From assembly GCA_030536575.1 (NCBI GenBank), contig JAUNPS010000005.1, positions 1 to 64,000 of the forward strand: DNA of 64,000 nt. Reading direction: 5' to 3'. Positions 1 through 64,000 of this stretch are shown here, piece after piece. The notes under the pieces were generated by a model. It had not been told where the DNA came from. It made no database searches and was given only the letters and a program-made list of their open reading frames with translations. Source of the DNA: Eubacteriales bacterium. GTDB taxonomy: Bacteria; Bacillota; Clostridia; Lachnospirales; Lachnospiraceae. The number at the start of each line of letters is the position of its first letter. Position 1 is the first letter of the stretch. A program made the translations under genes and the position numbers.

Positions 1-113
1 TGTAGCAAAGAAGGTGATGCCTGCCAAGAGCAAAACGAAAATTTATACACATTTTCAAAAGGCAGGCTGAAAGATAAATTTACCTTTCGGAACTGATTTT
101 TTAAGGATAAGCT
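1..113. other. Left-edge intergenic stretch
   Basis: No gene is visible here. A 7-bp inverted repeat (gcctgcc near 19-25, ggcaggc at 61-67) spans an AT-rich loop without a following T-run, so I do not call it a terminator. It could be the tail of an upstream unit cut off by the window edge. Confidence 0.4.
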
Positions 114-142
114 TTGACAGATTGCAAACCGTATAGTACAAT
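114..142 (+). promoter_or_regulatory. Sigma-A promoter of the radical SAM / RNase E/G operon
   Basis: TTGACA (114-119), a 17-nt spacer and TACAAT (137-142) form a near-consensus housekeeping promoter. Transcription would begin near 149. The first codon of the downstream gene is at 225, leaving a leader of about 75 nt. Confidence 0.8.
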
Positions 143-155
143 TTACTCGGACTGC

Positions 156-179
156 CTATTTCTCCTTTGGAGGAAATAG
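156..179 (+). promoter_or_regulatory. Leader hairpin before the radical SAM gene
   Basis: Ctatttc at 156-162 pairs with gaaatag at 173-179, with further imperfect pairs inside. The hairpin lies in the predicted 5' leader. No T-run follows, so it is more likely an RNA stability or processing element than a terminator. In the rne/rng family, leader hairpins can be targets of the enzyme itself; here that is inference only. Confidence 0.35.
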
Positions 180-224
180 CGCGGAATAATGGTTTGTGGA
201 TACCGCACAAAAAGGAAGTTTAGG

Positions 225-2090
225 ATGAGAAAATTAGCTTTAAGCGATGAATTATTGTTAAAAATCGAAAAACCTGCCCGCTACATCGGAAACGAAGTAA
301 ACGCCGTGATGAAGGACAAAGACGCCGTGGATATCCGTTTCTGCATGTGCTTTCCGGACGTCTACGAGATCGGCATGTCCCATCTGGGAATCCAGATCAT
401 CTACGACATGTTAAACCGCCGGGACGACATCTGGTGCGAACGCGTCTATTCCCCCTGGACGGATCTGGACGCCGTGCTCCGAAAGGAACAGATCCCGCTG
501 TTTGCCCTGGAATCCCAGGACCCGATCAGGGATTTTGATTTCCTCGGGATCACGATCCAGTATGAAATGTGCTATACGAATATTCTTCAGGTTTTGGCTC
601 TGTCTCAGATTCCGCTGCTGGCCGCAGACCGGAGCGAAGAGGACCCGCTCGTGATCGGCGGAGGCCCCTGTACCTATAATCCGGAGCCTCTGGCGGACTT
701 TTTCGACCTGTTTTACATCGGCGAAGCGGAAACCATTTATTACCAATTGCTGGATCTCTATAAAGAATGCAAAAATCAGGGCATTGGACGAAAAGAATTC
801 CTGAAAAAAGCGGCCTGTCTGCCTGGAATCTATGTCCCGTCCCTCTATGAAGTCCGTTATCACGAAGACGGCACGATCGCCTCGTTTGCGCCTGTGGACG
901 CGTCCATCCCTGCGAAAATCCAGAAGCAGATCGAGATGAATGTGACGGATACCTATTACCCGAAAGCGCCCGTCGTCCCGTTTATTAAGGCGACCCAGGA
1001 TCGGGTTGTCCTGGAGATTCAGCGGGGCTGTATCCGCGGCTGCCGGTTCTGCCAGGCCGGGATGCTTTACCGTCCCACCCGGGAGCGCGACCTGGAAATG
1101 CTGAAAGAATACGCGAAAGCCATGTTAAAAAACACCGGGCACGAGGAAATTTCCTTAAGTTCGCTAAGCTCCAGCGACTACAGTGACTTAAAGGGACTCG
1201 TAAACTTCCTGATCGAGGAATTCGACGGCCAGGGCATTAACATTTCCCTGCCCTCCCTGCGTATCGACGCTTTTTCCCTGGATGTGATGAGCAAGGTGCA
1301 GGACGTGCGCAAAAGCAGCCTGACCTTCGCGCCGGAAGCCGGTTCCCAGCGGATGCGGGACGTGATCAACAAAGGCCTCACCGAAGAGGTGATTCTGGAA
1401 GGAGCCGGACAGGCTTTCGAGGGCGGCTGGAATAAAGTCAAGCTTTATTTTATGCTGGGACTTCCCGGAGAGCAGGAAGAAGATATTAAGGACATTGCGC
1501 ACCTGGCGGAAAAAATTGCGGAGCGGTACTATGAAATTCCGAAAGACAAACGGAACGGAAAATGCCAGATTACCGTCAGCACCTCCTTCTTTGTGCCAAA
1601 GCCCTTTACGCCCTTCCAGTGGGTGTCCATGAACGACCGGGATCAGTTCCTTGGAAAGGCGAAGATCGTCAACCACGAAGTGAAGGAAATGCTGAATAAA
1701 AAGAGCATCAAATACAACTGGCACGAAGCGGACGTGACTGTCCTGGAAGGCCTGCTGGCCAGAGGCGACCGGAAAGTCGGGAAAGCCATCCTTCGGGCCT
1801 ACGAACTTGGCGCGCTCTACGACGCCTGGTCGGAAACCTTCCATTATGAATACTGGACGCAGGCTTTTGCCGAAACCGGGCTGGATCTGGATTTCTATAC
1901 CACAAGGGAGCGTTCCCCGGAAGAAATTCTCCCCTGGGACTTTATCGATATCGGCGTGACGAAGCAGTTCCTGCTGCGGGAGTGGGAGCGCTCCAAACGC
2001 GGGGAAGTGACCGGAAACTGCCGCGCGGCCTGTTCCGGCTGCGGCGCGGCCAGATATAAAGGAGGTGTCTGCGTTGAAAGTAAGAATTAA
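225..2090 (+). CDS. B12-binding domain radical SAM protein (TIGR03960-like)
   Basis: This 621-residue protein belongs to the radical SAM family usually encoded directly before a partner gene and RNase E/G in Clostridia. The N-terminal half (about 25-200) has the fold of a cobalamin-binding domain, with a GGGP turn near residue 148. The radical SAM cluster motif C-x3-C-x2-C is visible at residues 269, 273 and 276. The C-terminal tail is rich in cysteine (CRAACSGCG). I chose the ATG at 225 because AAGGAAG lies just upstream; the ATG at 189 lacks a good ribosome site. The last bases overlap the next gene, indicating translational coupling. The reaction is not known; its association with translation genes suggests an RNA or ribosome modification, which is inference. 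Confidence 0.88.
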   Translation: MRKLALSDELLLKIEKPARYIGNEVNAVMKDKDAVDIRFCMCFPDVYEIGMSHLGIQIIYDMLNRRDDIWCERVYSPWTDLDAVLRKEQIPLFALESQDPIRDFDFLGITIQYEMCYTNILQVLALSQIPLLAADRSEEDPLVIGGGPCTYNPEPLADFFDLFYIGEAETIYYQLLDLYKECKNQGIGRKEFLKKAACLPGIYVPSLYEVRYHEDGTIASFAPVDASIPAKIQKQIEMNVTDTYYPKAPVVPFIKATQDRVVLEIQRGCIRGCRFCQAGMLYRPTRERDLEMLKEYAKAMLKNTGHEEISLSSLSSSDYSDLKGLVNFLIEEFDGQGINISLPSLRIDAFSLDVMSKVQDVRKSSLTFAPEAGSQRMRDVINKGLTEEVILEGAGQAFEGGWNKVKLYFMLGLPGEQEEDIKDIAHLAEKIAERYYEIPKDKRNGKCQITVSTSFFVPKPFTPFQWVSMNDRDQFLGKAKIVNHEVKEMLNKKSIKYNWHEADVTVLEGLLARGDRKVGKAILRAYELGALYDAWSETFHYEYWTQAFAETGLDLDFYTTRERSPEEILPWDFIDIGVTKQFLLREWERSKRGEVTGNCRAACSGCGAARYKGGVCVESKN

Positions 2091-2775
2091 ATTTGCCAAG
2101 CACGGCGCGATGAAATTTATCGGGCACCTGGACATTATGCGTTATTTCCAGAAGGCTATCCGCCGGGCTGAGATCGACATTGCCTATACGGAAGGGTTCA
2201 GCCCTCATATGGTCATGTCCTTCGCAAACCCTTTAGGCGTGGGCCTGACCAGCGACGGCGAGTACCTGGATATCGAGCTTCGGACGCCCATTTCCAGCAG
2301 GGAGGCGTTGAAAAGGCTGAACGATGTGATGGTAGAAGGGATGGAAATTTTGAGCTTCCGCCAGGTGCCGGACGAAAAGACCAGCAAGGCGATGGCGCTG
2401 GTAGCCGCGGCGGATTACCGGGTGGCGTTCCGGCCGGGAAAAGAGCCGGATCTGGACTGGCAGGCGCGCATTGGGGCATTCCTGGCCCAGGATTCGATTA
2501 AAATTGTCAAGAAAACAAAGAAGAAAGAAGAGGAGCTGGAGATCCGCCCGCTGATCTTTCAGATGTACCCGGATGGAGAGGGCGTCTTTTTGCAGGTTTC
2601 TTCCGGAAGCGCGTGCAATATCAAACCGGAGCTGGTGATGGAAGCCTTTGCCTCCTTCGCCGGGTTTGAGATCGAAGAATTTGCCCTTCTGATCCACCGG
2701 CTTGAGGTCTACGCCGCGAATCCGGCGGGTGAGGGCTTTGTTTCCCTGGAAAGTCTGGGTGAGGACATTGAATAG
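2074..2775 (+). CDS. TIGR03936-like radical SAM-associated protein (DUF2344)
   Basis: This 233-residue protein is the standard partner of the preceding radical SAM gene and carries no iron-sulfur cysteine motif of its own. The N-terminus reads KVRIKFAKHG followed by FIGHLD, which is typical of the family. The TTG at 2074 is the best start, because AAAGGAGG at 2058-2065 is 8 nt upstream; the GTG at 2065 overlaps that ribosome site. It overlaps the upstream gene by 17 nt and the downstream RNase gene by 8 nt, so the three are translationally coupled. The biochemical role is unknown. Family identity is from memory of conserved gene order and sequence. Confidence 0.85.
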   Translation: MKVRIKFAKHGAMKFIGHLDIMRYFQKAIRRAEIDIAYTEGFSPHMVMSFANPLGVGLTSDGEYLDIELRTPISSREALKRLNDVMVEGMEILSFRQVPDEKTSKAMALVAAADYRVAFRPGKEPDLDWQARIGAFLAQDSIKIVKKTKKKEEELEIRPLIFQMYPDGEGVFLQVSSGSACNIKPELVMEAFASFAGFEIEEFALLIHRLEVYAANPAGEGFVSLESLGEDIE

Positions 2776-3964
2776 AAAGCTGGTCTTAGTGCGCCTGAAG
2801 GAGAAGATCCTGACCGCCCTGCTTGAAGACGGGAAGGTCTGCGAACTGCACTGTGACGAGGAAAAGCGGGATTCCCTTCTTGGAAATATTTATATTGGAA
2901 AGGTGCGGAACATTGTCTCCAATATTCAGGCCGCCTTTATTGAAATTGAAAACGGCGTCCAATGCTATTATTCCCTCTCGGACAATAAAATGCCCATTTA
3001 CACGAAACATGGAAATTCCCCCAAAATGGCGCCGGGGGATGAGCTTCTGGTGCAGGTCTGCCGGGAAAATTTAAAGTCCAAGCCGCCCGCGGTGACTTCG
3101 AACCTGAATTTTACCGGGAATTATGTGGTGCTGACCACGGAGAACCGGAGTATCGGCCTGTCTACGAAGCTTGCGCCGGAAGAGAAGAAGCGGCTGCGGG
3201 CCTGGATCACGCCTTTTGAGGACGAACGTTTTGGCTTTATTATCCGGACGAATGCCAGGGAGGTGGATCAGGAGGTCTTCCAGGAGGAAGTGAAGCTTTT
3301 GATTTCCCACTATGAAAATCTGGTGGCGAAAGCGCAGTTTCGGACCTGCTACAGCGTCCTGCACCGGAATAATCCGGCGACCTGGCTGACGGCCCTGCGG
3401 GATACCTACAAGGAAAACTTAACGGAAATCGTCACGGACGATCCGGTGCTTTTTGAGAAAATCCGGGATTATCTGGGGCAGTATCAGAAGGAGGATCTGG
3501 ATAAGCTGCGGTTTTATGAGGACCCGATGCTGCCGCTGATGAAACTGTACAGCCTGGAAACGGCCCTGGAGAACGCGTTAAAAGAGCGCGTGTGGCTGAA
3601 ATCGGGGGCTTATCTGATCGTGCAGCCTACGGAAGCCCTGACGGTGATCGATGTGAATACCGGGAAATTTGACGGCAATAAACAGAAGCAGGAGACGTTT
3701 CTGAAAATTAATCTGGAGGCGGCGACGGAGATTGCCAGGCAGCTGCGGCTGCGGAACCTGTCCGGGATCATTGTGATTGATTTTATCAATATGGAGCAGG
3801 AGGAGTACCGGAAGCGGCTGATGGAGTCGTTCGCGGCGGAGCTTCGGAAGGACCCGGTGAAGACGACGCTGGTGGATATGACGGTGCTGGAGCTTGTGGA
3901 AGTGACGAGGAAAAAGGTGCGGAAGCCTTTGTATGAACAGGTGGGGAGGGAGCTTTCGCGCTGA
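2768..3964 (+). CDS. rng: Ribonuclease E/G family endoribonuclease
   Basis: This 398-residue enzyme should cut single-stranded, AU-rich RNA during rRNA and mRNA processing. An S1-like RNA-binding region covers about residues 15-105. The DNase I-like catalytic part carries both metal-binding aspartates: VIDVNTG (D295) and IIVIDFINM (D338). The protein ends shortly after this domain, and I see no CPxC zinc-link cysteines, so it is a short form. The chosen TTG start at 2768 follows GGTGAGG and overlaps the previous stop by 8 nt; GTG at 2759 is an alternative. In other Clostridia the next gene is usually rplU; here about 3.8 kb of accessory genes come between. Confidence 0.93.
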   Translation: MNRKLVLVRLKEKILTALLEDGKVCELHCDEEKRDSLLGNIYIGKVRNIVSNIQAAFIEIENGVQCYYSLSDNKMPIYTKHGNSPKMAPGDELLVQVCRENLKSKPPAVTSNLNFTGNYVVLTTENRSIGLSTKLAPEEKKRLRAWITPFEDERFGFIIRTNAREVDQEVFQEEVKLLISHYENLVAKAQFRTCYSVLHRNNPATWLTALRDTYKENLTEIVTDDPVLFEKIRDYLGQYQKEDLDKLRFYEDPMLPLMKLYSLETALENALKERVWLKSGAYLIVQPTEALTVIDVNTGKFDGNKQKQETFLKINLEAATEIARQLRLRNLSGIIVIDFINMEQEEYRKRLMESFAAELRKDPVKTTLVDMTVLELVEVTRKKVRKPLYEQVGRELSR

Positions 3965-3997
3965 GAGAATCTGACGGAGCAGACAGGAGGTGAAGAA

Positions 3998-5101
3998 ATG
4001 TCAGAAATGATTAAAAATTATGAACTGTTGAATAAAGATTGTTTGATTGCGGCGTTTCATTTGGATACGGAGCTGGATATGATTACGATCGATACGGTGT
4101 TTGGGGAGCTGCCGCCGTGGCTGTCGAATCTGCGGGCTTTTATTACAAACAGGCGATCCCCGAAACATCGGGAGAATATCGCTGATCTGCTGAAAATGAG
4201 CGGCTGCGATACGCTCCAGGGATACTTGGATATTACCCATGCTTTATCGCTGGTAGATACTTTTTGGGTGCGGCCGGTCGGCAGCCTGCTGCATTGGGAG
4301 GATGTGTCGCTCTATACGCATCCGTTTAATGAAACCATCGCGAAGACGGCTTTCGAGGGCGGCCTTCATGGAATGGGATTAAGTACGACGTCCCCGGAGT
4401 ATGGGACGGACGGCACTTTTGCGAAATGCTGGATTCGGGAAAATGATGTGATCAAGATGCTGAAGCGCGGCAGTTCCGGTGCACGAAATGCCGGGCTGGA
4501 GCCTTATTCGGAATTTTATGCCAGCCAGATTATCCGGCATTTTACGGATCGTTATGTGGAATATGGGCTGCGCACGCATAACAGCCGTATCTGCTCGGTC
4601 TGCGACTGTTTTACTACCGAGCAGTATGGGTATCTGCCCTATGCCGCCGTAGACAAAGGAAATACGACGGTTTTGGATATTATTGACAAAATGGCCTCTT
4701 ACGGCCTGGAAGACAAAATTAAAACCATGTTCGTCGTCGACGCCGTGATCTTTAACGAAGACCGCCACAAAAACAACTTCGGCTTCCTGGTCGACAATGA
4801 CCGCCAGGAGATCGTTGACATGGCCCCGCTGTTCGACCATAACATTTCCCTGCTTCCCTACGCAGAGGAAGAGGAGTTCGCGAACCTGCCTCCTTATCTG
4901 GAAATGAAAGGCCCCCGCATTGGCGACGATTTTTACCGCACGGCAAGGTACTGCCTGACGCCGTCCCTGCGCAAGGCGCTGATTCAGTTGGATGGGTTCC
5001 GGTTTGAGCGGCATCCGAAGTATAATCTGCCGGAGTGGAGGCTGGAGGAGCTGGAGAAGCTGGTGCAGAGTAATATTCGGAAGGTTTTGGGGGAGCGTTG
5101 A
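3998..5101 (+). CDS. HipA-like kinase-fold protein, no HipB partner
   Basis: This 367-residue protein shows HipA-type kinase signatures in its C-terminal half. NEDRHKNNFGF at about residues 253-263 corresponds to the catalytic loop, and MAPLFDHNIS at about 275-284 to the metal-binding DHN motif. HipA proteins phosphorylate aminoacyl-tRNA synthetases (GltX is the known target of E. coli HipA). No small DNA-binding antitoxin gene lies beside it, so it is either a solitary HipA-like kinase or serves another signalling role. The start has the ribosome site ACAGGAGGTG. It begins 33 nt after RNase E/G, so read-through is likely. The first 200 residues resemble no family I recognise. Confidence 0.7.
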   Translation: MSEMIKNYELLNKDCLIAAFHLDTELDMITIDTVFGELPPWLSNLRAFITNRRSPKHRENIADLLKMSGCDTLQGYLDITHALSLVDTFWVRPVGSLLHWEDVSLYTHPFNETIAKTAFEGGLHGMGLSTTSPEYGTDGTFAKCWIRENDVIKMLKRGSSGARNAGLEPYSEFYASQIIRHFTDRYVEYGLRTHNSRICSVCDCFTTEQYGYLPYAAVDKGNTTVLDIIDKMASYGLEDKIKTMFVVDAVIFNEDRHKNNFGFLVDNDRQEIVDMAPLFDHNISLLPYAEEEEFANLPPYLEMKGPRIGDDFYRTARYCLTPSLRKALIQLDGFRFERHPKYNLPEWRLEELEKLVQSNIRKVLGER

Positions 5102-5121
5102 TGCTTTTTTTTACCGAAACG

Positions 5122-5139
5122 AACTCATTTTTATGAGTT
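5122..5139 (+). terminator. Hairpin after the HipA-like gene
   Basis: Aactcat (5122-5128) and atgagtt (5133-5139) form a 7-bp AT-rich stem followed by a T-containing tract. Imperfect pairing extends outwards. It is a weak intrinsic terminator placed 20 nt after the stop codon. Confidence 0.5.
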
Positions 5140-5195
5140 TTAGTAAAAGTTGCTCATTTTTTGTACAATTTTGAAACGTGCAATTTGACCAAGCA

Positions 5196-5221
5196 GGCTG
5201 CGCCGTAATACCTGCGCAGCC
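5196..5221 (-). terminator. GC-rich hairpin at the end of the phosphoesterase operon
   Basis: Ggctgcgc at 5196-5203 pairs perfectly with gcgcagcc at 5214-5221, just beyond the phosphoesterase stop on the - strand. No clean T-run follows, so it may terminate weakly or stabilise the 3' end. Confidence 0.45.
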
Positions 5222-5227
5222 CGCCCC

Positions 5228-6112
5228 TCAAAACAGCTCATCCAGCGGCACCGGCCCGGCTAACACCTGTTTCGCCACCTTCAGCCGCATTGCCTCGTCC
5301 GTCTCAACTCTCCACTCGATCAGAGCCATCTCCCGCTTCACAATCTCAATACACGTAATCCCTCTCGGATGCACACAGCTTCCCGTATTAAAATACGGAA
5401 GTTCCCGTGTTCCCAGCCGCGGCCTGTGCGTATGGCCCGCGATCAGAATCCCTTCTTTTTCTGCCGCCCACTTCGCAAGCCGCTCCTCGGTCTTCTTCAG
5501 CACCCGGTTATTCTTCGCCGCCCGCGTCGGGTCTGTCACCCCAAAATGCTCCAATGGCCGCCACACATACCGCACCAGAAACCGGGACACCCGCCAGAAC
5601 ACCGAGTTCAAAGCATCGGCCTGGTGTCCGTGCGTGAGATAAAGCCGTTTTCCGGTCTGCCCATCGGTCAGGATCACGCCCTGGTAAACGGCCAGCTCCG
5701 GAAACAAAGGCTGGTATTTCTGCAGAACCGGATCAAAGAAAAAGCCGCAGAATTCGCTGCGCCATTTCGGATATTTCTTCACCATATCGTGGTTCCCATA
5801 GACCAAAAACAGGCGTTTTTCCTGGTAGAAGCGGGAGAGCAGCCGGAACACGTCGCTGTGAATCTCAACAATTTGGGCCATACAGCGGTTTTCCCACAAT
5901 TCGTCTCCATCCCCCAGCTCCAGATACGAAAAACCGCGGCGGTAGTAGTCCTGTAAGGCCGCAAGATAGAGGTTCCGGTTTTTCAGAAAATTGTCGTTGG
6001 AATCCCCGCTGCCCCGGTGGCAGTCGCTGAAAAGTACAAATTTCGACCTTTCCGACAAGGGAAGCTGTACGGCCCCATCAAACGCCTGCGTCAGTCTCTT
6101 TTCCCAGCTCAT
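5228..6112 (-). CDS. Calcineurin-like metallophosphoesterase
   Basis: This 294-residue protein carries the full metal-ligand set of the calcineurin-like phosphoesterase fold. The motifs are SDCHRG (D30, H32), LELGDGDELWEN (D68), YGNHD (N107, H108), HGH and GHTHRP near residue 235. The closing NTGS motif follows the last histidine. The layout recalls LpxH/YbbF-type phosphoesterases, but lipid A is not expected in this organism, so the substrate is unknown. The ATG at 6112 is preceded by GGAGGAAC; the longer open frame upstream belongs to the overlapping gene. It overlaps the DUF4474-like gene by 4 nt, indicating one operon. Confidence 0.85.
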   Translation of the reverse strand: MSWEKRLTQAFDGAVQLPLSERSKFVLFSDCHRGSGDSNDNFLKNRNLYLAALQDYYRRGFSYLELGDGDELWENRCMAQIVEIHSDVFRLLSRFYQEKRLFLVYGNHDMVKKYPKWRSEFCGFFFDPVLQKYQPLFPELAVYQGVILTDGQTGKRLYLTHGHQADALNSVFWRVSRFLVRYVWRPLEHFGVTDPTRAAKNNRVLKKTEERLAKWAAEKEGILIAGHTHRPRLGTRELPYFNTGSCVHPRGITCIEIVKREMALIEWRVETDEAMRLKVAKQVLAGPVPLDELF

Positions 6113-7014
6113 GTGCAGTTCCTCCGGCAGCGGCGCGGAAAGCGGTGCAGGCGCAGCGTCTTTTGGAATGCAAACGGCAGATGGAAGTACAAATAGAGCA
6201 GTCGGTCTGCGTTTGTGCAGAAGGGCCTGGTCACGAATAAATAAAGTTTGCACAAAACCCGGTTCGATTTTTGCGTCCAGGCTTTGGCAATGCATTGCAG
6301 CGGAAAAAATCCCGGCTCCGGCGTATGGGGCATGGAAAAAGAAAACGCCGTTCTGCTGCCGCAAACCGAAAAATGCCCCCTGGAGTAGCCCATTTCATAC
6401 ATTGCTTCCAGAAAGGCCTCCTGCATTTCCACGCATGGAAATGTAAGCGCCACATCCATCCGAAGTTCCGACGGCTGATGGAAGCAGCCCATGGAAAACG
6501 AGGTCAGCCAGAAAGAAACGGAAGTACGCTCGGCCAGCATCCCTTTCCTGGTATAGAGCTTCATGCTGACCGGAAAGATTTCGGAGTCTGCGGCGCAGGC
6601 ATAGTGGGCCATCCGGCGTTCATTCTTTGGGAGCAATGTGTCCGCATGGTAAAGGCCGACTTCAGCCCCGGTATTGATGCCGTATTGCCCTTTCCAGAAT
6701 TCGATCATCCAGGTGCGGCCCTGATAATCGAAGAAAACCGGCTCGCAGTCAAATACCATGCCAAGCCAGGGCGCCGCCCGGTCAAATGCGCCCTGATAGC
6801 CAAACTGCCGCTGCCAGGGATTTGGGGTTGTTGTAAAGAGATCCTGGCCGGGGAGGTAGGCATAGCCGTAAGGTGAACTGATTTCATTCAGGAGGCGGCA
6901 TTTTTCTTCGCAGGTCATGGCGTCTATTTTTTGAATAAATTTCCGGCGGCGCAGGCAAAAAATAACGCCGGAAATCAGCGCGATCCATAAGAAAATGGTA
7001 ACGAGAAAATACAT
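6109..7014 (-). CDS. Membrane-anchored DUF4474-like protein
   Basis: This 301-residue protein starts with a hydrophobic segment at about residues 3-21, followed by RRRK, typical of an N-terminal membrane anchor. The central part holds a run of aromatic residues around the motif IEFWKGQYGINTGAEVGLY, which I associate with the DUF4474 family of Clostridia. Its function is unknown. The ATG at 7014 has AAAGGAAC upstream. The stop overlaps the start codon of the phosphoesterase (ATGA), so the two are translationally coupled. It is transcribed divergently from hicAB. Confidence 0.7.
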   Translation of the reverse strand: MYFLVTIFLWIALISGVIFCLRRRKFIQKIDAMTCEEKCRLLNEISSPYGYAYLPGQDLFTTTPNPWQRQFGYQGAFDRAAPWLGMVFDCEPVFFDYQGRTWMIEFWKGQYGINTGAEVGLYHADTLLPKNERRMAHYACAADSEIFPVSMKLYTRKGMLAERTSVSFWLTSFSMGCFHQPSELRMDVALTFPCVEMQEAFLEAMYEMGYSRGHFSVCGSRTAFSFSMPHTPEPGFFPLQCIAKAWTQKSNRVLCKLYLFVTRPFCTNADRLLYLYFHLPFAFQKTLRLHRFPRRCRRNCT

Positions 7015-7089
7015 GGCTGTTCCTTTCTTTTTTCTATCATAATATGAAAAAAGGAAAAACCGTGTCCTGGGAAAGATATGTAAAAATAA

Positions 7090-7118
7090 TTGATAATACA
7101 TGGAAAATAATGTACAAT
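7090..7118 (+). promoter_or_regulatory. Promoter of hicAB
   Basis: TTGATA (7090-7095), a 17-nt spacer and TACAAT (7113-7118, preceded by TG) lie 25 nt before the hicA start. HicB-type antitoxins usually repress such promoters; no clear operator dyad was identified. Confidence 0.7.
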
Positions 7119-7143
7119 AAAAATGGTTAAGGAGGAAAGAGAG

Positions 7144-7392
7144 ATGCCGACCATACAAAAAATATTAACAGAAGTGATGAGCGGAACGAAAGATAAAAAT
7201 ATCCGGTTTTCGGAATTACAACAATTACTTGATGTTTTGGGGTTTGATTGCAGGGTCAAGGGCGATCATTTCATATATTTTAAAAATGGCATAGATGAAA
7301 TTGTAAATATACAACCAGATGGAAATAAAGCGAAGCCTTATCAAGTGAAGCAGATAAGAAATATCATCTTAAAATATAAATTGGAGGTATAG
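7144..7392 (+). CDS. hicA: HicA-family toxin (mRNA interferase)
   Basis: This 82-residue basic protein has the HicA double-stranded-RNA-binding-like fold. The sequence LLDVLGFDCRVKGDHFIYF holds the catalytic histidine (H42), and the C-terminal VNIQPDGNKAKPYQVKQIR is a strong family match. HicA toxins cleave mRNA and tmRNA during translation. The ATG at 7144 follows AAGGAGGA; the ATG at 7123 precedes that ribosome site. It lies 3 nt before hicB. The base composition is AT-richer than the flanking ribosomal genes, consistent with acquisition. Confidence 0.9.
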   Translation: MPTIQKILTEVMSGTKDKNIRFSELQQLLDVLGFDCRVKGDHFIYFKNGIDEIVNIQPDGNKAKPYQVKQIRNIILKYKLEV

Positions 7393-7395
7393 ATT

Positions 7396-7605
7396 ATGTA
7401 CAAATACGAAAGAATTGTGTTTTGGTCTGAAGACGACAAACGCTTTGTCGTTGATGTACCTGAGCTTCCCGGATGTATGGCTGACGGCGCAACGGTAGCA
7501 GAAGCGATAGAAAATGCTGAAATTATCATAGAAGAATGGATAGAAGTGGCACAAGAAACCGGACGGGAAATCCCACAGCCAAAAGGACGGTTAGTGTATG
7601 CATAA
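7396..7605 (+). CDS. hicB: HicB-family antitoxin
   Basis: This 69-residue protein is the antitoxin of the adjacent hicA. It has the partially degraded RNase H-like fold of HicB: DKRFVVDVPELPGCMADGAT is the typical signature, and AIENAEIIIEEWIE forms the helix. It ends soon after this domain and has no visible C-terminal DNA-binding extension, so autoregulation may depend on the complex or another factor. It starts 3 nt after hicA with the ribosome site TTGGAGG. Confidence 0.9.
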   Translation: MYKYERIVFWSEDDKRFVVDVPELPGCMADGATVAEAIENAEIIIEEWIEVAQETGREIPQPKGRLVYA

Positions 7606-7658
7606 TAACGTATGAAAGACAAATACAGTCTAGCGACAAAAAAATCCCAAAAAATCAG

Positions 7659-7687
7659 TTGACGTAACCTCCCAAATATGCTATGAT
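7659..7687 (+). promoter_or_regulatory. Promoter of the rplU-prp-rpmA operon
   Basis: TTGACG (7659-7664), a 17-nt spacer and TATGAT (7682-7687) precede the L21 leader. This places the ribosomal operon under its own promoter, separate from the RNase E/G transcript. Confidence 0.8.
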
Positions 7688-7691
7688 ACTC

Positions 7692-7768
7692 CAGTATGCC
7701 GCTCAAAGAGGTACAAGTTCCGGCCCATCCGGACACCGTATTTGGCGAGTAATGATAACAGGAGGTGC
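7692..7768 (+). ncRNA. L21 ribosomal protein leader (cis-regulatory RNA)
   Basis: The stretch between promoter and rplU has features I associate with the Firmicutes L21 leader: a paired GC-rich middle (gttccggcccatccggac) followed by GGCGAGTAATGATAACAGGAGGTG running into the ribosome site. Such leaders bind L21 or sense its excess to regulate the operon. Recognition is from memory; a covariance-model scan with the Rfam L21 leader model would decide it. Confidence 0.6.
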
Positions 7769-7771
7769 CAT

Positions 7772-8077
7772 ATGTACGCAATCATTGCAACAGGTGGTAA
7801 ACAGTACAAAGTAGCCGAAGGCGATATCATTAACGTAGAAAAGCTTGGTGTAGAAGCTGGCGAAACCGTTACCTTTGAACAGGTTCTTGCAGTAAAAGAT
7901 GATACCCTGAAAGTAGGCGCGGACGTAGCAGGCGCTACCGTGACCGCAAGCGTTGTCAAAAACGCAAAAGCGAAAAAAGTCATCGTTTACAAGTACAAGA
8001 GAAAAACCGGATACCACAAGAAAAACGGTCACAGACAGCAGTACACACAGGTTAAGATTGAAAAGATCAACGGCTAA
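7772..8077 (+). CDS. rplU: 50S ribosomal protein L21
   Basis: This 101-residue ribosomal protein binds 23S rRNA in the large subunit. The N-terminus [14 protein letters not shown] and the C-terminal [16 protein letters not shown] are diagnostic. The ATG at 7772 is directly preceded by AGGAGGTG. It is followed 2 nt later by prp and then rpmA, the conserved Gram-positive order. Confidence 0.98.
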
Positions 8078-8079
8078 TC

Positions 8080-8400
8080 ATGATTGCCGTAACCGTGTAT
8101 AAGACCCCGGACGGCTACCAGGGCTTCCGAAGCGAAGGTCACGCAGACTACGCAGAAGAAGGCGAAGACATTGTCTGTGCGGCCGTATCCGTCCTGACCG
8201 TGAACGCGGTGAACTCCATCGAACAGTTTACGGAAGACGCATTCGCAGTCCGCCAGGACGACGGATTTCTCGAACTGGAGCTGGACGGCCCCGTCTCGAA
8301 AGAGACGAAGCTTCTTCTGGATTCCATGGTATTGGGATTGCAGGAGATCGAAAAGAGTTATGGGAATGAGTACATTCAGCTTATCATCAAGGAGGTGTAG
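8080..8400 (+). CDS. prp: Ribosomal-processing cysteine protease Prp
   Basis: This 106-residue protease removes the N-terminal leader of ribosomal protein L27, a step needed for ribosome assembly in Firmicutes. The catalytic pair is visible: H21 in SEGHADYA and C33 in EDIVCAAVS. Its substrate is encoded 3 nt downstream and retains the cleavable leader, which supports the assignment. It starts 2 nt after rplU. Confidence 0.95.
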   Translation: MIAVTVYKTPDGYQGFRSEGHADYAEEGEDIVCAAVSVLTVNAVNSIEQFTEDAFAVRQDDGFLELELDGPVSKETKLLLDSMVLGLQEIEKSYGNEYIQLIIKEV

Positions 8401-8403
8401 ACC

Positions 8404-8688
8404 ATGTTGAAAATGAACCTTCAGATTTTTGCTCATAAAAAAGGTGTTGGTTCCACCAAGAACGGCCGTGATTCCGAGTCCAAGAGACTTGGCGCGAAAA
8501 GAGCCGACGGACAGTTTGTAAAAGCTGGAAACATCCTTTACAGACAGCGTGGAACGAAGATCCATCCGGGAGTAAATGTTGGACGCGGCGGCGACGATAC
8601 CTTATTCGCTACGGCAGACGGCATTGTAAGATTTGAAAGAAAAGGCAGAGACAAAAAGCAGGTTTCTGTTATTCCGGTTGCAGAGTAA
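8404..8688 (+). CDS. rpmA: 50S ribosomal protein L27 with cleavable leader
   Basis: This 94-residue protein lines the peptidyl-transferase region of the 50S subunit. It begins [10 protein letters not shown] followed by HKKGVGS, so cleavage by Prp after the alanine at residue 10 would expose the conserved mature N-terminus. [17 protein letters not shown] is the family C-terminal core. It is the last gene of the rplU-prp-rpmA unit; a terminator follows. Confidence 0.98.
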
Positions 8689-8697
8689 GTTACAGAG

Positions 8698-8735
8698 GGC
8701 TTCAAATCAGAACCTGGTTTGAAGCCTGTCTTTTT
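8698..8735 (+). terminator. Terminator after rpmA
   Basis: A perfect 9-bp stem (ggcttcaaa 8698-8706, tttgaagcc 8718-8726) is followed by TGTCTTTTT. It separates the ribosomal operon from obgE, although partial read-through may feed obgE, which starts 26 nt later. Confidence 0.85.
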
Positions 8736-8760
8736 ATCTAAACAGAAAGGAGGAGATCCC

Positions 8761-10053
8761 ATGTTTGCAGACAGAGCCAAAATCTATATCCGCTCCGGCA
8801 AGGGCGGCGACGGCCACGTAAGTTTCCGCCGGGAACTTTTCGTCCCCAACGGCGGCCCGGACGGCGGTGACGGCGGAAAAGGCGGCGACATCATCTTTGA
8901 GGTAGACGAAGGCTTAAACACCCTCTACGACTACCGCCATAAGCGGAAATTCTGCGCCCAGGACGGCGAGCAGGGCGGCAAAACCCGCTGCCACGGCAAA
9001 AACGGCAAAGACCTGACCCTGAAAGTTCCCCCCGGAACCGTCATCAAAGAAGCCGAATCCGGCAAAGTCATTGCCGACATGTCCGGCGGAAACACCCGCC
9101 AGGTGATCTTAACCGGCGGCAAAGGCGGCCTTGGCAACATGCACTTCGCCACCTCCACGATGCAGGTTCCAAAGTACGCCCAGCCAGGCCAGAGCGCCAA
9201 AGAACTCTGGGTGCAGCTGGAGCTGAAAGTCATTGCGGACGTCGGATTGGTGGGCTTTCCGAATGTAGGGAAATCCACATTGCTTTCCAGGGTGACGAAC
9301 GCCCGGCCGAAAATTGCGAATTACCATTTTACGACCCTGAATCCGAACCTGGGCGTGGTGGATCTGGAAGGCGGAAAAGGCTTCGTCATCGCTGACATTC
9401 CAGGGCTCATCGAAGGCGCCTCCGAGGGTGTGGGGCTGGGCCATGAATTCCTGCGCCACATTGAGCGGACAAAAATCATGATCCATCTGGTGGACGCCGC
9501 TTCCACGGAGGGGCGGGATCCCATCGACGATGTCTATAAAATTAACGCGGAGCTGCGCGCCTATAACGAAGAAATTGCCGGACGGCCCCAGGTCATTGCC
9601 GCCAATAAGATCGACGCGATCTATCCGGACGCCGAAGACCCCGTGCAGAAGCTGAAAGGCGAATTCGAACCCCAGGGCATCCGGGTATTTCCCATTTCCG
9701 CCGTCAGCGGCCAGGGCTTGAAAGAGCTTCTTTATTACGTGCGGGAAGTCCTGGATACGCTTCCTTCCGAGGACGTGGTTTTTGAACAGGAATATTTCCC
9801 GGAAGAATCTCTGATCGAAGAGAATCTTCCCTATACGGTGGAGAAATCCACGGAAGAAGAGAATACCTACATCGTGGAAGGCCCGAAGATCGAAAAAATG
9901 CTGGGCTACACGAACCTGGATTCCGAAAAGGGCTTCGCCTTCTTCCAAAAATTTTTAAAGGATACCGGTATTTTAGACGATCTGGAGGCGGCGGGCATTC
10001 AGGAGGGCGATACCGTCCGGATGTACGGCCTGCAGTTTGATTATTATAAATAG
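8761..10053 (+). CDS. obgE: GTPase Obg (ribosome assembly / stress)
   Basis: This 430-residue GTPase acts in late 50S assembly and links growth to (p)ppGpp. The N-terminal glycine-rich Obg domain (GKGGDGHVSFRRE and GGPDGGDGGKGG, residues 13-42) is followed by the G domain. That domain has P-loop GFPNVGKST near residue 166, switch II DIPGLIEGA near 212, and AANKID. A C-terminal OCT domain covers about 350-430. The ATG at 8761 follows AAAGGAGGAG. Confidence 0.97.
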   Translation: MFADRAKIYIRSGKGGDGHVSFRRELFVPNGGPDGGDGGKGGDIIFEVDEGLNTLYDYRHKRKFCAQDGEQGGKTRCHGKNGKDLTLKVPPGTVIKEAESGKVIADMSGGNTRQVILTGGKGGLGNMHFATSTMQVPKYAQPGQSAKELWVQLELKVIADVGLVGFPNVGKSTLLSRVTNARPKIANYHFTTLNPNLGVVDLEGGKGFVIADIPGLIEGASEGVGLGHEFLRHIERTKIMIHLVDAASTEGRDPIDDVYKINAELRAYNEEIAGRPQVIAANKIDAIYPDAEDPVQKLKGEFEPQGIRVFPISAVSGQGLKELLYYVREVLDTLPSEDVVFEQEYFPEESLIEENLPYTVEKSTEEENTYIVEGPKIEKMLGYTNLDSEKGFAFFQKFLKDTGILDDLEAAGIQEGDTVRMYGLQFDYYK

Positions 10054-10065
10054 TGGAGAAAAAAT

Positions 10066-10356
10066 ATGACCAGCAAACAGAGAGCTTACCTGAAAAGCCT
10101 TGCGATGACCCAGGAACCGATCTTCCAGATCGGCAAAGGCAGCCTGACCCCGGAGAACACCAAAGCCATCGCAGAGGCGCTGGAAGCCAGGGAACTGATT
10201 AAGATCAGCGTCCTGCAAAATTGCATGGACGATCCGAACGAGATCGCCCAGGTGGTGGCCGAGCGGACAAAATCCCAGGTGGTACAGGTCATCGGGAAAA
10301 AGATTGTCTTATACAAAGAAGGCAAAAAAGAGAAGAAAAAAATTCAGTTGCCATAA
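10066..10356 (+). CDS. yhbY: CRM-domain RNA-binding protein YhbY
   Basis: This 96-residue protein has the CRM RNA-binding fold, which associates with pre-50S particles. Recognisable elements are LKSLAMTQEPIFQIGKGSLT at the N-terminus, the basic loop VAERTKSQVVQVIGKKIVLY, and a lysine-rich C-terminus. It lies 12 nt after obgE and 12 nt before nadD, the usual order in Firmicutes. Confidence 0.93.
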   Translation: MTSKQRAYLKSLAMTQEPIFQIGKGSLTPENTKAIAEALEARELIKISVLQNCMDDPNEIAQVVAERTKSQVVQVIGKKIVLYKEGKKEKKKIQLP

Positions 10357-10368
10357 GAGGACAGCGGC

Positions 10369-11001
10369 ATGGCAGAGAAAAAACGGAAACGGAAGGGGAT
10401 TATGGGCGGCACCTTTGACCCCATCCATATCGGACATTTGATTCTGGGGGAGAACGCCTATCTGCAGTTTGGGCTGGACAGCGTGCTGTTTATGCCCTGC
10501 GGCAATCCTCCCCATAAGCAGGAGCGCACAGGAAGGGCCCAGACATCCCAGCGTGTGGAGATGGTCCGCCTGGCGATTGCGGACAATCCGCATTTTGAGC
10601 TTTCCCTGATCGAAACCCACGACCAGGGCTACACCTACACGAAAGAGACGCTTCGTCGGCTGACAAACGAACATCCGGATACCGATTACTATTTCATCAT
10701 GGGCGCGGATTCCCTGTTTTCCTTCGAATACTGGAGGGAACCGGAGGAAATCTGCCGTCTGGCGACTCTGGTGGTCGCCGTGCGAAACCATGTGGACAAG
10801 GCGTCCCTGGACAGCCAGATTGCCTACCTGAAAGAAAAATTCCAGGCGCGCATCGAAAAACTGGATACGCCCAACATCGACATCTCCTCCCAGACCATCC
10901 GAAGCTGGATCAACCAGGAGAAGTCCCTGCGCTATTACGTAAAGGATTCTGTGATCCGCTATATTGATGAAAATGATCTGTACAGAGGGTGTGAACAATG
11001 A
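10369..11001 (+). CDS. nadD: Nicotinate-nucleotide adenylyltransferase
   Basis: This 210-residue enzyme converts nicotinate mononucleotide and ATP to deamido-NAD in NAD biosynthesis. The nucleotidyltransferase motif GGTFDPIHIGH is at residues 13-23, and the closing ISSQTIR motif lies near residue 170. The first ten residues are very basic (MAEKKRKRKG), a small extension before the usual start of the fold. It overlaps yqeK by 4 nt. Confidence 0.95.
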   Translation: MAEKKRKRKGIMGGTFDPIHIGHLILGENAYLQFGLDSVLFMPCGNPPHKQERTGRAQTSQRVEMVRLAIADNPHFELSLIETHDQGYTYTKETLRRLTNEHPDTDYYFIMGADSLFSFEYWREPEEICRLATLVVAVRNHVDKASLDSQIAYLKEKFQARIEKLDTPNIDISSQTIRSWINQEKSLRYYVKDSVIRYIDENDLYRGCEQ

Positions 11002-11627
11002 AAGAGTACCATTTTCATAAAATGGAAAAAAAGCTGAAAAAATATATGGATGAGGATCGTTTCATCCATACGCAGGGCGTGATGTACACCGCCTGCGCCC
11101 TTGCCATGTGCCACAATGCCGATCTGGCCGAGGCCAGGCTTGCGGGCCTTCTGCACGACTGCGCGAAATGCATCCCCAATCCCAAGAAGCTGAAAATCTG
11201 CAAACGGGAAAACATTCCGGTGACCGATTCCGAGCTTGCCAGCCCCTATCTGCTGCATGCGAAGCTGGGCGTCTACATTGCCCGCGAAAAATACGACGTC
11301 ACGGAACGGGAGGTTTTACAGGCGATCCGGTATCACACGACCGGGCGGCCGGAGATGAGCCTTCTGGAAAAGATCATCTACATTGCGGATTATATCGAGC
11401 CGGGGCGGGACAAGGCGCCCAATCTTCCCCAAGTGCGCCGGCTGGCTTTTCAGGATTTGGACGAAACCATGTACGTGATTCTTCGGGACACCCTTTCCTA
11501 TCTGGAGGGCGGCAGCGGCACTATTGACCGCACCACGGAAAAAGCGTACCAGTATTACAAAGAGATTCATGAAAGAAAGGAAACAAGCGATGGATACGTC
11601 AAAGAAAATGGCAAAGCTTGCGTTTGA
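10998..11627 (+). CDS. yqeK: HD-domain bis(5'-nucleosyl)-tetraphosphatase YqeK
   Basis: This 209-residue HD-domain hydrolase is the Gram-positive symmetrical Ap4A hydrolase, which clears the alarmone diadenosine tetraphosphate. The metal ligands are visible as H24 (RFIHTQGV), the HD pair H53-D54 in GLLHDCAK, a histidine in AIRYHTTG and D in IADYIEPGR. The ATG overlaps the nadD stop, and its 3' end overlaps rsfS, so the three are coupled. Confidence 0.93.
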   Translation: MKEYHFHKMEKKLKKYMDEDRFIHTQGVMYTACALAMCHNADLAEARLAGLLHDCAKCIPNPKKLKICKRENIPVTDSELASPYLLHAKLGVYIAREKYDVTEREVLQAIRYHTTGRPEMSLLEKIIYIADYIEPGRDKAPNLPQVRRLAFQDLDETMYVILRDTLSYLEGGSGTIDRTTEKAYQYYKEIHERKETSDGYVKENGKACV

Positions 11628-11949
11628 TGCCCTGGAGGATAAGAAGGCCGAGGATATCAAGGTGCTGAATATCGGAGAGCGCACGGTGCTGGCTGATTAC
11701 TTCCTCATTGCCGGGGGAACGAACCGGAATCAGGTGCAGGCTATGGCGGACAATGTGGAGGAGTGCCTGGGAAGAGAAGGGTATCATCCGAAGCAGATCG
11801 AAGGCTATCAGAACGCGAACTGGATTCTGATGGATTACGGCGATGTGGTGATTCATCTGTTCGATAAGGAGAACCGGCGGTTCTATGATCTGGAACGGCT
11901 GTGGATGGATTGTCGGGTTCTGGATGCGGAAGAATTGAAAAAAGAGTGA
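11590..11949 (+). CDS. rsfS: Ribosome silencing factor RsfS
   Basis: This 119-residue protein binds L14 and blocks subunit joining when nutrients are scarce. The family core VLNIGERTVLADYFLIAGGTNRNQ and the closing WILMDYGDVVIHLF are clear. The ATG at 11590 follows AGAAAGGAAA and lies within the end of yqeK, giving a 38-nt overlap; the upstream ATG at 11524 would add a basic extension with no ribosome site. Confidence 0.95.
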   Translation: MDTSKKMAKLAFDALEDKKAEDIKVLNIGERTVLADYFLIAGGTNRNQVQAMADNVEECLGREGYHPKQIEGYQNANWILMDYGDVVIHLFDKENRRFYDLERLWMDCRVLDAEELKKE

Positions 11950-11955
11950 GTGAAG

Positions 11956-11984
11956 AACCGCTGTCCCAAGGGCAGCGGTTTTTT
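11956..11984 (+). terminator. Terminator after rsfS
   Basis: An 8-bp stem (aaccgctg 11956-11963, cagcggtt 11973-11980) with a T-run ends the obgE-rsfS unit and isolates the following secreted-protein/Wadjet operon. Confidence 0.88.
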
Positions 11985-12001
11985 GTCGCGAAAGTTTCAA
12001 G

Positions 12002-12030
12002 TTGTACAGAGATGGCGGAAATGCTATAAT
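12002..12030 (+). promoter_or_regulatory. Promoter of the secreted protein / Wadjet unit
   Basis: TTGTAC (12002-12007), a 17-nt spacer and TATAAT (12025-12030) with an extended TGC before it. It sits 28 nt before the secreted-protein start. No other promoter of similar quality was seen before jetA, so this one probably drives all five genes. Confidence 0.75.
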
Positions 12031-12058
12031 AAGAAAAAATGAGTAAGGAGTGAGAGTT

Positions 12059-15000
12059 ATGAAACGAATCTTTTGGCAGTTGGCTATGGTGTGTATGCTT
12101 CTGTTCCTTCCCCTGGCCGCAGACGCGGCTTCCTTTGGAACCATATCCGAATTTGATGAGGAAGTCACCATGTCCGGCGGGAGCTACAGCGGTTCTTATG
12201 CCGTATCCAGGAGCCGCTTGTATTACTATAAAAATACAAACGGATCATTAGGCGCTGTCAGCTATGATTCTTCCGGGCCCAGCCTGAAAGTGCTCACATT
12301 TTCCGAAGACGGAAATCTGACCGGCGTCCAAAAGATCAGCCTGCCAATGAGCCTTTTTGGCGGTTACTACCACGGGACCGACGGAAACCATTACGTAGCC
12401 GTAGGCGAATATAATACTTCGGAGAGCACGACAGCAATCGTATGCAAAATTTTGAAATATAGTCCATCCTGGAGTCTTCTGGGAACTGCCGATATCCCTG
12501 GGGGCGTCTCAAATGGTTTTCAGGGAATCTATGAAATCTTTGAATGCAGCCAGGCACGAATGACCCTATATGGAAAATACCTGATTTGCCACACCGGACG
12601 AACCATGTTTGTACATGCGGATGGACTGCATCACCAGTCGGATATTACCTTTGTCGTAGATACAACGAACATGAAGCTTCTGGACTCTTACAGCCAGCCT
12701 TACTGCAGCCATTCTTTCGCCCAATTTGTCGAAACCGACGGCATAAACGTCTATTTCCTGAACCACGGCGACGGCTATCCGCGCAGCATCCAGCTTACCG
12801 CTTATCCGGACTATCTGGGGAGCAATTCATCAGAATCCTGGCAGCTTTTTTCCTTCCTGGGCGAGACCGGAGAGAATTACACCGGAACAACCGTAAACAG
12901 CTTCCTGCTTGGCGACTCCGGCGCACTGGTCACAGGGCTTTCCGTTCCTCATAACAATGCGGTGAACGGGATAACCGGTTACAAAGATGTCATGAAAAAT
13001 ATCTATCTGATCACAGTCGCACCGGACGGTTCTTCGAAATTTCAATGGCTGACCGATTATGCGGCGGGCGATGGAGTCGGCATAAAAGAACCCAAAATGG
13101 TAAAAATTTCCGGCGACCGTTTTGCCATCCTGTTTCAGGAAAACTGGGACGGCTACAGAGTCCTGCGTTATCTGACCATCGATTCCGCCGGAAATATCCT
13201 GGCCAAACGCAATTATCTGGGACTGAACTGGCAGGGAAATTCCGACCCGCTCTATTCTGACGGTAAAATTTTATGGATTTCACCGAACGCTGAGGGCGGA
13301 TTCCAGTGGGAAGGAATCCCGTATCTGGAAACGTCCGTATCCGGTATCGAAACGGAAACGGAAGCGCTTTATTTTTCTTCTGACAATGGAAGCGCGGCGA
13401 TCCCTCCTGTCGCTTATGATCCGGACAAAGCGTTTCGCATTCAGATTTCAGCAAATGCTTCGGATACCTTTGAGCTTACAGGCAATAAAGTCTATTTTAA
13501 AGGAGGTGCCAGCCAGACCGCGACCCTGGACATCTCCTGCGGGAACGATTCTGTCAGCATTCCGTGTATCGGCCTGACCGCGAAAGAAACCATGATCATG
13601 CTCCGCCAGGGTGAAAAGAAGGTGCTGGATCTGGCCGGAAGCACGGGGCTCTCCATTCAGTATACGTCGGAAAATCCGTTGATTGCAGAGGTCGATTCCG
13701 CAGGAACCATCACAGGGGTTGGAACCGGCGCTACCCTTATCCGTGCCGGGATCGGAACGGTCTCTTTAAAAATACGCGTTTCCGTATACGGCGAAACAGG
13801 AAAAACGGTTTCATCGGACGGAAAGATCCTATCCGCAAACAGCCGGACGGTATTCGATGACAAAAGCGTCCTGACTTATGTGGCGCAGGACAGCCAGCTC
13901 ACGCTCGTTTATGACTATTCAAAGGCCTCCTGGAAGGAAAAGTATCAGCCGGACGGCGGATTCTGGATCCGTGCCGGGTATGAAAAAAGAGTCCGGGAAA
14001 CGCAGGATAACTATACGCTGAGCGGCGTGCTGGATTTTTCCGAATATGGATTGGAACCCGGTGATTACAATGTGGAATTTTGGTGCGAGCTGGCCGATCA
14101 GGCCGGGTGGTATTTGATGTGCCGCTCCATTCCTGTCCGCTGGAAGGACGGAAAAATTTCCGTTTACGACCAGGTTTCCATTGGAAGCAGCAGCATCAGC
14201 GTCACAACACCCGCCAGCCAGACCTACACCGGAAAAGCCCTTACCCCCGCCGTTACTGTGAAACTCGGAACGGCCACCCTGAAAAAAGACCGGGATTACA
14301 CACTGGAATACAGCAAGAACACAAACGCCGGAACCGCCTCCATTACCCTCACAGGAATGGGAAGCTTTACTGGAAGCCGTACCTTAAAATTCCAGATCAA
14401 ACGCCGGAGCCTGACAGCCAGTTCTGTCAAAATCAGCCAGCCCAAAGCCCAGACATATACCGGAAAAGCCCTCAAGCCTTCCGTAACGGTCACTTATGGA
14501 AAGACGACGCTGAAAAAGGGGACCGACTATAAAGTAACCTACAGCAACAACACCAAAGTCGGCCTGGCGACCGTCAAAATCACCGGCCGCGGAAACTACC
14601 AGGGAACCGCAAGCGTCACCTTCGAAATCCGGAAAAAAGGTGCTCCGGGAATGATCACCTCCCTAAGCTCGTATAAGTCGGCCTCCAACGCCGCTTACCT
14701 GAAGTGGAAGAGCGCTGCGAACGCGGAACGTCACGTGGTTTATGGACGGCTCTATAAAAAGGGAAGCTACGCCAAAATCTCTACCACGAAGACCGCAAAG
14801 ATTTCGGTTACCTCCCTGAAAGGCGCGAAACTCCAGCCAGGCACAGCCTATCAGTTCAAAGTGCTGGCCCAGCGGAAAACCGGCGGGAAATGGGTATCCG
14901 GCAAGGAAAGCGTCCTCACCGTCGTGACCACGCCCAAGGCGCCTGCTGCCGGAAATGTTTCTGCCAGCCAGAAAGCCCTCAAAATTTCCTGGAAAAAAGT

Positions 15001-15214
15001 CTCCGGCGTCAGCGGCTATGAAATTTATGTATCCCAGAAGAAAGACAGCGGTTACCAAAAGGCAGCCACCGCCAAGAGCAGCGTGTCTTCCGCAACCATC
15101 AAAAACCTGACCAGCGGAAAAACCTATTATGTGAAAGTCCGAAGCTTCAAAAAAGCCGGAGGCGTCATCGCATACAGCGCCTTTTCCAAAGTCAAAACCG
15201 TAAAAGTGAAATAG
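12059..15214 (+). CDS. Large secreted Ig-like / FN3 multidomain protein
   Basis: This 1,051-residue protein starts with a signal peptide (about residues 1-23, ending ADAASF). The first 430 residues contain repeated short beta motifs with aromatic residues and could form a propeller; I cannot name the family. A Big_2-type Ig domain follows at about 505-580. Two tandem domains with the repeated motif QTYTGKAL lie near 715-785 and 793-865, then two FN3-like domains near 865-955 and 960-1050. There is no LPxTG anchor, transmembrane tail or SLH domain, so it is probably released or loosely wall-bound. ATG at 12059 has TAAGGAG 8 nt upstream; the GTG at 12050 overlaps it. jetA begins 8 nt after its stop. 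Confidence 0.82.
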   Translation: MKRIFWQLAMVCMLLFLPLAADAASFGTISEFDEEVTMSGGSYSGSYAVSRSRLYYYKNTNGSLGAVSYDSSGPSLKVLTFSEDGNLTGVQKISLPMSLFGGYYHGTDGNHYVAVGEYNTSESTTAIVCKILKYSPSWSLLGTADIPGGVSNGFQGIYEIFECSQARMTLYGKYLICHTGRTMFVHADGLHHQSDITFVVDTTNMKLLDSYSQPYCSHSFAQFVETDGINVYFLNHGDGYPRSIQLTAYPDYLGSNSSESWQLFSFLGETGENYTGTTVNSFLLGDSGALVTGLSVPHNNAVNGITGYKDVMKNIYLITVAPDGSSKFQWLTDYAAGDGVGIKEPKMVKISGDRFAILFQENWDGYRVLRYLTIDSAGNILAKRNYLGLNWQGNSDPLYSDGKILWISPNAEGGFQWEGIPYLETSVSGIETETEALYFSSDNGSAAIPPVAYDPDKAFRIQISANASDTFELTGNKVYFKGGASQTATLDISCGNDSVSIPCIGLTAKETMIMLRQGEKKVLDLAGSTGLSIQYTSENPLIAEVDSAGTITGVGTGATLIRAGIGTVSLKIRVSVYGETGKTVSSDGKILSANSRTVFDDKSVLTYVAQDSQLTLVYDYSKASWKEKYQPDGGFWIRAGYEKRVRETQDNYTLSGVLDFSEYGLEPGDYNVEFWCELADQAGWYLMCRSIPVRWKDGKISVYDQVSIGSSSISVTTPASQTYTGKALTPAVTVKLGTATLKKDRDYTLEYSKNTNAGTASITLTGMGSFTGSRTLKFQIKRRSLTASSVKISQPKAQTYTGKALKPSVTVTYGKTTLKKGTDYKVTYSNNTKVGLATVKITGRGNYQGTASVTFEIRKKGAPGMITSLSSYKSASNAAYLKWKSAANAERHVVYGRLYKKGSYAKISTTKTAKISVTSLKGAKLQPGTAYQFKVLAQRKTGGKWVSGKESVLTVVTTPKAPAAGNVSASQKALKISWKKVSGVSGYEIYVSQKKDSGYQKAATAKSSVSSATIKNLTSGKTYYVKVRSFKKAGGVIAYSAFSKVKTVKVK

Positions 15215-15221
15215 GAGTCTC

Positions 15222-16604
15222 ATGCCAACCATCACGAAAATTCCTGACACCTTCTGGGCCCTTTTCCGCTCCAGAAACCGCCTCCTTTACATGGAAGCCC
15301 TGTTAAACTTAAACGACGAATACCAGTACAACAACTATTTCCTGAGTCTGGAAGTCTGCATTCAGGTGCTCGACAGCTTCTTTTCCGACCAGAAACGAAA
15401 CCTGGAAGACGAAGAAGCCGAACCGGAAGCCGAAAGACTCATGCCCCCGGCAGCCAGGACCTTAAACTGGCTGATCCGCCAGGGGTGGCTTGTGAGGCAG
15501 GAAGATTTCAGCCGCGGCATTACGAACATCATCATCCCGGACTATGCCGCCATCTTCCTGAATGCCTTCGAACGCCTTTACCGCGACGACGAAGACGAGG
15601 CCGACGTCTACATCCGGAATGTCTACGCCTCCGTCTTCTCCTACATGCACGATGCGCGCGAAGACCTAAGCCTGTTGAAATCCGCCCTCCAGAACACCAA
15701 AATCCTGAACAAAACCATCCAGAACATGCTCCACAATATGAACCGCTTTTTCTCCTCCCTCCTGGAGCAGGAGTCCTACGGAAGCCTTCTGGAGGAGCAC
15801 TTAAACGGCTATGTAGAGGAAGTTGTCCAGAAAAAATATAAAATTTTGAAAACTTCCGACAACTTTTACCTCTACAAAAACGACATCAAAAAATGGCTTC
15901 TGGAAATTGAGGAATCCGTCGCGGAAAAGGCGGCTGCCCTTGGGACAGAAGAGGAGGACTCCCCTCTTTTGCGGCGCTGTCAGGCCGAACGGGAGCTGGT
16001 TCATGAGATCAGCAGGGGATTTGACGACATTGAAAAACGTATTTTCTACCTGGATCAGGAACACATGAAATACGTCCGCGCCACCACCGTCCGCCTCAAT
16101 TATCTGATCAGCGAAGACCGGGACACGAAAGGCCTGATCATCCGCTTCCTGAATCAGATTTCCGGTGACGGCGGCGAAAAGGCCCAGGAAGCCCTTGCGG
16201 CGGCTGCCGGCCGGATGCATTTAAACGGCTTAACCGTCATGTCCCAGAAACTGTTCTATAAAAAACGGAAGGCAAAGGTTTCCTTCGCCTCCGAGCTGGA
16301 GCCTGAAGAAACCGCGGAAGAACTCTCCAAAGAAGACATTCTGCGCATGAATAAGACCCACAACAAATACAGCCGGAAACAGATCGAAGACTTCCTGGAT
16401 CAGGGCATGCATGACGGCTGTTTCCCAGTAACCGAGAAAACCGTGACCTGCGACGAAGATTTCGAAAAACTGATCCTGGCCTATGACTACGCCCTGCGCC
16501 GGGACAGCCGCTACCAGGTGCTTGCCGAGGAAGAGAGCCGCATCAAAGCCGGGCCGTACCATTATCCGAAGATGACTTTTCAAAGGAGACCGAACAACCC
16601 ATGA
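15222..16604 (+). CDS. jetA: Wadjet system protein JetA (DUF5716-like)
   Basis: This 460-residue protein is the kleisin-like JetA subunit of a Wadjet complex, an SMC-type machine that extrudes and cuts small circular DNA and so restricts plasmids. The predominantly helical, charged sequence has a winged-helix-like start (residues 1-110) and matches the JetA family formerly called DUF5716, rather than the DUF3375 type, as far as I can judge by eye. Its ribosome site ATAGGAG includes the stop codon of the upstream secreted-protein gene, so translation of the two is probably coupled. The 3' end overlaps jetB by 4 nt. Confidence 0.85.
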   Translation: MPTITKIPDTFWALFRSRNRLLYMEALLNLNDEYQYNNYFLSLEVCIQVLDSFFSDQKRNLEDEEAEPEAERLMPPAARTLNWLIRQGWLVRQEDFSRGITNIIIPDYAAIFLNAFERLYRDDEDEADVYIRNVYASVFSYMHDAREDLSLLKSALQNTKILNKTIQNMLHNMNRFFSSLLEQESYGSLLEEHLNGYVEEVVQKKYKILKTSDNFYLYKNDIKKWLLEIEESVAEKAAALGTEEEDSPLLRRCQAERELVHEISRGFDDIEKRIFYLDQEHMKYVRATTVRLNYLISEDRDTKGLIIRFLNQISGDGGEKAQEALAAAAGRMHLNGLTVMSQKLFYKKRKAKVSFASELEPEETAEELSKEDILRMNKTHNKYSRKQIEDFLDQGMHDGCFPVTEKTVTCDEDFEKLILAYDYALRRDSRYQVLAEEESRIKAGPYHYPKMTFQRRPNNP

Positions 16605-17221
16605 TTGCCTACTACGAAGAACAAAACGAGGAAGAAAAGGAACGCCTCACCGAAGCCGTCAAAACCCTTTTCCAGCAGACCTACATCCTCGAACGGAAAT
16701 ACGACCGGAAAACCGGACGCATGCAGGTCAACCAGCAGTTCCGCACCTGCGACCTCCATCTGGAATTTTTAAAAGCCTACTTCGCCATCGCCGACCTGGA
16801 AGTCCGGGAAGACGTCCGGGACGGCATCATTTATCTCTATGGCGGCGAGAACCAGATTGGCCCCAAGCTGTCCGAATATGCCACCAAATTTCTTCTGATC
16901 CTGAAAGTAACCTTCGACGAACAGATGGCCAGCGCCTCCACCAGCAGCCATGTGATCACCAGCCGCGCCGAAGTCCAGGAAAAAATGGCCGGGTTTCATC
17001 TGCTGACCCGTCAGCCCACGGCTCTGGACGTGCGGACGACAATCCGCCTCCTGAAAAAGTACCAGCTCATCGAGTTTCTGGAAAACGGCGACGACAACGA
17101 CCTTGCCGCACGCTTTCTGGTCTATCCGACCATCCATATGGTGCTTTTAGGGGAGGATATCCGCCAATTACTTACCCAGTACGGGACGCAGGAAGGAGAG
17201 AATGATGACGCAGAGGTTTGA
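16601..17221 (+). CDS. jetB: Wadjet system protein JetB (DUF4194-like)
   Basis: This 206-residue protein matches the small KITE-type subunit JetB of Wadjet systems (DUF4194). It shows two winged-helix-like halves, with LKAYFAIADLEVREDVRDGI in the first and TTIRLLKKYQLIEFLENGDD in the second. In the complex it bridges JetA and the JetC heads. ATG overlaps the jetA stop (ATGA), and its end overlaps jetC by 20 nt, giving tight stoichiometric coupling. Confidence 0.87.
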   Translation: MIAYYEEQNEEEKERLTEAVKTLFQQTYILERKYDRKTGRMQVNQQFRTCDLHLEFLKAYFAIADLEVREDVRDGIIYLYGGENQIGPKLSEYATKFLLILKVTFDEQMASASTSSHVITSRAEVQEKMAGFHLLTRQPTALDVRTTIRLLKKYQLIEFLENGDDNDLAARFLVYPTIHMVLLGEDIRQLLTQYGTQEGENDDAEV

Positions 17222-20200
17222 GGCTTTAAGCAGGCTTTGCCTGAACAACTGGCATTACATTGACCGCAGAATCCTGTCTTTCCACGAAGGAATAAATTTT
17301 TTTACCGGACATTCCGGAAGCGGGAAGTCTACGGTCATCGATGCCCTTCAGATCCTTCTGTATGCCAATACGGACGGGCGCGGATTTTTTAACAAAGCGG
17401 CGGCGGACGATTCGGACCGCTCGCTGATGGAGTATCTGCGGGGCATGGTCAGCATCGGAGAAAATAATGAGTACACCTATCTTCGCAATAAAAATTTCTC
17501 CTCTACCATCGTGATGGAGCTGAATCGGACCGATACCGGGGAAAAACAGTGCATCGGCGTGGTTTTCGACGTAACGGTCTCTTCCAACGAATGCGAACGC
17601 ACCTTTTTCTGGCACAAAGGCCCTCTTCCGGACAATGCCTACCGCACTTCCGGGCGTGTCATGACCATCGAAGAAGTCAAAGAATACGTCCGAAGCATGC
17701 TCCCGCCGGAGGATTCTTACTTTGAAAGAACGAATGAGCGCTTCCGTGCAAGGCTGTACGACGTATACCTGGGCGGCCTGAATCCGGAGCGTTTCCCGAA
17801 GCTTTTCAAGCGCGCGATTCCTTTTAAAATGAACATGAAGCTTTCGGATTTTGTGAAGGAATATATCTGTATGGAGCAGGACATCAGCATTGCATCCATG
17901 CAGGAAAGCGTTGCGCAGTATGGGCGGATGTGCCGTCAGATTCAGGATATCCAGGAAGAAGTGACCCAGCTTGAAGCCATTGAAGGGGCCTACAAGGCTT
18001 ATGAGGACAAGCGGCAGGAGAAAGACCGTCTGGAGTATTTTTACGGCGCATTCGGGCTTTACGAGGCCAGAGAGCGGGAAAAGGAGATCCGCCTGAAGAT
18101 TGAAAACCACCAGGGCGACCTGGAGGCTCAGAAGCAGAGCCGTCAGGAGCTGGAAACGGATTTACAGATCCTGGAGCAGAAAAAAGAAGAACTGGGGGAG
18201 CGTATTGCGGCTTCCGGGTACGATCATCTGCTGGAGAATCTCAAAAGCGTAAACCAGCTCATCCAGAAATACGAGGTCAGCGCGGGAAGCTGGCAGAAAA
18301 CCGGAAATGCCCTGGCTGCCTGGGCCGATCAGGATCTCACGCCCAATCAGGTGCTCTGGGACATTGAAAAATTCCAGAAGGGAACCATTTCCCAGGATGG
18401 TGTGAAGGCCCTTGCCGGGCGGATTTCCGAAATCCGGGCCGATATCCAGAAACAGAAGACGGAAGCGGACAGCCAGATTCGAAAATATTCCTCGGAAAAG
18501 AAGCAGCTTCAGAAGCTTGTGCGCGAATTGAAGCAGGGGAAAGCCGCTTATCCGGATGACCTGGAGCAGGCCCGCGGCATATTGCAGGAGGCGCTTCGCA
18601 AAAAATATGGGAAGCCGGTTCCTGTGGAAGTGCTGGCCGACCTGATTGAGGTAAAGCAGGAGAAATGGCGCAATGCCGTAGAAGGCTATATGGCGACTAA
18701 TAAGCTGCTGCTTGTGGTCGCGCCCGCCTATGCCAAGGATGCTATGGAAATTTACCGAACCCTGGACAGCAAAGCCTTCCACCGGGTAGCCGTGCTCGAC
18801 ACGGAGAAAGTCTCCGGGCAGGAATGGCCGGTAAAGGCCGGGGCCCTGGCGGAAGAAGTCGGGACAAAGGTGGCCTATGTGCAGGCTTACGTGAATTTTC
18901 TGATGGGGAAGGTCATCAAATGCGAGACGATTGAGGAACTTCGGGAACAGCAGATCGGGATCACCAGCCGCTGTGAGCTGTATTCCGGCTTTAAATTTCA
19001 GCATATCAATCCGTCCTATTACACGAAATATGCCTATATCGGCGATATGAGCCGTAGACAGCGCATCCGGACGCTGGAGGAACAGATTGCAGGGCTTGAG
19101 GAGGAAATGAAGCCCTACCTGGAAATCAGCCTGGAAGCGGAAAAAATTCTAGGACTGGAGGCGCTTTCCTATGATTTGAACGTCTATTTTGAATGGATGC
19201 GCGACATGGAAAGCCTGACCCAGGAGCGGAAAAAACAACAGAGCCTGACGCGGCAGATTGCGGTGCTGAAAGAGCAGAATATCGAAGGCTGGAAAGCGGA
19301 AAAGAAGGAGATGGAAGACCAGATTGTCCGCAGAAAAGCGCAGAAGGACGCCCTGAACAACGCGATTGGGAAGATGGAAGAGCGGATTGGACAGGAAGAA
19401 GCGGATTATCGTCAGAAGGCCGCGGAACTGGCGGAAATCGAGCGGGCGTTTGTACGGGTTCCGGCCTGGGACGAGGAGCTTGCGGCTTCCCTTGCGAAGA
19501 AAAGCGGCCCTATTTCCTATACGAATCTGCGCCAGAACTATCAGGGGCGCCATACGGCTGCCCTACACGAGACGGAGCATGCCCTTTCCGAGCTTCGCAG
19601 GCTTAGGGTGGAATACTTAAAGCAGCGCCCGAACCGCTCCTTCGACTCCGAGCGGCTGGACAATGCAGAATTTGACGGGCTTCTCGCAAAACTGCGCTAC
19701 AAAGACCTGGATACGCTCCACGAAAAGGCCGCGGAACAGGCGAAACAGGCCGTTTATTTCTTCAAGCATGATTTTGTCTATAAAATCCGCAGCGCGATCA
19801 AGGAGGCGATGGCCCAGCGGGATCAGTTAAACCGGATCATCGGCCGGATGGATTTCGGAAAGGATCGTTATCGGTTCGTCATTGAGAAAAACAGGGGTTC
19901 GGACGGCCGGTTTTATCAGGTGTTTATGGATGAAGACCTGGAAATCCATCCTTCTATGCTGAAGGATCATATGGAAAATCAGATGGATCTTTTCAGCATG
20001 TCCCATGAAGCGCAGTACGGCGACCTGATCGAGGAGCTGCTGTCCATCTTTATGCCGCCGGAAAATGCTTCGGCCAGCGAGCTGGAAGAGGCGAAGAACA
20101 ATATGAAGAAATATTCGGATTACCGGACGTACCTGAGCTTTGGCATGGAGCAGATTGTGCGCAATGAGGGCTCGCAGATCAATATCAAGCTGGAACAGAT

Positions 20201-20558
20201 GATTAAGAAGAATTCCGGCGGTGAAGGGCAGAATCCGCTTTATATTATCTTGCTGGCGAGCTTTGTGCAGGCGTACCGGATCGAGCTTTCGCCCAAGCTG
20301 CAGCGGAATCCGACGATCCGGCTGGTGGTGCTGGATGAGGCTTTTTCCAAGATGGACGGGGAGAAAGTGGCCGGGTGTATTGCGCTGATGCGAAAATTTG
20401 GGTTCCAGGCCATTATCAGTTCGACGAATGATAAGATCCAGTCGTATTTAGACAGTGTAGATAAGACATTTGTGTTTGCAAATCCGAATAAGAAGCAGAT
20501 TTCGGTGCTGGAGTTTGAAAAGCAGCAGTTTGAGACGCTGAGGAAGGAAATGGAATGA
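17202..20558 (+). CDS. jetC: Wadjet SMC-like ATPase JetC
   Basis: This 1,118-residue protein is the motor of the Wadjet complex. The Walker A motif GHSGSGKST is at residues 36-44. Long charged coiled-coil arms cover about 250-900, with a more globular middle. The ABC signature region SGGEGQNP is near residue 1005 and the Walker B motif VVLDEAF near 1045. This head-arm-head layout is that of MukB/SbcC-like SMC ATPases. It starts at the first of two adjacent ATGs behind GGAAGGAG and overlaps jetD by 4 nt. All key ATPase motifs are intact. Confidence 0.92.
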   Translation: MMTQRFEALSRLCLNNWHYIDRRILSFHEGINFFTGHSGSGKSTVIDALQILLYANTDGRGFFNKAAADDSDRSLMEYLRGMVSIGENNEYTYLRNKNFSSTIVMELNRTDTGEKQCIGVVFDVTVSSNECERTFFWHKGPLPDNAYRTSGRVMTIEEVKEYVRSMLPPEDSYFERTNERFRARLYDVYLGGLNPERFPKLFKRAIPFKMNMKLSDFVKEYICMEQDISIASMQESVAQYGRMCRQIQDIQEEVTQLEAIEGAYKAYEDKRQEKDRLEYFYGAFGLYEAREREKEIRLKIENHQGDLEAQKQSRQELETDLQILEQKKEELGERIAASGYDHLLENLKSVNQLIQKYEVSAGSWQKTGNALAAWADQDLTPNQVLWDIEKFQKGTISQDGVKALAGRISEIRADIQKQKTEADSQIRKYSSEKKQLQKLVRELKQGKAAYPDDLEQARGILQEALRKKYGKPVPVEVLADLIEVKQEKWRNAVEGYMATNKLLLVVAPAYAKDAMEIYRTLDSKAFHRVAVLDTEKVSGQEWPVKAGALAEEVGTKVAYVQAYVNFLMGKVIKCETIEELREQQIGITSRCELYSGFKFQHINPSYYTKYAYIGDMSRRQRIRTLEEQIAGLEEEMKPYLEISLEAEKILGLEALSYDLNVYFEWMRDMESLTQERKKQQSLTRQIAVLKEQNIEGWKAEKKEMEDQIVRRKAQKDALNNAIGKMEERIGQEEADYRQKAAELAEIERAFVRVPAWDEELAASLAKKSGPISYTNLRQNYQGRHTAALHETEHALSELRRLRVEYLKQRPNRSFDSERLDNAEFDGLLAKLRYKDLDTLHEKAAEQAKQAVYFFKHDFVYKIRSAIKEAMAQRDQLNRIIGRMDFGKDRYRFVIEKNRGSDGRFYQVFMDEDLEIHPSMLKDHMENQMDLFSMSHEAQYGDLIEELLSIFMPPENASASELEEAKNNMKKYSDYRTYLSFGMEQIVRNEGSQINIKLEQMIKKNSGGEGQNPLYIILLASFVQAYRIELSPKLQRNPTIRLVVLDEAFSKMDGEKVAGCIALMRKFGFQAIISSTNDKIQSYLDSVDKTFVFANPNKKQISVLEFEKQQFETLRKEME

Positions 20559-21736
20559 CACTTTTGGAACGGCTTCTCATATGGAATGAACGAACCGGAA
20601 AGGGGCGCCTGGAAGCGCATACCGGGCGCAGAAAATGGACGCCAACCCAGAAAGATTTGGATGAGGTGGGAAGGCAGGCATTTCTGCGGCAGGCCCGCGA
20701 ACTGGAGGAGCAGGGGCTGCTCGCTGTAAAATGGCACGATTTTAGAAGCGAAATTGAATACATCTGGTACGAAACCAGGAATCTTCCGCTTTTTTATCAG
20801 ATGACAGGGCGGCCGCGGCCTCTGCTTGAGATTCGGAATTGGCAGAGCCGTATTGCGGAAAGGCTGCCCGGGCTGAAAAAGGACTGGATTCGGGTTTACG
20901 ATCTGCATGCGGAAAAAATGCTGAAAGAGGGGACGGTTCCGGCTGAGCTGAAAAAGCACCCGGATTTATTGGCCTGCCTGGATGCGCTGGATTCCCTTGA
21001 AGAGCCTGTTTATAAGAGGGTTTTCAGCACGCAGGTTTTTAAAAATTCAAAGTATTTTGAACAGGAGCTGGAAAAAACGGTGGTTAGTCTTGTTCGGCAA
21101 TATTGCTCTGAGGCAGTCGATGCTATGGAGGATTTTCACATTCTGGAGCTGATCTTCCTGGAGGAATACGCCCAGCAGCTTTACCTGAAGGGCGATCTGG
21201 AGCTTCTGCTTGATGGACGCCGGATTTCCCTTGGGGCTTTTCCTTATGGCTTTGTGCTGAACAGTCAGATGCTGAAGAGGGCGGAAATTTTACCGGGGCA
21301 GAAGCTTCGGCGCGTGGTTTCGATTGAGAATAAGGCGAATTTTGAGGCGGCGGCTTTTGAGGAAGGCGTGTTGCTGCTCTATTCGCATGGATTTTTTGGG
21401 CCGAAGGAGGGTGCGTTTCTGGTACGGCTGCGGGAGCGGCTTTTGCTGGATGGCAATGAGGTGCAATATCTGCACAGCAGCGATTTGGATTTTGGCGGAG
21501 TGCGGATTTTTCAGCATATCCGGAGGACGATTTTTCCGGAGGTGCGGCCGCTGCGGATGGATGCCGGGACGTATTGGAAGTATCGAAAGAAGGGGTATGG
21601 GATTCCGGTGGGAGAGGATGCGCTTAAAAAGCTGAAGGGGATCGAGGAACCGCTGCTGAAAGAGCTGATTCAGTGTTTATTAGAAGAAAAAATGGGGATC
21701 GAGCAGGAATGTTTTCTGGTTTCGGAAGGGAACTGA
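20555..21736 (+). CDS. jetD: Wadjet nuclease subunit JetD (DUF3322/DUF2220)
   Basis: This 393-residue protein is the Toprim-containing endonuclease that cuts plasmid DNA once the JetABC motor has extruded it. The N-terminal arm region (1-190) is of the DUF3322 kind. The C-terminal Toprim-like domain has the glutamate motif VVSIENKANF near residue 258 and the metal-binding DLDFGG at residues 310-315, so it appears catalytically intact. It is the last gene of the operon, followed by a strong terminator. Confidence 0.9.
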   Translation: MTLLERLLIWNERTGKGRLEAHTGRRKWTPTQKDLDEVGRQAFLRQARELEEQGLLAVKWHDFRSEIEYIWYETRNLPLFYQMTGRPRPLLEIRNWQSRIAERLPGLKKDWIRVYDLHAEKMLKEGTVPAELKKHPDLLACLDALDSLEEPVYKRVFSTQVFKNSKYFEQELEKTVVSLVRQYCSEAVDAMEDFHILELIFLEEYAQQLYLKGDLELLLDGRRISLGAFPYGFVLNSQMLKRAEILPGQKLRRVVSIENKANFEAAAFEEGVLLLYSHGFFGPKEGAFLVRLRERLLLDGNEVQYLHSSDLDFGGVRIFQHIRRTIFPEVRPLRMDAGTYWKYRKKGYGIPVGEDALKKLKGIEEPLLKELIQCLLEEKMGIEQECFLVSEGN

Positions 21737-21766
21737 TTCGCCCTGCGGTGATTTCCATTTTACTCG

Positions 21767-21815
21767 AAAAAAGAAATGGTTTACATAATATTGTTATGTG
21801 AACCATTTCTTTTTT
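21767..21815. terminator. Bidirectional terminator between jetD and lexA
   Basis: An almost perfect inverted repeat of about 24 bp per arm begins with six A and ends with six T, so it can terminate the jet operon on the + strand and lexA on the - strand. Confidence 0.92.
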
Positions 21816-21890
21816 GTGGAAATCTTTTTTGCAGCAACGGGATTTTTCCGGTTCTCAGCGGCATTTTGTACGCACATGGCTGGGTTCCAA

Positions 21891-22514
21891 CTATTTGAAA
21901 AAGCGCATGACCGCAATGACTTTTCCGAGAATCGTCAGTTCGCCATGAATCAGGATCGGTTCCATGTAGTCGTTCTCCGGCTGTAAGCGGTAGTAGCCGT
22001 CTTCTTTGTAAAAAGTCTTTACCGTGGCTTCGTTTTCTTCGGTCAGGGCTACGACGATATCGCCGTTCTCGGCGTTTGGCTGCTGGCGGACGACGATGCG
22101 GTCGCCGTCTAAAATCCCGGCGTTTATCATGCTTTCGCCTTTGACTTCCAGCATGAAGGTCTGTTCGTTCGGCATGTATTCCGCTGGAATGGGGAAATAT
22201 GCCTCAATGTTTTCCTGGGCCAGAATGGGCATTCCGGCGGCGACGCGGCCGATGACGGGGACGTTCACCATCTCGGTGCGGTTCAGGTTAAAGTTTTCGT
22301 CCAGAATTTCGATGGCTCTGGGTTTGGTGGGATCCCGGTGGATGTAGCCGTTTCGCTCCAGGGTCTCCAGATGGGAGTGGACGGAGGAGGTTGATTTTAG
22401 ATTCACGGCCTCACAGATTTCCCGGACGGAGGGCGGAAAGCCTTTCTTTAAGATTTCACTTTTCATAAATTCCAGAATTTCTCTTTGCTTGTCGGTGATT
22501 TTGCCTGTTCCCAT
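21891..22514 (-). CDS. lexA: SOS repressor LexA
   Basis: This 207-residue repressor switches on the SOS regulon when it cleaves itself with RecA. The winged helix covers residues 1-65 ([24 protein letters not shown]). The cleavage bond is A93-G94 in VAAGMP, and the Ser-Lys pair is S128 (KGESMI) and K166 (EATVK). All active-site residues are intact. It is divergent from a LysM division-inhibitor gene, as in Bacillus lexA-yneA. A LexA-box candidate overlaps its -35 element, indicating autorepression. Confidence 0.97.
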
Positions 22515-22544
22515 ATTGTACCTCCGGCCTTCTTAATTTTAATT

Positions 22545-22573
22545 ATTGTAACATAAAAGTTGTGAAAATGCAA
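22545..22573 (-). promoter_or_regulatory. lexA promoter
   Basis: Read on the - strand, TTGCAT (22573-22568), a 17-nt spacer and TACAAT (22550-22545) lie about 30 nt before the lexA start. The -35 overlaps the LexA-box candidate at 22571-22584. Confidence 0.7.
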
Positions 22574-22584
22574 ACATAGTTTCG
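22571..22584. promoter_or_regulatory. LexA-box candidate 1
   Basis: CAAACATAGTTTCG matches the Gram-positive SOS box (CGAACRNRYGTTYG) at 11 of 14 positions and covers the lexA -35. Confidence 0.5.
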
Positions 22585-22598
22585 CGAAAATGTGTTCG
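22585..22598. promoter_or_regulatory. LexA-box candidate 2
   Basis: CGAAAATGTGTTCG matches the SOS box at 13 of 14 positions. It abuts candidate 1, so LexA dimers could bind side by side. Confidence 0.7.
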
Positions 22599-22649
22599 TT
22601 GGAAGCCGGAGGGTGCACGTACCAAAATGGCTGACAAACATATTTTTTT

Positions 22650-22663
22650 CGAAAATTTGTTCG
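22650..22663. promoter_or_regulatory. LexA-box candidate 3
   Basis: CGAAAATTTGTTCG matches 12 of 14 positions and lies 10 nt upstream of the -35 of the LysM gene. Confidence 0.65.
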
Positions 22664-22672
22664 ATTTTGTTC

Positions 22673-22701
22673 TTGACAAACATATGTTCCTGTAATATAA
22701 T
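22673..22701 (+). promoter_or_regulatory. Consensus promoter of the LysM division-inhibitor gene
   Basis: TTGACA (22673-22678), a 17-nt spacer and TATAAT (22696-22701) match the sigma-A consensus exactly. Such a strong promoter is expected to be shut off by LexA and fully opened on DNA damage. Confidence 0.92.
22677..22690. promoter_or_regulatory. LexA-box candidate 4, inside the promoter spacer
   Basis: CAAACATATGTTCC contains the palindromic core ACATATGT of the classic SOS box, with 12 of 14 matches. It occupies the spacer between -35 and -10, so LexA binding would block RNA polymerase directly. Confidence 0.75.
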
Positions 22702-22714
22702 GCAGATAGTCAAG

Positions 22715-22728
22715 AAAACAAATGTTCG
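22715..22728. promoter_or_regulatory. LexA-box candidate 5
   Basis: AAAACAAATGTTCG matches 12 of 14 positions. It starts a few bases after the expected transcription start of the LysM gene. Confidence 0.55.
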
Positions 22729-22753
22729 AAAGAGTATGCAGGAGGTCGAAAAA

Positions 22754-23146
22754 ATGAGGGAAAGAGAAAACGATCGAAGAGAGCAGTCCAGAGAAGAGAA
22801 ACTCCGTGCGGCACGCCGCCGGAAGAAAGCGGCCAGAGTCCGCCGAAACCGCCGCATCGCGGCTTGCCTGCTTATGCTTGCCGCTCTGGTCATCATGATT
22901 CTGTGCAGCGGCTTTCTCATGAAAGCGGATGCGGATACCGAGCATCCCACCTATAAATATTATACGGAAATCCGCGTCGGCCGCGGCGACAGCCTCTGGA
23001 GCATCGCCCAGCAGTATTGCACCGAAGAATATGCCGACCTGAACGAATACATTCGGGAAGTCTGCCGGATTAATTCCATCTATGACGATACGATCTTTTA
23101 TGGACAGTACCTGATGGTGCCCTATTATTCCGACATTCTGCGGTAA
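22754..23146 (+). CDS. YneA-like SOS-induced LysM cell-division inhibitor
   Basis: This 130-residue protein has a very basic cytoplasmic start (residues 1-34), one transmembrane helix (about 35-53) and an extracellular LysM domain (about 75-122: GRGDSLWSIAQQY, INSIYDDTIFYGQ). That architecture and the divergent position beside lexA are those of Bacillus YneA, which halts division during DNA damage. The LysM domain would bind peptidoglycan. ATG at 22754 follows AGGAGGT. The basic N-terminus is longer than in YneA. The functional assignment is inference from context and domains. Confidence 0.8.
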   Translation: MRERENDRREQSREEKLRAARRRKKAARVRRNRRIAACLLMLAALVIMILCSGFLMKADADTEHPTYKYYTEIRVGRGDSLWSIAQQYCTEEYADLNEYIREVCRINSIYDDTIFYGQYLMVPYYSDILR

Positions 23147-23352
23147 ATGAGAGAAAACACGCTTTGCGGGTTTGCCCTCGCTGTCCGCGTAAATCAAATT
23201 GCTCCCCAGTTCCTGCCGGGAGAGTACGCTCCTCAGACGCCATAGGACGTTTTAAATTTTAAAGGGGAGGTACCTCACGCCGCGGCGTCTTCGGACTGCC
23301 GCATCCGGCAAAAAGGCATCCCTGCGGATGTACGTACTTTACTATATTTTTC
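23147..23352. other. Non-coding stretch after the LysM gene
   Basis: No convincing gene. It contains short palindromes (gaggtacctc near 23265-23275, acgccgcggcgt near 23277-23290) and small hairpins with CATCC/GGATG arms near 23318-23333. I cannot assign a function. Confidence 0.4.
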
Positions 23353-23381
23353 TTGCATTTTTTTCAGGGATATGGTATAAG
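23353..23381 (+). promoter_or_regulatory. Promoter of a candidate small RNA
   Basis: TTGCAT (23353-23358), a 17-nt spacer and TATAAG (23376-23381). No protein-coding gene starts downstream on this strand before 24185; the transcript would instead run into the hairpin structure at 23393-23460. Confidence 0.6.
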
Positions 23382-23387
23382 ATAGTC

Positions 23388-23465
23388 AGAGGAAGACCAT
23401 CTTCCGTCCCCATTGTCCCGATCCCATAGATCGGTTGACCGGACAGATAGATGGTCTTTTCTATT
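23388..23465 (+). ncRNA. Candidate small RNA ending in a long terminator hairpin
   Basis: From the predicted start near 23388, a transcript of about 75 nt would fold almost completely. The outer stem is perfect over 10 bp (aagaccatct 23393-23402, agatggtctt 23449-23458). An inner imperfect stem (tccgtcc with ggacaga) and a small hairpin (ccgatc-gatcgg) lie within, and TCTTTTCTATT closes the RNA. It may simply be a terminator for the LysM gene, but the separate promoter points to an independent RNA. It points towards the 3' end of the toxin remnant on the opposite strand. Confidence 0.45.
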
Positions 23466-23976
23466 ACCTATCATATACGATCAAGATTTCTCCATTTTTC
23501 ACTACAACAATTTTTTCCACAAACTTTGTATGCCGTGAAGCATAAAGTCCATGTATCTGTATACGAATATCCTCTTCGGATAGTGGACATTCCGTAATAT
23601 CAAAGATAAAATTGGGAGACTGCTTCTTTTTCTTTGCGAGCATACCATAGAGCAAATTCTTTCCGCTCCCTGTTGGCGATTTCAAATCAAACCTTTCCCC
23701 ATCAATCAGATAATCAGGCGTCTGTATCCCTTGAGGGTACATTACCTGTGGTACAAACTGTACAGATTTTCCATATTTTCCGCTTAATATAGCAGCAACC
23801 TCCCTTTCTTGTTTTGTCGGATGAAGGATGACCTGCTTTCCATCCACCTTGTAAGTTGTACCATTCATGATATATTCCTGTAACTCCGTGACAGTCCCTT
23901 TTATTCCTTTTTTCGCCGTCCATTTATTTGTAATATCCATAGAAATAATATTACCATCTGCCGCTGCCTGTTGCAA
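23464..23976 (-). pseudogene. Orphan CdiA-type tRNase toxin domain, probably a 5'-truncated remnant
   Basis: The 170-codon frame resembles the C-terminal tRNase domain found at the end of CdiA and related polymorphic toxins. The core TPDYLIDGERFDLKSPTGSG, then a lysine cluster and NFIFDI, has the acidic/Lys pattern of that nuclease fold. Nothing before it encodes a delivery domain. The frame opens 42 nt upstream of the TTG at 23976, just after an in-frame TAA, and contains no ATG before residue 13 (23940), where I see no ribosome site. No immunity gene lies next to it. I therefore read it as a broken or captured toxin tip; expression as a small cytoplasmic protein cannot be excluded. Confidence 0.6.
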
Positions 23977-24184
23977 GCTTGATTCCTGGCAGATTTCAGA
24001 AGAGTAGGAATCATTTCCTTACGCACTTTACAAATTTCCAAAAAAGTTCTACAATAATTCCTGTCCAAGAGCTTTCACAAAGCAAAAGGAGCCTGCGTCG
24101 TCTTCGATGCGCCCCCCTGAACACCCCTATTCTGTAAAGTTACCAGCCATGGATGAAAAATAGCAAGAAAAAAGGAGAGAACAA

Positions 24185-24415
24185 ATGCGTCAGGAAAAAT
24201 TCAAAATGGAGCGCCCAAACCTGGTCAAACCCGGCGACCACGTCGAAATCACCGAAATTCAGACCAACATGAACTTCAGCTACATCATCGAACCAGCCGT
24301 CGCCATGTCCGGCTGTTTCAAAGGAAATAACCGGATCAAAGCCAGAGAGGGCACCATCGTCGCCGTAGAAAACACCCCCAGAGGCTTTATCGTAACCGCC
24401 GAATTCGAAGAATAA
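24185..24415 (+). CDS. Small protein of unknown function
   Basis: This 76-residue protein has a good ribosome site (AAAAGGAGAG) and a soluble, beta-rich sequence with KPGDHVEITEIQTNMNF near the start and AREGTIVAVENTPRGFIVTAEF at the end. The pattern suggests a small SH3-like barrel, as seen in RNA- or protein-binding adaptors. I do not recognise the family. It lies just upstream of the DEAD-box helicase promoter and has no obvious link to it. Confidence 0.65.
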   Translation: MRQEKFKMERPNLVKPGDHVEITEIQTNMNFSYIIEPAVAMSGCFKGNNRIKAREGTIVAVENTPRGFIVTAEFEE

Positions 24416-24421
24416 AGCCCC

Positions 24422-24450
24422 TTGACACCGTATTCAAATTCGCATATAAT
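24422..24450 (+). promoter_or_regulatory. Consensus promoter of the DEAD-box helicase leader
   Basis: TTGACA (24422-24427), a 17-nt spacer and TATAAT (24445-24450) match the consensus perfectly. It lies about 234 nt before the helicase start codon, so the mRNA has a long leader. Confidence 0.9.
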
Positions 24451-24476
24451 AAAAAACGTCTTACAGGCAATCCAAG

Positions 24477-24504
24477 CAGCGTCCGCGAAGGACGTTGTTT
24501 TTTT
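24477..24504 (+). terminator. Intrinsic terminator within the helicase leader (attenuator candidate)
   Basis: An 8-bp stem with one G-U pair (cagcgtcc 24477-24484, ggacgttg 24490-24497) is followed by seven T. It lies about 20-45 nt after the predicted transcription start and before the gene, so it would stop transcription unless relieved. Confidence 0.75.
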
Positions 24505-24513
24505 GCGCGAACA

Positions 24514-24548
24514 GCGGAGCTGCGTGCCGGTGCACACGCGCTTCGCGC
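24514..24548 (+). repeat. Leader hairpin repeat, copy 1
   Basis: A GC-rich hairpin opening with gcggagctg and closing with cttcgcgc. The outer arms gcggag and cttcgc pair. A second copy with the same borders lies at 24589-24622. Confidence 0.6.
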
Positions 24549-24588
24549 GGAGCGTAACCCCAGGCATCCATGCGTGCATGGAACTTTG

Positions 24589-24622
24589 GCGGAGCTGTGT
24601 GTCAGCAACACAGGCTTCGCGC
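24589..24622 (+). repeat. Leader hairpin repeat, copy 2
   Basis: The second copy begins gcggagctg and ends cttcgcgc. The inner stem ctgtgt/acacag differs in sequence from copy 1 but keeps the hairpin shape, so the fold is preserved despite base changes. Confidence 0.6.
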
Positions 24623-24683
24623 AGACCGAAGCAGCGCATAGATGCTGCAAAAATGAGAGAAACCACGAGAGGAACTACATCGC

Positions 24684-26399
24684 ATGACAGACATAAAAGA
24701 CATAAAATATGAACAATCCGGCTTAAACGGGAAAATCCTGCGCGCCGTAACCGAAATGGGCTACGAAACCATGACCCCCATCCAGGCCAGCGCCGTCCCC
24801 GTCCTCCTGGAAGGAAGAGACGTCATCGGCCAGGCCCAGACCGGAACCGGAAAAACCGCCGCCTTTGGCATTCCCCTTCTCCAGAAGATCGACCCGGACA
24901 ACAAAAACGTCCAGGCCATCGTCCTTTGCCCCACACGGGAACTGGCCATCCAGGCCGCCGAGGAAATGCGTAAATTCGCCAAATTCATGCACGGAATCAA
25001 GATCCTGCCCATTTATGGAGGACAGGACATTGGACGCCAGATTCGGGCCTTAAAAGGCGGTACACAGGTGGTTGTGGGCACCCCTGGACGCGTGATGGAC
25101 CATATGCGGCGGCACACCTTGAAAATGAACGATATCAAAACGGTCGTTCTGGACGAAGCGGATGAGATGCTGAACATGGGATTCCGGGAAGATATGGAAA
25201 CCATCCTGAAGGAAGTCCCGGAAGACCACCAGACGGCCCTGTTTTCCGCCACCATGCCCCAGGCGATTCTGGACATTACCAACGAATTCCAGAGAGACGC
25301 CGTGATGGTAAAAATGCCGGCAAAAGAACTGACCGTCCCTTCCATCAAACAGTATTATCTGGTATGCCGGAACGAATACAAAGAAGAAGTGATTCGCCGT
25401 CTCAAAGAAACCCACGATCTGAAGCGCTCCCTAATTTTCTGCAACACCAAGAAAATGGTAGACATTCTGGCCGCCGATTTAAAGAAGATGGGCTACCAGG
25501 CCGAAGGGCTTCACGGCGACCTGACCCAAAGCCAGCGGGACTCTGTCATGAACCGTTTCCGCAGCGGAAATCTGGAATTTTTGATCGCCACGGATGTGGC
25601 CGCCAGAGGCATCGACGTAGATGACGTGGAAGCCGTCCTGAACTATGACGTTCCCCAGGACATCGAATACTATGTCCACCGGATCGGGCGTACCGGCCGG
25701 GCCGGGAAAGAGGGGCTGTCCTTCACCCTGATCAATGGCCGGGAAATCGGAAAGATCCGGGAAATCGAGCGGGTATGCAAAACGAAGATCGAGCAGTACC
25801 AGCTTCCGACTGTAAAAGACATGGGCCGCCGGAAGGCAGAACGCGCGCTGGAGGAAGTGAACCAAATTCTGGAAAAACAGGATTTGAGCGGTATGAAACA
25901 GATCCTGGAGGAAAAAATACAGGAAGAAGGGATCGATGCGCTGGATATCGCGGCGGCATTTCTGAAACTGCATGTCGGCGAGACAAGTTCGGAAGTACCG
26001 GACGAGCTGATCCTGGATCATGTACGGGAATCCGGACGTCAGAGAAACCAGAGAAACGACCGAAATGCGCGTGCCATGCGAAGCGGGAATTCTCAAAATT
26101 CCAGAAAATCCGGAAATTCCCGAACGACTCAGAACGGCCGAAGCAGCCGAAGCGGAAACAGCCGCCCAAGAGAGCCAATTGCGGGAGGCAGCCACAGCAG
26201 GCTCCGCATCCTCAGCAATGCAGAGAGTCCCTATGTGAACCAGTTCGATCAAACCTATGCAAGCATTGTTCCGGAGAAAACCTCCCAAACCAGCCGGAAA
26301 TCCAGGCCGAAACCACATCAGGCAAAACCGGCAAAAACGAGTCCGGTAAAAGCCAGCTCCAGAAATGGCAGCCGTAAAAGACAAAACCGCGCCGGATAA
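24684..26399 (+). CDS. cshA: DEAD-box RNA helicase (CshA/DeaD type)
   Basis: This 571-residue ATP-dependent RNA helicase should unwind RNA in cold adaptation, ribosome assembly or mRNA decay. It has a Q motif (TPIQ, residue 31), motif I AQTGTGKT (51-58), DEAD (157-160), SAT and the C-terminal helicase motif with YVHRIGRTGRAG. After residue about 450 comes a long low-complexity tail rich in Arg, Asn and Ser, typical of RNA-binding extensions. Its long leader carries an intrinsic terminator and stable hairpins. A terminator follows the gene. Confidence 0.93.
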   Translation: MTDIKDIKYEQSGLNGKILRAVTEMGYETMTPIQASAVPVLLEGRDVIGQAQTGTGKTAAFGIPLLQKIDPDNKNVQAIVLCPTRELAIQAAEEMRKFAKFMHGIKILPIYGGQDIGRQIRALKGGTQVVVGTPGRVMDHMRRHTLKMNDIKTVVLDEADEMLNMGFREDMETILKEVPEDHQTALFSATMPQAILDITNEFQRDAVMVKMPAKELTVPSIKQYYLVCRNEYKEEVIRRLKETHDLKRSLIFCNTKKMVDILAADLKKMGYQAEGLHGDLTQSQRDSVMNRFRSGNLEFLIATDVAARGIDVDDVEAVLNYDVPQDIEYYVHRIGRTGRAGKEGLSFTLINGREIGKIREIERVCKTKIEQYQLPTVKDMGRRKAERALEEVNQILEKQDLSGMKQILEEKIQEEGIDALDIAAAFLKLHVGETSSEVPDELILDHVRESGRQRNQRNDRNARAMRSGNSQNSRKSGNSRTTQNGRSSRSGNSRPREPIAGGSHSRLRILSNAESPYVNQFDQTYASIVPEKTSQTSRKSRPKPHQAKPAKTSPVKASSRNGSRKRQNRAG

Positions 26400-26461
26400 A
26401 TAACGGCTAGACAGCTAACTTAATCAGAAATTGAAATCCAGGCGGATGTGTTCAACGCTGA

Positions 26462-26497
26462 AAAAACTCTGTGTCCCAGGCATAGAGTTTTTCTTTT
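26462..26497 (+). terminator. Terminator after the DEAD-box helicase
   Basis: Aaaaactctgtg pairs with catagagttttt (one G-U pair), followed by TCTTTTT. It ends the helicase transcript. Confidence 0.85.
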
Positions 26498-26777
26498 TGT
26501 CCGCAGACAGGCTCATGATTCCTTATTATATTATGTGCCTTGGCGCTTGGGGAAAGTGCTCGCAGGAGCGGAATCCCCTGAAATCTATCTATACGACAAA
26601 CTCAAGTTTTTCAAATAGATAAGGAGGAAAATTTCCAAACACCGCCTTCCAGCCATGCTTTTCGAACCAATCCTAAAAATAATAAAACAAGTCCAAATAA
26701 TTCGTAAAGATGCGCCTTGCCATGAAATACATCTTTTCGATTACGCATAAGACACAAAGTTTTCCTCATACGACCCG
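26498..26777. other. Intergenic region with no firm gene
   Basis: A 63-codon + strand frame (26431-26622) overlaps the terminator and has no ribosome site, so I reject it. On the - strand a 52-codon frame (26611-26769) is listed separately with low confidence. Nothing else is recognised. Confidence 0.4.
26611..26769 (-). CDS. Possible small membrane protein
   Basis: A 52-residue frame begins 8 nt after the stop of the coiled-coil/HTH gene. It has a hydrophobic stretch (LYELFGLVLLFLGLVRKAW). The ribosome site is weak (GACGGG), and I recognise no family. It may be chance or a gene remnant. Confidence 0.2.
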   Translation of the reverse strand: MRKTLCLMRNRKDVFHGKAHLYELFGLVLLFLGLVRKAWLEGGVWKFSSLSI

Positions 26778-27113
26778 TCAAAGGAAATCCTCCAAATTGA
26801 TATCCTGAGAACCGGAATTCGCCTTCCAATTTGTCTCATTAAATAATTTCTGATACCGATAAAACGTTGCCCGGCTGATCTGTAATTCCGCCATAATTTC
26901 ATTCCGGTCACATCCGGCTTCCTTTAACCGAAGAAACTCCGAAAAGTTCGCAATCCATTTTGCATCCGCCGGCTTTCGTCCGGCGCCTCGCGGATTATCA
27001 CTTTTCAAACGCAGAATTTCCCGGTTCTGGCTCTGAACCAAAGCTTTCAGATACGCATTTTCTTCCTCCAACTGTCGGATTCGTTCCGTAAGCTGTGCAT
27101 TCGTCTGATCCAT
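26778..27113 (-). CDS. Coiled-coil / helix-turn-helix DNA-binding protein
   Basis: This 111-residue protein combines an N-terminal leucine-heptad coiled coil (residues 4-38) with a helix-turn-helix: FLRLKEAGCDRNEIMAELQI then SRATFYRYQKLF at about 60-92. The HTH resembles that of serine resolvases and transposase-like proteins, preceded by the linker GAGRKP. It carries no catalytic domain. It may be a small regulator or a remnant of a mobile element; the neighbouring tyrosine recombinase and MITE fragment make a mobile origin plausible. Confidence 0.6.
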   Translation of the reverse strand: MDQTNAQLTERIRQLEEENAYLKALVQSQNREILRLKSDNPRGAGRKPADAKWIANFSEFLRLKEAGCDRNEIMAELQISRATFYRYQKLFNETNWKANSGSQDINLEDFL

Positions 27114-27207
27114 CCTTTTAAATTCCCCTTCCGTTTCATCTCTTTTATTAATTTTTGAGACAAAAAGATGCTATAAGCATAATGCAGTCCCGCTTACTTG
27201 TCAAGTC

Positions 27208-27254
27208 GTTACTGTTCGCTCGTACCTCGTTCCAGTAACGACTCACAGGCTCAT
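27208..27254 (+). repeat. Decayed MITE copy (left end)
   Basis: The 47 nt match the left end of the element at 59772-59818 at 45 positions. It keeps the internal inverted repeat (gttactg and cagtaac) but lacks the right end, so it is a truncated copy. Confidence 0.7.
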
Positions 27255-27289
27255 CATCCGAACGCTGTGGTACGGGTTTCTCGTATAGA

Positions 27290-27318
27290 TTGACAGGATT
27301 TCAGAAAAGTGCTATTCT
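27290..27318 (+). promoter_or_regulatory. Promoter of the tyrosine recombinase gene
   Basis: TTGACA (27290-27295), a 17-nt spacer and TATTCT (27313-27318) lie about 170 nt before the recombinase start. Confidence 0.65.
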
Positions 27319-27491
27319 GTAAAAGGATCAAATCCCCGCTGCACCCGCCAAATATCTGCACAAATGCGGCTGCTTGGCTCATTGCTCGCTGGAATAAAAT
27401 TTACTCTCACGAATAAATTTCTATATGCCGCACTTCATGAAATCACCGCGCCGCATATGGCTTGAGAAAATAAAAACCAAGGAGGAATCCT

Positions 27492-28553
27492 ATGCCTGCA
27501 AAAACCACCTACCACGACCAAACCGACATCGACCTGACCCTGAAGCTCCGCGAAATCCTCCGCACCCTCCCACCTTTCGCCAAAGACTTCTTCCGCGCCA
27601 TAGAACCCACCACAACCTCCCGCACCCGTATCTCCTATGGCTACGATATCCGTGTCTTCTTCCAGTTCCTCTTAGACGAAAATCCCTCCTTCCACGGCTG
27701 CACGATGAACGACTTCAAAGTCGAAGTCCTGGATCAGATCACCGCCCTGGATATCGAAGAATACATGGAATACCTGAAAGTCTACCGCGGCACAGACGAA
27801 AAGATCAACACCAACGGCGAACGCGGCGTCAAGCGGAAACTCTCCGCCCTCCGCAGCTTCTACGCCTACTACTATAAGCGTGAAATGATCCACACCAACC
27901 CCATGGTGCTCATTGATATGCCAAAGATCCATGAAAAGAACATCACCCGTCTGGATTCCGGCGAAGTCGCCGCCATGCTGGACTATATCGAACATTGCGG
28001 CGATACCCTGACCGGCCAGCAAAAAGTCTATTACGAAAAGACCAAAGAACGGGACCTGGCCCTCGTCACCCTTTTGCTGGGAACCGGCATCCGTGTCTCC
28101 GAATGCGTTGGTCTGGACGTGGAAGATATCGATTTCCGCAATAACGGCATCAAGGTTGTCCGAAAAGGCGGAAATGAAATGGTTGTTTATTTTGGGGAAG
28201 AAGTCGAAAAAGCATTGAAGCGCTATCTGGAAGTGCGGGAAGGGATTACCCCGGTCGCCGGGCACGAACACGCCCTCTTCTACTCTACCCAGCGAAAACG
28301 GATCGGCGTACAGGCCGTGGAAAATCTGGTAAAGAAGTACGCCAGACAGATCACTACATCAAAGAAAATTACGCCGCATAAGCTCCGCAGTACCTATGGC
28401 ACGGCGCTTTATCAGGAAACCGGGGATATTTATCTGGTTGCCGACGTCCTGGGCCACAAAGACGTTAATACGACGCGGAAACACTATGCAGCCATGGATG
28501 ACGAACGAAGACGGAAAGCCGCGTCGGCTGTCCAACTGAGAGAAAATTCATAA
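27492..28553 (+). CDS. Tyrosine-type site-specific recombinase (XerC/D-like)
   Basis: This 353-residue recombinase has an N-terminal core-binding domain (about 35-140) and a catalytic domain with the complete active-site set: R201 (TGIRVSE), H296 and R299 (PHKLR), H322 (LGHKD) and the nucleophile Y332 (RKHY). It could resolve chromosome dimers or integrate DNA. No other mobile-element genes, direct repeats or dif-like site are seen beside it, so a housekeeping Xer role is slightly favoured. The ATG at 27492 follows AAGGAGG. Confidence 0.88.
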   Translation: MPAKTTYHDQTDIDLTLKLREILRTLPPFAKDFFRAIEPTTTSRTRISYGYDIRVFFQFLLDENPSFHGCTMNDFKVEVLDQITALDIEEYMEYLKVYRGTDEKINTNGERGVKRKLSALRSFYAYYYKREMIHTNPMVLIDMPKIHEKNITRLDSGEVAAMLDYIEHCGDTLTGQQKVYYEKTKERDLALVTLLLGTGIRVSECVGLDVEDIDFRNNGIKVVRKGGNEMVVYFGEEVEKALKRYLEVREGITPVAGHEHALFYSTQRKRIGVQAVENLVKKYARQITTSKKITPHKLRSTYGTALYQETGDIYLVADVLGHKDVNTTRKHYAAMDDERRRKAASAVQLRENS

Positions 28554-28714
28554 ACCTCTGCCGCCGACACACAGTACCACCCAATATATGTGTATGACAG
28601 CGCAAAACGCTGTAGCCAACAAATCTCGATATGATGCTGATATAAAAAAACGGATTGCTCTGCACGCAAACAAAGGCAATTTATAGAAAATTTATTCCTT
28701 TGTAATACATTCGC

Positions 28715-28743
28715 TTGCTTTTCGAATACAATAGTGCTATAAT
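28715..28743 (+). promoter_or_regulatory. Promoter of the relB-yoeB pair
   Basis: TTGCTT (28715-28720), a 17-nt spacer and TATAAT (28738-28743) precede the antitoxin start by about 33 nt. Confidence 0.75.
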
Positions 28744-28776
28744 CATTACAAATAGAACACGAAAGGAGATGTATCT

Positions 28777-29046
28777 ATGGCACTGGCAACCTTAACCGCA
28801 AGAGTAGACGAAAAAGACAAAGCCAGCTTCGACACCTTTTGCTCCAATGTTGGCTTAAATACCTCTACCGCAATCAACCTGTTTGTGAAAGCAGTTTTAC
28901 GCGAGAACCGTATCCCATTTGAAATCACGCAGGCTCCCGATCCTTTTTTCTCCGAAGCCAATATGGCTTATGTGAAGAAATCCGTACAGGAATTAAAAGC
29001 CGGGAAAGGCACCGCCCACGAGCTGATCGAGGTAGACGATGAGTGA
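28777..29046 (+). CDS. relB: RelB/DinJ-family antitoxin
   Basis: This 89-residue protein has the ribbon-helix-helix start of RelB/DinJ antitoxins (TARVDEKDKASFDTFCSNVG, then STAINLFVKAVLRENRIPFE) and an acidic C-terminal tail that would wrap the toxin. It overlaps the toxin gene by 8 nt, the usual coupled arrangement. The ribosome site is AAAGGAG. The complex would repress its own promoter. Confidence 0.92.
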   Translation: MALATLTARVDEKDKASFDTFCSNVGLNTSTAINLFVKAVLRENRIPFEITQAPDPFFSEANMAYVKKSVQELKAGKGTAHELIEVDDE

Positions 29047-29308
29047 AAAAATATGGTCGGACGATGCCTGGGAGGATTACCTCTACTGGCAGACGCAGGA
29101 TAAGAAAACATTAAAACGCATCAACCAGCTCATCAAGGATATTGAGCGTAATGGCTGTTGGGAGGGCATCGGAAAGCCTGAACCCTTAACCGGCGACTTG
29201 CAGGGCGAATACAGCCGCCGCATCAATGACAAAGACCGCCTCGTATACCATATGGCGGCCGGGCGGCTTTACATTGTACACTGCAGAGGACACTATGGGG
29301 ATAAATAA
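29039..29308 (+). CDS. yoeB: YoeB/Txe-family toxin
   Basis: This 89-residue RelE-fold ribonuclease cleaves mRNA in the ribosomal A site. The residues equivalent to the E. coli YoeB active site are all present: E48 in GKPEPL, R67 in KDRLVY, and the closing H85-Y86 in RGHYGDK. The pairing of a RelB/DinJ-like antitoxin with a YoeB-like toxin is a known hybrid arrangement. The toxin appears intact. Confidence 0.93.
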   Translation: MSEKIWSDDAWEDYLYWQTQDKKTLKRINQLIKDIERNGCWEGIGKPEPLTGDLQGEYSRRINDKDRLVYHMAAGRLYIVHCRGHYGDK

Positions 29309-29428
29309 TCCCTCCCAATCCTCGCCTCCATCCGCCCATAAAAATCTCTGATAACTCTATAGATGTACGCGCATACGCACACTCCCTCACTCCATCCCGA
29401 CAATCTTTCCGATATTAAAGGCAATATG

Positions 29429-29470
29429 AAAAGAACGATGCTGGTCATACCGACTCGACATCGTTCTTTT
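29429..29470. terminator. Bidirectional terminator
   Basis: A perfect 12-bp stem (aaaagaacgatg 29429-29440, catcgttctttt 29459-29470) with A and T tails serves the toxin-antitoxin operon and the converging L,D-transpeptidase gene. Confidence 0.9.
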
Positions 29471-29490
29471 CTGTCTTACATGCCCTTGTT

Positions 29491-30843
29491 TTAGTGATAG
29501 CAAACTACCGGATACCCCACATACACAGTCCGGTAAATCGTCTCCGCCGTGTCATAGGGCAGGTTAATGCATCCATGAGAACCGTCATACGTATAGATAT
29601 CGCCCCCAAAACTCCACCGCCAGGTGGCGTCATGCAGGCCAATCCCGCCGTTAAACGGCATCCAGAAATCCACAGGGGTCTGATAATCCTCCCCCACCAG
29701 CACCGTCGGGCTCTGCTTCCCGTAAATGCTGTAGACACCGCCCGGCGTCTCCCGATCCGTCCCCCGCGTCCCGGATACACAGTCAGAAGAAGCGATCAGC
29801 TCGCCGTCCTTGTACAGCCAGACGCGCTGGCCGACCAGATCCACTTCCACATAGCTGTCGCCAATGTCATTTTTCCCGTCCCAGACAGCTCCCTTTCCGG
29901 AAAAAACGGGCTTCATGGTCTTGGAACGGCCGCTCTGAATCAGTTCAGACAGCAGAGCTGCCATACCGTCCTGATCCAGCTTCCATCCAAAATTTCCATA
30001 ATAAAGCGTAATTTCCGAACCATAGCTGGTTGTAAAATTCCTGGGTTTTCCATAAGTATCATAGCGTTTGGCCAGTTCTTCCAAATAACCGGAAATCTTT
30101 CCGGAGTCGGGAACGACTCTGCGGTCTTCCGTTTGTACCATCCAGTTTTTCAGCGTAGCCGCGGTGAGCACCTCAGTTTTCGAGCCAAACCGAAAGACAA
30201 TTTTCTGGTTCCGACGGCGTCCGTCAGCCCCATAAGGATTCGGGACATCTGTCTCCAGCGTGTTTTCCATGCTGTGAAAGGTCTTTCGGAGGATCCATTT
30301 CTGGCTCCGATCTCCCGTATAATCGGTAAGAACCACCTTTGCGCCGTTGTAAGGGAATGGTGTGTCGCAGGTAAGGAACTTTCCGGTCATGGAACGGATG
30401 TAGCAGGTGCGGCCGTCTCCGGAGTCGAGGATTTTCCAGCTCCGGCCAGGCCCATTCCCGCCTTCCGCGGCGGCAGTAAACGCCTGCATGCTGTTTTCCG
30501 GATTTTCAGGGGCCGTGAGCGCCTCCCAGGAATGAAGGGCAAAGAGCCGGAACTGGTTTTCGGAAAACCGTTCCAGATAAAATTTCTGCTGGTTCACTTC
30601 CACGCCTTTTTTGTAAAGCTGCAGAAGCTTTGTATCGCCGCCTGCCTGGCCGCTGTTCTTGATATCCAGGACAAACCTGCCTGCAAGCGCGCTGCGGATT
30701 TCGTAAATTCCGTCGGAAAGCCGCTCCGTTTTATAGCGCTGGAGCAGGCAGAAAGCCTTTGGCAGGGCGGCTTGGGCCTGCCCTTTCAGACCGCCAAACA
30801 GCAGGAGAAAAAGCAGTAACCAAACAATCGATCTTTTTTTCAT
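29491..30843 (-). CDS. Secreted L,D-transpeptidase with ricin-like domain
   Basis: This 450-residue protein begins with a signal peptide (residues 1-25, ending AQAA). Residues about 40-190 form a ricin B-like beta-trefoil (repeated QKFYLERF / QKWILRK pattern), which usually binds carbohydrate. A PG-binding-type region covers 200-310. The C-terminal YkuD domain has GLHDATW and the catalytic SHGCINLP. It should make 3-3 peptidoglycan cross-links or attach proteins. It ends 4 nt downstream of the dtd stop, so it is in one operon with dtd. Confidence 0.9.
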   Translation of the reverse strand: MKKRSIVWLLLFLLLFGGLKGQAQAALPKAFCLLQRYKTERLSDGIYEIRSALAGRFVLDIKNSGQAGGDTKLLQLYKKGVEVNQQKFYLERFSENQFRLFALHSWEALTAPENPENSMQAFTAAAEGGNGPGRSWKILDSGDGRTCYIRSMTGKFLTCDTPFPYNGAKVVLTDYTGDRSQKWILRKTFHSMENTLETDVPNPYGADGRRRNQKIVFRFGSKTEVLTAATLKNWMVQTEDRRVVPDSGKISGYLEELAKRYDTYGKPRNFTTSYGSEITLYYGNFGWKLDQDGMAALLSELIQSGRSKTMKPVFSGKGAVWDGKNDIGDSYVEVDLVGQRVWLYKDGELIASSDCVSGTRGTDRETPGGVYSIYGKQSPTVLVGEDYQTPVDFWMPFNGGIGLHDATWRWSFGGDIYTYDGSHGCINLPYDTAETIYRTVYVGYPVVCYH

Positions 30844-30846
30844 CTC

Positions 30847-31281
30847 TTATTCCAGAATAATCGTAAAGGGGCCGTCGTTGCACAGGCGGACTTTCATATC
30901 TGCCCCAAAGGAGCCGCACTGAACGTTTGGAACGATTTTTTTACATTCCTGAATCACATATTCATACAATGCGCGGGCCTGTTCGGGAGCCCCGGCATCC
31001 GTAAAGCTTGGCCGGTTCCCCTTCCGGCAGTCCGCGTAAAGGGTGAACTGGGAAATCAGGAGCAGGGAGCCGCCCACATCGGCCAGGGAGAGATTCGTTT
31101 TTCCATTTGCGTCTTCGAAGATGCGAAGGCCGGTCATTTTTTTGACCAGACGGTCGGCTTCGGCCTGAGTGTCCTCCTTCCCGACGCCGATCAGGACAAG
31201 AAAGCCTTTTTCAATCTGCCCGATGACGGCGCCGTCTACGGTAACGGAGGCCTCAGTCACGCGCTGGATAACGAATTTCAT
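30847..31281 (-). CDS. dtd: D-aminoacyl-tRNA deacylase
   Basis: This 144-residue enzyme removes D-amino acids from mischarged tRNA. The family motifs SQFTLYAD and [10 protein letters not shown] (the Gly-Pro residues reach across the dimer) are present, with the N-terminus [13 protein letters not shown]. The ATG overlaps the stop of the kinase-like gene by 4 nt. Confidence 0.96.
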
Positions 31282-31907
31282 ACTTTCCCTTCCTTCATGT
31301 CTACGAGGTTCTTCAGGAGGTCTACGGTGCCGTCTACGCCCAGATAACCGCTGTCGATGCAGTAGTTATAGCTGGCGGCGTCGCCCCATTTTTTGTTTGA
31401 ATAGTAGTTATAGTAGCTGGCACGCTTTTTATCGGTTTTGACGATCAGGTCTTTGGCCTTGGCGTCGGTTAAGTTGTATTTTGTGGCAATGCGGCGGATT
31501 TTCACGTCCATACGTGCATTGATGAAAACGGACAGGAGGTTGGGATTTTCCGCAAGGGCGTAATCCGCGCAGCGTCCGACGATGATGCAGGAGCCTTCTT
31601 TGGCCAGTTCTTTGATGGAATTGAACTGGGCGAGGAAGATTTTATGGTTAATGGGCATGTCTGCGAAGGCGGCTGAGGAGTAGCCGGTGGAGTAAGTGTC
31701 CATTACGAGGGAGTATAAGAAACTGTTGGTGGGCTTTTCGTCGTGATTTTCGAAAAGTTCCTGGCAGAGGCCGCTGTCTTTGGCGGCGCGGTCCAAAAGT
31801 TCTTTGTCGTAGCATTTCACTCCCATTTTTTCGGCGAGTTTCAGGCCGATTTCTTTTCCTGCACTTCCATATTGTCTTCCGATTGTAATAATTGTTTTGT
31901 ATGCCAT
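31278..31907 (-). CDS. Cytidylate kinase-like family protein
   Basis: This 209-residue protein has a P-loop variant at its start ([21 protein letters not shown]), as in the cytidylate kinase-like family common in Clostridia. [11 protein letters not shown] and [17 protein letters not shown] correspond to the nucleotide-binding core. It is shorter and divergent from true Cmk, so the substrate is uncertain. ATG at 31907 follows AAGGACG; an upstream GTG at 31916 is less likely. It is the first gene of a three-gene operon with dtd and the L,D-transpeptidase. Confidence 0.78.
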
Positions 31908-31952
31908 ACGCAGCACGTCCTTTCTTTCAGTCTTTCCTCCGGAAAAAGGAAG

Positions 31953-31993
31953 TTCCGGAAGATATGGTTACATTATACAATATTCTTCCGGAA
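31953..31993 (-). promoter_or_regulatory. Promoter with flanking inverted repeat before the kinase-like gene
   Basis: On the - strand TATAAT (31977-31972) lies between two arms of an inverted repeat, ttccggaagatat (31953-31965) and atattcttccggaa (31980-31993). The -35 region is poor (TATACA). The repeat could be an operator that straddles the -10, or an RNA hairpin; I cannot tell which. Confidence 0.45.
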
Positions 31994-32087
31994 ATGTATA
32001 GTATTTTTAGTGAATTTACTGCGGCGCGTTCTAAATATGTGTTACGGTTCAATCGAACACCGTTCCGGAAACATGGCATTGCCCCCG

Positions 32088-32999
32088 TCACGGAAGCTTT
32101 TCCAGCAATTCCTGAAAATACGCTGGAAGCGGCGCTTCAAATTCCAGATATGCTCCAGTCGTCGGATGAAGGAAGCCAAGAGTCATCGCATGGAGGGTCT
32201 GACCCTGGAGGGGATAAGGGCACCTGGCGGGGCCGTAGATCTCGTCGCCCAAAAGCGGGTGATGAAGGCTGCTCATATGGACGCGGATCTGGTGGGTGCG
32301 CCCGGTCTCCAGCACGCATTCGATGTAAGTATACTGGCGGAAACGCTGAAGCACCCGGTAATGGGTGACGGCTTCTTTCCCGTTTTTTTCATTGATGGCC
32401 ATTTTCTTCCGGTCGGTGGGATGGCGGCCGATCGGCGCATTGACCGTGCCCTCTTCCTCTTTCAGGACACCGTGCACAATGGCCCGGTAACGCCGGTTGA
32501 TGGAATGCTCTTTGAGCTGTTCCGCAATGGCTCGGTGCGCCGCATCCGTCTTGCACACCAGAAGGGAGCCTGTGGTATCCCGGTCGATGCGGTGCACGAT
32601 TCCGGGGCGCAGGACTCCATTGATGCCGGAAAGCTGGTCTTTGCAATGGTACAGCAGAGCATTGACCAGAGTCCCGCTGTAATGACCTGCCGCGGGATGC
32701 ACGACCATGCCTTTGGGTTTGTTGACGACCAGAAGATCCGCATCTTCATAGAGAATATCCAACGGAATGTTTTCCGGGAGGATATCCGGTTCTTTCGCAT
32801 CGGGAACCGTAACAAGGATTTCTTCGTCTCCAGTCAGCTTATAGTTCGCTTTCACAGCCTTTCCATCGGCAAGAACCTGTCCGTCCTTTAATAGCTTCTG
32901 AATATAGGATCTGGAAAGTTCCGGGAGCAGCACGGAGAGATATTTATCTATCCGCTGCCCCCGGCTTTCGCGTTCCGTCTCAAAAAATTCTGTTTTCAT
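32088..32999 (-). CDS. rluD: RluD-family 23S rRNA pseudouridine synthase
   Basis: This 303-residue enzyme isomerises uridines in 23S rRNA. An N-terminal S4 RNA-binding domain (about residues 14-75) precedes the catalytic domain. The catalytic aspartate motif HRIDRDTTG lies near residue 140 and GRTHQIRVH near 220. The ATG at 32999 overlaps the lspA stop, so the two are coupled. The frame extends further upstream, but that part belongs to lspA in another frame. Confidence 0.94.
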   Translation of the reverse strand: MKTEFFETERESRGQRIDKYLSVLLPELSRSYIQKLLKDGQVLADGKAVKANYKLTGDEEILVTVPDAKEPDILPENIPLDILYEDADLLVVNKPKGMVVHPAAGHYSGTLVNALLYHCKDQLSGINGVLRPGIVHRIDRDTTGSLLVCKTDAAHRAIAEQLKEHSINRRYRAIVHGVLKEEEGTVNAPIGRHPTDRKKMAINEKNGKEAVTHYRVLQRFRQYTYIECVLETGRTHQIRVHMSSLHHPLLGDEIYGPARCPYPLQGQTLHAMTLGFLHPTTGAYLEFEAPLPAYFQELLEKLP

Positions 33000-33508
33000 T
33001 CGTTCTTCGTCCTTTTTTGGAGAAATGCAAAGTCTTCTTCTTTGTATTTGAAAAAGAACAGATACAGAAATGCGGCAATGGACAGCACCACATAGATATC
33101 CGCCACATTGAACACCGGAAAATCGATCAGTGAAAAATAGAAAAAGTCGATCACATATCCCCGCCAGAGCCGGTCGATCAGGTTCCCCACCGCTCCCGCG
33201 CACAGAAAAATGCAGACTGTCCGCAGCGGCTGGTACTTCTTATCCAGCGGAAGCTTATAGTATAGAAGCAGCAAAAGGAAAAAAATCAGGATGCTTCCAA
33301 TCATGAAGACCCAGCGGCTGTCTTTCATCAGCCCAAAGGCCGCACCTCTGTTTTCCACGTATTCCAGCTCGAAGACGCCGGAGATCAGGACGACGGACGC
33401 CTGCCCCCGCAGTCTCGTGAAAGCCAGATATTTCGTAAACTGATCCGCCAGGGTCAGAAGGACCACGCTTAGGACGCCTGACAGGGCGGATAAGCCTTTT
33501 TTACTCAT
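32996..33508 (-). CDS. lspA: Lipoprotein signal peptidase (signal peptidase II)
   Basis: This 170-residue membrane protease cleaves the signal peptides of prolipoproteins. Four hydrophobic segments are visible, with the conserved ENRGAAFG loop and the two catalytic aspartate motifs GNLIDRLWRGYVIDF and FNVADIYV. ATG at 33508 has AGGCGG upstream and overlaps the aroB stop by 8 nt. The next gene rluD overlaps by 4 nt. Confidence 0.96.
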   Translation of the reverse strand: MSKKGLSALSGVLSVVLLTLADQFTKYLAFTRLRGQASVVLISGVFELEYVENRGAAFGLMKDSRWVFMIGSILIFFLLLLLYYKLPLDKKYQPLRTVCIFLCAGAVGNLIDRLWRGYVIDFFYFSLIDFPVFNVADIYVVLSIAAFLYLFFFKYKEEDFAFLQKRTKNE

Positions 33509-34625
33509 AATTAGCCGCCTCATCGTCGCTGAAATAGCGGATCGCCGCAAGCATCTCCTCGTCGGTCACGGTTCGGTCCAGATAAGCCTTTCCGATCTTT
33601 TTCAGGAGGACGAATTTGATCTGGCCGTGTTCCATTTTTTTGTCGGAGCGGGTCGTTTCCACGATCTGTTCCGGGCTAAGCCCCGCGAAGGAAATCGGGA
33701 GGTCAAAGCCCACGTTCATATCCCGGATCTCGAAAAATTCTTCGTTGGAGATCAGCTCACGTCTCCAGGAAATGTGTGCCGCCATCAGATAGCCCAGCGC
33801 AATGCACTGGCCATGAAGCATCTGAAATTCCATCTGCTTTTCAATGGCATGTCCCAGCGTGTGGCCGAAGTTTAACAAAGCGCGGTCGCCTTTTTCGGTG
33901 GGGTCTTTTTCGACGACGGCGCGTTTAATCTTACAGCTCTGCTCCACCATTTTTCGGAGGGTGGGAAGGTCGCGTTCCTGGATCTCGGACATGTTGTTAA
34001 TGCACCATTCATAGTAGGCGGCGTCTTTGATCAGGCCGTGCTTTAAGACCTCGCCCATGCCGCAGGCGAACTGCTCATCGGAGAGGGTTTTCAGGGTTTT
34101 CAGGTTCATATAGACCATTTTCGGCTGATGGAAGGCGCCGACCATATTTTTGTAGCTGTCAAAATCCACGCCGGTTTTTCCGCCGATACTGCTGTCCACC
34201 TGGGCCAGAAGGGTGGTCGGGATCTGGATAAAGTCAATGCCCCTTAAATAAGTGGCCGCGGCATAGCCGGTCAGGTCGCCGGTCACGCCCCCGCCGAGGG
34301 CCGCCAGCATATCTTTCCGGTCGAAATGGGCCAAAATCAGCTTCTCATACAGGGTACGGACGGTATCCAGCGTCTTGCTGACTTCTCCGGCCGGGAAAAC
34401 GAAGGAGATCACTTCCGCGAAGGAGGGCTTCAGGAGCTCTTCCACCTGCGCGCCGTAGAGTCCCCAGACGGTGCTGTCCGAGACAATGCAGACTTTCCGC
34501 TTTTCCGGCTCCAGTGCACCAAGGTACTCCGGAAGCTTTTCGAAGGAATCCTCCAGATAAATCGTGTAGGCCGGCTTTCCGTCGCAGCGGACGGGCAGGC
34601 TGTTCGTTTCTCTTTCTTCTTTCAT
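33501..34625 (-). CDS. aroB: 3-dehydroquinate synthase
   Basis: This 374-residue enzyme performs the second step of the shikimate pathway. NAD-binding GGGVTGDLTGYAAATYLRG, the substrate loop TTLLAQVDSSIGGKTGVD, and the zinc ligands in LLNFGHTLGHAIE are present. Of two possible starts I chose the ATG at 34625, since GAGGTG is 6 nt before it; the GTG at 34631 is too close to that site. Its presence inside a cell-division gene cluster is unusual but seen in related Clostridia. Confidence 0.95.
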   Translation of the reverse strand: MKEERETNSLPVRCDGKPAYTIYLEDSFEKLPEYLGALEPEKRKVCIVSDSTVWGLYGAQVEELLKPSFAEVISFVFPAGEVSKTLDTVRTLYEKLILAHFDRKDMLAALGGGVTGDLTGYAAATYLRGIDFIQIPTTLLAQVDSSIGGKTGVDFDSYKNMVGAFHQPKMVYMNLKTLKTLSDEQFACGMGEVLKHGLIKDAAYYEWCINNMSEIQERDLPTLRKMVEQSCKIKRAVVEKDPTEKGDRALLNFGHTLGHAIEKQMEFQMLHGQCIALGYLMAAHISWRRELISNEEFFEIRDMNVGFDLPISFAGLSPEQIVETTRSDKKMEHGQIKFVLLKKIGKAYLDRTVTDEEMLAAIRYFSDDEAANYE

Positions 34626-34637
34626 ATTCACACCTCA

Positions 34638-35393
34638 CTACTGGTATTTTTCGATTTTGATAAAATAGCGGCCCTTCCGGGACTGGTTCCCCACTTCCAG
34701 GAAGCGGAAACGGCCGGTGCCCCGCAGGGAAATCAGGTCGCCTTCTTTGAGCGGATGGCCGTTTGACGTCACCAGACGCCCGTTTACGAAGACTTTTCCC
34801 TCTTCAATGGAAGAGATCAGGCTGCTTCGGGAGGCCTTACAGGCGACGGCCAGGACGCTGTCCAGGCGGACGGAGGACACGGTTCCGGTCAGGATTTCCG
34901 TATGGAGCGAAAACTGGATTTCGGATGGGTCGCACCGTTCACAGCGGACGGCGGTATGGCGGACTCTCGTCAGTTCATTGCAGAGGAAATCGGCCATGGA
35001 TTCCACGCAGAACAGCCAGGCGCAGTCCTCCCCTTTTACGATGTCGCCGGTCTTGCTGCGGTCGATTCCCAAATTCAGGATCGCGCCCAGGTAATCCCGG
35101 TGGGACAGCTCCTCGGCAAACTTCCGGTTCAGAGGAGCAATTTTTAAACAGGCGATGGGAAACTCCCATGGAAAGAGAAGAGCATCAGGGATAAAGGCTG
35201 CCATCTGACGCTCTGCGTGCTCATAACCGCCAAAGGTTTTCCATTGTACGAAGGAAAACCTCTGTTCACAGGTATGAAAAATATTTAATTCGTTCAGGTT
35301 CAGAAAGTCGGTAAAGGTCACGATGGAGCGCTGGTCTGCGGCCCGCGCCAGATCGGCCAGATGCTTCCCGAACCGTGCTTCTTCCTGGTTCAT
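34638..35393 (-). CDS. ylmH: S4-domain RNA-binding protein YlmH
   Basis: This 251-residue protein is the YlmH homologue encoded behind sepF in Gram-positive division clusters. In Bacillus YlmH helps rescue stalled ribosomes. The C-terminal S4 domain (about 180-240: RLDSVLAVACKASRSSLISSIEEGKVFVNG) binds RNA. The N-terminal domain is of the YlmH type. It has the ribosome site AGAGGAC and starts 8 nt after the sepF stop. Confidence 0.9.
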   Translation of the reverse strand: MNQEEARFGKHLADLARAADQRSIVTFTDFLNLNELNIFHTCEQRFSFVQWKTFGGYEHAERQMAAFIPDALLFPWEFPIACLKIAPLNRKFAEELSHRDYLGAILNLGIDRSKTGDIVKGEDCAWLFCVESMADFLCNELTRVRHTAVRCERCDPSEIQFSLHTEILTGTVSSVRLDSVLAVACKASRSSLISSIEEGKVFVNGRLVTSNGHPLKEGDLISLRGTGRFRFLEVGNQSRKGRYFIKIEKYQ

Positions 35394-35401
35394 GGCGTCC
35401 T

Positions 35402-36010
35402 CTAGTAATTCGAATGCATGCTGGGTACGTCAAAGGCGCCGTTTAAGATTTCCTGAATATCGCCGGACACGTCCACGGATGCGGGGGTGATGATAAAAAT
35501 GTAGCTGCTGATCTTCTGCAGGCCGCCGCCGATGGCAAAGCAGGAACCTGACGAGAAATCGATGATCCGCTGGGCAACGTCCAGATCCAGGCCTTCCATA
35601 TTCAGAAGGACGGTGCAGTTATCCAGGAGGGTTTCGGTGATTTCCCTGGCGTCTTCCATGGATTTGGGTTTGATCACACAGACTTCCATGCCGTTTCCGC
35701 TGCGTTTCGGGCGGATGGGGGAAATCTTACTGCCGGATGCGGCTGTCGTCTGCTTGGGCGGGGTGGTCTGTCGGGTGGATCTTGTCTGGAACTTGCTGGT
35801 CTTGGAGGACTTCTTCTCGTTCCTTACTGTGTCCACGTTATCGTCTCCGAAATCGTCCATTTCTTCGTCTTCGTCATCCAGCTTCTTGAAGAAGCGTTTT
35901 TTCGGGCGGGTTTCTTCGTAGTCATCTATCTCATCATCCAGAAATTCATCATCATCAAATCCGTCATCGTTCAATTTCATTGCGTTCAGGAATTTGTCCA
36001 ATACTCCCAT
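35402..36010 (-). CDS. sepF: Cell division protein SepF
   Basis: This 202-residue protein tethers FtsZ to the membrane. The N-terminal MGVLDKFLNAMKL is the membrane-binding amphipathic helix. A long, very acidic linker (about 15-55) then a Ser/Thr/Lys-rich segment leads to the C-terminal SepF core at about 105-195. That core has VIKPKSMEDAREITETLLDN and the hydrophobic strand pattern. The acidic linker is longer than in Bacillus SepF. Confidence 0.93.
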   Translation of the reverse strand: MGVLDKFLNAMKLNDDGFDDDEFLDDEIDDYEETRPKKRFFKKLDDEDEEMDDFGDDNVDTVRNEKKSSKTSKFQTRSTRQTTPPKQTTAASGSKISPIRPKRSGNGMEVCVIKPKSMEDAREITETLLDNCTVLLNMEGLDLDVAQRIIDFSSGSCFAIGGGLQKISSYIFIITPASVDVSGDIQEILNGAFDVPSMHSNY

Positions 36011-36029
36011 GTTCTATCTCCTATCTTTG

Positions 36030-36722
36030 TCATATCGTATAATGGCGCTCGCCAAAGATCCCCGTTCCCACGCGGACCATCGTAGCTCCTTCTTCGATGG
36101 CGACCTGGTAGTCCCCGGTCATCCCCATGCTCAGATTACACATAATAACATTATCAATGTTTTTGCTTTTTATGTCAACAGATAATTTTCTTAATTTTTC
36201 AAAAACATACCGGTTATCTTCAGCATTTTCGACAAAGGGGGCAATGGTCATCAGGCCCTGGACGGAAATGCCGGGCAATGGGGCGATCTGGCGGATAAAA
36301 CTTTCCGTCTCCGGGACGGTCACGCCGCCTTTCGTCTCCTCTTCCGCTACGTTCACTTCCACGAGGACGGGTATGCGCAGGCCGTGTTTGACGGCTTCTT
36401 GGCTGACTTCCTCGGCCAGGCGCACCGAGTCGATGGAGTGGATCATACAGGCGCGGGGCACGACGTATTTTACTTTGTTCCGCTGGAGGTGGCCAATCAT
36501 GTGCCAGCGGAGGTCTTTCGGAAGGACTTCGTATTTTTCTTTCAGCTCCTGGGGCTTGTTTTCGCCGAATTCGCGGATGCCGGCGGCGATGGCTTCTTCG
36601 ATCATTGAGACTGGTTTGGTTTTGCTGACTGCGATCAGGGTGACGGCGTCGCGGGAGCGGCCGCTTTTTTTGCAGGCTTCCTGTATTTTTTCTTCGACTT
36701 CCAGTAAATTTTCTTTTACCAT
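36030..36722 (-). CDS. yggS: YggS-family PLP homeostasis protein
   Basis: This 230-residue protein binds pyridoxal phosphate and buffers the free cofactor. The PLP lysine lies in ITLIAVSKTKP near residue 35, followed by FGENKPQEL and WHMIGHLQRNK; LSMGMTGDYQVAIEEGATMVRVGTGIFG closes the barrel. ATG at 36722 has AAGGAAC upstream; the large in-frame extension upstream is not coding. It precedes sepF, as in many Gram-positives. Confidence 0.95.
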   Translation of the reverse strand: MVKENLLEVEEKIQEACKKSGRSRDAVTLIAVSKTKPVSMIEEAIAAGIREFGENKPQELKEKYEVLPKDLRWHMIGHLQRNKVKYVVPRACMIHSIDSVRLAEEVSQEAVKHGLRIPVLVEVNVAEEETKGGVTVPETESFIRQIAPLPGISVQGLMTIAPFVENAEDNRYVFEKLRKLSVDIKSKNIDNVIMCNLSMGMTGDYQVAIEEGATMVRVGTGIFGERHYTI

Positions 36723-36741
36723 GGGGTTCCTTCTTTCTTTT

Positions 36742-38133
36742 CTAGTAGACAATCTCATCGTCGCTGACGGTGGACGCGTCCAGCGCAATGCGGTCGTACT
36801 GGGCCAGGCCATAGGCAGTCTCATCATCAACGATGCAGTATTCTTCGTTTTCGTCGATGATTTCGATCTCGCGGAAGATGGCGTAGCCTTTGTTAATGTT
36901 ATAGACGCCCACCAGGGTCTCGACTTCCGATACCAGGAAGCGTTTGTTGGAATCGGCCATAATGACGCAGTCGCCTTCCTCAAACAGGCTGACGTCCACC
37001 AGGAAATATTTGTCGGTCTGGTCATAGAGAACGGCGGTGATGTTCTTCTGAACCGCAGAGCCGTCGCTGGCGTAGGTTTCCCGGAGCAGGCGCACTTCGT
37101 CCGGATTGTCCTCATCGTAGCTGCAGTATTCCTTTGGAATCTTATAAAACTGCTTCTTGACGATGGCGCTGGTGGGAATCTTCAGGCCCGTTTTCTGGTT
37201 CAGCAGAAGCTCGATTTCCACGAAGCGGTCGGAGCTGAAACTGGAAAGGGAATTTTCGAGTTCCAGGTCGCCGTAATAGGCCCCGTCAATCTGCAAAATA
37301 GAAAAACTGGCATAAAAAACATTTCCGTTCTTCTGGAAGCGGAATTTTACGCTGGTAGAATCGGCGAGCAGCGTGGCTGTCTTCTGATCCAGGGGGATCA
37401 TCAGATGCCAGGTCTCTTCGGTCAGCAGCTTATAAATGGGTTCGCCGTTTTTTACGCTGGTATTCAGGCGCAGGTTCTCTTTCGTATAGTTTTTCTGGTC
37501 AAAATCTTCCGCGGTCACGGTTTCCGGCGTCTTTCCCTCATAGCCGTCAATGGAGAGGACGAGAATGCCTTCCACCGGGGCGGTGCAGAGGTTCAGAAGG
37601 CTGGAGATATTTGAGGACTCGTCGGCATTTTTTAAGGCTTCTTCGCTGGTCAGCTCCATGATGGTGCTTTCCAGGTCGGCTTTGAAGTTATAGACGTTCT
37701 GGAAATTGATAGTGCTGAAACTTTTCGTAAAAGTTTCCATTTTTTCCCGCAGATAGCTGAGACTGTCGTTGTCCAGGGTGGAACCGTCCGCCGTATTCTG
37801 CGCGATCAGCTCCTGGATACGGCCGCCTTCGTCGATGGAGCAGACGCTATTTCCGACTCCTACCTTACTGCCCTCGCGGGCGTAGTAGGTGACTGTGCCG
37901 GACTCGTCCGCAGTCACCACTTTTTCCGTCTTTAATGCCAGCGCCGTAAACCGGTAATTTCCGGACAGGGATCCCGCCGTGACTTCGTAGGGTGTCGTAT
38001 GGGTGGAAGTCAGGTAAAGAACCAGACAGATGATCATATAAAGAAAAAGAATCCCGAACATGACGGTGCCAATATTAAAAAAGGAAGTTTTTTTATAGGG
38101 GACTATTTTCGTTGATTTTTTCCGTTTCTGCAA
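36742..38133 (-). CDS. HlyD-like membrane adaptor in the sepF cluster
   Basis: This 463-residue protein has one N-terminal transmembrane helix (about 22-43) and then a large extracellular part. A split barrel-sandwich (lipoyl-like) motif is formed by SGTVTYYAREGSKVGVGNSV and, after a long helical insert, VEGILVLSIDGYEG. This is the layout of HlyD-type membrane-fusion proteins, yet no ABC transporter or exporter is encoded beside it. It starts with TTG at 38133 after GAGGAGGA. Its stable position with yggS and sepF suggests a part in division or envelope assembly; that is inference. Confidence 0.72.
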   Translation of the reverse strand: MQKRKKSTKIVPYKKTSFFNIGTVMFGILFLYMIICLVLYLTSTHTTPYEVTAGSLSGNYRFTALALKTEKVVTADESGTVTYYAREGSKVGVGNSVCSIDEGGRIQELIAQNTADGSTLDNDSLSYLREKMETFTKSFSTINFQNVYNFKADLESTIMELTSEEALKNADESSNISSLLNLCTAPVEGILVLSIDGYEGKTPETVTAEDFDQKNYTKENLRLNTSVKNGEPIYKLLTEETWHLMIPLDQKTATLLADSTSVKFRFQKNGNVFYASFSILQIDGAYYGDLELENSLSSFSSDRFVEIELLLNQKTGLKIPTSAIVKKQFYKIPKEYCSYDEDNPDEVRLLRETYASDGSAVQKNITAVLYDQTDKYFLVDVSLFEEGDCVIMADSNKRFLVSEVETLVGVYNINKGYAIFREIEIIDENEEYCIVDDETAYGLAQYDRIALDASTVSDDEIVY

Positions 38134-38154
38134 GCTCGTATCCTCCTCTGGTGT

Positions 38155-38183
38155 ATTTTATCACGTTTCTTCCGGCAGGACAA
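38155..38183 (-). promoter_or_regulatory. Promoter of the HlyD-like / yggS / sepF operon
   Basis: On the - strand TTGTCC (38183-38178), a 17-nt spacer and TAAAAT (38160-38155, preceded by TGA) lie about 22 nt before the TTG start. It probably drives the genes from this one to rluD. Confidence 0.65.
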
Positions 38184-38249
38184 CCTCTTTTGTATAAAAA
38201 GAAAATTCGCGGCAAAACTAAAAAGGGAGTAAAAAAGGAGGTAAACACG

Positions 38250-38462
38250 ATGAAATGGATTGATTATACCTGTCTGACCCTTGGCATCATCGGCGCGGTG
38301 AACTGGGGCCTGATCGGGTTCTTCCGGTTCGATCTGGTGGCTTTTCTCTTTGGAGATATGACCTGGATCTCCAGGATCATTTATGCGCTGGTGGGACTGG
38401 CGGGGCTCTACATGCTGAGTCTTTACGGGCGGATCGGACAGGCGATGGACGACGCTGCGTAA
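38250..38462 (+). CDS. DUF378 small membrane protein
   Basis: This 70-residue protein has two transmembrane helices and the DUF378 signature GAVNWGLIGFFRFDLVAFLFG. Its function is unknown. ATG at 38250 follows AAAGGAGGT; the longer open frame upstream has no such site. It is the only + strand gene in this 20-kb block, and a terminator follows at once. Confidence 0.85.
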   Translation: MKWIDYTCLTLGIIGAVNWGLIGFFRFDLVAFLFGDMTWISRIIYALVGLAGLYMLSLYGRIGQAMDDAA

Positions 38463-38480
38463 GCGCGAAAGAGCCGCAAA

Positions 38481-38514
38481 AAAGACTGCTGCGTTTTCTG
38501 GCAGCAGTCTTTTC
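38481..38514. terminator. Bidirectional terminator
   Basis: A perfect 13-bp stem (aaaagactgctgc 38481-38493, gcagcagtctttt 38502-38514) serves both the DUF378 gene and the converging P-loop gene. Confidence 0.93.
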
Positions 38515-38521
38515 GTATGTA

Positions 38522-38941
38522 TTACAATGAAATTACAACTTTGGTTTTTGCGTATTCCGGCAAGTCGTCCTCATCCAGCGATATACTGATGACAAAGGTA
38601 ATGTGGTATTTTTCTCCGATGCTGTCCAGTTCGGCCAGGGCGGCGGTCACGTCGCAGTCCTCCAGGTTCGCAATCTTTAAGAAGCTGTCCAGGTAAACCT
38701 GCTCCAGGTCGTTGTCCTGGGAAAGAATTCCATAGATGAATCCAATGAATTCACTGGTGTCTTTCAGAGTGTATTCTGAGGTGTCAATTAAGCGGACTTT
38801 ATTGTTCAGCTCATACATATGCTTGGAACTTTTGTCCAGATAAACGATGTTTCCGTGAGCGGTCTTGATTTCTGAATTTACCATATCCAGCAGATACTTT
38901 GTCTTTCCCTTTCCCTTTTTGCCTGCGATGATTTTTATCAT
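38522..38941 (-). CDS. Small P-loop ATP-binding protein
   Basis: This 139-residue protein starts with MIKIIAGKKGKGKT, a Walker A motif at residues 7-14. VISIS near the end of the sheet could be the other core strand. I recognise no named family; small P-loop proteins of this kind are sometimes labelled PilT-like without good reason. ATG at 38941 follows AAGGAGGAG. It lies 78 nt after the dacA-like gene and may be co-transcribed with it. Confidence 0.65.
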   Translation of the reverse strand: MIKIIAGKKGKGKTKYLLDMVNSEIKTAHGNIVYLDKSSKHMYELNNKVRLIDTSEYTLKDTSEFIGFIYGILSQDNDLEQVYLDSFLKIANLEDCDVTAALAELDSIGEKYHITFVISISLDEDDLPEYAKTKVVISL

Positions 38942-39018
38942 TGTAATCTCCTCCTTCAGTCTATTAGACACAAGTATTATAGGTCAATTATAATATGGAT
39001 TGAAAAAAAACTCAACCA

Positions 39019-40065
39019 CTAATTGTTAATTTTAGACAACAATTCGTTCATCTCCGTATAAAGCTGATCTTTTGTGGAAGATTTCAGAATAATGGAGATA
39101 AACGGGCTGCCGTATTTGTCCTTGGTGTAAAGACACAGACATGCCCCGGCCTCGTCCGTGGTCCCGGTTTTTCCGCCGCTTACCTGGACATCCTTGGGCG
39201 CCGCCGCATAGCCCAGGAAATAATAGTTCGTGGATTCCCAGGTAATGTCCCGGCTGGTGCCGTCCGTGTTCGGAATCGTAATATAATAATTCGTGCGGCT
39301 GATAATGTCCTGGAATTCCGGATACTGCAAAGCTTCCCGGAAAATCAGGTACATGTCGTATACCGTCGTATAATGGTCTTCGTCCTGAAGCCCGTGGGGG
39401 TTCATAAAATGGGTCTGCGTCGCGCCGATCCGCTCCGCCTCCTGATTCATCATGGAAATGAAGGCGTCGATGCTTCCGCCCACATGGAGGGCAATGGTCA
39501 TAGCCGCATCATTTCCGGAATTGATCATCAGGCCATACAGCAGTTCCTGAAGGCTTAACTGATCGCCGGGATGAATGTCACAGACCGAGGAGCCGTATTC
39601 GATATCCAGGCACTCAGCACCAACGGTCACCTGATCCTCCAGATTTCCATACTTTAAAGCCACCAGGCAGGTCATGACCTTCGTCAGGCTGGCCGGGTAG
39701 CGCCGCTCGTGGATCCCTTTCGCATAAAGAACTTCCTGTGCGTCCTCGTCGAACAATCCGGCGCTGGCGGACTCCAGGGTCAGGCTTTCGGTGCCAATGT
39801 CGCTGTTCGCCACGCAAAGATCCGCCGCAAAGCCTGTCGCCGTATTAAATTCCACGGATACCTGCTGCATGCCGAACACCGTATCCGTCCGGTCATAGGG
39901 AAGCCCCAGATCCACTTCGTGATCTTTAAATAAAAAGACATAGACGGCCGCCGCAAGCAGGGCAATCAGGATCAGCAGGAGGATCAGGAAACGCCGGACA
40001 GCCTTCTGCTGGCGGATCCGCTCCTGCTCTCTCCTGCGGTTACGCATATATCTGCTTTCTTCCAT
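39019..40065 (-). CDS. D-alanyl-D-alanine carboxypeptidase (S11 family)
   Basis: This 348-residue enzyme trims the terminal D-alanine of peptidoglycan stem peptides. The N-terminus is a basic cytoplasmic tail then one transmembrane helix (about 25-46), so it is anchored at its N-terminus. The three active-site motifs are intact: SLTK (S126, K129), SGN in INSGNDAAM, and KTG in GGKTGTTDEAG. ATG at 40065 follows AAGGACG; the ATG at 40104 has no ribosome site and would overlap mgsA. Confidence 0.9.
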   Translation of the reverse strand: MEESRYMRNRRREQERIRQQKAVRRFLILLLILIALLAAAVYVFLFKDHEVDLGLPYDRTDTVFGMQQVSVEFNTATGFAADLCVANSDIGTESLTLESASAGLFDEDAQEVLYAKGIHERRYPASLTKVMTCLVALKYGNLEDQVTVGAECLDIEYGSSVCDIHPGDQLSLQELLYGLMINSGNDAAMTIALHVGGSIDAFISMMNQEAERIGATQTHFMNPHGLQDEDHYTTVYDMYLIFREALQYPEFQDIISRTNYYITIPNTDGTSRDITWESTNYYFLGYAAAPKDVQVSGGKTGTTDEAGACLCLYTKDKYGSPFISIILKSSTKDQLYTEMNELLSKINN

Positions 40066-40082
40066 AGGTTCGTCCTTCGCGT

Positions 40083-40478
40083 TTATTTGTACATCTCGCG
40101 CCATTCCAGGTCGCCGCGATCCAGGGATTTGATCAGAAGCTCTGCGGTGGCGAGATTCGTAGCCAGCGGGATGTTATGGGTGTCGCACAGGCGGAAAATG
40201 TTTTTGATATCCGGCTCATGCTTTTTCGGGGATAAGGGATCCCGCAGGAAGATCATCAGGTCGATCTGGTTATTCTCGATCTGGGCGGCAAGCTGCTGGA
40301 CGCCGCCCAGGTGGCCGGCCAGGAACTTGTAGATGTTCAGGTTCGTCACTTCTTCCACCAGACGTCCGGTGGTGGCGGTGGCGTAAAGGTTATTCTTGCT
40401 TAAAATTCCGCGGTACGCAATACAAAAATTCTGCATCAGTTTTTTCTTTGCATCATGTGCAACAAGACCTACATTCAT
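40083..40478 (-). CDS. mgsA: Methylglyoxal synthase
   Basis: This 131-residue enzyme converts dihydroxyacetone phosphate to methylglyoxal, a bypass that releases phosphate. It contains VAHDAKKKLM at the start, the phosphate-binding ATTGRL and GGVQQL, and the catalytic FLRDPLSPKKHEPD. ATG at 40478 follows AAGGAGGAA. Its location in a cell-shape operon is metabolically unexpected but is repeated in related genomes, to my knowledge. Confidence 0.95.
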   Translation of the reverse strand: MNVGLVAHDAKKKLMQNFCIAYRGILSKNNLYATATTGRLVEEVTNLNIYKFLAGHLGGVQQLAAQIENNQIDLMIFLRDPLSPKKHEPDIKNIFRLCDTHNIPLATNLATAELLIKSLDRGDLEWREMYK

Positions 40479-40492
40479 GGGGTATTCCTCCT

Positions 40493-41596
40493 TTAATATT
40501 TTCGGACCTGCAGGCCAACGTTTAAGACGATCCCGATCCCGATACAAAAGCTGACCAGAGAGGTCAGGCCGTAGCTGACAAAGGGCAGCGGCAGGCCGGT
40601 ATTGGGCATCAGGCCGGTGGCAACGCAGATATTGATAAAACATTGCAGAAAAATCAGGGCGCCCATCCCGCATCCGATCAGGGTTCCGGACAGGTCTCTG
40701 GCCCTGCGGCCGATCTGGACACATTCCAGGGCAACCAGAAGCTCAAGAATAATGATGATGATACAGCCCAGAAAGCCAAGTTCCTCCCCGGCTACGGCAA
40801 AGATAAAGTCCGTCTGGGGCTCTGCGATAAAGTTTCCGTTCTTTACGGAGGAGACGGCATTGTTATCCAGTCCTTTCCCGTAAAGCTGGCCGGAACCGAT
40901 GGCGGCAATGGAATTCTGCTGCTGGTAGGAAATGTCCGGATAGTCGTCCGGGTAAATCCATGCCAGGATACGCTCCATCTGGTAGGCCAGGAAAAAGCTG
41001 CTTCCCTGTCGGATCATGGTTCCGAAGAAGACCACGCCAATCGGTACGCATACTGCTATAATACCACCAATGATTTTATAACTCAAGCCCGCAGTAAAAA
41101 TCATCGCGCAAAAAAGCAGCAGAGTCAGAATACTGGTGGAGAGGTTCGGCTGACGGTAAATCAGATAAACCGGGATTGCCAGCGTGATCAGGGAAAATAC
41201 GATCATTTTAAACGTACTGAGCTTCTCCTCGTATTTTGAAAAAAGCTTTGCATAAAATAGGATCAGAATGATCTTCTCTACGTCCGAAGGCTGGAACTGG
41301 AAAAATCCCAGGTCGATCCAACGGGTCGCGCCGCCCGCACTGTGTCCCACGAATTCCACGGCCAGCAGGATGGCAATTCCAAACAGATACTCCAGCCAGT
41401 AAAACCTCAGAAGCCAGGTATAATCGATCAGGGATACGATCAGCATCAGGACGATTCCCAGAATCAGTCCGAGAATCTGCTTATTCTGTACGGATTTCTG
41501 GGCGCTTCCGATCAGCAGGATCCCGATGACGGAAAGGGCGATTACCAGAATGATCAGACTGAATTTATAGTCCTTTAATTTGTATTGTCTTAACAT
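40493..41596 (-). CDS. rodA: Rod-shape peptidoglycan polymerase RodA
   Basis: This 367-residue SEDS-family glycosyltransferase polymerises lipid II for cell elongation together with the class B PBP encoded upstream. About ten transmembrane helices are visible. Family motifs include GGATRWIDLGFFQFQPSD near residue 90, AVAGEELGFLG, and TGLMPNTGLPLPFVSYG near 325. ATG at 41596 follows AAGGTGGG. The start overlaps minE by 32 nt. Confidence 0.95.
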   Translation of the reverse strand: MLRQYKLKDYKFSLIILVIALSVIGILLIGSAQKSVQNKQILGLILGIVLMLIVSLIDYTWLLRFYWLEYLFGIAILLAVEFVGHSAGGATRWIDLGFFQFQPSDVEKIILILFYAKLFSKYEEKLSTFKMIVFSLITLAIPVYLIYRQPNLSTSILTLLLFCAMIFTAGLSYKIIGGIIAVCVPIGVVFFGTMIRQGSSFFLAYQMERILAWIYPDDYPDISYQQQNSIAAIGSGQLYGKGLDNNAVSSVKNGNFIAEPQTDFIFAVAGEELGFLGCIIIIILELLVALECVQIGRRARDLSGTLIGCGMGALIFLQCFINICVATGLMPNTGLPLPFVSYGLTSLVSFCIGIGIVLNVGLQVRKY

Positions 41597-41816
41597 GTTT
41601 CCCACCTTGTTCTACACGGGCTGCGATATCCAGATGAATGCTGATATCAAACTGGTCGCAGGCCAGGTATTTCTCCATGACTGCATAAATGTCATGCTTC
41701 ATCTGCTCCACCGTCTCCGGTGAACAGTTCAGCCGGTCCGCCATGAGGACTGTTTCCAGCCGGTCCCTTGCAATGGAACCGGACGTCTGTGCCCGTTTTC
41801 TGCCGCTGTACGCCAC
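41565..41816 (-). CDS. minE: Division-site topological factor MinE
   Basis: This 83-residue protein activates MinD ATPase and drives Min oscillation. RDRLETVLMADRLNCSPE is the anti-MinCD contact region, and the C-terminal half holds the beta-strand dimer domain. MinE rather than DivIVA-type control indicates an oscillating Min system. It overlaps rodA and sits 11 nt after minD. Confidence 0.92.
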   Translation of the reverse strand: MAYSGRKRAQTSGSIARDRLETVLMADRLNCSPETVEQMKHDIYAVMEKYLACDQFDISIHLDIAARVEQGGKHVKTIQIKGL

Positions 41817-41827
41817 CCGCCTTCACC

Positions 41828-42622
41828 TCACTGATTCCTGTGAAAGATGCCGGACAGCCTGGAAAACAGCCCGGCGTTTCTGGAAAGATCCAGAAGAGGG
41901 ACGGCTTCTCCGGTGATTCTCCGGCAGATATTGGAAAAGGCCTGTCCGGCCAGGGACTGGGACTCGGAAAGGGGTTCCCCGTGGTTGGCGGAGACGACCA
42001 CCGTTTCGTCGTCCGGCACGGCCCCGATCAGGTTCACGGCCAGGATCTCGATCACGTCCTCCACGGACATCATATCGCCCCGGCGGATCATATCCATCCG
42101 CAGGCGGTTGATCAGAAGGTCGATTTTCTTGATATCGTTGGCTTCCAAAAGGCCGATGATCCGGTCGGCATCCCGGATCGCGGAGACTTCCGGCGTCGTG
42201 ACCACGATAGCCCGGTCGGCCCCGGCGATGGCGTTTTTAAAACCCTGTTCGATCCCTGCCGGGCAGTCTAACAGGATGTAGTCGAACTGCTCCCGCAGGT
42301 CATCGGTGAGCTTGATCATCTGTTCCGGAGTCACGGCTGACTTATCTCTGGTCTGGGCGGAAGGCAGAAGGAAAAGGCTGGGATAGCGTTTATCCCGGAT
42401 CAGGGCCTGCTTTAAGCGGCAGTTTCCCTCTACCACGTCCACCATATTGTAAACGATCCGGTTTTCCAGGCCCATGACCACATCCAGGTTGCGCAGGCCA
42501 ATATCCGTATCGATCACGACTGTTTTGAAATTCATCCGGGCGAGCCCGGCGCCCAGGTTCGCGGTGGCGGTGGTTTTTCCGACGCCGCCTTTTCCTGATG
42601 TGACCACAATTACTTCACTCAT
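41828..42622 (-). CDS. minD: Septum-site determining ATPase MinD
   Basis: This 264-residue ATPase binds the membrane in its ATP form and recruits MinC. The deviant Walker A motif GKGGVGKTT is at residues 9-17, then DTDIGLRNLDVVMG and DCPAGIEQGF. The C-terminal amphipathic membrane-targeting helix (LSGIFHRNQ region) is present. ATG at 42622 has AATGGAGG upstream. Confidence 0.96.
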   Translation of the reverse strand: MSEVIVVTSGKGGVGKTTATANLGAGLARMNFKTVVIDTDIGLRNLDVVMGLENRIVYNMVDVVEGNCRLKQALIRDKRYPSLFLLPSAQTRDKSAVTPEQMIKLTDDLREQFDYILLDCPAGIEQGFKNAIAGADRAIVVTTPEVSAIRDADRIIGLLEANDIKKIDLLINRLRMDMIRRGDMMSVEDVIEILAVNLIGAVPDDETVVVSANHGEPLSESQSLAGQAFSNICRRITGEAVPLLDLSRNAGLFSRLSGIFHRNQ

Positions 42623-42686
42623 TGCATCTGCCTCCATTTTCCATAGTGTTGTGTCCTCTTTTGTGCTTCGCTTCCGGGTATCCGGC

Positions 42687-43364
42687 TTAAATGGAAAGTT
42701 CGTTCAGATTTTCCGAGGTAATCGGTTTGATGTTAATATGGTCATCTTTAATAAAGGCGATTTTGGGGTCGATTTTGTATTCCCCGGTATCTACCCGTTT
42801 TGTAATGGCGCTGCGGGCCATTTTATCCGCAATGCGCACCTGGATGGGCTTCATCACCAGTGCCGCGATAAAACAGTTCTTGTCCCCGGTGGCTCCGGCG
42901 TAGACGTTTCCGCGGCAGGAGCCCAGGACGATGACGTTCCCTTTCGAGACCACATTGGCTCCCGGATTCACGTCGCCCAAGATCACGACGCTGGTTTCCG
43001 TCTCCAGGACCTGCCCGGCCCGGAGGGTGCCTTTGTAGAACTGGCCGTCCTGATCTTCCTTTTCTTCCAGGGCGTAGGAAAGGATCTGGCGGTAATATTC
43101 TTCGTGTTCTTTCGGTTCGTCCACGATGCAGAGGATATGGATGCCGCAGCTATTGACAATGGTCTCCACCACCTGCCGCTCCTGGGGCTTTGTGAGCACC
43201 CGGCCCCGGAAGGAAACCGCCATTTTGGCATTTTGAAAAAATTTTGCCGATTCCTGGAACTTAAAGGCAATGTCTTTCAGTAATTCCTCGAATGGAAGCT
43301 TTTCGTCCAGGATCACAATCAGGCCGTATTTATTGCTTTTAATGATGACAGATGTCGGATTCAT
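42687..43364 (-). CDS. minC: Septum-site determining protein MinC
   Basis: This 225-residue inhibitor of FtsZ assembly has an N-terminal FtsZ-binding domain (1-105) and a C-terminal right-handed beta helix. The latter has VVILGDVNPGANVVSKGNVIVLG and GNVYAGATGD repeats, at about 115-190, and binds MinD. It lies 64 nt before minD and follows the PBP gene. ATG has AGGAGG upstream. Confidence 0.94.
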   Translation of the reverse strand: MNPTSVIIKSNKYGLIVILDEKLPFEELLKDIAFKFQESAKFFQNAKMAVSFRGRVLTKPQERQVVETIVNSCGIHILCIVDEPKEHEEYYRQILSYALEEKEDQDGQFYKGTLRAGQVLETETSVVILGDVNPGANVVSKGNVIVLGSCRGNVYAGATGDKNCFIAALVMKPIQVRIADKMARSAITKRVDTGEYKIDPKIAFIKDDHINIKPITSENLNELSI

Positions 43365-43388
43365 GACAGCCTCCTGTAAATTCCTTGC

Positions 43389-46289
43389 TTAGTCGGTTGA
43401 CTGGCCTGCCGTTACCGCTGTGGCCGTACCGGTGATAATTTCATCCTTATCCTTGATGTTATAATAATAGCTTAACAGATCCTTCATGACCGTGGCGGCG
43501 TTTCCGGAGGAATAGCCGTTTGTGATCCGGACTGCAAAAGCGATTTCCGGCGTTTCGTAAGGCGCGAAACCGATAAAAAGACCATGGTTGGCACGAAGCT
43601 TGCTTTCCTGGGCCGTACCGGTCTTCCCGGCAAGGGAAAGGCCCGTTTCATTCAGGAATACGCTGGAGGTATTCGAGGTGACTACCTGGTTCATGCCGGT
43701 ATGGATGGCGTCCCACTTATCCTGACTCATCTCGATGATGTTATGGATGACCGGTTCTTTTTCTTCCAGGACATTTCCGTCGGAATCGGTGATCTTGTCC
43801 ATCAGGGTCAGGTCGTAGCAGGTGCCCTCGTTTGCAAGGGTGCTGGCATAACGGGCAAGCTGGGTCGTGGTCAGAGTCATATCGGACTGCCCCATGGCCA
43901 TACGCGGCGCATCGTAGGTTGCAAGCCGGGGGGAGGATTCGCCGATCTCGATGCCGGTTGTCGAATCAAACCCGTACATTTCCGCATATTTGGTAAGGGT
44001 TTCAATGCCTGCGGCGTCATCGTATTCACCTGTGGAATCCTGGCCCAGCATCAGCCCTACGGTGTTAAAGTAGTAGTTACAGGAGTCTTTGATTGCCGTG
44101 ATCAGGCTTTCCGCTCCATGCGCGCCGTATCCCAGGGAATCAGAATAGATCCAGCAGTTAATGGGCGGGTCGTCGTCTTCAAATTTTCCGAGACAGCTTA
44201 TGACGGTGTTATAGGGATCTACCACGCCTTCCAGCATGCCGGCAGTGGAGGTCACAAGCTTGAAAGTGGAACCCGGGGCGGTAGCCTCCTGGGTCGCCTT
44301 ATTGTAAAACGGGTAGGACAAATCATTGTTCAGCTTATAATAATAGTCGGAATCCATGGTGTTGGCAAGCTTATTATTATCATACCCCGGATAAGTCACA
44401 CATGCAAGTACATTTCCTTCCAAATCCGTCACAACCACGGAACCGGAACAGGGTTCCAGCGCAAGCTGCGCCGGGGTCAGCTCCAGGGTGTAGATTTTTG
44501 AACGGATAAAGTCGTAAGCGCCCAGAGAACCGCTTGCAAGGGCGTTATAGTCTGTTTCGTTCATTTCCAGGATCCCCTGGTCGAACAAAAGCAGGCAGAT
44601 ATCCGTGCCGCTTAGCTGGTCGTTCATGATCATGTATTTGTAGACCTTCCGGCTGAATCCGTCGTCCTCGGACAGATATTCCTGGATGTAATCGGCCAAT
44701 GCGTTGAAAATTTCGTTTCCGTCCAGATAGTCGCTGTCCACCGGGATCTTCGTCACATCGACCCAGCCTTTGGAAATCGCGTAGGTCAGGTATTCTTTCA
44801 GGCTGATGGTTTCGTCGGTCGTCCAGGCAATGTAGGTCTCATCATGGACGTCAATGGCGTCGGCATCCAGAATTCCCGTATCTGTGGTCAGCATCGTGTT
44901 TACAATGTAGGACATGTAAACCTGCCACTCTTCTTCCAGGTCCTGATACGCGGCAGGCGTCTCGCTCGTCAGTTCACTTCGGATATAAGCGAAGACCTGC
45001 TCTTCTTTCGCCAGGAAGGACTGGTAAACCCGCTGCTCCACGCTGCTGGCCTCGTCGGAAGACAAATGGGAGGCATCGATGACATTGTTCTCAAAAAGCG
45101 CATAATACGCATCGTATACCGGAATCCGAATATAATCGGAAGAAACGCTTTCCCGGTCGAAATCTTTTGCGTCGATCATGTTCGTCCAGACGATTCCGGC
45201 AATGACCTGCTCCAGGATATCGTAAGCCGCGATCTGCAGATCACGGTCGATGGTCAGGTAAATGTCATTTCCGGCCTGCGGGTTAATCTGGGAGTCCTCG
45301 GAGATGATCTTTCCCAGGTTGTCCACGTAGACGGTCTTGGAGCCTTTGGAACCCTGAAGTTCGGATTCGAAATATTGTTCCAGGCCGCTCTTGCCGACGA
45401 TGTCATTGCTGGTGTAGTTTCCGCCCGCGGCGTTTAACTCCTCTAATTCTTCCGCGGAAATCTGCCCGGTATAGCCCAGAAGAGGGGCAAAATATTCGCT
45501 GTCTTCGTAGACGCGGATGGAATCCTCCACCACATCCACGCCCTGATAGACGTCTTTGTTTTCCATGATAATGGCGACGGTTTCTTCGTTAATATCTCTG
45601 GCGAGTTCGGTTTCCATGTATTTCTGGTAGCTGTTCGCCGCCACTTTGCTGCGCATGATGGTCAGCTTTAAGGTTTCCTCTTTGGTAAAGGAAGAAGGCA
45701 GATTATATTCCGCCAGTTCCGCTTCGGTATAATCGCCCAGAATCCCGTAGTAATCATCGGATACCAGCATGTCCATCATTTCCTGAGCGGTGGCGTTTAA
45801 CTGTTCGTCGGTCAGGCTGCTGATATAGGACTCGCCGTAGATATCCGCTTTGAACCGCTGGAGATTAAAGCCGGATTTCGTGAAATAATATTCGCCGTTT
45901 TTGTCCAGGGCAATGCCAAAGTCGGTCAGGATCTCGTTTCCGTTATCTTCGATGACACGCAGAAGGCCGTACATACTGCTGTTCAGCGACAGGTTCTGCT
46001 CTTTCACGGAGTCGTAGGTTCCGGTGTCTTCGAAGGTGACGGTATAGGCCAATTGGTTGTAGGCCAGCGGGTTCCCGTCGCTGTCGTAGATCTCGCCCCT
46101 CGTGCTTTTTAAGGTCTTCTCTTTTTTGATCTTCAATGTAAAATTGTTCAGATAATCTTCCCCGTTCAGGATCTGAAGGTCAAACAGGCGGAATGCCAGA
46201 AGGAAGGCCATGAGAAAAAACAGCACGGTCAGGACAATGATTCTGGATCTGATTGCTTTTGATAAAGAGTCTTTTACATAATTAAACAA
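43389..46289 (-). CDS. Elongation class B penicillin-binding protein (PBP2-like)
   Basis: This 966-residue transpeptidase cross-links peptidoglycan during elongation as partner of RodA. It has one N-terminal transmembrane helix (about 16-38), a pedestal domain with TLKSTRGEIYDSDGNPLAYNQ, and a C-terminal transpeptidase domain. The active-site motifs are STFK near residue 674, SCN near 736 and KTG near 886, all intact. At 966 residues it is clearly longer than typical PBP2 (600-700). The extra length is an acidic insert before the transpeptidase domain (about 380-620). It overlaps mreD by 8 nt. Confidence 0.93.
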   Translation of the reverse strand: MFNYVKDSLSKAIRSRIIVLTVLFFLMAFLLAFRLFDLQILNGEDYLNNFTLKIKKEKTLKSTRGEIYDSDGNPLAYNQLAYTVTFEDTGTYDSVKEQNLSLNSSMYGLLRVIEDNGNEILTDFGIALDKNGEYYFTKSGFNLQRFKADIYGESYISSLTDEQLNATAQEMMDMLVSDDYYGILGDYTEAELAEYNLPSSFTKEETLKLTIMRSKVAANSYQKYMETELARDINEETVAIIMENKDVYQGVDVVEDSIRVYEDSEYFAPLLGYTGQISAEELEELNAAGGNYTSNDIVGKSGLEQYFESELQGSKGSKTVYVDNLGKIISEDSQINPQAGNDIYLTIDRDLQIAAYDILEQVIAGIVWTNMIDAKDFDRESVSSDYIRIPVYDAYYALFENNVIDASHLSSDEASSVEQRVYQSFLAKEEQVFAYIRSELTSETPAAYQDLEEEWQVYMSYIVNTMLTTDTGILDADAIDVHDETYIAWTTDETISLKEYLTYAISKGWVDVTKIPVDSDYLDGNEIFNALADYIQEYLSEDDGFSRKVYKYMIMNDQLSGTDICLLLFDQGILEMNETDYNALASGSLGAYDFIRSKIYTLELTPAQLALEPCSGSVVVTDLEGNVLACVTYPGYDNNKLANTMDSDYYYKLNNDLSYPFYNKATQEATAPGSTFKLVTSTAGMLEGVVDPYNTVISCLGKFEDDDPPINCWIYSDSLGYGAHGAESLITAIKDSCNYYFNTVGLMLGQDSTGEYDDAAGIETLTKYAEMYGFDSTTGIEIGESSPRLATYDAPRMAMGQSDMTLTTTQLARYASTLANEGTCYDLTLMDKITDSDGNVLEEKEPVIHNIIEMSQDKWDAIHTGMNQVVTSNTSSVFLNETGLSLAGKTGTAQESKLRANHGLFIGFAPYETPEIAFAVRITNGYSSGNAATVMKDLLSYYYNIKDKDEIITGTATAVTAGQSTD

Positions 46290-46800
46290 GGCTGTCTACA
46301 CTCCTCCGTTCTCCTTTTTCCAGCCAGCGGTTCAGGCCCAGCAGCAGGCGGTAACAGCAGATCGTCAGGACAATCGTATAGATCACTTCCGGGATGATGA
46401 TCCGCCCCAGATAATAAAAGAACTGGATCCTTCCGCGCATCAAAAACTGGAAAGCATACATGCAGATGCCATAGCCAAGGTCGCTTGCCGCGATCAGGGC
46501 AACGGGCATTTTAATATCGTCATCGTAAAAAATACGGCAGCAGAACCCGCACAGATAGCCAATCACAACGTAAAGCAGGGAGGTAAATCCCAGTACGCCG
46601 CCGTAGAAAAGGTCGCACAGAATCCCACAGAGAAACCCGGTGAACATCCCTTCCCGCTTTCCGCGCATCAGGCCAAAGGAAACCGTCAGGATAAGCAGCA
46701 GGTTCGGGGAAACACTGGCTATGGCGATTTGCTTTAACAACGTGCTCTGCAGAAGAAAACTTACAAAAATCAGGAGAATCATGACGATTCTTCGTTTCAT
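46282..46800 (-). CDS. mreD: Rod shape-determining protein MreD
   Basis: This 172-residue membrane protein of the elongasome has five or six hydrophobic segments and the family motif GLMRGKREGMFTGFLCGILCDLFYG in its first half. It lies between mreC and the PBP gene, the normal order, and overlaps the PBP start by 8 nt. Confidence 0.9.
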   Translation of the reverse strand: MKRRIVMILLIFVSFLLQSTLLKQIAIASVSPNLLLILTVSFGLMRGKREGMFTGFLCGILCDLFYGGVLGFTSLLYVVIGYLCGFCCRIFYDDDIKMPVALIAASDLGYGICMYAFQFLMRGRIQFFYYLGRIIIPEVIYTIVLTICCYRLLLGLNRWLEKGERRSVDSLV

Positions 46801-46817
46801 TTCCGGCGTCTCCTTTC

Positions 46818-47774
46818 TTACTCTTCTTGGGATACCGTCTCAGACTGGTTTTCCTCTTCGGTAAGGCTTTCCGTCTGGATGACCATATCGGTCTCCGACT
46901 CTTCCTGGCGCTCCAGGGCGTCGGCGCCGGAGGTGTCTTTTAAGTCTTTGATTACCAGAACCTCCCGCAGATGGAGGAAGTCCACCACCGGGGTGATGTA
47001 GCCGGATTTCGTCAGGTTATTGGAATCCATGGAGATCTCGCTGATGTAGCCGATCAGGATTCCGGGCAGATAACGGTCGCTGATATCGGAAGTCACGACT
47101 TTGTCGCCTTCGGTGACCCGGTCGGCGGCATCGGTAAGTTTCACCAGGTTGATCTTTCCTTCGTCGATCAGACGCAGGTCGCCGGCAATGATGCAGGTGT
47201 CGGAGGTCTTGGAGACCATGGCGCTGACGTTGCTGGAGTCGTCGATGATGGCGCGGACGGTGGCCCAGTTGGGGCCCACGTCGGTGACAATGCCTACGAG
47301 GCCGCCGTTTGCGATGACGTTGCAGTCTACCTGGATGCCATCGTTCGTCCCTTTGTCTATGGTAAAGAGGTTGAACCAGTTCCCGGTGTCTTTGGCCGTG
47401 ATCCTGGCTCCTACCATCTCATATTCCGCGTACTGTTCCCGAAGTTCCAGCAGGTCGCGCAGCCGCTCCAGTTCTTCCTGGTTCTGTAAGAGCTGGCTGT
47501 TTTCTGCCGTCAGATTGTCGACTTTTTCCTGAAGTTCTTTATTCTCTGCCGCCAGGCTTACGGAGTCTTTGAAATAGTCCCCTTTGTCTGCGATCCAGTT
47601 TCCGATTTCATTCATCCCCTTCTGGATGGGGGTGAGGACGTAGCCGGCCACGTATTTTAAAGGGCCGGTGGCCATGTCCGTGGTGAAGGTCAAAAAGATC
47701 AGCCCGCAGCATACGACGCACAAAATGAGAAAGACAGATTTACTTTTCATGGAGTCGTTTGATTTCTTTTTCAT
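46818..47774 (-). CDS. mreC: Rod shape-determining protein MreC
   Basis: This 318-residue protein has an N-terminal transmembrane helix (about 14-33), a leucine-rich coiled coil (70-110) and a beta-barrel domain with GARITAKDTGNWFNLFTIDKG. It links MreB to the periplasmic synthases. The C-terminal tail (about 280-318) is very acidic, rich in Glu and Ser. ATG at 47774 follows AGAGGAG. Confidence 0.93.
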   Translation of the reverse strand: MKKKSNDSMKSKSVFLILCVVCCGLIFLTFTTDMATGPLKYVAGYVLTPIQKGMNEIGNWIADKGDYFKDSVSLAAENKELQEKVDNLTAENSQLLQNQEELERLRDLLELREQYAEYEMVGARITAKDTGNWFNLFTIDKGTNDGIQVDCNVIANGGLVGIVTDVGPNWATVRAIIDDSSNVSAMVSKTSDTCIIAGDLRLIDEGKINLVKLTDAADRVTEGDKVVTSDISDRYLPGILIGYISEISMDSNNLTKSGYITPVVDFLHLREVLVIKDLKDTSGADALERQEESETDMVIQTESLTEEENQSETVSQEE

Positions 47775-47787
47775 AAAAGCTCCTCTT

Positions 47788-48813
47788 TTAAATGGTATTT
47801 CCGGCAAATTCTTTCAGTGAAAAGCAGAGGGTTTTCCGAAGGGCGGGATCGTTCATGATCCGGACAAGCCCCCGGACGCCGCAGGATACCGGGTCCTGAA
47901 CATTGTAGACCGGGATTTCCAGTTCGCTCTGCATGGACCAGGCCAGCCCCGGAATCTGGGAAACGCCCCCGGTCAGGTAAATGCCGGCCTTGCGGATATC
48001 GGCAAGGAGCTGGGGCGGCGTGCGCTCCAGCATCGTGTGGACGGCCTCCGTGATCTGCTCGATGGTTTCGAGGATCGCGACGCTGACCGACAGGGCGGAA
48101 ATCTCTTTCGCAGCGGGAAGGCCCGTCACCGTATGAATGCCGTAGATCTTCGCGGATTTTTCCGGAATCTGGCCAATGCTGGCCATGGTATTTTTCAATT
48201 CTTCGGCGGTTCGGCTTCCGATGTGAAGCTGGTACTGGCGGCGGACCATGCCGGCGATTTCCTCATCCAGCTTCTGGCCGCCCAGGCGCAGCACCCGGTT
48301 CAGGATGATTTTCCCTTCCGAGATCACGGAAATCTCGGTGTGGCCGCCCCCCAGGTTTACGATCATGTTCCCGGAGGGGTCGTCCATGGGCATCCCTAGG
48401 CCGGCCGCGTCGGCGATTCCTTTTTCGACCATCCAGATGCGTTTGGCGCCAAGGCCGCCGCTTAGGATCTTGTAGTAGGCACGCCGCTCCACCTGGGAGA
48501 TGTCCGAGGGGGCGGTGACGTACAGGTTCGGGTGCTTGGTAAAGAAAGTGGCGAATTTTTTCACCAGGTAGGCCAGGATCAGCTCCTGGTTTTTCCCTTC
48601 CGCAAGGGCGCCGTCCCGGACGGGGTAGCCTGCGTAGACGTCTGCGGGGGCTTTTTCGAAGATTTCCCAGGCCCTGTCCCCCAGGGCAATGACGTGGGTC
48701 TTCTGACGGATGGCTATGATGTTTTTTTCGCACAGATACTGCTTTTCGCGGTTGTCTGTGATCTTGATGGCGTCGCTTCCGAGGTCGACCCCGCAGGTTC
48801 TTTTCAGGGACAT
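47788..48813 (-). CDS. mreB: MreB-like rod shape actin homologue
   Basis: This 341-residue actin-fold ATPase directs cell-wall elongation. Phosphate-1 loop GVDLGSDAIKI, phosphate-2 region MIVNLGGGHTEISVIS and the adenosine motif GIYLTGGVSQIPGL are present. It is more divergent than typical MreB; GSDAIKI replaces the usual GTANT-type loop, and glutamates of the hinge are less obvious. It overlaps radC by 10 nt. Confidence 0.9.
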   Translation of the reverse strand: MSLKRTCGVDLGSDAIKITDNREKQYLCEKNIIAIRQKTHVIALGDRAWEIFEKAPADVYAGYPVRDGALAEGKNQELILAYLVKKFATFFTKHPNLYVTAPSDISQVERRAYYKILSGGLGAKRIWMVEKGIADAAGLGMPMDDPSGNMIVNLGGGHTEISVISEGKIILNRVLRLGGQKLDEEIAGMVRRQYQLHIGSRTAEELKNTMASIGQIPEKSAKIYGIHTVTGLPAAKEISALSVSVAILETIEQITEAVHTMLERTPPQLLADIRKAGIYLTGGVSQIPGLAWSMQSELEIPVYNVQDPVSCGVRGLVRIMNDPALRKTLCFSLKEFAGNTI

Positions 48814-49499
48814 AAAATTTTTTCCTCTCTCATACTGACATAGGTGTGGTCGCCCAGGATCACGTGATCCATCAGGTGGATGCCGATCAGTTCTCCGGCC
48901 TGGGCGACGCGTCTGGTCAGCCAGATGTCATCCTGGCTGGGCGTGGGGTCGCCGCTTGGGTGGTTATGTACGAGAACGATGGTGACGGCCTGGTAGTGCA
49001 GGGCTTCCAGGAAGATTTCCCTGGGGGAAATCAGGGAGCCGGAAACGGTTCCTTTGGATATTACTTTTTCGCCCAGGAGCTTGCAGCGGGTGTTCAGCAT
49101 CATCAGGACGATCTGTTCCTGGCCGCTGTGACGGAAATCTTCCATATAGTAGTCGGCGATGGTGGACGGGTGCTCGAAGCGAAGGCCGTCCGCGTGGGTG
49201 GCTTTCGCGATTCGCCTGGAGAGTTCCAGGATGCACTGGATCTGGATCGCTTTTACTTTTCCGATGCCATGGATTTTCATCAGATCGTTTACGGTAAGGT
49301 GATGAAGGCCCAGCAGGCCTTTGGGGGCTGCGGAGGCGTTCAGGACAGATTTGGACAGGTCCAGGGCGGAGATGCCCTGGGCGCCGGTTCTTAGGATAAC
49401 CGCCAGAAGTTCTGCGTCTGTGAGTGCCTGGGTGCCGAATCGCAGAGTTTTTTCGTATGGTTTTTCATCTTGAGGTAGTTGTTTCATGGTTTTTGGCAT
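48804..49499 (-). CDS. radC: RadC-family JAB-domain protein
   Basis: This 231-residue protein combines a helix-hairpin-helix region (about 50-90: LMKIHGIGKVKAIQI) with a JAB metalloprotease-like fold. The metal motif is HNHPSGDPTPSQDD near residue 180. RadC proteins are not proven repair factors. The start is uncertain: I chose ATG at 49499, with GGGAGAGGG about 11 nt upstream; ATG at 49541 or 49556 would add residues that are not conserved in my memory of the family. It lies just beyond the HEARO-like element. Confidence 0.88.
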   Translation of the reverse strand: MPKTMKQLPQDEKPYEKTLRFGTQALTDAELLAVILRTGAQGISALDLSKSVLNASAAPKGLLGLHHLTVNDLMKIHGIGKVKAIQIQCILELSRRIAKATHADGLRFEHPSTIADYYMEDFRHSGQEQIVLMMLNTRCKLLGEKVISKGTVSGSLISPREIFLEALHYQAVTIVLVHNHPSGDPTPSQDDIWLTRRVAQAGELIGIHLMDHVILGDHTYVSMREEKILCP

Positions 49500-49604
49500 A
49501 CGCGTTTGGGCCCTCTCCCGGACTTCAAATGGAATGCTCATGGTAGTAAGTTTCATTTTAGCATACATTTAAAATAATGTATACACTTTGAATCTTAATT
49601 TTTT

Positions 49605-49911
49605 GTTATCCTCGGTGGGGTGTTTCTGTTCACACATCGCCAGCTCGTTCTCGTTTTTAACCGCTAAAGCATAACCGGACGTCACCGTGCCGTCGAAAAC
49701 CTTCCGGGGAACGGGGCAACGTCATCGTCAAACTTCCCCTAACTGCGACTAAGCCACTCAGGAGAGCCTTCGTGGCTAAGTCTTAGTAAGGGGCGATTTC
49801 GACTCTTCCTAGAACCGCCCCTCGAAACACGTCCCCGGAAGATTTCCGACTTCACGGTAACTGTATATAGACGACTGGTAAGTGCAGAAAGGCTGGCGCT
49901 GTTGTGAACGT
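49605..49911 (-). ncRNA. ORF-less HEARO / omega-RNA-like structured element
   Basis: About 307 nt with extensive base pairing and no plausible gene. On the - strand the outer arms are gttcacaacagcgccagc (49909-49892) and gctggcgatgtgtgaac (49644-49628). A second long-range stem pairs cttccggggacg (49841-49830) with cgttccccggaag (49713-49701). Inside, a 22-nt-arm hairpin lies at 49736-49757 / 49772-49793, next to a ggggcg/cgcccc stem (49816-49821 / 49790-49795). The first base follows a GTGA (49915-49912). These features fit the HEARO class of mobile RNAs, the omega RNA of IscB/IsrB elements, as I remember it; no iscB-like gene is in the window. Alternative: an unrelated long MITE. Confidence 0.65.
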
Positions 49912-51507
49912 TCACCTGGAACCGCACGGCGTGAAGCGGCGGATCAGGGCCTCGGCGGTTTTGATGCCGTCCATGGCGGCGGAGGTGATTCCTCCGGCGT
50001 AGCCTGCGCCTTCGCCGCAGGGGTAGAGGCCGCCGATGCTGCTCTCCATGCGGTCGTTTCGCAGGATGCGCACCGGGGAGGAGGTGCGGCTTTCGACGCC
50101 GGAGAGGAGGGCGTCGGGGCGGTCGAAGCCTTTGATGGTCTGGCCGCAGTCCAGGATGCCTTCCTGGAGGGAGCGGGCAAGGGGTTCGGGGAAGCAGGCG
50201 CGCACGTCGGAGAGCTCCCAGAGCCCGCAGATCTGCGGTTCGACGCTGCCAAGTGTCTGGCTCTTGACTCCATTGCAGAAATCGGAAAGAAGCTGGACGG
50301 GAACTTTACCTTGCGCGGCCTGAAAGGCCATGGTTTCCAGCTTCCGCTGAAATTCCATGCCGGCCAGGACGTGTTCGGAGCCAAAGTCGGCGGGCGTCAC
50401 GGTGACGACCATGGCGCTGTTGGCATTTTTCCCGCCGCGGTCATGAAAGCTCATGCCGTTGACGGCCAGACGGCCTTCTTCCGAGGACGCATTGACCACA
50501 TAGCCGCCCGGACACATGCAGAAAGAATAGACGCCGCGGCCATTCTTCAGGTTCCTGGTCAGTTTATAGTCGGCCGCCGGAAGCAGGCTGCCGCGGGGCT
50601 GTCCATACTGGGAAAGGTCGATCATCTCCTGGGGATGCTCGATCCGCACGCCCACCGCGAAGGACTTCTGCTCCATTGGAACCAGCTTTTCGGAAAGCAT
50701 CCGGAAGGTATCCCTGGCGCTGTGGCCGATTGCCAGCACCAGTACCCGGCATTCCATGCGCTCCCTGCCGTTTAACTCGATTTCCGACACGGCCCCATCT
50801 TTCAGAAAAAGATCCGTCATCTGCGTTCCAAACCGGATTTCCCCGCCGAGGGAACAAATCTCCTCACGGATATGCACCACTACATTTTTTAAGATATCCG
50901 TTCCGATATGCGGCTTATTCAGATAGAGGATTTCCTCCGGTGCACCCGCCTCCACAAAGCCTTTCAGCACATAAAAATTTCTTCCGGATACGTCTTTCAC
51001 AGCCGTATTCAGCTTCCCGTCCGAAAACGTCCCTGCCCCGCCCTCTCCGAACTGGACGTTGGAGGAAGGATCCAAAACGCCTGTTTTCCAGAAAGCATCG
51101 ACTTTCTGCTGGCGCGTCTGAACATCTTCTCCACGTTCAAGCAGAATGGGACGGTATCCCATCCGTGCCAGAACCAGCCCGCAGAAAAGCCCCGCAGGCC
51201 CGGTTCCGACGATCACCGGCCGGGTTCCCATCTCTTCCGTTCCGGGTTTGGGGTATTCATAAGTCTTGGGGGAAGCCAGGGAAACCCCCGGTTTTTGCTT
51301 CTTTAAAACGGCGCTCTGTTTTGCGGTTTTGACGTCGATCACATAACTGTAAAATAGCCTGGGCTTTTTTCGGGCATCCAGGGACTTTTTCCGGATTTCA
51401 TAAGAAATCAGCCAGTCCTCCGGGATCGAAAGAGCCTTTAAAATCGCCTGCCGCATGTCCTGTTCCGTATGGTCACAAGGAAGCTTTAACTGCTGAATTC
51501 GAATCAT
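49912..51507 (-). CDS. FAD-dependent dehydrogenase (COG2509-like)
   Basis: This 531-residue flavoprotein has an N-terminal extra domain (1-90) and a dinucleotide-binding motif VIVGTGPAGLFCGLVLARMG near residue 98. VQFGEGGAGTFSDGKLNT lies near 150 and the closing LYPCGEGAGYAGGITSAAMDG near 495. This pattern fits the uncharacterised COG2509 family of FAD-dependent dehydrogenases. The substrate is unknown. It overlaps the second flavoprotein gene by 4 nt. Its TGA stop is part of the GTGA to which the HEARO-like element is joined, so the insertion did not shorten the protein. Confidence 0.88.
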   Translation of the reverse strand: MIRIQQLKLPCDHTEQDMRQAILKALSIPEDWLISYEIRKKSLDARKKPRLFYSYVIDVKTAKQSAVLKKQKPGVSLASPKTYEYPKPGTEEMGTRPVIVGTGPAGLFCGLVLARMGYRPILLERGEDVQTRQQKVDAFWKTGVLDPSSNVQFGEGGAGTFSDGKLNTAVKDVSGRNFYVLKGFVEAGAPEEILYLNKPHIGTDILKNVVVHIREEICSLGGEIRFGTQMTDLFLKDGAVSEIELNGRERMECRVLVLAIGHSARDTFRMLSEKLVPMEQKSFAVGVRIEHPQEMIDLSQYGQPRGSLLPAADYKLTRNLKNGRGVYSFCMCPGGYVVNASSEEGRLAVNGMSFHDRGGKNANSAMVVTVTPADFGSEHVLAGMEFQRKLETMAFQAAQGKVPVQLLSDFCNGVKSQTLGSVEPQICGLWELSDVRACFPEPLARSLQEGILDCGQTIKGFDRPDALLSGVESRTSSPVRILRNDRMESSIGGLYPCGEGAGYAGGITSAAMDGIKTAEALIRRFTPCGSR

Positions 51508-52721
51508 GTTTTCTCAACTCCTGCGTTTTTTCCGGCGATTGCCCCGGTGCTCCAGGCCCACTGCAGGTTATAGCCCCCGCAGGGTCCGTCCGCATCCAAA
51601 AGCTCGCCTGTCAGATACAGCCCCGGCGCAATCTTCGATTCCATGGTTTCCGTATAGATTTCCGTCAGCGGAATGCCGCCGCTGCACACCTGGGCCGCCT
51701 CAAAGGATTTCGAACCGGACACTGTCAGGCGAATGGCCAGAGCGGCGTCCAGGATCCGGCGGATGCTCCCGCTTTCTGCCGCCTGGTTCCCCTTGAATCC
51801 GGCTCGTTTTATAAGGAAGGAAACCAGTTTTTTCGGAAAGAGTCCGGTGAAAAGTTCTTCGTTCGTCCTTCCGGGGTGCGTCTTCAGGCTGGTTTCCATC
51901 GTTTCCAGAATCGTCTTTGTGTCTGCTTTTCCCAAAAGATTCACGGACAGGAAGGGGATTTTCTTCTGCTCCAGCGCACAGACCGCATAGCGGCTGATCT
52001 GGAAAATCACAATTCCGGAAACGCCGTAGCCCGTCCATTGCAGTTCCCCTTCGGATTCGTACCGCTTTGTTTCTATTTGGAGCGTCACTTTGGCCGGACA
52101 GCGCACACCGTCCAGGGCCCGGATATCGGAATCCGAAACCTTCAACGGAACCAATGCGGGGAGCGGTTTTTGTATGCGGTGCCCGGCCATTTTGGCCAGT
52201 TCATAGCCGCTTCCATCCGAGCCAGTCGCCGGGGCGGCCTTGCTCCCGCAGGCGAGAATCACCCGGTCTGCGTCGTATTCCCAGGTTTCGGTACGGATTT
52301 TCCAGCCGGAAGCGGTTCGGCGAATCTGGGTTACGCGCTCCCGGCATTTGAGTTTCACCTTCCATCTGGCCGCTTCCAGAAGCAGGATCTCCAGAACCGT
52401 CGCCGCCTGCCCCGAAGCGGGGTACAGGCCGCCCTCCTGTTTTTCGGTGGTAAACAGGCCAAAGGAGGTAAAATCCTCCAGGGTTTTTTCCGGCGGATAC
52501 TGGTCAATCACCGCTTCCGCTCTCTCTGGAGTCTGGCTTCGGTAAATGCCCTTGTCCTGGGCGAAGCGGTTTGTGAGGTTGCAGCGCCCGTTTCCGGTGG
52601 TCAGAAGCTTTTTGCCCGGTTTTTCCATGGCTTCCAGGACGGTGACGGCGGCTCCGGCTTTGGCGGCGTGGATGGCGGCCATCAGCCCGGAAGCGCCTGC
52701 CCCGATTACAAATACACGCAT
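51504..52721 (-). CDS. BaiN/RdsA-family NAD(P)/FAD-dependent oxidoreductase
   Basis: This 405-residue flavoprotein of the HI0933/YhiN-like family begins with the dinucleotide-binding motif VFVIGAGASGLMAAIHAAKAG and has GNGRCNLTN, the GKKLLTTGNGRCN signature. The C-terminal end is LTGELLDADGPCGGYNLQWAWSTG. BaiN is one characterised member, acting on bile acid intermediates, but most homologues have unknown substrates, so no bile-acid role is claimed. It overlaps the next flavoprotein gene by 4 nt. Confidence 0.88.
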   Translation of the reverse strand: MRVFVIGAGASGLMAAIHAAKAGAAVTVLEAMEKPGKKLLTTGNGRCNLTNRFAQDKGIYRSQTPERAEAVIDQYPPEKTLEDFTSFGLFTTEKQEGGLYPASGQAATVLEILLLEAARWKVKLKCRERVTQIRRTASGWKIRTETWEYDADRVILACGSKAAPATGSDGSGYELAKMAGHRIQKPLPALVPLKVSDSDIRALDGVRCPAKVTLQIETKRYESEGELQWTGYGVSGIVIFQISRYAVCALEQKKIPFLSVNLLGKADTKTILETMETSLKTHPGRTNEELFTGLFPKKLVSFLIKRAGFKGNQAAESGSIRRILDAALAIRLTVSGSKSFEAAQVCSGGIPLTEIYTETMESKIAPGLYLTGELLDADGPCGGYNLQWAWSTGAIAGKNAGVEKT

Positions 52722-52751
52722 GAGGTTCCTCCTTTTCGTGAGGGAAGCGGT

Positions 52752-54038
52752 TTATTGCCTCAGGTCTGCCATTCCCGCCTCAACCAGTTTCTGCAATGCC
52801 ATCAGGATTCCGAGTTTTGCATGGGGCCAGGTAAGCCCGCCCTGGAAATAAACGGCATAGGGCGGTTTGATCGGGCCGTCCGCACTCAATTCAATGGAAG
52901 AACCCTGGACAAAGGCTCCCGCCGCCATGATCACGTCGCTGTCATAACCCGGCATCGCCCACGGCTCCGGCGTCACGTAGCTGTCCACTGGCGCGGCGGC
53001 CTGAATCCCTTTGCAGAACGCAATGACGCCTTCCGGCTTTCCAAAGGTCACGGCCTGGATAATGTCGTGGCGGCTTTCGCTCCCGTTAGGCACCACCGGA
53101 AAGCCCAGTTTTTCAAAAATGTTCGCGGCGAAAATGGCGCCTTTCAGGGCCGCGTTTACCACGGTCGGCGCTAAGAAAAGCCCCTGGTAGAAAGATTTGT
53201 TCACCCCAAGGGTGGCCCCCACTTCCCGGCCAAGGCCCGGTGTGGTCAGGCGGTACGCCGCGTTTTCGATACATTCCGTGGTTCCGGCGATGTAGCCGCC
53301 AATGGGTGCAAGACCGCCCCCCGGATTCTTGATCAGGGAGCCGACCACCATGTCCGCCCCTACATCCGAGGGTTCGATGGTCTCCACAAATTCGCCGTAG
53401 CAGTTATCGACCATGCAGATCAGATCCTTCCGCACCGTCTTGACACAGGCGATGGCTTCCCCGATTTTCGCAACGGAAAGGGTCGGGCGGGTCTGATAGC
53501 CCTTGGAACGCTGGATTGCCACCAGCTTTGTTTTCGGGTTAATCGCTTTTTTGATCCCTTCGAAATTAAAGTTTCCGTCCGGAAGCAGGTCTACCTGCCG
53601 GTATGTGATGCCGTACTCCGCAAGCGACCCCTTCGACGGCCGGATTCCAATCACTTCTTCCAGTGTGTCATAGGGTTTTCCCGAAATGCTCAGGAGTTCG
53701 TCCCCCGGACGCAAATTTCCGGCGAGGGCAATTCCCAGCGCATGGGTTCCGCAGGTAATCTGCGGGCGCACCAGAGCCGCCTCGGTGTGGAAAACGGAAG
53801 CATAGACGTCTTCCAACGTATCCCTTCCGATATCGTTATAGCCATAACCGCTGGTGGAGCCTAAATGTTCCATGCTCACCCGGTTTTTCTGCATGGCCTG
53901 AATCACCTTTAATTGATTGTATTCCGTTGTTTCGTCAAGCGCGGCGAACCGCTCCTTCAGCGAATCCAGGACGGTTTCCCCGAACTGCAGGACTTCGCTG
54001 CTGATTCCCATTTCTTGATAGAGTGTTTCCTTTGTCAT
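52752..54038 (-). CDS. YnbB-like PLP-dependent (methionine gamma-lyase-type) enzyme
   Basis: This 428-residue protein is of the fold-type I PLP family often annotated as aluminium resistance or methionine gamma-lyase family protein. The PLP lysine is K237 in SLIKNPGGGLAPIGGY. It also has ITCGTHALGIALAG near residue 94 and MVDNCYGEFVE near 209, where the cofactor-binding aspartate sits. The actual reaction is not established. It overlaps miaA by 4 nt, as in Bacillus where ynbB follows hfq and miaA. Confidence 0.9.
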   Translation of the reverse strand: MTKETLYQEMGISSEVLQFGETVLDSLKERFAALDETTEYNQLKVIQAMQKNRVSMEHLGSTSGYGYNDIGRDTLEDVYASVFHTEAALVRPQITCGTHALGIALAGNLRPGDELLSISGKPYDTLEEVIGIRPSKGSLAEYGITYRQVDLLPDGNFNFEGIKKAINPKTKLVAIQRSKGYQTRPTLSVAKIGEAIACVKTVRKDLICMVDNCYGEFVETIEPSDVGADMVVGSLIKNPGGGLAPIGGYIAGTTECIENAAYRLTTPGLGREVGATLGVNKSFYQGLFLAPTVVNAALKGAIFAANIFEKLGFPVVPNGSESRHDIIQAVTFGKPEGVIAFCKGIQAAAPVDSYVTPEPWAMPGYDSDVIMAAGAFVQGSSIELSADGPIKPPYAVYFQGGLTWPHAKLGILMALQKLVEAGMADLRQ

Positions 54039-54994
54039 GTTTCCAATGCCTCGATAATATGTTTTTCTTTTAAGAGATCTGTCATGTATCGCAGAATTTT
54101 TTCTTCGTCATAACCAAAAGAAGGCTTATCCACCCAGGTGACATCCCGTTCCCGGCGAAACCAGGTGAGCTGGCGCTTGGCGAAATGCCTTGTATCCCGT
54201 TTTAGGATGTAAACCGCTTCGTCAAGGGTCGTCCGGCCTTCCAGATAGTCTAAAATTTCTTTATAGCCGAGCCCCTGCATGGAGACCATGTCCCGCGTGC
54301 AGCCTTTTTCTTTCAGGCGGCGCACTTCTTCGACCAGGCCGTTTTCGAGCATCTTGTCGACGCGCTGGTCAATGCGTTTGTAGAGCCTGGAACGCTCGTC
54401 GTTCAGGACGAAATAGCAGAAATTGTAAGGGGACTCTTTCTGGCGCTCCTGCTCATTGTGCCGCGAAATCGGTTCTCCGGTTTCGTGAAAATATTCCAGG
54501 GCACGGATCACGCGTTTGATGTTGTTTGCATGAATCTGTTCCGCCGAAACGGGATCCGCTTCCCGAAGCATTGCGTGCAATGCCTCCGCGCCGTTTTTCT
54601 GTGCAAAGTCCTCCAAAAACTGGCGGTAACTCTCGTCCGACCCGTGTTCCGTAAAGTCGATATCGTAGAGAACGGCCTGGATATAAAATCCCGTTCCGCC
54701 GGTCAGAATGGGGATTTTCCCGTGGCTTCGGATTTCTTCCATGCATTTTTTCGCATAGGCCTGAAAGCTTACCACATGAAATTCTTCCCAGGGTTCCAGA
54801 ATGTCAATCATGTAATGGGGCACGCCCTGCATTTCTTCCGGCCGGATTTTGGCGGAACCGATATCCATGCCTTTGTAGACCTGCATGGAATCGGCGGAAA
54901 TGATTTCGCCGCCGACGGCTTTGGCAAGGGCGATGGACAGTTCGGTTTTCCCCACGGCGGTGGGGCCTGTGAGGATGAGAAAAGGCTGTTTCAT
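54035..54994 (-). CDS. miaA: tRNA dimethylallyltransferase
   Basis: This 319-residue enzyme adds dimethylallyl to A37 of tRNAs reading UNN codons. The P-loop GPTAVGKTELS is at residues 9-19; DSMQVYKGMDIGSAK and GGTGFYIQA follow, and LTWFRRERDVTWVDK is near the end. It starts 3 nt after the mutL stop and is part of the mutS-mutL-miaA operon. Confidence 0.96.
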   Translation of the reverse strand: MKQPFLILTGPTAVGKTELSIALAKAVGGEIISADSMQVYKGMDIGSAKIRPEEMQGVPHYMIDILEPWEEFHVVSFQAYAKKCMEEIRSHGKIPILTGGTGFYIQAVLYDIDFTEHGSDESYRQFLEDFAQKNGAEALHAMLREADPVSAEQIHANNIKRVIRALEYFHETGEPISRHNEQERQKESPYNFCYFVLNDERSRLYKRIDQRVDKMLENGLVEEVRRLKEKGCTRDMVSMQGLGYKEILDYLEGRTTLDEAVYILKRDTRHFAKRQLTWFRRERDVTWVDKPSFGYDEEKILRYMTDLLKEKHIIEALET

Positions 54995-54997
54995 CTT

Positions 54998-57070
54998 TTA
55001 TACAATCCTTTTGAATTTCTTTTCCAGTTCATATTTTGTCATGGCGACAATGGTCGGACGGCCATGGGGACAGTTATATGGATTCTCCAGGGTCATCAGC
55101 TCATCAATCAGCGCGTGGACTTCCGGAAGGGACAGGGTGTGGTTGCCCTTGACGGCTGCTTTGCAGGACATGGATGCAATTTTTTCGTTGATCATGTCTG
55201 CGGCCACGCGCCCGGTTTGGCCTTCCAGGCTGTCCAGCATTTCTAGGAACAGGTCTTTCTGGGCAATGCCGCAGAGGTTGTCCGGCACGGCGCGGATGGA
55301 ATAGTCGGAGCCGCCGAAGTGCTCGATTTCGAAGCCGATCTGGGTGAAGTTGTCCATGTATTGCTTCAAAAGGGCCTCTTCCTGGAGGGAGAGGGTCAGC
55401 ACGATGGGCGGGCAGAGCTGCTGGGAGGTGTATTCCCTGGTTTCCAGGCTCTTCATGGTGCGTTCGAAGAGGACTTTTTCGTGGGCGGCGTGCTGGTCGA
55501 TGATGTAGAGGGAGTCGCGGAATTCGACAAGCCAGTAGGTGTCGAAAAGCTGGCCGATGATTTTGTGTTCTTTGACGTTTTCCTTGCTCAGGAGCTTTTC
55601 GTCAAAGAGGTTTAGCTGTTCGGCCTGGGCGGGCAGTTCTGGGGCGGCGGGGACTCCCGTTTCCGGCGCTCCGCCCGCGGCTCTCAGATTTTCCGCTCCA
55701 GGTGCTTTTTCCGGCACAGACGCTTCTCCGGCTGACCGTTCTGCTCCTGCTGCCCCGCTCATGCCCGGTACTTTTTCCAGCTCCGGCGCTGTGGGGCTCC
55801 CCGCATTCATTTCAGAGACACTTCCTGTCCCTGCGTTTTCCACGGCCTTCTCCGTCTCAGGCACCACCGCCGCCGACTTCGGCGGCCTTAACACCCCCTT
55901 AAACCCTTCCCGCACCGGCCCGAAATCCTCCGGCTTCTTCTTCAGATACGGAATCTCCTCCCGCACCTGCGCCATCCGCCTCGTCTCAAAAGGCTCCGGA
56001 ATCGAAATCCCCTTGGGCGGCTGCTTCGCCGGCCCCGGCTGCGCCTTCTTCTCCTCTCCAAAACTGGCCCTGGGAATCAGCTCCTTATGCGTCAGCGCCT
56101 CCCGAACCGCCTCGCAGACAAACCGGTACACGCCCTCATTGTCCGAAAAACGAAGCTCCATCTTCGTCGGATGCACATTGATATCCAGCAGATCCCCGTT
56201 CATTTTCAGATGAAGGGCCGTAAACGGATACTTATGCTGCATCATAAAATTCTTATAAGCATCCTCAATCGCCCGGTACAGAATCGCACTCTTCATATAC
56301 CGTCCATTGATAAAATAATTCTCCAGATTCCGGTTCCCCCTGGAAATCACAGGCTTCCCGATGAACCCGTCCAGCTTGGCAAACGCGCACTCCGCATGCA
56401 CCTCACAGAGATTTCCGGCAATTTCACGCCCGTAAATCCCGTAAATAACATCCTTCAGGTTTCCATTGCCCGACGTAAACAGACGGGTCTGGTTGTTGTT
56501 GATAAATTTGAACGCAATCTCCGGATGCGACAATGCCATCCTCTCGATCAGGTCGTTGACATACCCCGCTTCCGTCATGGCCGATTTCAGGAATTTCCGC
56601 CGGGCAGGCGTATTGTAGAACACATTGCGAACCAGAAACGTCGTCCCCTCCGGCACGCCAACCTCGTCCAGGGACTGTTCCTTTCCGCCCTCGATCACAT
56701 ACCGCACCCCCGTCAGGCCTCCGGCCGTCTTCGTGAGCAACTCCACCTGGCAGACTGCGGCGATACTGGAAAGCGCCTCTCCGCGAAACCCCAGGGAAGC
56801 CACATTCAGCAAATCTTCCACTCTGGTGATCTTACTCGTGGCATGGCGCAGGAACGCCAGCGGAACCTGATCCGCCGCGATCCCCTCCCCATTGTCCGTG
56901 ATCCGGATAAAGGAAATCCCGCCTTCCCGGATCTCCACGGTAATCGCGTTCGCCCCCGCATCGATGGCATTTTCCACCAGTTCCTTCACCACGGAAGCAG
57001 GCCGCTCGATCACTTCGCCCGCCGCAATCTTATCAATCGTACTCTGGTCAAGTACCGCAATCTCTCTCAT
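54998..57070 (-). CDS. mutL: DNA mismatch repair protein MutL
   Basis: This 690-residue protein couples mismatch recognition to strand nicking. The GHKL ATPase part (1-330) has VVKELVENAIDAGA, DNGEGI and GFRGEALSSI. The C-terminal endonuclease domain has DQHAAHEKVLFE and CPHGRPTI, so it is a nicking-type MutL. The linker (about 345-500) is unusually long and rich in Pro, Ala, Gly and Glu, probably disordered. ATG at 57070 has GGTGAGG upstream; its start lies beyond the end of mutS. Confidence 0.95.
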   Translation of the reverse strand: MREIAVLDQSTIDKIAAGEVIERPASVVKELVENAIDAGANAITVEIREGGISFIRITDNGEGIAADQVPLAFLRHATSKITRVEDLLNVASLGFRGEALSSIAAVCQVELLTKTAGGLTGVRYVIEGGKEQSLDEVGVPEGTTFLVRNVFYNTPARRKFLKSAMTEAGYVNDLIERMALSHPEIAFKFINNNQTRLFTSGNGNLKDVIYGIYGREIAGNLCEVHAECAFAKLDGFIGKPVISRGNRNLENYFINGRYMKSAILYRAIEDAYKNFMMQHKYPFTALHLKMNGDLLDINVHPTKMELRFSDNEGVYRFVCEAVREALTHKELIPRASFGEEKKAQPGPAKQPPKGISIPEPFETRRMAQVREEIPYLKKKPEDFGPVREGFKGVLRPPKSAAVVPETEKAVENAGTGSVSEMNAGSPTAPELEKVPGMSGAAGAERSAGEASVPEKAPGAENLRAAGGAPETGVPAAPELPAQAEQLNLFDEKLLSKENVKEHKIIGQLFDTYWLVEFRDSLYIIDQHAAHEKVLFERTMKSLETREYTSQQLCPPIVLTLSLQEEALLKQYMDNFTQIGFEIEHFGGSDYSIRAVPDNLCGIAQKDLFLEMLDSLEGQTGRVAADMINEKIASMSCKAAVKGNHTLSLPEVHALIDELMTLENPYNCPHGRPTIVAMTKYELEKKFKRIV

Positions 57071-57075
57071 TGCCC

Positions 57076-59718
57076 TCACCACCTGTTGCGCAGTTTATTC
57101 TGGAGCCGGTAAATGGTGTTTAAAGCCTCCACCGGCGTCAGAGTGCTGACCTCAATCTCATTCAGTTCCTTAATAATATCCTGCTCGCTGACCGTATCGA
57201 AGAGCGACATCTGCTCCAGATCAACCTGGTCATATTTTTTCTTCTTTTGCTTGGGCTTCGCGCCTACGGCGGAAATTTCCTTAGCTTTCGTGGTAATGTC
57301 CGCATCCCCCAGTTCTTCCGCCAGCTCCTTGGCCCGCTCGATCACCGAATCCGGCACGCCTGCCAGCTTCGCCACCTGGATGCCGTAGCTGCGATCCGCG
57401 CCGCCCTTGACGATCTTGCGCAGGAACACGATATCGTCGCCTTTTTCTTTCACGGCAATGCAGTAATTGTTCACGCCGGAAAGCTTCCCTTCCAGTTCCG
57501 TCAGCTCGTGGTAATGGGTCGCAAACAGGGTCTTCGCCCCTAAAAGCTTCGGATTGCTGATGTGTTCCACCACCGCCCAGGCAATGCTCAGGCCGTCGAA
57601 GGTACTGGTGCCCCGCCCGATCTCATCCAGGATCAGGAGGCTTTTCGAAGTGGCATTGCGCAGGATATTGGCAACCTCCGTCATCTCCACCATAAAGGTA
57701 CTCTGCCCGCTGGCCAGGTCGTCCGACGCGCCCACGCGGGTGAAAATCCGGTCAACGATCCCGATATTCGCACTCTGGGCCGGAACGAAGGAACCGATCT
57801 GAGCCATCAGCACAATCAGGGCCGTCTGCCGCATATAGGTGGATTTTCCGGCCATATTCGGGCCGGTGATGATGGAAATCCGGTGTGCGCCATTGTCCAG
57901 AAAGGTATCGTTGGCAATGAACATGTCGTTCGGAATCATCTTTTCGACCACCGGATGGCGGCCGCTTTTGATATCAATGACGCCTTTTTCATTCATTTTC
58001 GGGCGGCTGTACTGGTTCCGCTCCGCGACCGCCGCCAGGGAAGCGAACACGTCAATCAAAGCCACCGCCCGCGCCGTGCCCTGGATACGTACAATTTCTT
58101 CGGCGACCTTGTCCCGGACTTCCGCAAACAGGTCGTATTCCAGGGAAAACAGCTTGTCTTCCGCACCCAGAATCATATCTTCCAGTTCTTTCAGTTCCGG
58201 GGTAATGTAGCGCTCCGCATTCGTCAGGGTTTGTTTTCTCGTGTAATAATCCGGAACCATGTCTTTGTAGGAGTTGGTCACTTCCAGATAATAGCCGAAT
58301 ACTTTGTTGAATTTGACCCGCAGATTTTTGATGCCGGTTTTTTCTCGTTCTTTTGCCTCCAGTTCCGCAAGCCAGGTCTTGCCCTCGGTCTTTGCGTGGC
58401 GGAGTTTGTCGATTTCTTCGTTATAGCCTTCTTTGATGATCCCGCCCTCTTTGATGGCAATGGGCGGATCGTCCATAATCGAGACGTCGATCAGGGCGCA
58501 GAGGTCTTCCAGGCTGTCAAGCTCGCTTTCCACCCTCTTCAGCAGCTCGCTTGTGAACCCCTGAAGCAGATATTTGATATGCGGGAGCATGGAAAGGGAG
58601 GTTTTGAAGGCGATCATGTCTCTGGGATTGGCAGATTTATAGCTGATTTTACTGATCAGGCGTTCCAGGTCGTAGATGGGGTTTAAATATTCCCGGATCT
58701 CTTCTCTGGAAATAGCGTTTTCTTTCAGTTCGGAAACCGCATCCAGGCGGCGTTCGATCTCCGCTTTGTCGATCAGGGGCTGTTCCAGGAAGCTGCGCAG
58801 CATACGGGCGCCCATGGCCGTCCTGGTCTTATCCAGAACCCAGAGGAGGGAGCCGCGTTTCTGTTTTTCCCGGAGGGTTTCGCAAAGCTCCAGATTCCGC
58901 CGGCTGGAACTGTCGATGATCATAAATTTCCCCGTCACGTAAGGGACGATCCGGGTGAGGTTCGCGATGGAGGTTTTCTGGGTTTCCATCAGGTATTTCA
59001 GCAATGCGCCGGCGGCGATGGCGCCGCAGTTATAGTCGCCGATCCCAAGGCCCTGGAGATTCGCGACATGGAAATGCTCCAGCAGCGTTTTTTTGCACAG
59101 GTCGTCGTCGAAATACCAGGGTTCCAGGGAGTAGACGGAGATTCCCAGGCGGCTTTTCAGGTCTTCCAGATCCATGCCGCTGACGTAAAAGGATTCGTTG
59201 CAGATGATTTCCGACGGGGAAAATTTCGTGATCTCGTCGAAGAGCTTTCTGTCCGAATCCAGTTCTGTCACCAGGTAGTCCCCGGTGCTGATATCTGCAA
59301 TGGAGACGCCGTAGCGGTCTGCCAGGCAGACAATGCACATGATGTAGTTGTTTCGGGTTTCGTCCAGGGCTAAGGGATTGAGGTTCGTCCCCGGTGTGAC
59401 GACCCGGATTACTTCGCGTTTAACGATTCCTTTGGCCAGCTTGGGGTCTTCCACCTGTTCGCCGATGGCGACTTTGTAGCCTTTGGAAACCAGTTTATTT
59501 AAATAGGTATCAACGGCATGATAGGGGACGCCGCACATGGGGGCGCGCTCTTCCAGGCCGCAGTCTTTTCCGGTGAGGGTGATTTCCAGTTCTTTGGAGG
59601 CGGTGATGGCGTCGTCGAAGAACATTTCGTAGAAATCGCCGAGGCGGTAAAAGAGGATGCAGTCTTTGTATTGTTTTTTGGTGTCCAGGTATTGCTGCAT
59701 CATTGGTGTCAGTGCCAT
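57076..59718 (-). CDS. mutS: DNA mismatch repair protein MutS
   Basis: This 880-residue mismatch-binding ATPase has the N-terminal mismatch domain (MMQQYLDTKKQYKDCILFYRLGDFYEMF, with the Phe-x-Glu wedge), connector, lever and clamp domains, and the ATPase with GPNMAGKST near residue 620. The helix-turn-helix and a C-terminal dimer region follow. The ribosome site (AAAGGAG) is 13 nt upstream of the ATG, longer than usual. The transcript leader contains a MITE. Confidence 0.97.
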   Translation of the reverse strand: MALTPMMQQYLDTKKQYKDCILFYRLGDFYEMFFDDAITASKELEITLTGKDCGLEERAPMCGVPYHAVDTYLNKLVSKGYKVAIGEQVEDPKLAKGIVKREVIRVVTPGTNLNPLALDETRNNYIMCIVCLADRYGVSIADISTGDYLVTELDSDRKLFDEITKFSPSEIICNESFYVSGMDLEDLKSRLGISVYSLEPWYFDDDLCKKTLLEHFHVANLQGLGIGDYNCGAIAAGALLKYLMETQKTSIANLTRIVPYVTGKFMIIDSSSRRNLELCETLREKQKRGSLLWVLDKTRTAMGARMLRSFLEQPLIDKAEIERRLDAVSELKENAISREEIREYLNPIYDLERLISKISYKSANPRDMIAFKTSLSMLPHIKYLLQGFTSELLKRVESELDSLEDLCALIDVSIMDDPPIAIKEGGIIKEGYNEEIDKLRHAKTEGKTWLAELEAKEREKTGIKNLRVKFNKVFGYYLEVTNSYKDMVPDYYTRKQTLTNAERYITPELKELEDMILGAEDKLFSLEYDLFAEVRDKVAEEIVRIQGTARAVALIDVFASLAAVAERNQYSRPKMNEKGVIDIKSGRHPVVEKMIPNDMFIANDTFLDNGAHRISIITGPNMAGKSTYMRQTALIVLMAQIGSFVPAQSANIGIVDRIFTRVGASDDLASGQSTFMVEMTEVANILRNATSKSLLILDEIGRGTSTFDGLSIAWAVVEHISNPKLLGAKTLFATHYHELTELEGKLSGVNNYCIAVKEKGDDIVFLRKIVKGGADRSYGIQVAKLAGVPDSVIERAKELAEELGDADITTKAKEISAVGAKPKQKKKKYDQVDLEQMSLFDTVSEQDIIKELNEIEVSTLTPVEALNTIYRLQNKLRNRW

Positions 59719-59771
59719 AATATTTTTACAGCTCCTTTATGCATTCTTTTGTAACGTTAATAGAATCCGTT

Positions 59772-59913
59772 GTTACTGTTCACTCGTACCTCGTTCCAGT
59801 AACGATTCACAGGCTCATTTTAAGTTTTGCTTCGCAAAAGAGCCTGCTCACACCTGTATCACGTTCTTACGTACCTGAGCAGCTAAGTGCTCAGGTACTG
59901 TCTGAATAGTAAC
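59772..59913 (-). mobile_element. MITE-like element in the mutS leader
   Basis: This 142-bp element has imperfect 11-bp terminal inverted repeats (gttactgttca at the left, tgaatagtaac at the right, 10 of 11 matches) and is flanked by the 8-bp direct repeat aatccgtt (59764-59771 and 59914-59921), a likely target-site duplication. It codes for nothing. Internal perfect hairpins are present: ttttgc/gcaaaa (59825-59839) and an 11-bp stem gtacctgagca/tgctcaggtac (59871-59898). The left 47 nt recur, with two differences, at 27208-27254. Orientation is arbitrary. Confidence 0.75.
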
Positions 59914-59925
59914 AATCCGTTCCTT

Positions 59926-59954
59926 ATCATACCAAATTTTTGTTTTTTTTTCAA
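59926..59954 (-). promoter_or_regulatory. Promoter of the mutS-mutL-miaA operon
   Basis: On the - strand TTGAAA (59954-59949), a 17-nt spacer and TATGAT (59931-59926) lie upstream of the MITE. Transcription would start near 59919, so the whole MITE would be included in the mutS leader of about 200 nt. Confidence 0.65.
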
Positions 59955-59982
59955 GCTTGGAAATGAAACAGAAATCGGGGAT

Positions 59983-61320
59983 TCACGCGCCAGTCTTTTT
60001 TCCACGGTTCATCCCAAAGAACGCGATGACACAGACAATGACCGATACAAGCGACCCCGTCGCCGTAGCAAGACCCATTGGCAGCAAAGTGTCCGGAAAC
60101 CATTTCGAGGTCAGATAGACGCCCGGAACCCGCACCAGCAAAATCGCGATGATATTATGGAAAAACGACAGCTCCGATCTCCCGCAGGCGCAGAAATAAC
60201 CGCTGAAGCTGAAATGGATTCCCGCGAAAATACAGTCCCAAATATATCCCCGCAAGTATTGTCCGCCTGCCAGAATCACCGCGGCGTCCGTTGTGAACAG
60301 GCCGACCACCGGCTCCGCGATAAATTGAATGAGAAGGGCTGCAAGCAATCCGAATCCGGCTGCAATCCGAACGGCATAGCGCAGGATTTCTTTAGCCCGC
60401 TGCGGTTTGCCCGCCCCAATGTTCTGTGCCCCCAGCGCCGATACCGTGGACAGCATGGACGAAGGCACCAAAAACAGAAAGCTTATGACCTTTTCGACGA
60501 TTCCCACCGCTGCCGCGTCGGTTAAGCCGCGCCGGTTTGCGATCATTGTAATGATGAGAAAGGCAATCTGAATGAAGCCGTCCTGAAGGCTGATGGGAAT
60601 CCCGATTTTCAGGATTTTGCCCATAATGGCTCTCCGGGGTTTGAAGTTCGCTCTGCGGAGCGTGATCCCCATTTTTCGTTTTCGGATAACGGCCAGCGAC
60701 AGAACCACACTGACGGTCTGAGAAAGGGTGGTTCCAAGCGCCGCGCCTGCCGGCCCCAGCCGGAAAACTCCCATAAACAGATAATCCAGCGCAATATTGA
60801 CGACACAGGCAACGGCAATGAAATACATGGGGCTTTTGGAATCGCCCATTCCGCGGAAGATGGAACTGATCAAATTGTAGGCTGTAATAAAGGGGATGCC
60901 AAGAAAACAGATCGTCAGATAAGCCATTGTCCCCGAAACGGCTTCTTCCGGCGTCGCCATCACGGAAACGATCGGCTTCACAAACGCCAGCAGCACGGCC
61001 GCCAGCAGGACCGACAACGCCATAAAAAGCGTCACCGAATTGCCAATGTCCCATGCGGCCTGCTCTTTCTTTTTGGCCCCAATGGCTTGCCCGATGCTTA
61101 CCGTCGTTCCCATCGCAAGCCCCACAAGCATGACCGTCAGCATGTGCATAACCTGGCTTCCAACCGACACCGCCGTTGTGCTCGCCACCCCTTCAAACTG
61201 GCCGATGATAAATAAATCCGCCATGCCGTATAAGGTCTGTAAAAAATAGGATAACAGATAGGGCAGGGAGAACAGAAGAATATTTTTCAACACACTGCCC
61301 TTCGTAAAATCTCTTTCCAT
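59983..61320 (-). CDS. MATE-family multidrug efflux transporter
   Basis: This 445-residue protein has twelve hydrophobic segments in two halves and begins with FTKGSVLKNILLFSLPYLLSYFLQTLYGMADLFIIGQ, the classical NorM/DinF-like start. MATE proteins export cationic compounds using Na+ or H+ gradients. The ATG at 61320 has no strong ribosome site; a very good site (AGGAGGTGAA) lies 57 nt upstream, in frame, before a three-codon mini-ORF. A MerR-type promoter precedes the gene. Confidence 0.92.
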   Translation of the reverse strand: MERDFTKGSVLKNILLFSLPYLLSYFLQTLYGMADLFIIGQFEGVASTTAVSVGSQVMHMLTVMLVGLAMGTTVSIGQAIGAKKKEQAAWDIGNSVTLFMALSVLLAAVLLAFVKPIVSVMATPEEAVSGTMAYLTICFLGIPFITAYNLISSIFRGMGDSKSPMYFIAVACVVNIALDYLFMGVFRLGPAGAALGTTLSQTVSVVLSLAVIRKRKMGITLRRANFKPRRAIMGKILKIGIPISLQDGFIQIAFLIITMIANRRGLTDAAAVGIVEKVISFLFLVPSSMLSTVSALGAQNIGAGKPQRAKEILRYAVRIAAGFGLLAALLIQFIAEPVVGLFTTDAAVILAGGQYLRGYIWDCIFAGIHFSFSGYFCACGRSELSFFHNIIAILLVRVPGVYLTSKWFPDTLLPMGLATATGSLVSVIVCVIAFFGMNRGKKTGA

Positions 61321-61365
61321 CGTATTTTGTCTGTTTTTCTCTTTTTGTTCTTTCTTTCTCGAAAA

Positions 61366-61377
61366 TCAAACAGACAT
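61366..61377 (-). CDS. Three-codon leader mini-ORF of the MATE gene
   Basis: ATG-TCT-GTT-TGA, directly behind AGGAGGTGAA, lies exactly 57 nt (19 codons) upstream of and in frame with the MATE start. It could be a minimal leader peptide, or a sign that a TGA mutation truncated a longer N-terminus. Without it the MATE start lacks a good ribosome site. Confidence 0.35.
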   Translation of the reverse strand: MSV

Positions 61378-61395
61378 TTCACCTCCTTGCGTCCA

Positions 61396-61426
61396 ATTAT
61401 AAACTCTATAACGATTGCAGAGTCAA
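61396..61426 (-). promoter_or_regulatory. MerR-type promoter with 19-bp spacer before the MATE gene
   Basis: On the - strand TTGACT (61426-61421) and TATAAT (61401-61396) are 19 nt apart. The spacer carries the dyad actct...agagt (61403-61407 / 61419-61423). A 19-bp spacer with such a dyad is the classical target of MerR-family activators, which underwind the DNA to align the two boxes. No merR-like gene lies in the window. Confidence 0.75.
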
Positions 61427-61445
61427 TAGGCGGCGTCGGTTTTCG

Positions 61446-61490
61446 AAAAATTTAGGGGAAACCTTTTTGAAAGGATTCCCCTAATTTTTA
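61446..61490. terminator. Bidirectional terminator between the surface protein and MATE gene
   Basis: A 14-bp stem with one mismatch (ttaggggaaacctt 61452-61465, aaggattcccctaa 61471-61484) has A- and T-tracts on both sides. It ends the surface protein transcript on the - strand. Confidence 0.85.
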
Positions 61491-61497
61491 CGGACTT

Positions 61498-64000
61498 TTA
61501 CTTTTTCTTAATAGAAGCTTTTTTGTCCAGTCCCGCTGCGCGCAGCAGTTTCGACAGTTTCGCATACTGGGCCTTGGGGACGGTCACGGTGGTATTTGCT
61601 GCTGTCCCGGAAAATGCTTTGGCTCCAATGGATGTAATCGTTTTCGGCAGTACAAAGTTCTTTGCCTTTTTGCAGTCTTTAAAGGCGTTCGCACCAATGC
61701 TGGTCACCCGGAAGGTTGTTTTTCCAATTTTTACGCGTTCCGGAACCGTATATTTTGCAAGGCTCTTGCTGGTTACGCCGGTTACCTGGACGGTTCCGTT
61801 TTTCGAATCGGATTTTGTGACTTTGTACTTCAGGCCGCTGACGGTGGCCGTATAGCCTTTTTTCGGAAGTTCCGGCGTCCAGACGGCTTTGACGGTCAGG
61901 TTTTTCGTTACCTTTTTAAAGGAGGCGCTCCAGCTTAAAACGTAGCCTTTCTTTGTCAGGCTGGGCGCTTTGGCAGCTTTGCCGTTGGTGACGTACTGGG
62001 TCTTGACGGTTTTGCTTCCATTTTTGAAGGTGACGGTCCAGATTTTTGTGCCGGAAGTGTCCTGCACCTTCATTTTGGATGTAAAGCCGGTCGATGCGGT
62101 CAGCAATTTCTTATAAGCGGAAAGCTTACTCTTTGGAACGACAATGGCCGCGCTGGAGGAAATCCCTTTCAGGGCATTTTTCCCAATGCTCTTCAAAGCC
62201 GTCCCCTTCACTGTGATCTTGGTCAGTTTCTTGTCCTGGCTGAATGCCGTTTTCCCGATCTTGGTCACGTTTTTCCCGATTGTGACTTTTTTTAGTTTGG
62301 TCATGCCTTTGAAAGCATTGTCGCCTATGGCTGTTACTTTCAGGGTGACGCCACTTATTTTTACGGTGGCCGGGATCGTGACGGAGGTAGCGGTTTTGCT
62401 CTTTGGCGCAACCACCGTGGCTGTTCCGGTACTGCCGGAAAGTTTGGTTACTTTGTACTTCAGGCTGCCGCTTGTATAGGTTCCTTTAACTTTCAGGGTA
62501 CTCGTGCTGGTATCGACGGTTTCGTCAAATACGCCGTTGTTTTTGGAGCTGGTTTTTACCTGAAGGGTTGCGTTTTTTGTGGGAATCTGGTAGGTTTTGG
62601 TGCTGTCAATATCCGTGGCCGCAATGGTCTGCGTTTTCGGATTATCCAGTTCGCCATTGGAATTTTCGGTTCCCTTTTTCTGTTCTACGGATAGTTTGGT
62701 CGTGCCTGTGATCTGAATGTCCGAGTCGCTCCGGGTGATTTTGGCGGGCTTCCCGGCGGTGGTTGTGCCGGTGATCACGGCCACTTCTACCTGGTCGGAA
62801 TTTTCCGATGCATTGTAGCAGGCAGCTTCAAAGGAGGCTGCCTTGTCGGAAGTTACCTGAAGCGTGCTTACTCCGCTGTCCTGTACATTGAATGTAAGGT
62901 CGGATGTGCTCTGGACGGTTACTGTGACCGCATGGTACGGCGAGGCGACGGAGATTTCCGTACCTTTCGGAACGTCTTTTAAAACGATGTCTTTTGTTCC
63001 TTCGATCCAATATTGGAATGTATTGGAAGAGGTTCCTGTGCCGTTTGAGGTGGAAAGCGGGCTTGCGTAGCTTCCAAGGTTTTTGGTTACCAATGCGTCG
63101 ATATCTGTTGTGTTTGAGCTGGACAGGATGTTCAGCAGACGGCAGTTTTCTTCTGAAACCACATTGCCCAGCGGGCCGTCTTCGATCCATTCTTCGATAA
63201 GCTCTTTAAATTTTTCTGCGGTCTGCGTTTCATACGTAATGTCATACTTGTCAGAGGAATAGGTGTCCCCATAAGACCAGGATGCATATTTGCCCTTCGA
63301 AATATCATAGTTCAGAATCAGGGTCTTTTCTTCTCCAGGATAGTTCGGATCATAAATCCGAACTGTCTTCTGGTGTTCTTTTTGGTTATAGTCTTTCAGG
63401 CCCACCGCAAAAATTTCATGTCCCTCTTTCTCATCATTTATCATTTTAACCATAACTGGAGCGCCCGTATGCCCGTAATCCGCAAGTGCATCAAGCAGTC
63501 CTTCCAGGTCATTTTTATTCTTTGTTGATTCCTTGGTAGCTGAAAACGTATGCTGGTATGCCTGCCCGTATTTCCAGAGTTCCCATACGCTCATCCCAAG
63601 TGTGGTGCTCTGTGTCCTGGTAATATTCTGACTTTTAATTTCCGACAAAAATTCGACTCCGAAAGATCCTTTTTCCGGCGCCTGATAAATCAGAGAGGAC
63701 AGTCCGGAAAGAACCATTCCATAGCATAATCCTTTGCTGTTTTTATTGCTGCTCCATAGAAGCTTTGCATAGGCTTTGCCGAAAATTTTATCGTAGTATT
63801 CTTTTTCTACGGTATCCGGAGGATTCGTAGCTCCCCAAAGATCTTCTGCCATCACTGAGGGAAGCTTCAGTCCCACTCCATAGATTCCATCCTGATAAAT
63901 GGCTCCATTCTCTTTAATGGCCAAGCCGTTGCCTGCATTAGACGCCATATCAAAATCAAACACATTGTCCGCTACTTTTTCATAGCCCTTGCTTTCATAG
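61498..64000 (-). CDS. Large surface protein: cysteine-peptidase-like and leucine-rich repeats (partial)
   Basis: The frame is open to the right edge, so the N-terminus lies outside the window; at least 834 residues are present. The N-terminal visible part has the Cys/His/Asp pattern of a papain-like peptidase: KGLCYGMVLSG, EGHEIFAVGLKDY and RIYDPNYPG. A beta-rich Thr/Ser-rich middle follows. The C-terminal third has BspA-type leucine-rich repeats (VTAIGDNAFKGMTKLKKVTIG), an InlB-like domain (GKAAKAPSLTKKGYVLS-W pattern), and a second BspA-like unit ending in the tail SIKKK. There is no LPxTG. The strongly basic, Lys/Thr-rich C-terminus may bind the wall. A secreted peptidase or adhesin is the best guess. 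Confidence 0.7.
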   Translation of the reverse strand, partial: YESKGYEKVADNVFDFDMASNAGNGLAIKENGAIYQDGIYGVGLKLPSVMAEDLWGATNPPDTVEKEYYDKIFGKAYAKLLWSSNKNSKGLCYGMVLSGLSSLIYQAPEKGSFGVEFLSEIKSQNITRTQSTTLGMSVWELWKYGQAYQHTFSATKESTKNKNDLEGLLDALADYGHTGAPVMVKMINDEKEGHEIFAVGLKDYNQKEHQKTVRIYDPNYPGEEKTLILNYDISKGKYASWSYGDTYSSDKYDITYETQTAEKFKELIEEWIEDGPLGNVVSEENCRLLNILSSSNTTDIDALVTKNLGSYASPLSTSNGTGTSSNTFQYWIEGTKDIVLKDVPKGTEISVASPYHAVTVTVQSTSDLTFNVQDSGVSTLQVTSDKAASFEAACYNASENSDQVEVAVITGTTTAGKPAKITRSDSDIQITGTTKLSVEQKKGTENSNGELDNPKTQTIAATDIDSTKTYQIPTKNATLQVKTSSKNNGVFDETVDTSTSTLKVKGTYTSGSLKYKVTKLSGSTGTATVVAPKSKTATSVTIPATVKISGVTLKVTAIGDNAFKGMTKLKKVTIGKNVTKIGKTAFSQDKKLTKITVKGTALKSIGKNALKGISSSAAIVVPKSKLSAYKKLLTASTGFTSKMKVQDTSGTKIWTVTFKNGSKTVKTQYVTNGKAAKAPSLTKKGYVLSWSASFKKVTKNLTVKAVWTPELPKKGYTATVSGLKYKVTKSDSKNGTVQVTGVTSKSLAKYTVPERVKIGKTTFRVTSIGANAFKDCKKAKNFVLPKTITSIGAKAFSGTAANTTVTVPKAQYAKLSKLLRAAGLDKKASIKKK

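Follow-up and report, generated by a model that had tools for sequence, protein, structure and literature searches.

The gene-free region on the minus strand of the window (the whole 64,000-nucleotide stretch of DNA analysed here) is occupied by a complete mobile element of 294 bp without an open reading frame. We think it probable that this element is a non-autonomous MITE with a conserved RNA fold on that strand, its ends being moved in trans and its RNA being contained in transcripts that run through it. Terminal repeats, target duplications and an empty site establish insertion and mobility, compensatory change and strand-specific use of G-U pairs establish that the fold is maintained, and hairpin modules have been gained or lost at fixed sites within it. 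The element apparently represents a new family, closest in kind to BOX and bcr1, from whose descriptions and hosts it differs, and it has no Rfam match.

Table 1. Features of the element and its surroundings, in window coordinates
Feature	Position	Strand	Basis
Whole mobile element, 294 bp	49622..49915	-	Alignment with other copies
5' terminal inverted repeat, diverged, GTGAACGTTCACAA; common form GTTACAGTTCACAC	49902..49915	-	Copy alignment
3' terminal inverted repeat, GTGTGAACAGAAAC	49622..49635	-	Copy alignment
RNA core, 189 nt, 57 covariation-tested pairs	49675..49863	-	226.8 bits; antisense 53.2 bits at the same place
Apical hairpin serving as search pattern	49746..49782	-	1 match in window; 0 in 100 shuffles
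Module A site (49 nt in longer copies), empty here	49810..49811	-	Alignment
Module B site (about 41 nt in longer copies), empty here	49777..49778	-	Alignment
Module C site (43 nt in longer copies), empty here	49729..49730	-	Alignment
Flavoprotein TGA stop, inside the 5' end of the element	49912..49914	-	ORF and comparison with G002
Flavoprotein gene, 3' end rewritten by the insert	49912..51507	-	Comparison with G002
AT-rich DNA past the element, resembling the uninterrupted G002 junction	49571..49621	.	Likeness judged by eye

The element sits between the flavoprotein gene and a radC-like gene (48804-49568, minus strand), with 49605-49621 lying outside it as flanking DNA. The original prediction of a stretch of about 300 nt that lacks genes and contains nested long-range stems was borne out by folding: the minus strand of 49605-49915 has a folding energy of -134 kcal/mol where shuffles average -96.4 (z -6.4), the plus strand has a z of -5.7, and the 189-nt core by itself reaches -8.1. 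The TGA preceded by G is indeed the flavoprotein stop, as had been proposed. It falls within the 5' end of the element, which reads GTGAAC here and mostly begins GTTAC in the common form (terminal inverted repeats GTTAC[A/T]GTTCACAC ... GTGTGAAC[A/T]GTAAC). GTGA is thus a mutated element end and not, as had been supposed, an insertion target; among the 25 copies with both ends found, L001 alone starts with it. Because GTGA is element sequence, the insert itself provides the stop codon, and the window flavoprotein ends in ...AEALIRRFTPCGSR*. A 5' guide drawn from the 3' end of the flavoprotein gene, also part of that prediction, is unsupported by these data.

With the region as query, the genome that carries the window (4.81 Mb, 100 contigs) yielded 44 match pieces, the picture of a dispersed repeat, and the covariance model of the core gave 59 matches, which by our count are 44 sense places and 15 antisense echoes. 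The copies examined were 40 loci and then six longer ones, and many carry terminal inverted repeats (GTTACWGTTCAC) together with 8-bp target duplications. Both ends were located in 25 of the 40 copies, the other 15 being left out of the duplication test. Flanking octamers agree at 7-8 of 8 positions in 11 of these 25 (11/24 without L040, whose row in the test is invalid), at fewer than seven in 14, and at six or more in 12, against a mean of 0.76 and a maximum of 5 for the same threshold in 1000 shuffles. L009 reaches 8/8 after a shift of one base, and L264, outside the 25-copy set, has GTCGAAAA on both flanks. The window copy has no target duplication (1/8 flank bases match), suggesting that the insertion is old or that its flanks have been altered.

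An empty site in a relative, as the original prediction had suggested looking for, exists in the same-genus genome G002. There the flavoprotein ends ...AEALIESI*, and AT-rich DNA similar to that past the element in the window comes next, without an insert, ahead of a radC-like frame (both judged by eye); G001, where the downstream neighbourhood differs, is uninformative. Copies with terminal inverted repeats, the 8-bp duplications and the empty site together indicate movement like that of a MITE, and the element combines terminal inverted repeats, many copies and target site duplications (the last absent in the window copy) with the lack of a transposase gene. The predicted insertion of an ORF-less structured RNA with further copies therefore stands, with 44 sense places and an empty site in G002; the dispersed-repeat nature and inverted terminal repeats had been overlooked.

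The identity given to that RNA does not stand. HEARO/omega RNAs are dispersed, ORF-less structured RNAs of 200-300 nt, and an orphan copy from an IscB/IsrB element would agree with a window element that is ORF-less, dispersed and structured and adjoins GTGA. Against this, the Rfam scan for HEARO that had been suggested returned nothing at the gathering score over the window or up to E 10 at the region, and HEARO was also absent from six longer copies and from a further scan including L142. Across Rfam no family reached its gathering score, and sub-threshold matches lay far below the family cut-offs; a Hsp83_3_UTR match overlapping the element in L142 (25.3 bits against a cut-off of 90, E 0.0025) is taken as chance. 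PF14239 (RRXRR), which we take to be linked to IscB, was found in 0/5 genomes searched and also in 0/14 control genomes. To our knowledge, IscB/IsrB elements have neither terminal inverted repeats nor target duplications. Having both, lacking an Rfam match and differing in its ends, of which GTGA is one, the element is not a HEARO/omega RNA; that reading is refuted as far as the Rfam model reaches, and we give it almost no credence.

The consensus of 29 short-form cores (189 nt) contains 57 pairs, with which the minimum-energy fold of the window core concurs, and 99.0% of cells are paired. Both sides change in 17 of the 57 pairs and in 70 cells, where shuffles average 8.6 and 20.1; 0 of 500 shuffles reach the observed values, and slid controls give at most 2 pairs and 16 cells. 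In 103 matches from the 96 loci searched, 94.4% of cells pair, two-sided changes occur in 54/57 pairs and 1692 cells, and the covariation score is 0.721 (0.179 in shuffles), the alignment having been fitted to the covariance model and hence being biased towards pairing. Left out of it were 26 of 129 matches, which we read as 23 antisense echoes and three partial sense matches (L075, L101, L108). The element thus has the conserved RNA fold with compensatory change of BOX/bcr1-type repeats. G-U outnumbers A-C in all three parts (basal stem 37:11, upper stem 24:11, core 183:38), a bias in favour of selection acting on a single strand, be it as RNA or as folded DNA.

In longer copies, one to three hairpin modules occupy the fixed sites listed in Table 1. 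Of 42 copies with a complete core, 29 have none, two have A (L025, L034), one has C (L021), five have A+B (L030, L032, L037, L039, L267), one has B+C (L266) and four have all three (L262-L265). Pairing between modules A and B is conceivable through TTCACCGGAA/TTCCGGTGAA. Outside this genome, near the apical-hairpin match at 6059 in L108, an inserted hairpin (CTGCCACTGGCAG) resembles module C by eye, and the modules may therefore predate the genus.

The basal stem changes quickly but remains complementary. Its arms have a median length of 26 bp and a longest of 98 bp (113 of 117 hits, the other four having short flanks; automatic local alignment, in which some values are chance), and the long near-perfect arms contain only 2.4% G-U. 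Among paralogues the arms differ strongly: stem identity is 0.77, 0.54 and 0.35 at core identities of 0.95, 0.85 and 0.75, and core and stem stand at 0.72 and 0.38 in G044 paralogues and at 0.70 and 0.41 in those of G075. At one locus common to three species (L051, L215, L216; blocks 82-94% identical) both arms have been rewritten in concert. Fast divergence and concerted change of the arms indicate that the sequence of the stem is largely free and that its complementarity is kept, which may be due to selection or to arm-to-arm correction of the DNA. The unrelated-looking stems of paralogues had raised the idea of wholesale stem replacement at each insertion, which is weakened, though not fully dismissed, by the smooth fall of stem identity with core identity and by the concerted rewriting of orthologous arms. 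Counting against this argument, the stem of L103/L163 is nearly unchanged (element 94.8% identical) while the flanks have fallen to 77%. In orthologous pairs generally, compared without a formal test, conservation of the element exceeds that of its flanks in 6/7 and equals it in one.

By DNA similarity the element is confined to its own genome among 41 searched. The covariance model extends it to 4 of 145 relatives (the own genome, G044, G075 and G078), of one family and four different genera; the congeners G001 and G002 have no match to the model, and in the genus of G075 the element occurs in 3/6 genomes. G044, with 17 matches, corresponds to isolate STE_209, a 'Lachnospiraceae bacterium' (identity is 100% between L046 and L112 over 1671 bases and between L071 and L110 over 1747), and the own genome falls in the same family. 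A degenerate apical-hairpin pattern matched at least 113 stretches in named genomes, the 80 titles among the matches listed being Lachnospiraceae, Dorea, Blautia, Eubacterium or unresolved Clostridia; searching genome contigs for an exact 21-base string gave 0 matches. We rejected a phage or plasmid origin, the pattern having 0 matches in viral contigs and plasmids and phages giving no blastn match. A search for an associated gene around 117 motif hits yielded none that recurs beyond common transporter-like families, and in the open-licence PMC literature we found no report of the element.

The core is also not tied to one kind of end. Isolate S27M_St_58 carries it within a 206-207-bp element with GATGTCGGGGTCAAAA ends; by eye and without a shuffle control, the 7-bp flanks of elements of this type agree exactly in L081, L097, L104 and L151 and at 6/7 positions in L080, and are unmatched in the same register in L183. 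Ends of the kinds GTTAC.., GATGTCGGGG.. and GGGGTCCCCGG.. are all represented among carriers of this core. In the window's own genome, L026 and L033 have variant terminal repeats, and L016, L019, L023, L027 and L038 contain the core without recognisable ones (all by eye); these last are unaccounted for by MITE ends.

Blautia schinkii DSM 10518 has 135 model matches (110 full length and 25 partial by our count; 150 candidates scored), several at contig ends. Pairs less than 1500 nt apart are divergent in 33/33 cases (minus then plus, gaps of 180-1071 nt) and include 66 of the 135 matches, and all eight close pairs in the 96-locus set (L073, L094, L096, L099, L136, L140, L144, L145) are likewise divergent. 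The middles of 20 fetched pairs (L240-L259), 92-981 bp long, are mutually dissimilar at E 1e-4, with short look-alike stretches at their inner ends by eye, and the outer ends resemble GGGGTCCCCGGAAAGGTGTTGAACGGT. Outer target duplications are not above chance: in the 18 of 20 pairs that gave ends, the mean shared stretch is 6.06, against a shuffle mean of 5.67 and maximum of 6.61. One middle carries a DUF6442 gene and a helix-turn-helix gene; copying of such cargo from elsewhere in the genome was tried on this one of the 20, and it has no second full copy there, only a 33-base match.

The near-perfect arms with their 2.4% G-U, and 3' ends that frequently read CGTCC, can also be seen as a palindrome at the DNA level, which would act as folded single-stranded DNA or a cruciform in transposition or replication, as in REP/REPIN, leaving the RNA without a role. 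We regard this as rather unlikely. REP/REPIN sequences are mobilised by the RAYT tyrosine transposase without target duplication, and tyrosine (Y1) transposition is not known to make any, unlike the 8-bp and 7-bp duplications found here. The complex apical domain, the conserved internal loops and the modules also speak against such a palindrome, and the preference for G-U over A-C excludes strand-neutral models only, not a folded single DNA strand. The consistently divergent Blautia pairs nevertheless resemble REP dimers (PMC3733652).

Conservation of the element above its flanks, the presence of one core in elements with differing ends, and its retention at one locus in three species (L051, L215, L216) would suit a multi-copy RNA acting in trans with a host function, such as binding a dedicated protein, and carried by any available transposon; the patchy occurrence (4/145 relatives, none in G001 or G002, half of the genomes in the G075 genus) and the lack of a recurrent neighbour gene make this a doubtful proposition. 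We are similarly sceptical that gene-capturing units have their ends marked by the RNA or its folded DNA, the window copy then being a solo end. The uniform divergence of close pairs in Blautia and elsewhere, the unlike middles and the middle with two genes invite this thought, but target duplications of the Blautia units do not exceed shuffles, the single middle tested leaves capture putative, and the element of the window's own genome moves as a single core. A version in which the folded RNA belongs to a mobility or cargo-capture system, with outward-reading Blautia pairs bounding units and the RNA or single-stranded DNA marking, guiding or processing their ends, appears improbable to about the same degree; if true, it would make these a new kind of gene-capturing mobile unit.

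Under the MITE reading that we prefer, the terminal inverted repeats would be acted on in trans by a transposase, probably a DDE enzyme, whose insertions are flanked by 8-bp target duplications. The interior RNA would be read on the window's minus strand, most likely within transcripts running through the element, and may act in cis, shielding or processing 3' ends or reducing read-through and thereby making insertions tolerable, a role suggested for BOX and similar repeats. In the own genome, 17/36 copies have, on both sides, genes that share the element's sense (four copies at contig ends were excluded here and from one of the comparisons that placed the element's ends), which fits read-through; in the wider set 24 ++ and 30 -- placements of 117 give no own-sense bias, which argues against a strict role in co-transcription. 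IS66 was considered as the mobiliser and set aside: its two matches in the own genome are a degenerate copy and a fragment, so that no autonomous partner was found among IS66, and L041 was scanned for the element's ends. The degenerate IS66-type element (L041:1462-3414) has GTAAGCG, not GTTAC, upstream of its first frame. Abundant in the own genome is another MITE family, 142 bp long, with the same GTTACTGTTCA end and 8-bp duplications, and the shared end pattern (both families, at most one mismatch) has 204 matches in this genome against 12 for the reversed pattern. Its loci L220-L229 (e.g., L220:47-188) have ends GTTACTGTTCACTC/GTTACTGTTCAGAC, with CACTGACC as an example of the duplication.

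Among known systems the likeness is greatest to BOX of Streptococcus pneumoniae, which has 125 copies in ATCC 700669, terminal repeats, target duplications, optional middle modules, a tight RNA fold and no transposase of its own (PMC3049150). BOX belongs to another host family and appears to differ in sequence and fold; the present element keeps a large covarying core with a basal stem nearly free in sequence, its core rides elements with different ends, and its divergent pairs enclose unrelated DNA. In the Bacillus cereus group, bcr1 and its kindred repeats are likewise MITE-like and dispersed, and are partly transcribed in UTRs and operons (PMC3446304), whereas the present fold recurs in several genera of another family and within elements whose ends differ. 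REP/REPIN sequences, including CGTC-tagged REPs, share dispersed palindromes, inverted pairs and a CGTC-type motif at one end; REPs are 20-40 bp long, often in inverted pairs, and have no complex apical domain (PMC3733652), in contrast to an element that has terminal inverted repeats, duplicates 8 or 7 bp of its target and bears its tag at the opposite end relative to the RNA strand. With a size of about 200-430 bp and its target duplications, the element falls outside REP/REPIN.

A strongly covarying RNA with dozens to more than 100 matches per genome in some Lachnospiraceae, a major gut family, and no Rfam family represents a considerable blind spot. With it, one can test why conserved RNA folds travel on mobile repeats, how long inverted arms diverge fast in sequence without losing complementarity, and whether cargo can be captured by ends that an RNA marks. 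Assembly is affected too, with several contigs of Blautia schinkii ending in or near a copy, and insertions can rewrite gene ends, as with the window flavoprotein.

Two further observations concern the surroundings of individual copies. L133:1-160 and L139:7400-7700 represent an orthologous place (flanks about 93-95% alike) with the core in opposite orientation, as if it had been inverted in place with the loss of one arm. By eye, a terminal motif (e.g., CTGCGTCC, or GGCGTCC with a short spacer) is tandemly repeated just outside L103, L023, L038, L059, L078, L086 and L111.
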